In this document: one piece after another, positions 1 to 16,685 of the stretch
Layout of the letters: every line of letters starts with the position of its first letter
Numbering within the stretch: the first letter of the stretch is position 1
NCBI GenBank assembly: GCA_003697085.1
Contig: RFFU01000035.1
Span: 1-16,685, forward strand
Length of the DNA stretch: 16,685 nt
Origin: Candidatus Hydrogenedentota bacterium
Lineage (GTDB): Bacteria; UBA8481; J006
Direction: 5' to 3'
Translations under genes and position numbers: made by a program
Notes under the pieces: model-generated
What the model was told of the DNA's origin: nothing
Database searches by the model: none
Seen by the model: only the letters and a program-made list of their open reading frames with translations

Positions 1-214
1 CCGGGATGCCCGCCTCCACTGCCTTGTTGATCGGATCGACACAGGCGGTCGGATCGTTGCAGGAGATTCCGATGCCACTCACTCCCCTGGCGATCATATC
101 CTCCACCACACGCGCTTGCTCCGCGGCATCCGAGGTCACAGAGGCGACGTAAAGCACCTCTACCTCGATCGGCCCCGCCTCCGTCAACTCCGCCGCCTCG
201 CCCCCGACTTCCAC
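1..214 (-). CDS. ABC-type sugar substrate-binding protein, fragment (5' truncated; continues left of window)
   Basis: Read on the minus strand, the frame contains [20 protein letters not shown] followed by [19 protein letters not shown]. This is the pattern of the ribose/galactose-type periplasmic binding proteins (Peripla_BP_4 family): an amphipathic helix, 'ARGVxGIxIS', then 'DP...[10 protein letters not shown]'. Such proteins capture a sugar or similar ligand in the periplasm and hand it to an ABC permease. In complete members this segment lies roughly 40-100 residues in, after a signal peptide or lipobox. Here the frame is closed by a stop at 230-232. The only candidate starts are GTG at 214 or TTG at 187, and no signal peptide or first beta-strand exists in any frame upstream. 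Similarity is convincing only below about position 175; above that the frame is Gly/Glu/Ala-rich and is probably just the antisense of the facing gene. The gene therefore looks truncated at its 5' end. The rest lies outside the window. Confidence 0.6.
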
Positions 215-1727
215 CGCCCCCGCTTCCCCTTACGAACCGGCAACGCAACCCCGCACGGCCGCCGTTCCCACGTCCTCCTCTCCCTCCGCCGCCGCAATTT
301 CGGACAAGACCGATCTCGAGTCGCTCTGGGACTCCCTTGAAGAGGAAACTCAACCGGCGGCCGGTTCCTTCGACTCGACGCTGGATCGCGGTACTTTCCA
401 AAAGAGCCCGCTGTCCCCCGCGCCCCTCTCCTTCCCCCGTTATGCTCCGTTCACCCCGGAAGAAGAAGTCCGGACAACGGAACTCTTCGACCGCGTTCTG
501 CGGCATTCTCCTCGTCTCGCGCGCCTGCGCAAGGAGGTGCAATCGGCGTTCGCGCGCGCGGGATGGGCCGGCTCCCTCCCGGACCCCTGGCTCAAGGGAA
601 TGGTTCAAAATATCAGTTTCGAGCAACTGACGATCGGAGAAAAGATGAATGGAATGTCGATGGCCGGCGTGGAACTTTCCCAGATGTTTCCGGCCGGATC
701 GAAACGGCGCGCGGAGCGGACAGTCGCGGAAAAGCAGGCCATGTTGAAGACTTCGATGCTCCGACGAGCCGAGGTGACGGAACTTGCGGACGTGCGAAAG
801 TCTCTGGTAAGCCTCAACCGCATCGATCGCATCGCCGCCGTGATCCTTTTGATGCGCTCGAACTATCGACAAATCGAAGAGGCACTGAACAAGAGTTATG
901 CGGTCGGCGTGGCTCGTCAAGCCTCGATCTTTCGAATCCAGACGGAGATCACGCGATTGACGGACCTCTTGGCCACGTTGGAACGTTCCCGTGCCGCCGT
1001 GGAAGCACGCATCAGGGAACGAACCGGGCTGAACGAAGGAGAACGGATCGGCCGTTTTCCGCTCCCTCCCGACCTGCTCGATCGAGCCCGGCGCGTACGC
1101 TCGGTACTCCAGCCGTACGGACTCCTCAACGACTCCTGGATCGACACGGCGCCCGATCTTTGGGTCGCCCAGGCGCGGATCGCCGAGGCGGAGGCGCGGC
1201 TGGCGCGAGCCAAGAGCGAGTACAAGTCGGATTGGATGGTCTCCGGAGGCGTCTTTTCCCGCGGCGACCTCGATCCCCTCTGGCGCGTCGGAGTGGGCGT
1301 CAGCCTTCCCGTTCGTACCGCGTCCCGGCAAGACCCGATAGTGGAAGAAGCGGAAAAGAGACTCGACGCGGCCCGCGCCAACGCGCGGGAAGCCCGAGCG
1401 AGGGTACGGCGACGCCTCGAGGACCTTGCCGTCGCCATCGACCAATCCGCCTTTCAGGTGGACCTGATCCATACGACACTGCTGCCTCAGGCGCGTCTCG
1501 CCTTCGAGGCGACCCTGGCACAGTACCGGGTCGGAAGCGCCGATTTCGAAAACCTCATCCAAACGCTCCTTCGCCTCGAGAAGATCGAGATTCAGCAAAT
1601 CGAGACGGAATGCCGCCTCGCCGCTCTCCTCGTCGATCTCGATGAACTTCGCGGTTGGCTGGTCGCACCGGAAAGAGCAACGCGGAACCCGCAAACCAAA
1701 GGCCTCGAGGAGAACCCCGATTTATGA
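153..1727 (+). CDS. CusC/TolC-like outer-membrane efflux protein (5' end missing or unclear)
   Basis: This is an outer membrane factor expected to form the trimeric exit duct of the Cu(I)/Ag(I) RND pump encoded downstream. The reading frame is open from 153, just after an in-frame TAA at 150-152. It begins with a Ser/Thr/Pro/Ala-rich stretch of ~50 residues, like the linker that follows the lipid-bearing Cys of OMF lipoproteins. OMF features follow: [11 protein letters not shown] (near 504-539), PDPWLKGM (near 576-600), and [14 protein letters not shown] with a long alpha-helical hairpin. A second helical repeat ends in [21 protein letters not shown] (near 1519-1581), the typical TolC 'Y..G..dF..ll' signature. 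The motif after PDP resembles the heavy-metal-efflux branch. No ATG, GTG or TTG lies in frame between 153 and GTG 537. That GTG is inside the conserved first helix and its 'ribosome site' encodes KE, so it is not a convincing start. The signal peptide and lipobox are absent; see the junction finding. Confidence 0.8.
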
Positions 1728-1765
1728 CACCGCCGGAGTTCTGCAGGATCCCGAAAAAAGGGATA

Positions 1766-1793
1766 CACCACCGAGACACAGAGATCACGGAGG
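1766..1793 (+). repeat. Left-type 'CACCACxGAGACACAGAG' dispersed repeat
   Basis: The purine-rich segment CACCACCGAGACACAGAG, followed by ATCACGGAGG, has the same form as the left end of the GxxExxY-bearing unit at 7135-7169. It is the approximate reverse complement of the pyrimidine-rich CTCTGTG tandem repeats at 1941-1981. The two arms face each other across ~150 bp that contain no gene. This looks like a gene-less or decayed member of the same repeat family. Confidence 0.55.
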
Positions 1794-1940
1794 ATGAAAT
1801 GAAAAAAGGAAGAGACCAGAAAAAGCCCGCGGATTTTACACACTCGCTTTTTTCTTTTCCTTTCTTCCGCGCAAGGAATGCCCTTTCTTCGGGTCTTACG
1901 CTTCCAGAAAACGACGTTCGCCGGTCGCTTCTTTCCTTCC

Positions 1941-2012
1941 TTCTCTGTGACTTCTCCGTGTCCTCTGTGTCCTCTGTGTTTTTCTCGCATGCAACCCGCA
2001 GGAGTCCGGTGA
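1941..2012 (+). repeat. Right-type CTCTGTG tandem repeat with conserved downstream flank
   Basis: Short tandem units of about 9 bp (CTCTGTGTC, CTCTGTGTT) are followed by a unique flank containing CTCGCATGC and GGAGTCCGG. By eye, an ungapped alignment with 11319-11390 matches at 57 of 72 positions, including the flank. The two are therefore copies of one longer repeat rather than chance low complexity. Confidence 0.7.
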
Positions 2013-2260
2013 CACCGATGACACTCTGTGCTTCAACCCTATTTCGCCCCCACCATTTGAGGCGACCCGGGTGCCGGCGGCACGACACACCCCAGGCCAA
2101 GTCCCCAGGTCTCGTCGGATTTTTTCGCCGTCCGGCCCCGGTTTTTTTGAATCGCAAGAATGCAAGTCGAGGAGGAGGAAATTGCGGAGGATGAAGAGAA
2201 AAGGGATCGTAAGAGAGAAGAGGGTTTCATCGGCTTCTCGTTCGGAAAGGATCTACTGAG

Positions 2261-4798
2261 ATGGTGCCCGCGAGCACTCCGGTAAATCCGCTCGGCTCGG
2301 AAGAGAACACCTCTGCTTCCAAGCCGGCCCGCGATCCCGTCTGTGGGATGAAGGTCGACCCGGCGACGGCCAAGGGCGGAACGCTCCAGTATTCCAACTC
2401 CACCATCGCCTTCTGCAGCGAAAAATGCAGGACGAAGTTCCAGAAGGATCCCGAATACTTCCTGACGAATCCGATCGAAGAACGCCGACGGCGCGAGGTG
2501 GTCGATCCCGTCTGTGGAATGAAAGTCGATCCCGTCAAGAAGTCCGTTCGCGATTCCGGAACCGTGGAACACGGCGGGAAGGTCTATCATTTCTGCAATC
2601 CGAAATGCCGCGAGAAGTTCGCGACTGATCCGGAAAAATACCTGCGTCCTGGGACACCCGCTGCGGCGGCTCCCGCCGGAACGAAGTACACCTGTCCGAT
2701 GGACCCCGAGATCGTACAGGACGGTCCGGGGAGTTGTCCGATCTGCGGCATGGCGCTCGAACCGATGGATCCGACGGCGGAGATCGACGACGACCCGGAG
2801 CTTATCTCGATGACGCAAAGGTTCTGGATCTGCGCGTTTCTCTCTCTGCCGCTTTTGGCATTGACCATGGGTGAGATGATCCTCGGAAGGCCCATCATCT
2901 CCTCCTTTTCATCCCGGACCCTCGGTTGGTTCCAGCTCCTCCTGGCGACGCCGGTCGTATTGTGGGGCGGCGCGCCGTTCTTCCAGCGGGGATGGGCGTC
3001 GATCGTCAACCGTCGATTGAATATGTTCACACTGGTGGCGATCGGCACCGGAACCGCCTACATCTACAGTGTCGTGGCGCAACTCTTTCCCGGCATCTTC
3101 CCCGCGGCATTCCGGGGGGAAAACGGCGAGGTCGGCCTTTATTTCGAGGCGTCCGCCGTGATCGTAACCCTCGTCCTCCTCGGCCAGGTCCTCGAACTCC
3201 GCGCCCGCAAAAAGACCTCCGCCGCCATCAAGTCTCTCCTGGAACTCGCTCCGGACACCGCTCGAAAGATCGCCGCCGACGGGACGGAACGGGACGTTCC
3301 GATCGAGGAAGTCCAAGCCGGTGACCGTCTCCGGATCCGGCCCGGCGAGAAGATTCCCGTTGACGGCGTTGTCCTCGAAGGCTCCTCGTCCGTCGATGAA
3401 TCGATGATCACGGGCGAACCGTTACCGGTGGCCAAGGCTCCGGGCGATCCGGTGACCGGAGGCACGATCAACGGAACCGGAAGTCTGGTGATGCGGGCCG
3501 AGCGCGTCGGCGGCGACACGCTCCTTTCCAAGATCGTCAAGATGGTAAGCGAGGCTCAGCGAAGCCGGCCGCCGATCCAGAAGGTGGCCGATACCGTCGC
3601 GGCCTGGTTCGTCCCCGCCGTCGTCCTCGTCGCCCTCGTTACCTTCGCCGTTTGGGCCGCCTTCGGCCCGGACCCACGTTTCGCCTACGCCCTCGTCAAC
3701 GCCGTGGCCGTTCTCATCATCGCCTGCCCTTGCGCGATGGGACTGGCGACTCCGATGGCGATCATGGTCGGCGTCGGCCGGGGCGCCACGGCCGGGGTGT
3801 TGATCAAGAACGCGGAGGCGTTGGAGACGCTCGAAAAGATCGACACGCTCGTCGTGGACAAGACGGGTACCTTGACGGAAGGCCGCCCGAGAGTCACGAC
3901 GATCCGCGCTCTCGGAGTGGAATCGGAAGAGGCTTTGCTCGAGGTCGCCGCGGCGCTGGAACGTTCGAGCGAGCATCCGCTCGCGTCGGCGATCCTCGCC
4001 GCCGCGAAGGAGCGCGGGATTCCGAACGCGGCGGTGGAAGACTTCGAAGCGGTCCCCGGAAAGGGAATCGTCGGCCGATGGAAGGGCGAGCGGGTCGCTC
4101 TCGGGAACCGCCGACTCCTGGAAAGCCTCGACGTCAACCCCGTCCGTTGCGATCATTCCGTCGAGGAGATCCAAGAGGAAGGAGCCACGGCCGTCTATGT
4201 CGCCCGCGGCCGGGAATGCATCGGCGTGCTGGGAATCTCCGACCCGATCAAGAAGACCACACCCGAAGCATTACACGATCTGCGGAACCTGGGCATTCAC
4301 GTCGTTATGCTCACCGGAGATAACCGTCGAACGGCGGAAGCCGTGGCGAAGCGCTTGGGGATCGAGGAAGTGGAGGCCGAGGTCCTGCCGGACCAGAAGG
4401 CCGCCGTAATCGACGGCCTCAAACGCCGGAACAGAAAGGTGGCGATGGCCGGAGACGGCATCAACGACGCGCCGGCGCTGGCTCTGGCCGACGTCGGAAT
4501 CGCGATGGGTACGGGAACGGACGTGGCGATCGAGAGTGCCGGCGTGACGCTGGTCAAGGGCGACCTGCGCGGAATCGTGCGGGCCATTCGATTGAGCCGC
4601 GCTACGATGCGCAACATCCGCCAGAATCTCTTCTGGGCCTTCGGGTATAACACCCTCGGCGTTCCCGTTGCCGCCGGAGTCCTTTATCCGTTCTTCGGGA
4701 TCCTCTTGAGCCCGATCATCGCCAGCGCCGCGATGAGCTTCAGCTCGGTCTCCGTAATCGCCAATTCGCTCCGGCTCCGAAGGACTCGTTTGGGATGA
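2261..4798 (+). CDS. copA: Copper/silver-exporting P1B-1-type ATPase with two YHS domains and a heavy-metal-binding domain
   Basis: This inner-membrane ATPase exports Cu(I) or Ag(I) from the cytoplasm. Instead of CxxC HMA domains, the N-terminus has two YHS domains (about residues 25-69 and 82-129; each has DPVCGMKVD, then FC.xKC). A short heavy-metal-binding domain follows (about 143-169; YTCPMDPE ... [10 protein letters not shown]). The ATPase core has TGEP (384-387, actuator), the membrane metal site CPC (489-491), DKTGTLT (phosphorylated Asp533), the HP motif (572-573) and GDGINDAP (731-738). The late helices carry YN (796-797) and MSFSSVSV (from 825), the signature of the Cu+/Ag+ subgroup P1B-1. 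At 845 aa it has normal length. The ATG at 2261 has AAAGGA ~10 bp upstream. It is followed 85 bp later by the cytochrome gene and lies in the same direction as the CusCBA-like genes, so a shared detoxification role is likely. No metal-sensing regulator was seen in the window. Confidence 0.95.
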
Positions 4799-4871
4799 AA
4801 AGAAGGAAATCAGGTCGTGAAGGTCCCTTCGAAGAACGTTCACGATGCGAAAGAATCAAAAAAATTTTTTT

Positions 4872-4877
4872 AGGAGG
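4872..4877 (+). promoter_or_regulatory. Strong ribosome-binding site deciding the cytochrome start
   Basis: AGGAGG lies 6 bp before the ATG at 4884, which opens a proper lipoprotein signal peptide. An alternative in-frame ATG at 4845 would add 13 residues (MRKNQKNFFRRFP) encoded across this site, so 4884 is preferred. The site follows a striking A-tract/T-tract (about 4857-4871) and could pair weakly with TCCT at 4880-4883. Confidence 0.8.
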
Positions 4878-4883
4878 TTTCCT

Positions 4884-5516
4884 ATGAAAGCACGGTGGGG
4901 TATCGGTGTGGTCGCCGCAGCGGCCTTGGTTTCAGCAGCGGTTTTGCTGGCGAGTTGTGGATCGGGGGCCCCCGGGCCGAAGCCGGAGGCTCAGGCGACG
5001 TCGTCGGCGAAGCAAGCCGCGCCGCAAGTCACGGCGCAAAGTGCGCCCGCGGCCTCGCAGCCCCGGCAGCATCACGAGGCTGCCGGCGGCCACGAAGAGG
5101 AAGGAGCTCATATGAAACATATGGCCGAGGTGAAGGAATGGTTGAAGAAGGAACTGGGCGAGGATTACGAAAAACCCGTTCCCGACGTCACGGCGGCACA
5201 ACTGGCCGAGGGCAAGAAGGTATTCGAACAGAACTGCGCGCCGTGCCACGGTATGACCGGCAAGGGAGACGGCCCCGCGGCGGCGGCGTTGCCGACAAAA
5301 CCGGCGGATTTCACGGATCCCGAACACTCGGCCTACTACTCGGACGCCGGTCGAATCCACATCATCGAGAAGGGAAGCCCGGGAACCCCGATGGTGGGCT
5401 GGGAACAGATCTTAAGCGAAGAGCAGATCCGAAGCGTTTACGGATATGTGAAATCGCTCCGGAAGGGTTCCGCCGAGGGCGGCGAACATGAACACGGCGA
5501 TCACGATCATAATTGA
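4884..5516 (+). CDS. Lipoprotein c-type cytochrome with His-rich termini
   Basis: Predicted exported, lipid-anchored monoheme cytochrome c of 210 aa. Residues 1-24 form a signal peptide ending in the lipobox LASC, with lipidated Cys25. A flexible Ala/Gln/Pro linker and a His-rich stretch (HH near 63-64, then HMKHM) follow. The cytochrome c domain starts near 105: heme motif CAPCH (118-122), GKGDGPAAAALPTKPADF, and probable axial Met170 in GTPMVGW. The C-terminal helix is the 'EQIRSVYGYVKSL' type. The protein ends in an HEHGDHDH tail that could bind metal. The fold is that of small class I cytochromes (cytochrome C/cbb3-III-like, PF13442-type). Lying between the copper ATPase and cusB, it may pass electrons to or from periplasmic copper, or serve a copper-linked respiratory step. 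That role is inference from position only; no oxidase partner is in the window. Start chosen on the AGGAGG and lipoprotein signal. Confidence 0.88.
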   Translation: MKARWGIGVVAAAALVSAAVLLASCGSGAPGPKPEAQATSSAKQAAPQVTAQSAPAASQPRQHHEAAGGHEEEGAHMKHMAEVKEWLKKELGEDYEKPVPDVTAAQLAEGKKVFEQNCAPCHGMTGKGDGPAAAALPTKPADFTDPEHSAYYSDAGRIHIIEKGSPGTPMVGWEQILSEEQIRSVYGYVKSLRKGSAEGGEHEHGDHDHN

Positions 5517-5524
5517 TCCATCAA

Positions 5525-5550
5525 CCCCGCGCGCCGCACGGCGCGCGGGG
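5525..5550 (+). other. Strong GC hairpin between the cytochrome and cusB genes
   Basis: CCCCGCGCGCCG and CGGCGCGCGGGG are perfect reverse complements separated by only CA, giving an 11-12 bp all-GC stem. It starts 8 bp after the cytochrome stop and ends 26 bp before the cusB ATG. No T-run follows on either strand, so it is not a classical intrinsic terminator. It may be an mRNA-stability or processing element that uncouples the two genes. Confidence 0.75.
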
Positions 5551-5576
5551 AACGTGACGCGAAAGGAGACGAGAAT

Positions 5577-7172
5577 ATGAGTCGCTTCGTCAACGTCCTC
5601 CTCGTCCTCGTTATCGTCGGGCTCCTCGGTTTCATCGCCCTCCGACCGTCGGGCGAAGGCGGTGCCGCGGGAACGGCGGCCTCGGCGCCGGCTTCTTCTT
5701 CCGGAAAACGAAAGATTCTCTATTACAAGGACCCGATGCACCCCTGGCTGACCTCCCCCCGCCCGGGAAAGGCTCCCGACTGCGGAATGGATATGGTCCC
5801 GGTGTATGAAGGCGAGGAAGATGAATCCAATCCGAACGCGATCAAGATCGATCCCGTGATGCAGCAGAACATCGGTGTCCGCACCGCCTTGGCGAAGAAG
5901 CGGATTCTGACACACCGTATCCGAACCACGGGACGCGTCACGTACGATGAACGCCTTATCCGGCACATCCATACGAAGATCAGCGGATGGGTCGAGAAAC
6001 TCTATGTGGATTTCGAGGGAAAGTTCGTGCGGAAAGGCGAGCCGTTGCTCGATATCTACTCCCCGGAACTCGTCTCGACTCAGGAAGAATATCTCCTGGC
6101 TCTCCGAGCGGCCGACCTTTACAGGAAAAGTCCCGACCCGGCGGCCCGCGAGCAGGGAGAGGCGCTCCTTCGCAGCGCGCGCGAACGCCTGGAATACTGG
6201 GATATTTCCGAGGACGAGATTGCGCGCTTGGAAGAGACACGCCGCCCGCGGAAGACCCTCACGCTCTACTCCGAACTCGACGGCATCGTCGTGAAACGCA
6301 ACACCTACGAAGGCCAGCACGTCACCCCGAAGAAGAATCTCTTTATGATCGCCGATATCTCCCGGGTCTGGATCCTGGCTGACATCTATGAATATGAACT
6401 GCCGTGGATCCGCGTTGAGAAGAAAGCCGTCGTCGAATTGCCTCATCTGGGCAAGCGATTGACGGGACGCATCTCCTACATCGACCCCTATCTCAATCCG
6501 AAGACCCGGACGGCCACGATCCGGCTCGAGTTCGACAATCCCGGTTTCACGATGAAGCCCGATATGTATGTGAATGTTCTGATCGACGCGGGGGACGAGC
6601 GGAGAGTCGTGACGGTCCCCGAGGAAGCCGTCATCAACACCGGGCGGCGCAAAGTCGTCGTCGTCGCGCTGGGGAACGGGAAATTCGAGTCGCGTGATGT
6701 CGAACTCGGAAAACGCGGAGATGATTTCATCGAGGTTCGGAAAGGGCTCAGGGAAGGAGAGAAGGTCGTCACGAGTGCGCAGTTCCTGATCGACTCCGAA
6801 AGCCAACTCAAACTCGGAATGGCCAAAATGTCCCATGACATGAGCGCCATGGACGGCAAGAAGAAAAAAGAAGAAAAAGGTTCGGGAAAGGAGCCGGCCT
6901 CCCAACCGGCCGCCGGCGGAACCGACGCGAAAGAGAAGAAGAAGAAAACCTCTTCCGCCCCACCCGCTTCCCAACCCGCCGTGGATCACTCTTCGATGTC
7001 CGGAATGGACCAAGCCTCGATTTCCGGCACGAGGGAAGGAATGAGCGGGATGGACCAATCGGGAATGAGCGGAACGTCGATGGAGGGCGGGACGATGAAA
7101 ATGCCTCCGGCCGCCCCCGCATCCCAACCGAGCGTTTCACCACAAGAGGGCACAAGAGGACACGAGAGGTAA
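5577..7172 (+). CDS. cusB: CusB-like periplasmic adaptor (membrane fusion protein) with Met-rich C-terminal tail
   Basis: Periplasmic adaptor linking the CusA-like pump to the outer-membrane duct. The 531 aa comprise an N-terminal membrane anchor (about 5-22), then a heavy-metal-binding domain (about 48-77: YYKDPMHPW...PDCGMDMVPVY). Next come the MFP beta-barrel and lipoyl segments (HIHTKISGWVEKLYVDFEG, 130-148; LYSELDGIVVKRNTYEGQHV, 230-249), a helical hairpin (about 163-222), and the membrane-proximal domain to ~412. Beyond ~415 is an added tail rich in Lys, Ala-Ser-Gln-Pro linkers and Met, with 12 Met between 415 and 509 and two MSGMDQ units. It resembles Met-rich Cu(I)/Ag(I)-binding segments. 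No CusF gene is seen, so the tail may substitute for that chaperone (inference). The last ~11 residues (SPQEGTRGHER) are encoded by a dispersed repeat, and the TAA overlaps the next ATG. ATG 5577 has AAAGGAG 9 bp upstream. Confidence 0.92.
   Translation: MSRFVNVLLVLVIVGLLGFIALRPSGEGGAAGTAASAPASSSGKRKILYYKDPMHPWLTSPRPGKAPDCGMDMVPVYEGEEDESNPNAIKIDPVMQQNIGVRTALAKKRILTHRIRTTGRVTYDERLIRHIHTKISGWVEKLYVDFEGKFVRKGEPLLDIYSPELVSTQEEYLLALRAADLYRKSPDPAAREQGEALLRSARERLEYWDISEDEIARLEETRRPRKTLTLYSELDGIVVKRNTYEGQHVTPKKNLFMIADISRVWILADIYEYELPWIRVEKKAVVELPHLGKRLTGRISYIDPYLNPKTRTATIRLEFDNPGFTMKPDMYVNVLIDAGDERRVVTVPEEAVINTGRRKVVVVALGNGKFESRDVELGKRGDDFIEVRKGLREGEKVVTSAQFLIDSESQLKLGMAKMSHDMSAMDGKKKKEEKGSGKEPASQPAAGGTDAKEKKKKTSSAPPASQPAVDHSSMSGMDQASISGTREGMSGMDQSGMSGTSMEGGTMKMPPAAPASQPSVSPQEGTRGHER
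7138..7169 (+). repeat. Left repeat copy 1, fused into the cusB 3' end
   Basis: This 32-bp purine-rich repeat matches 7601-7632 at 27 of 32 positions in direct orientation, so the two copies bracket the GxxExxY gene. It encodes the final residues of CusB and supplies GAGAGG, a possible ribosome-binding sequence, just before the ATG at 7172. Confidence 0.7.
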
Positions 7173-7552
7173 TGAAAGAGGATTTTGAAAAAGAACTAAC
7201 GGAAAAGATCATAGGTGCGGCCATCGAAGTGCACCGTGTTCTGGGTCCGGGTCTTCTTGAATCGGCGTACGAGGCCTGTTTGTGTCATGAATTTTCCAAA
7301 AGAGGGATTTCCTTCGAACGCCAAAAGCATTTGCCCATCCGATACAAGGATGTCCGTATTGATTGCGGGTACCGAATGGATTTGGTCGTCGAAGAACGAG
7401 TCGTCATCGAAATCAAGTCTGTCGATAAAATCTTCCCCATCCACGAAGCACAGTTGTTAACGTATTTAAAGATCTCAGGAATCAAGGTTGGTCTGCTTAT
7501 CAATTTTAATTCCAAAGTTCTGATCGAAGGAGTCCGGCGCCTTGTTTATTGA
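7172..7552 (+). CDS. GxxExxY family protein (PD-(D/E)XK nuclease-like fold)
   Basis: A 126-aa protein of the GxxExxY family (TIGR04256 / PDDEXK_3 group). The namesake motif is G27-L-L-E30-S-A-Y33 within VHRVLGPGLLESAYE. A PD-(D/E)XK-like catalytic pattern follows: Asp70 (RMDLVV), then Glu80-Ile-Lys82 (VVIEIKSVDK), then Gln94 in HEAQLLTYL. The C-terminal strand GLLINFNSKVL is typical. The family fold suggests a small nuclease, but no member's biological function is firmly known to me. The ATG overlaps the cusB stop (TAATG), so translation is probably coupled. The sequence is more AT-rich than its neighbours, suggesting separate origin. It is flanked by the repeat family described at 7135-7700. 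No link to copper handling is evident; the gene appears to be a passenger. Full length for the family. Confidence 0.88.
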   Translation: MKEDFEKELTEKIIGAAIEVHRVLGPGLLESAYEACLCHEFSKRGISFERQKHLPIRYKDVRIDCGYRMDLVVEERVVIEIKSVDKIFPIHEAQLLTYLKISGIKVGLLINFNSKVLIEGVRRLVY

Positions 7553-7600
7553 TCTCCCGTTCGTTTCCGCGCCTGCTCGCGAAGAGTCTCTTTTATCGCC

Positions 7601-7697
7601 CACCACAAGAGAGCATCAGAGAACCCGAGAGGGTTTTATGAAAAGCATCCCACTTTTTTTCTCTTTTCTCTCTGTGTTCTCTGTGTGCTCTGTGGTG
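7601..7697 (+). repeat. MITE-like inverted repeat pair just upstream of cusA
   Basis: Left arm 7601-7632 (CACCACAAGAGAGCATCAGA...) and right arm 7667-7697 (CTCTGTGTT, CTCTGTGTG, CTCTGTGGTG) are imperfect reverse complements around a 34-bp spacer. The right arm matches the repeat at 11319-11358 almost perfectly over about 29 bases. The pair could be an independent gene-less copy nested at the right end of the GxxExxY unit. Its transcript would fold into a long imperfect hairpin ahead of the cusA start. Confidence 0.6.
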
Positions 7698-7719
7698 AAA
7701 AACACGGGAGCGTCCTGTC

Positions 7720-10700
7720 GTGCTGGGTAGATTAATCGAGTACAGCGTTAAGAATAAATTCCTCGTTCTCCTCTCGACCGTCATCCTCATCGGTGGTGGC
7801 GTCTATTCGCTGATCAACACGCCGCTCGACGCCATCCCCGACCTCTCCGACGTTCAGGTCATCATCTTCACCGAATACCCGGGGCAGGCGCCGCAGGTTG
7901 TCGAGGACCAGGTGACGTATCCGCTCACCACGGCGATGCTGGCCGTTCCCTACGCCAAGGTCGTCCGCGGCTACTCCTTCTTCGGGTTCTCGTTCGTCTA
8001 TATCATCTTCGAGGACGGGACGGATATGTACTGGGCGCGGAGCCGGGTGCTGGAATACCTCAACTTCGTCGCGGGGCGCCTCCCGCGCGGCGTCACTCCC
8101 CAACTCGGTCCCGACGCCACGGGCGTGGGATGGGTCTTCGAGTATCAACTCGAGGACAAGTCCGGCCGGCACGATCTCTCCGAACTGCGCTCCATCCAGG
8201 ATTGGTACCTCCGCTACGAACTCCAGACGGTGCCCGGCGTTTCCGAAGTCGCCTCGTTGGGCGGCTTCGTGAAGCAATACCAGGTCGAGGTCGATCCAAA
8301 CAAACTGGCGGAATACAACATCCCGTTGCAGAAGGTCCGGCACGCGATTATGCGGAGCAACAACGACGTGGGGGGGCGTTTGATCGAGATGGCGGAGATG
8401 GAATACATGGTGCGGGGGCTGGGTTACATCAAGTCGATCGAGGACCTGAAGCGGATTGCCGTGGGCGTCGATGCCGACGGAACACCGATCTATCTCGAGG
8501 ATGTCGCGGAGGTGCATCTCGGTCCCGAACTGCGGCGCGGGATCGCGGAGTCGAACGGCGAGGGAGAAGTCGTCGGGGGCATCGTCGTGATGCGGTACGG
8601 CGAAAACGCGCTCGACGTGATCGAAGGCGTCAAGAAGAAGTTGGAGGAATTGAAGAAGGGGCTTCCGGAGGGCGTCGAGATCAAGATCGCCTACGACAGG
8701 AGCGACCTGATTCACCGTGCCGTCGAGACGTTGAAGGAGAAACTGGTGGAGGAGAGCCTGATTGTGGCGGCGGTTTGTATGATCTTCCTCTTCCATATGC
8801 GCAGCGCCCTCGTGGCGATCCTCACTCTTCCGGTAGGGATCCTGATGGCCTTCATCGTGATGCACGCGCAGGGCATCAACGCCAACATCATGTCGTTGGG
8901 AGGCATCGCGATCGCGATCGGCGCGATGGTGGACGCCGCGATCGTGATGATCGAGAATGCCCACAAACACCTCGAACACGACGCGGGAAAGAAACCGCAC
9001 TGGGAGATCATCGTGGACGCCGCGAAGGAGGTCGGACCGGCGCTCTTCTTCAGCCTCTTGATCATCACGCTCTCTTTTCTCCCCGTCTTCACGCTGGAGG
9101 CGCAGGAAGGCCGCCTCTTCATGCCCCTGGCCTTCACCAAGACCTACTCGATGGCCGCCGCGGCGCTCTTGGCGGTCACGCTCGTTCCGATCCTGATGGG
9201 ATACTTCATCCGGGAGACGGATCCCCGCCGGAAGTCGTCCCGATTGACCCATCTCCTGGTCGTGGGAACGATGGCGTTTCTCGCCTATTACCTTCGCGAC
9301 TACGGTCTTTGGGTCCCGGTCTTCCTCGGAATAATGATCGTCTTCTATGTCGTTGTCGAAATCTTCTTCCTGAAGGGGAGGATTCCCGAGGAAGATCGGA
9401 ACCCGTTGAACCGCTTCCTGATCCGCATCTACCACCCCGCCGTCTCCACCGTGTTGCGATGGAAATGGACGACGATCACGATCGGATTTCTCCTGCTCAT
9501 CCTCACCTTCTTCCCCTTCAAGAAACTCGTCCTCGATCGGCTCGATCCCCAATCGCCGATCTACGCGGCGGCGGAGAGACTCGATGCGCTCTTCCCGCTC
9601 GAGAAGATCGGCGGCGAGTTTATGCCGCCGCTGTACGAGGGCGACCTGCTCTATATGCCCACGACTCTGCCGGGAATCTCGGTCACCACGGCGCGGACGC
9701 TGCTCCAGCAGACCGACAAGATCATCGCCGCCTTTCCCGAGGTCCACCACGTCTTCGGCAAGATCGGGCGCGCGGAGTCGGCGACCGATCCCGCGCCGCT
9801 CTCGATGATCGAGACCGTTATCCGGCTCAAGCCGGAGGAGGAATGGCGGGACGTGACTGTCGAGCGCTGGTACTCGAAGAAGAACTATCCCGAGTTTTTG
9901 AAGAAGGTCTTCCGGAAGATCTGGCCGGAGAAGCGCAAGATCACCGTGCAGGAACTGACCGATGAACTGGAGAAGGCCATCAAGTTTCCCGGCGTGACCA
10001 ACGCCTGGACGATGCCGATCAAAACGCGCGTCGATATGCTCTCCACCGGAATCAAGACCCCTGTCGGGATCAAGATCGCCGGCGACGACTTGAACAAACT
10101 CCAAGAGATCGGCAAGAAGGTCGAGGCGATCATCCGCACCGTGCCGGGGACCTTGAGCGCGTATGCGGAACGGGCGGTCGGCGGGAACTACGTCGATTTC
10201 GCCATCCGCCGGAACGAGATCGCCCGCTACGGCCTCACCGTCGGCGACGTCCAGGACATCATTATGAGCGCGGTGGGCGGAATGAACATTACGTACACGG
10301 TCGAGGGACTGGAACGCTACCCCGTGAACCTGCGGTATCCGCGGGAACTGCGCGACAACATCGAGGCCTTGCGACGGGTGCTCGTTCCGACGCCGCGCGG
10401 GGAACAGATTCCGCTCGAACAACTCGCCGACATCGTCGTCCGCAAGGGGCCGCCGGGAATCAAGAGCGAGAACGCCCGGTTGAACGCGTGGGTTTACGTG
10501 GACATCACGGGCGTGGACGTGGCGACCTACGTCAAGGCCGCCCGCGAAACACTCGACCGCGAACTCGATCTCCCCGCCGGCTACTCGATCACCTGGTCCG
10601 GGCAGTACGAATATATGGAACGGGCCCAGAAGCGGCTCCAACTTGTGGTTCCCGTGACCCTCTTGATCGTCTTCATCCTCCTCTACCTCAACTTCCGCAA

Positions 10701-11253
10701 CATAACGGAATCTCTTATCGTGATGCTTTCTCTTCCGTTTGCTCTGGTGGGCGGTGTCTGGCTCGTGTATCTGCTCGATTACAATATGTCGATCGCCGTC
10801 GGTGTCGGATTCATCGCGCTGGCCGGTGTCGCGGCGGAGATCGGGGTGATTATGATTATGTACCTCGATCACGCTCTGGAGCGGGCCCGGCGCGGTGGGA
10901 ACCCCATCGACGTCGGAATCTTGGAGCAGAGCATCATCGAAGGCGCGGCGCTGAGGGTGCGTCCGATCGCTATGACCGTCAGCGCCATCATCGGCGGACT
11001 CCTACCGATTATGTGGAGCCACGGGACGGGGAGCCAGGTGATGAAACGGATCGCCGCGCCGATGGTCGGCGGTATGGTCTCCGCCACGATCCTGACGCTC
11101 TTGATGATTCCGGCGATCTACAGGATCTGGCGGGGTTGGGGAATGCGTGGTGCGCGCCGGGCGGCGGCTCCAGCGGCTCCGGCGGCGGCATCCTCGGCGG
11201 GGACCAAGCCGGCTGTCGGCCCAGAGAACGCTTACGAGGACGAGGAGGAATGA
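7720..11253 (+). CDS. cusA: CusA-like heavy-metal RND efflux pump
   Basis: Inner-membrane RND transporter of the HME subfamily, which uses the proton gradient to expel Cu(I)/Ag(I) through CusB and the outer-membrane factor. Key features: NTPLDAIPDLSDVQVII (33-49), the TM4 proton-relay Asp405 in GAMVDAAIVMIENAHK, and three Met of the CusA ladder. These Met align with E. coli M573, M623 and M672: M646 (LLYMPTTLPG), M696 (PLSMIETVIR) and M773 (DMLSTGIKTP). At 1177 aa it is ~130 longer than E. coli CusA. The extra length is a ~55-residue insertion near 498-555 with two added hydrophobic segments, an insertion near 602-627, ~25 residues near 711-740, and an Ala/Pro-rich C-terminal tail. The start is GTG at 7720 (MLGRLIEYSVKNKF, the canonical CusA N-terminus), with GGGAG ~10 bp upstream. 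The 167 bp before it are repeat-derived, not the usual cusBA spacing. Confidence 0.95.
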   Translation: MLGRLIEYSVKNKFLVLLSTVILIGGGVYSLINTPLDAIPDLSDVQVIIFTEYPGQAPQVVEDQVTYPLTTAMLAVPYAKVVRGYSFFGFSFVYIIFEDGTDMYWARSRVLEYLNFVAGRLPRGVTPQLGPDATGVGWVFEYQLEDKSGRHDLSELRSIQDWYLRYELQTVPGVSEVASLGGFVKQYQVEVDPNKLAEYNIPLQKVRHAIMRSNNDVGGRLIEMAEMEYMVRGLGYIKSIEDLKRIAVGVDADGTPIYLEDVAEVHLGPELRRGIAESNGEGEVVGGIVVMRYGENALDVIEGVKKKLEELKKGLPEGVEIKIAYDRSDLIHRAVETLKEKLVEESLIVAAVCMIFLFHMRSALVAILTLPVGILMAFIVMHAQGINANIMSLGGIAIAIGAMVDAAIVMIENAHKHLEHDAGKKPHWEIIVDAAKEVGPALFFSLLIITLSFLPVFTLEAQEGRLFMPLAFTKTYSMAAAALLAVTLVPILMGYFIRETDPRRKSSRLTHLLVVGTMAFLAYYLRDYGLWVPVFLGIMIVFYVVVEIFFLKGRIPEEDRNPLNRFLIRIYHPAVSTVLRWKWTTITIGFLLLILTFFPFKKLVLDRLDPQSPIYAAAERLDALFPLEKIGGEFMPPLYEGDLLYMPTTLPGISVTTARTLLQQTDKIIAAFPEVHHVFGKIGRAESATDPAPLSMIETVIRLKPEEEWRDVTVERWYSKKNYPEFLKKVFRKIWPEKRKITVQELTDELEKAIKFPGVTNAWTMPIKTRVDMLSTGIKTPVGIKIAGDDLNKLQEIGKKVEAIIRTVPGTLSAYAERAVGGNYVDFAIRRNEIARYGLTVGDVQDIIMSAVGGMNITYTVEGLERYPVNLRYPRELRDNIEALRRVLVPTPRGEQIPLEQLADIVVRKGPPGIKSENARLNAWVYVDITGVDVATYVKAARETLDRELDLPAGYSITWSGQYEYMERAQKRLQLVVPVTLLIVFILLYLNFRNITESLIVMLSLPFALVGGVWLVYLLDYNMSIAVGVGFIALAGVAAEIGVIMIMYLDHALERARRGGNPIDVGILEQSIIEGAALRVRPIAMTVSAIIGGLLPIMWSHGTGSQVMKRIAAPMVGGMVSATILTLLMIPAIYRIWRGWGMRGARRAAAPAAPAAASSAGTKPAVGPENAYEDEEE

Positions 11254-11318
11254 GCCGGTGATGGCTCCGGAATCGATGGGCGCGGGAACGAAAATCCGTT
11301 CTCCCTATTCTTCATTTT

Positions 11319-11390
11319 TCCTCTGTGATTTCTCTGTGTTCTCCGTGTGCTCTGTGGTTTCCTCGTATGCGATTTGCGGGAGTCCGGCGA
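11319..11390 (+). repeat. Second copy of the CTCTGTG repeat with conserved flank
   Basis: It aligns without gaps to 1941-2012 at 57 of 72 positions (counted by eye), including the flank with CTCGTATGC and GGAGTCCGG. Its core also matches the right arm at 7667-7696. No left-type partner was found upstream, so this is a solo right end. Confidence 0.7.
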
Positions 11391-11524
11391 GCATACTATG
11401 AGCGGTCACGATAGGAAAGGAATGAAGCACTAATTGAAGCATTAATTAAGGTGCGAGTCGCCGTTCAAAAAGTCAAAGGGAGGACGGAGGCCGACGAGGA
11501 ATCCCCCACGACCGCACGACCCAC

Positions 11525-11678
11525 CCCCAGCGCGGGATACGTGGCTGGGGAGATACCTCGGCGCCAAGGCGCCTCGGAATGACAGTGCACCGCAGGTTGG
11601 AGAGCCTGCGGTCCATTTCTGCAGGCAAGATGCCTGCGCTCCCAGGTAAGTTGCTTACCGGCATCGACCTAGGCCGAT
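11525..11678. repeat. Array of six small inverted repeats
   Basis: Six short hairpins occur in a row. CCCCAG/CTGGGG is at 11525-11550 and GGCGCC-AA-GGCGCC at 11560-11573. ACCGCAGG/CCTGCGGT is at 11589-11612 (8-bp stem, 8-nt loop), and GCAGGC/GCCTGC at 11621-11637. GGTAAG-TTG-CTTACC is at 11645-11659. A near-palindrome around CCTAGG lies at 11663-11678. The minus-strand translation (AGILPA..., VIPRRLG...) resembles spurious peptides that I recall being widespread in environmental genomes, which suggests a dispersed modular repeat. Confidence 0.65.
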
Positions 11679-11704
11679 AAGCAGGAAGCATACTCCTCGA
11701 GCCT

Positions 11705-12142
11705 TCACGGCTTCTGGATCGTACCGGAATCGTAATGGGTACCGTACAGCAGCGTTACCGGCTCCAACGTGATGATGCCGCGATCGCCCACGATCGTCCG
11801 CAGGTCCTCCAGGAGAGGAAGGGCCTTTTCGCGGCGGTCCACACCCTCGATCACGATCGGAAGCCGGCTCGTCATTATCAGGATCCTGTCGGTCCCCGCT
11901 GGTCCGGAAAGCGAATACCCCTCCCTTCCGCGATAGGCGGTCGCCCCCCAGAATCCGCTCATCCGCAGATGCTCCAGAACCACCCGCCAGGCCGGTTGAC
12001 CATCGAAAACCGCATCCTCCGCGACGAAGACTCGTAAGAGTTCCATCGAGACTCCGTTCGACCCCGCACCGCCACCCCCCGAGTTGTTTCCTGACGAGAC
12101 GGAATCCTCCCGGTCGAAGGCTTCGGGCTCGGAGTTCGCCAC
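11705..12142 (-). CDS. DUF190 domain protein, second copy (Gly/Ser-rich N-terminal extension)
   Basis: Small cytoplasmic-type protein of the DUF190 family. The conserved core begins at MELLRVFVAED and has the family pattern: EHLRMSGFWGATAYRG (about 57-72 with this start), then RLPIVIEGVDRREKALPLLEDL, and GIITLEPVTLLYG. The molecular function is not established; DUF190 genes often sit beside crcB or other transporter genes. Two starts are possible. GTG at 12142 has GGAGGAG 8 bp upstream and leaves only 5 bp after the previous stop, but it adds 32 residues rich in Ser, Asn and Gly. ATG at 12046 gives the canonical 113-aa length with a weaker ACGGAG site. I prefer the GTG because of the ribosome site and operon spacing, with moderate certainty. 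It is last in a crcB-DUF190-DUF190 operon. Confidence 0.82.
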   Translation of the reverse strand: MANSEPEAFDREDSVSSGNNSGGGGAGSNGVSMELLRVFVAEDAVFDGQPAWRVVLEHLRMSGFWGATAYRGREGYSLSGPAGTDRILIMTSRLPIVIEGVDRREKALPLLEDLRTIVGDRGIITLEPVTLLYGTHYDSGTIQKP

Positions 12143-12147
12143 GGGCT

Positions 12148-12498
12148 CTACTCCTCCGGATCCCTGGTTCCGGGACCGTAATACGCCACCTCCGCCCGCT
12201 CCATCGTGATCAAACCTCCTTGCATCAAATCCACGATCGAAGGCAGCAACCGCCGGATCTTCTCCTCCCGCTCGACCGACTCGATGATCACCGGCAGATC
12301 GGGAGAAAAACGAAAGAAGGTTTCCTTGTGGAGAACGCTCTTGGGCCCGAACCCGGCGATTCCGCGGATGACCGTGGCGCCGGAGAAATGGTTCTTCCGA
12401 AGAATCTCCAGGATGACTTCCCACAACGGCCGTCCCGCGGAACGATCGGATTCGCCGAGGAAGATACGAAGAAGGCAGTGCGATTCTCCGGGTTTCAT
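12148..12498 (-). CDS. DUF190 domain protein, first copy
   Basis: A 116-aa DUF190 protein of normal length. Motifs in order: LLRIFLGESDRSAGRPLWEVI (start of the ferredoxin-like fold), RKNHFSGATVIRGIAGFG, DLPVIIESVEREEKIRRLLP, and MQGGLITMERAEVAYYG. The family's biochemical role is unknown to me. Close linkage to crcB suggests an accessory or regulatory part in fluoride export, which is inference. The ATG at 12498 overlaps the crcB stop as ATGA, indicating translational coupling. The second DUF190 copy follows 5 bp after the stop. The two copies share the family pattern but differ clearly in sequence, so this is an old duplication or two separately acquired paralogues. Confidence 0.88.
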   Translation of the reverse strand: MKPGESHCLLRIFLGESDRSAGRPLWEVILEILRKNHFSGATVIRGIAGFGPKSVLHKETFFRFSPDLPVIIESVEREEKIRRLLPSIVDLMQGGLITMERAEVAYYGPGTRDPEE

Positions 12499-12881
12499 CC
12501 GAGCATTCTCGCGGCGGCAATTCCCAGAAAAGCAGCGCCGATCCCGGCGACAAGTGAGAGGGAGATATTCGAGAAGGCCCGCAAGAGATATCCATCCTGC
12601 GCGAGGCGGGCTGTTTCGTAGGTGAAGGTCGAAAAGGTGGTGAATCCCCCGAGAAACCCGGTCGTGAGGCTGAACCGAACGAGCGGAGACCAGACGGTCC
12701 GTTCGAGGCTGTACACGGCCAGGAAGCCGAGGAGGAAAGAGCCGAGGACGTTGACGGCGAAGGTTCCCCACGGGAAACCCGTCCCGGAATACTGTTGGAC
12801 CCAGCCGGCAAGGAGAAAGCGTGCGGCGCCGCCGCCGGCGCTTCCCAAGGCAACAGCCAACAGCGTTTGATACGAAAACAT
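12495..12881 (-). CDS. crcB: Fluoride ion channel/exporter CrcB (Fluc)
   Basis: Inner-membrane Fluc-type channel that lets fluoride leave the cytoplasm; family members work as dual-topology dimers. At 128 aa it has standard length, with four hydrophobic segments. Diagnostic residues are GGGAARFLLAGWVQ (16-29, Arg21), the pore Asn44 in GTFAVNVLGSFLLG, and the Phe-box GFLGGFTTFSTFTYET (75-90). The ATG at 12881 is preceded by GGGAGAA ~6 bp upstream; longer in-frame extensions upstream lack membrane or family character. It leads a minus-strand operon with two DUF190 genes. I looked for a fluoride (crcB) riboswitch in the ~250 bp upstream and saw no match to its GGNGAUG...CUAC core. Confidence 0.95.
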   Translation of the reverse strand: MFSYQTLLAVALGSAGGGAARFLLAGWVQQYSGTGFPWGTFAVNVLGSFLLGFLAVYSLERTVWSPLVRFSLTTGFLGGFTTFSTFTYETARLAQDGYLLRAFSNISLSLVAGIGAAFLGIAAARMLG

Positions 12882-13259
12882 CGTCTTCTCCCAATTCCTC
12901 TTACGGATTCCCCGCCCGCGCGACCGTTCCGACGCTTCTGGCGTGGTGATTACTCTATAACGAGCAATGGCCTGAGGGAAGGCAAGGGGCTCCAAAAAAA
13001 CGCACGCCGTGCCGGTTTTCGTCCGCCGAAAATCTGCCGTCGTTTCCACGAAATCAAGCCTTTTCGGAAGCTCCCCCATCGGCTTCCGTCACTCCTTCCC
13101 CGCCGTCCCTTTCACTCCTCAAAAAAGTTTTACAAAAAAAGAGTTGACAGGTGCGATTTAAATGTCATATTGGAGATCCATTTACGTTTGGTCTTTCTGC
13201 CATCCAATGGGATTGGACCAATTGGAAATGGTTCAACTCCTACGAAGGGAACCGGCAGT
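12882..13259. other. Divergent intergenic region between crcB and the outer-membrane operon
   Basis: About 380 bp without a credible gene; the downstream frame runs open through it by chance. The crcB-proximal part (12882-13080) shows no riboswitch and no clear terminator. From 13120 the base composition turns AT-rich, with A-tracts followed by a strong promoter facing right (13144-13171). After the promoter comes a 5' leader dense in ATTGG/CCAAT half-sites. Confidence 0.6.
13144..13171 (+). promoter_or_regulatory. Sigma70-type promoter for the beta-barrel/lipoprotein/FecR operon
   Basis: A perfect -35 box TTGACA (13144-13149) is followed after 16 bp by a -10-like CATATT (13166-13171, 4 of 6 consensus bases). 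Upstream A-rich tracts at 13121-13143 would act like an UP element. Transcription would start near 13178 and leave an ~80-nt leader before the TTG at 13260, or ~155 nt before the ATG at 13332. Confidence 0.65.
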
Positions 13260-13268
13260 TTGACCAAT
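13169..13268 (+). promoter_or_regulatory. Cluster of ATTGG/CCAAT half-sites over the promoter and leader
   Basis: ATTGG occurs at 13169, 13212 and 13221; CCAAT occurs at 13204, 13218 and 13264. Those at 13204-13225 form three overlapping, mutually exclusive palindromes: CCAAT-GGG-ATTGG, ATTGG-A-CCAAT and CCAATTGG. The first half-site overlaps the -10 box. The arrangement suggests a repressor operator or a switching RNA leader. This is inferred from pattern only. Confidence 0.35.
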
Positions 13269-15140
13269 ACTTTTCATCCCACGCGATCGAGCCGTGGAAA
13301 CCGGACACCCCTTGTCTTCGGTTCGGCGACGATGCTCTTTCTGATCCTCTTTATCGGCGGTTCATCGGCTCGGTCCGCCAATTCTTATTCCTTCCCGGCG
13401 AAGCCTTCCTTCTCACGGGGCGGTGGAGGCAACGGAGACCAATCGTCGATCCACTCCGACACGACTTTCCACGACAGATTCGCGGCCGGTTTTCGACGCG
13501 TCTACGACCGTCTCTATTTGAATTATGCTGTGGACGTTTACCGCACAGGAACCTACGGTAACCAAAGCCGCTCCTTTACTCCTCCGAAAACCTTTCAGCA
13601 GCACTACATCAATGTCGGCTACACGGATCGGTTCAATGACATCAGCATCGATGCCCGGTCGACCCTACGATGGACGGATGACGTCACTTTGACAAGGAGT
13701 CGGGATTTCAAGATCCAGAGCATTTACGCGCAGGCCGAGAAACGCAACCGTTGGGGGCTGCGTTTCGGAGATGTCTTCCCCAATCTTTCCCCGTACGTTT
13801 ACAACCGTTCGGCGCAATATGGTTCACACTTGTGGTATCGCCGTCCCGGATTTGGTGGAGAATTGAAACTGATCGGCACGGCGGGAATAACGCGGCGGGA
13901 ACAGGAGTTCATCGGGGGAACCGAGCCGGGGCAGTATCGTCGTTATGCCTACGGCGCCGGCATCGAATGGGAAGGAAAAGGCCCCGGTCCTTTCAAGAAG
14001 GTGAAGGCAGGTCTGGTGGGCTCCCTTGCTATGGACGACCGCTCTTCCTTGAATATCCACTCCAACACATCCGGACCGATTCCGGAATTGCGCATCGGCG
14101 TCTCCTCTTTCAAGTACGAAGCCGCTCTCCCTTTCGGATTGACTTGGCGCGGAGAAGACGCCTATTCCGAGGGCGACCGCGACCGGACACAGGGGGGAGC
14201 CCTATCGCGCACCGGCTGGGCGCATCGATCGGCTCTCGACTGGAGGCTGCCTTTCGTGCTCGAAAAGAAACGACGCATTGCGACGCGGCTTCTCCCGGTC
14301 GCTCTTCGTGCCGATTACGAATGGGTCGATCCCGATTTCCTGACGGAACTCGGATCCGCGGCCGTCGATCAGCAGCGCTGGGGCGGCGGTGCCGATTTTC
14401 GGTGGAGCAACGCGCTGACCTGGAATCTCTCCTATTTCTTCAACAACGACAACGTCTTGCACAGAATCACCAGCGGTGCGGCGTTGGTGAACAGCAACCA
14501 GGTGACGACGGCTCGGATGAGTGCAAAGCCGTTCGCCCTTACCGGGAGCACGACTCTTCCTCTCAACCTCCAGAACCTGCAATATGGATTCGAGTTCCGG
14601 CATAATAAGCAGGCCGCATCGAACGGAATTTCCAATCGGAAGATCGAGGATTACAATCACAGTCTCAGCTACCGGAACTGGGGTTTTGCCTTTGGAGGCG
14701 ACTACAAGTACCAGTTGACCGATGACGATGTCTCCGCGACGAACGATCGGAGAATCGATAACTGGGGCGTGCGCATTTCCCGCCCCTTCGTCTATTCCGT
14801 TTACGAAGTACATTTAACCCCGTTCGCCTCCTATCGCCACGTCGCCGACCGAACGCGCACCGGCTCGAATTTCACCAGAACCCAAACCTCCAACGTCGGA
14901 TTGAACGCGACTTGGGGCGAGTTCAATGTGAACCTGGGGTACACTCAAGTCGATGTCGACCGAAACCAGAAAAACAACGACTCGTTGAACCGACTCTACA
15001 ACGCGAACATTTCCTTCCGCCCCTACGCCGTTCCCGGTCTCAACATCACGTTCACGACACGTTATCAAGATCAATTTGAAGAAAACGGAACAGGATTCCG
15101 GCAATTGGAGACGAGAGGTCATGTGGATTACACGTTTTAG
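13260..15140 (+). CDS. Putative outer-membrane beta-barrel protein of unknown function
   Basis: About 626 aa from TTG 13260, or 602 aa from ATG 13332. A hydrophobic signal core (LVFGSATMLFLILFIGG) ends in SARSA, a plausible signal peptidase I site. The TTG start gives a Lys-free but Arg-containing n-region and has GAAGGGA 9 bp upstream. The ATG start leaves no charged n-region and no ribosome site, so I prefer the TTG. The mature chain is a long series of alternating aromatic/polar strands with Tyr/Trp/Arg girdles (for example LYLNYAVDVYRTG, HYINVGYTDRFNDISIDARS, TWNLSYFFNNDN, VNLGYTQVDVDRNQ). It ends in HVDYTF, and C-terminal Phe is the usual outer-membrane assembly signal. No named family is recognised. 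The coding region overlaps the next gene by 20 bp, so the two are probably co-translated. It may be a porin-like or cell-surface barrel serving the neighbouring lipoprotein and FecR-like protein. Confidence 0.75.
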   Translation: MTNTFHPTRSSRGNRTPLVFGSATMLFLILFIGGSSARSANSYSFPAKPSFSRGGGGNGDQSSIHSDTTFHDRFAAGFRRVYDRLYLNYAVDVYRTGTYGNQSRSFTPPKTFQQHYINVGYTDRFNDISIDARSTLRWTDDVTLTRSRDFKIQSIYAQAEKRNRWGLRFGDVFPNLSPYVYNRSAQYGSHLWYRRPGFGGELKLIGTAGITRREQEFIGGTEPGQYRRYAYGAGIEWEGKGPGPFKKVKAGLVGSLAMDDRSSLNIHSNTSGPIPELRIGVSSFKYEAALPFGLTWRGEDAYSEGDRDRTQGGALSRTGWAHRSALDWRLPFVLEKKRRIATRLLPVALRADYEWVDPDFLTELGSAAVDQQRWGGGADFRWSNALTWNLSYFFNNDNVLHRITSGAALVNSNQVTTARMSAKPFALTGSTTLPLNLQNLQYGFEFRHNKQAASNGISNRKIEDYNHSLSYRNWGFAFGGDYKYQLTDDDVSATNDRRIDNWGVRISRPFVYSVYEVHLTPFASYRHVADRTRTGSNFTRTQTSNVGLNATWGEFNVNLGYTQVDVDRNQKNNDSLNRLYNANISFRPYAVPGLNITFTTRYQDQFEENGTGFRQLETRGHVDYTF

Positions 15141-15687
15141 CGGATTGAAGTTCAAAAGGATGGTATGCATTTTGGTGCTGGTCGTGGCGGGGGCGGTGGT
15201 CGGAGCGGTGCTTGCAAGCGGGTGTGCTCAACGTCGCTCGACGGGGAAAGAACCGACCTTGCGGGAGAGAGCGGAAGAATCTTTGCGGGGCCTCTTCGAA
15301 TCCTATAGGAACGAAGACGGCTTGAACTTCGAACGGTATCTGGCTCCCACGTTTTACGGAACCTCCGACAACGGGCTTTCTCTGACGCGTGCGACGGTGC
15401 GCGAAAGCATCGAGGACGATTTCCGAAATTATGATGAGATCTTCTTTGATTGGACGATCGACGCCGTGCGTGAATACGAAAAGGGAAACGTAGTCGAGGT
15501 CGAGGTCACGTGGAACGAACGCTTCAAGGACGCGGTGGGAGCCAATGTCGGGCGTGAGACGCGCCGTCTCTCACAGCATTCGACATTCGTTTTCCGGCGA
15601 ATCAAGGACGCCCTTCTGCTCGAAACCTGGCGCGGAGCCGCGGCTTTTGGTCTGGCGGCTCCCGGCGGGGTGGGCGGCGGATCATGA
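15121..15687 (+). CDS. Small putative lipoprotein of unknown function
   Basis: A 188-aa protein from ATG 15121, which has GAGAGG 3 bp upstream and overlaps the end of the beta-barrel gene. The N-terminus is a signal peptide (KFKRMVCILVLVVAGAVVGAV) followed by LASGC, a slightly atypical lipobox with Cys35. The mature part starts with a helix (LRERAEESLRGLFESYRNED). Alternating strands such as IFFDWTIDAVREYEKGNVVEVEVTW, and then STFVFRRIKDALLLETWRG, resemble the layout of NTF2-like/SnoaL-type small ligand-binding folds. That is a structural impression, not a family assignment. The Gly-rich tail ends in an ATGA overlap with the next gene, so the three genes appear translationally linked. Probably an envelope lipoprotein partnering the adjacent barrel. 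Confidence 0.75.
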   Translation: MWITRFSGLKFKRMVCILVLVVAGAVVGAVLASGCAQRRSTGKEPTLRERAEESLRGLFESYRNEDGLNFERYLAPTFYGTSDNGLSLTRATVRESIEDDFRNYDEIFFDWTIDAVREYEKGNVVEVEVTWNERFKDAVGANVGRETRRLSQHSTFVFRRIKDALLLETWRGAAAFGLAAPGGVGGGS

Positions 15688-16685
15688 CGAACTCGATGAT
15701 GCGGTTCCTACCACGACCGCGGTTTGTTGAATTCCGCTGGCATCGTCCCTCGCGCGCCACCGCCTGGCTCTGCCTTGCAGCGATCTTCGTCCAGCTCGTT
15801 CCGGCGCCGGTCTGGGCGTTGGGGAACAAGCCGAAGATGACGAGGGAAGTCCGCGCGTTCTCCACGGTTCTGAAGTCCTCACTCGGGAAGGTAGAGATGC
15901 GGCATGAGGGTGGAGAGTGGACACCTATTGCCCAAGGCCGAGTAATCGAACGCGGAGACGCGCTACGTACCGGTGACAACGGCACGGCGACGCTCCAAAT
16001 CGGCGACGTCGGCATCGTCGAACTCTCCGGATCCACCGAATTGATCCTGCGCCAAGCGCGCCAGATGCGAACGTACGAACGGAAGTATCTGATTTTTACG
16101 CGAAAGATCGTTCGCGACGATGTGACGATCGAACTGCTCCGCGGCGAAACCAAGCAGAGTTTCTTTGCGGTTGCCGGGCGCGTTCCCAACTATCGGATTA
16201 TAACGTCCGAAGGCGAGATCGAAGCGCCGGGCGGCTCGGTCTTCTCGATAGACCTCGGTGAGCCGGAGCAGGAAGAGCGGAAATCGTCGGCGGAGACGCC
16301 AAGTCTCTCCGCGATTGCGCCTTCCGTACGGGAACCCGGCTTTTCACTCGCCCCGGCTGTCTCTCCTCTCTTCTCTTCCTTCCGTCTGGCCGGGCTGATT
16401 ACGGCAGGCGCTCTCGTCGGCGCCGTGACTCCGACGAAACTGGCGGTTTCGGCGATGTCACCGAAAAGCCCCTTCGCCGGCCAGGACTTCACCGTAACGG
16501 TCACGGCGCAGGATGCGGCCGGCAACACGGTAACCTCATACGACGGCTGGGTGGCCTTGGGTGTCTGGCAGGGCCGGGCCAAAAAGGCTCTTGCCGGCAA
16601 AAATGTGAACAACGGCGTGGTCTGGACGCAGGCGAAGAATGGCGTCGCCAGTTTTTCGGGAATCAATGTTCCCAATGCCGGCAAC
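15684..16685 (+). CDS. Secreted FecR-domain protein with Ig-like repeats (3' end beyond window)
   Basis: The frame starts at ATG 15684, overlapping the previous stop as ATGA, and stays open for 334 codons to the window edge. Residues ~26-45 form a signal or anchor segment (TAWLCLAAIFVQLVPAPVWA). A FecR-type domain spans ~62-125: GRVIERGDALRTGDNGTATL, then IVELSGSTELIL; the 'GD.l.TG..g.a.l....' pattern is characteristic. A following strand region includes YRIITSEGEIEAPGGSVFSI. After a Ser/Pro linker and a short hydrophobic stretch (about 233-249), an Ig-like domain begins at ~250: PTKLAVSAMSPKSPFAGQDF, then VTAQDAAGNTVTSYDGWV. This pattern occurs in large bacterial surface proteins. Probably a periplasmic or cell-surface structural protein exported in partnership with the upstream barrel and lipoprotein; the function is not known. 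Confidence 0.78.
   Translation, partial: MTNSMMRFLPRPRFVEFRWHRPSRATAWLCLAAIFVQLVPAPVWALGNKPKMTREVRAFSTVLKSSLGKVEMRHEGGEWTPIAQGRVIERGDALRTGDNGTATLQIGDVGIVELSGSTELILRQARQMRTYERKYLIFTRKIVRDDVTIELLRGETKQSFFAVAGRVPNYRIITSEGEIEAPGGSVFSIDLGEPEQEERKSSAETPSLSAIAPSVREPGFSLAPAVSPLFSSFRLAGLITAGALVGAVTPTKLAVSAMSPKSPFAGQDFTVTVTAQDAAGNTVTSYDGWVALGVWQGRAKKALAGKNVNNGVVWTQAKNGVASFSGINVPNAGN

Follow-up and report, generated by a model that had tools for sequence, protein, structure and literature searches.

A GxxExxY gene between inverted iterated arrays: a candidate family of small mobile elements in bacteria and archaea

GxxExxY proteins form a very common, uncharacterised family of small nucleases. In the stretch of Candidatus Hydrogenedentota DNA analysed here (16,685 nt, hereafter the window), a gene of this family lies between cusB and cusA, inside an interval closed by a perfect inverted repeat. 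Is this interval a mobile unit, and could the GxxExxY protein act on its repeats, as the preliminary description of the locus proposed? The features that bear on this question are the following.

5577-7172, plus strand: cusB, adaptor; its last 11 codons and stop now come from the left end of the element
7135-7700: the whole unit, between cusB and cusA, in the order left array, gene, left array, right array
7135-7169, plus strand: left end, TTTCACC followed by three iterated units, CACAAGAGGG CACAAGAGGA CACGAGAGG; assigned from its repeat family and its inverted match with the right end
7172-7552, plus strand: GxxExxY gene, predicted 126-aa PD-(D/E)XK nuclease (TIGR04256, PF13366 (PDDEXK_3), conservation, model with pLDDT 96)
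7601-7632, plus strand: internal second left array, sharing 84% identity with the first one (repeat search)
7665-7700, plus strand: right end, CTCTGTG units as an inverted array terminating in CTCTGTGGTGAAA
7601-7700, no strand: complete nested gene-less hairpin, made of the internal left array and the right array; RNA fold of -42.7 kcal/mol
7720-11253, plus strand: cusA, RND pump, the downstream host gene (TIGR00914, 1240 bits)

The exact 10-bp inverted repeat first noticed at this locus is present, TTTCACCACA at 7135-7144 being the reverse complement of TGTGGTGAAA at 7691-7700. It constitutes the tips of two inverted arrays that surround the GxxExxY gene and are built on a unit of about 9 bp (CACAGAGnn type). 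The left end comprises three CACAAGAG/CACGAGAG units, and the right arm is an array with a 9-bp period, CTCTGTGTT CTCTGTGTG CTCTGTGG. The inverted similarity described further inward was confirmed as well: aligned locally in inverted orientation, the flanks reach a best score of 31, above the 99th percentile (27.7) of 431 control windows from other loci. With up to two mismatches allowed, CTCTGTGNNCTCTGTG occurs 9 times in the window for 0.04 expected. The nested hairpin at 7601-7700 has fold z-scores of -5.9 as RNA and -4.4 as DNA.

The GxxExxY gene is the only gene within the unit, and its product belongs to the family by both profiles (TIGR04256, 160 bits for a cut-off of 35; PF13366, 155 bits for a cut-off of 22). 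As had been noticed, the unit is AT-rich (G+C of 46-50% versus about 60% in its surroundings) and carries neither a target duplication nor a transposase gene. The cusB reading frame takes in the left arm of the unit, which supplies the CusB tail SPQEGTRGHER plus the stop codon, which overlaps the GxxExxY start codon (TAATG, 7170-7174). Junctions free of the insert were found in 8 other, unrelated genomes with a related pump: their cusB-cusA gap ranges from -20 to 129 bp, compared with 548 bp here.

Similar ends flank GxxExxY genes in other genomes. We collected 29 GxxExxY loci from 60 genomes, each genome of a different family, and a scan of 84,980 species genomes contributed 80 loci; together they cover Pseudomonadota, Planctomycetota, Chloroflexota, Acidobacteriota, Bacteroidota, Methanothrix (Archaea) and others. 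Loci were scored by the best inverted match between the 300 bp upstream and the 300 bp downstream, with 431 windows from the same loci as controls. Inverted arrays placed 84% of 77 loci above the 99th percentile of these controls, and the mean score was 41.9, compared with 19.1 for the controls and 23.1 for upstream-downstream pairs taken from different loci. In an independent, HMM-drawn set from 299 Pseudomonadota genomes, 72% of 29 loci exceeded the same preset threshold (mean 37.9). The suspected association of GxxExxY genes with conserved inverted ends is thus strong in both sets of loci and goes beyond the controls. Clear arms are missing at about 15-28% of loci, for example in Rhodopila (L146), which counts against the mobile-unit explanation.

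The architecture of a GxxExxY gene between mirror-image arrays recurs in at least twelve phyla of bacteria and archaea, and the units have a median span of 490 bp. Their ends are arrays of three to four short direct units of 9-11 bp, of CRCNRAG or CRCNNAT type, and an outer tip TT[CA]ACCRC. Isolate or complete records with such units include Bacteroides finegoldii, Sphingomonas parapaucimobilis, Bernardetia, Gemmatirosa, Stieleria and Psychroflexus; the arrangement is fabD|TTTTTTCACGCGAAGGCGCG..GxxExxY..CGCGGCTTCGCGTGAA|fabG in Sphingomonas and radA-TAG|GTTCACCACAGAGGACGCAGAGG..GxxExxY..CCTCTGTGTCCTCTGTGGTGAA in B. finegoldii. A single 10-bp inverted match could arise by chance. The probability of a chance repeat or an assembly artefact is next to nil: such an origin is refuted by the 9 array occurrences against 0.04 expected, by the proportions of loci in both sets (84% and 72%), by the GxxExxY genes of 14 of 15 array-rich genomes (see below) and by the finding of the same units in complete isolate genomes.

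The upstream neighbour is co-directional with the GxxExxY gene at 54 of 75 loci, and the left end often lies at or right after its stop codon. Genes on both sides are co-directional at 41 of the 65 loci for which both neighbours were called (control, 20 of 47). These proportions would suit an element acting at the RNA level, that is, an operon insert that is co-transcribed and then, in the manner of 23S rRNA intervening sequences, either excised from the mRNA or protected by its long hairpin structure, and that spreads via rare recombination. The strong RNA folding of the ends, the overlap of the GxxExxY start codon with the cusB stop and the occurrence of an S23/IVP-type four-helix-bundle gene in analogous units point the same way. 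We nevertheless regard this explanation as quite improbable, because the protein has a DNA-nuclease fold and not an RNA-binding four-helix bundle, at least a quarter of the loci are not co-directional, and an RNA model alone does not explain the dispersal of dozens to more than 100 solo ends. Classical intervening sequences sit in rRNA genes, whereas the unit of the window sits between cusB and cusA.

Empty and filled versions of one site were also found beyond cus. The radA-FAD gene pair is adjacent, with an empty gap, in most Bacteroides species. In three near relatives a CACAGAG-type element occupies this gap, and in another the occupant is of CACAGATTA type; a third lineage has a decaying element there, its gene broken and its ends of CCGCAGATTTTC type, and a fourth shows a solitary end remnant. 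The three GxxExxY proteins found at radA|FAD share 52-60% identity among themselves, which is no more than they share with those of other phyla, whereas the FAD proteins beside these elements are 76-92% identical to that of B. finegoldii. This difference indicates at least three separate arrivals at radA|FAD. Such repeated occupation faintly hints at the homing-like behaviour that had been envisaged for the unit.

No short target duplication above chance was detected in 54 elements (3-10 bp, with end extensions of 0-7 bp). The insertion signature is therefore limited to the empty sites, which counts against mobility. No filled/empty pair was close enough to give an exact footprint, because intergenic gaps in Bacteroides have diverged too far. 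Long flanking duplications are genuine in a few loci (the tyrS 3' end in L060; also L058, L064 and L159). As a general signature they were rejected, since a score of at least 30 was reached by only 9% of elements versus 0.9% of controls.

Gene-less copies follow the gene. Two array classes were counted in 60 genomes, of which 15 are array-rich (at least three arrays of a class). Fourteen of these 15 have GxxExxY, although only 18 of the 60 genomes do overall (p 2.4e-9), and array copy number correlates with GxxExxY gene number (rho 0.73 over the 60 genomes). One genome (G048) contains 129 AG-type array matches and 1 of AT type, with a single GxxExxY gene, of AG type; another (G049) contains 54 AT-type matches and 0 of AG type, and its GxxExxY genes are AT-type. 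The copies sampled in the former are mostly solo ends (AACCACAGAGTCACAGAGGACACAGAG), the others being hairpins. Direct repeats of the left end and gene start occur at several loci (L139, L127 and L108), as internal deletion derivatives would give. The relation between autonomous and non-autonomous copies suggested at the outset is supported by both observations, namely gene-less copies almost confined to GxxExxY genomes and deletion-type copies that retain the gene start. Two observations count against an element of nuclease and cognate ends: one genome (G043) has arrays without GxxExxY, and in two others (G002, G019) the arrays are mostly of another class than the GxxExxY gene fetched from them.

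Within the window, two stretches (about 1776-1980 and 11313-11358) had been taken for gene-less copies of the unit. They lie instead in another element, a MITE of 277 bp that has terminal repeats and a target duplication of its own.

1733-2009: intact 277-bp MITE, with terminal repeat CCGGAGTTCTGCAGG and target duplications of 7-8 bp
11304-11387: right half of the 277-bp MITE, truncated

In the source genome, target duplications of 7-8 bp border this MITE at 7 of 8 measurable copies. It has array arms internally and is not the GxxExxY unit minus its gene; the real gene-less hairpin is the one at 7601-7700, nested within the GxxExxY unit. Of the preliminary description, the repeat-bounded GxxExxY unit and its association with inverted ends are retained, and the nearby gene-less copies are not. 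Neither outcome that it had named as refuting, a lack of association with such ends or an absence of empty sites, was observed.

The sequences of the array units vary among elements (CACAGAG, CACGGAG, CACGAAG, CGCAGAG, CACAAAG, CGCAGATT, CGCCGATGAA, CGCGAAG and more), and within one element the left and right end sequences agree. We mapped end classes onto a tree of 74 GxxExxY proteins and compared the number of changes with 300 shuffles. The AG/AT suffix of the unit changes 2 times on the tree versus 8.7 times when shuffled (minimum 6), the CAC/CGC character 12 versus 19.7 times and the middle bases 22 versus 34.6 times; for all three characters, 0 of 300 shuffles was as low. A Mantel-type test of ends against protein gave r 0.48 (p about 5e-4). 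In the Pseudomonadota set, FLEKVYENA-type proteins go with CRCNGATGAA-type ends and LLESAYE-type proteins mostly with CRCNRAG ends. An exception that counts against this pattern is a locus (L257) with an AT-type end, yet a protein closer to the AG group. In the sequences compared, end class and protein are thus inherited jointly, as linkage alone would also give; this marks out a unit and is no proof that the protein recognises its ends. A tree of 50 GxxExxY proteins from 11 phyla requires 23 changes of host phylum, which indicates that the units cross phyla.

The data thus establish a unit of nuclease gene and inverted arrays that is horizontally mobile and has dispersed derivatives. Its movement could still be due to an enzyme acting in trans, such as an IS or RAYT-type transposase, that moves anything bounded by arrays, GxxExxY being a passenger or accessory. 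The arrays inside a MITE with 7-8 bp target duplications in the same genome would fit such an arrangement, as would the commonness of solo ends; the gene would moreover be exchangeable, because four-helix-bundle genes are found in analogous array-bounded units of other sequence. We hold a trans-acting enzyme to be unlikely, given that gene-less arrays are nearly confined to GxxExxY genomes, that end class follows the GxxExxY phylogeny, that gene-bearing units have no other gene in common and that no target duplication of the IS-transposase kind is seen. We infer that GxxExxY does the mobilising.

The predicted structure of the protein is compatible with an activity on DNA. In two alignments, residues E30, D70, E80, K82, Q94 and Y98 show little or no variation, and they form a RecB/Cas4-type motif set; among the catalytic residues, D70 and K82 are invariant and E80 is conserved in at least 90% of sequences. 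The model (pLDDT 96) is a bare, minimal PD-(D/E)XK fold, and the conserved D-ExK residues together with best fold matches to PD-(D/E)XK enzymes place GxxExxY in this superfamily. The best solved match is SSO0001 (Z 9.5, 100 residues, rmsd 4.4), which we take to be a Cas4 protein. Hjc resolvases, lambda-type exonucleases and Dna2/AddAB nuclease domains rank lower, with Z below 8, where matches are not discriminating. A weak, sub-threshold Cas4 sequence match was found in 35 of 58 GxxExxY members. The fold and these Cas4-like matches suggest that GxxExxY may be a metal-dependent DNA nuclease working on ends, flaps or junctions. It shares with Cas4, lambda exonuclease and RecB nucleases the fold and the E-D-ExK-QxxxY motif set, but it has 126 aa only and travels with its own end repeats. 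It falls short of the Cas4 profile (PF01930, 18.2 bits for a cut-off of 22.7), has a single conserved cysteine (C36) in place of the 4-Cys set of an Fe-S cluster, and has no cas neighbours among the window proteins searched. A PDB sequence search returned nothing significant, T7 endonuclease I being the best match (E about 1).

The family is large, with at least 581 matches in one scan, and is present in 58 of 299 Pseudomonadota genomes. Many hosts have one or a few copies, with up to 11 matches per genome, sporadically distributed and at unrelated loci. A host structure-specific nuclease policing palindromes, for which the arrays would be mere targets accumulating nearby, could have such a low copy number and a likeness in fold to Cas4, lambda exonuclease and Hjc-type resolvases. 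This role seems very improbable: unrelated loci, up to 11 matches in a genome, sporadic occurrence, decayed copies and empty sites are the behaviour of a mobile element, and arrays increase, not decrease, with gene number.

We therefore return to the mobile unit. It is rather probable that the 7135-7700 unit belongs to a large family of small mobile elements made of a nuclease and cognate inverted arrays. The best reading is an autonomous element (nuclease plus cognate iterated ends) accompanied by non-autonomous hairpins and solo ends, with a REPtron-like logic and no HUH transposase. Each element would comprise one gene for a minimal Cas4/lambda-exonuclease-like PD-(D/E)XK nuclease and two inverted arrays as its cognate ends. 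The nuclease would recognise the arrays of its own element, probably where single-stranded or supercoiled DNA folds them back into hairpins or cruciforms, and would cleave at the ends, at the TT[CA]ACC tip. The freed or copied unit might then be established by host repair in short intergenic gaps with no regular target duplication, often just 3' of a stop codon within an operon. Internal deletion and end-only copies would yield hairpins and solo ends, which could be mobilised in trans.

REPtrons (REP/BIME with TnpA-REP, or RAYT) are small palindromic extragenic repeats with a nuclease gene between inverted copies and many gene-less repeats elsewhere, the abundance of which correlates with gene presence (PMC8266576). 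TnpA-REP is usually single-copy, and its own mobility is without evidence (PMC8266576). GxxExxY genes likewise lie between inverted repeats, with dispersed gene-less copies that track the gene (14 of 15 array-rich genomes). The enzymes differ, being of Cas4/lambda-exonuclease PD-(D/E)XK type here and HUH Y1 in REPtrons; the sole gene of the unit is PDDEXK_3 and not an HUH (Y1) TnpA-REP gene. The GTAG tag is absent from the outer consensus TT[CA]ACCRC, the ends are arrays of three to four short direct units, and the unit that bears the gene is itself multi-copy and present at many sites. MITEs and IS elements share terminal inverted repeats and short non-autonomous copies with the GxxExxY units, which lack a known transposase and end in iterated arrays, and whose target duplications do not exceed chance in 54 elements. 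A nuclease gene as a selfish insert and the re-use of one site (radA|FAD) recall homing endonucleases, but the GxxExxY inserts are intergenic, do not occupy an intron, an intein or a conserved target, and have terminal repeats and dispersed copies. S23/TIGR02436 four-helix-bundle elements also have a short gene within inverted, hairpin-forming ends, and TIGR02436 genes occur between inverted iterated arrays whose unit sequences differ (e.g. GGATTAGGGATT, AGGTAAAGGGTAA); their protein fold is unrelated to that of GxxExxY. These genes were rejected as a source of CACAGAG arrays, since 9 genomes that have them without GxxExxY have no arrays.

More broadly, we tentatively put forward, as a serious possibility that falls short of probable, that the element-encoded GxxExxY proteins are mobilising nucleases of a new class (Cas4-like PD-(D/E)XK, distinct from both DDE and HUH enzymes), which move their own inverted iterated arrays, and the gene-less hairpins and solo ends of these, between phyla of bacteria and archaea. 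Their elements and the four-helix-bundle units would then form a superclass of 'iterated-array' elements, the source of the CACAGAG, CGCAGATT and CACGAAGG repeats of environmental genomes. If GxxExxY is indeed the engine of these elements, the family gains a function, a widespread class of intergenic repeats is explained, and a PD-(D/E)XK route to mobile DNA is added beside the DDE and HUH enzymes; the elements would also provide naturally matched pairs of nuclease and ends for direct tests of specificity.

This kind of element is apparently widespread and undescribed, its novelty being provisional to the extent of the literature searched, which left most subscription papers and database notes aside. 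In that literature we found no account of GxxExxY with repeats, nor of a function, structure, assay, cleavage or movement for GxxExxY. TIGR04256 was not found and PF13366 only in passing, and the only occurrences of the array strings were a Bacteroides fragilis primer and an unrelated paper on the heart. In the available text of one report, the cas4 neighbour of an RT is annotated as GxxExxY (PMC8934634). Carriage by phages was not detected among 50,697 phage records, and 2.9 million viral contigs gave three GxxExxY matches. The name GxxExxY also appears in the available part of an algal-virus genome paper.

Inverted arrays of short iterated units are also found around genes other than GxxExxY. 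They bound genes for four-helix-bundle proteins (S23/IVP, TIGR02436) at loci L163-L191 and L033, where the array units include GGATTAGGGATT, AGGTAAAGGGTAA, GTAGGTCGTAGGT and AGAAGACAGAAG and the inverted score averages 37.9, versus 19.0 in same-locus control windows. A TIGR02436 gene is present in 15 of the 18 genomes carrying GxxExxY (co-occurrence, p = 2 × 10−5). The array-bounded TIGR02436 units are likely a sister family of the GxxExxY elements.

CACAGAG-type arrays also occur within a miniature inverted-repeat element (MITE) of the window:
Positions 1733-2009 and 11304-11387: 277-bp MITE with terminal inverted repeat CCGGAGTTCTGCAGG and a target duplication of 7-8 bp.
The Candidatus Hydrogenedentota genome has at least 8 copies of this MITE, and a CACAGAG/CTCCGTG array hairpin makes up its interior. 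Apparently, the arms of one type of mobile element have been taken into another.

A second, different iterated array often directly adjoins the CACAGAG/CACGGA arrays, as observed at gene-less solo arrays of the Hydrogenedentota genome and the array-rich genome G048 (L008, L009, L046, L279, L291) and at L311 and L054. The abutting arrays are (GGCAAAA)n, (GGCAAGA)n, (AGGGTTCG)n or polypurine, and at L311 and L054 the second array is likewise inverted around the gene. These are nested or composite ends, and they occur in unrelated genomes.

In Bacteroides, the intergenic site between radA and FAD (L192, L250, L252, L257, L220, L262) shows at least three independent occupations by GxxExxY elements, which differ in end class (the sequence type of their array units); a lone end remnant lies there too. 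This junction is an insertion hotspot. The published primers AACTCTGTGTTCTCTGTGGTG and AACTCTGTGTTCCTCTGTGGTG for the BF2782 invertible promoter region of Bacteroides fragilis (PMC3090145) correspond to a GxxExxY-type end array, which adjoins a phase-variable capsule locus.

At L058 (1355-2050), L060, L074 and L159, neighbouring gene ends are duplicated together with the element ends. The duplicated pieces, of 24 to at least 60 bp, comprise an apparent tyrS 3′ end, an apparent hisG start region and others, and reflect either tandem duplication or long-stagger insertion.
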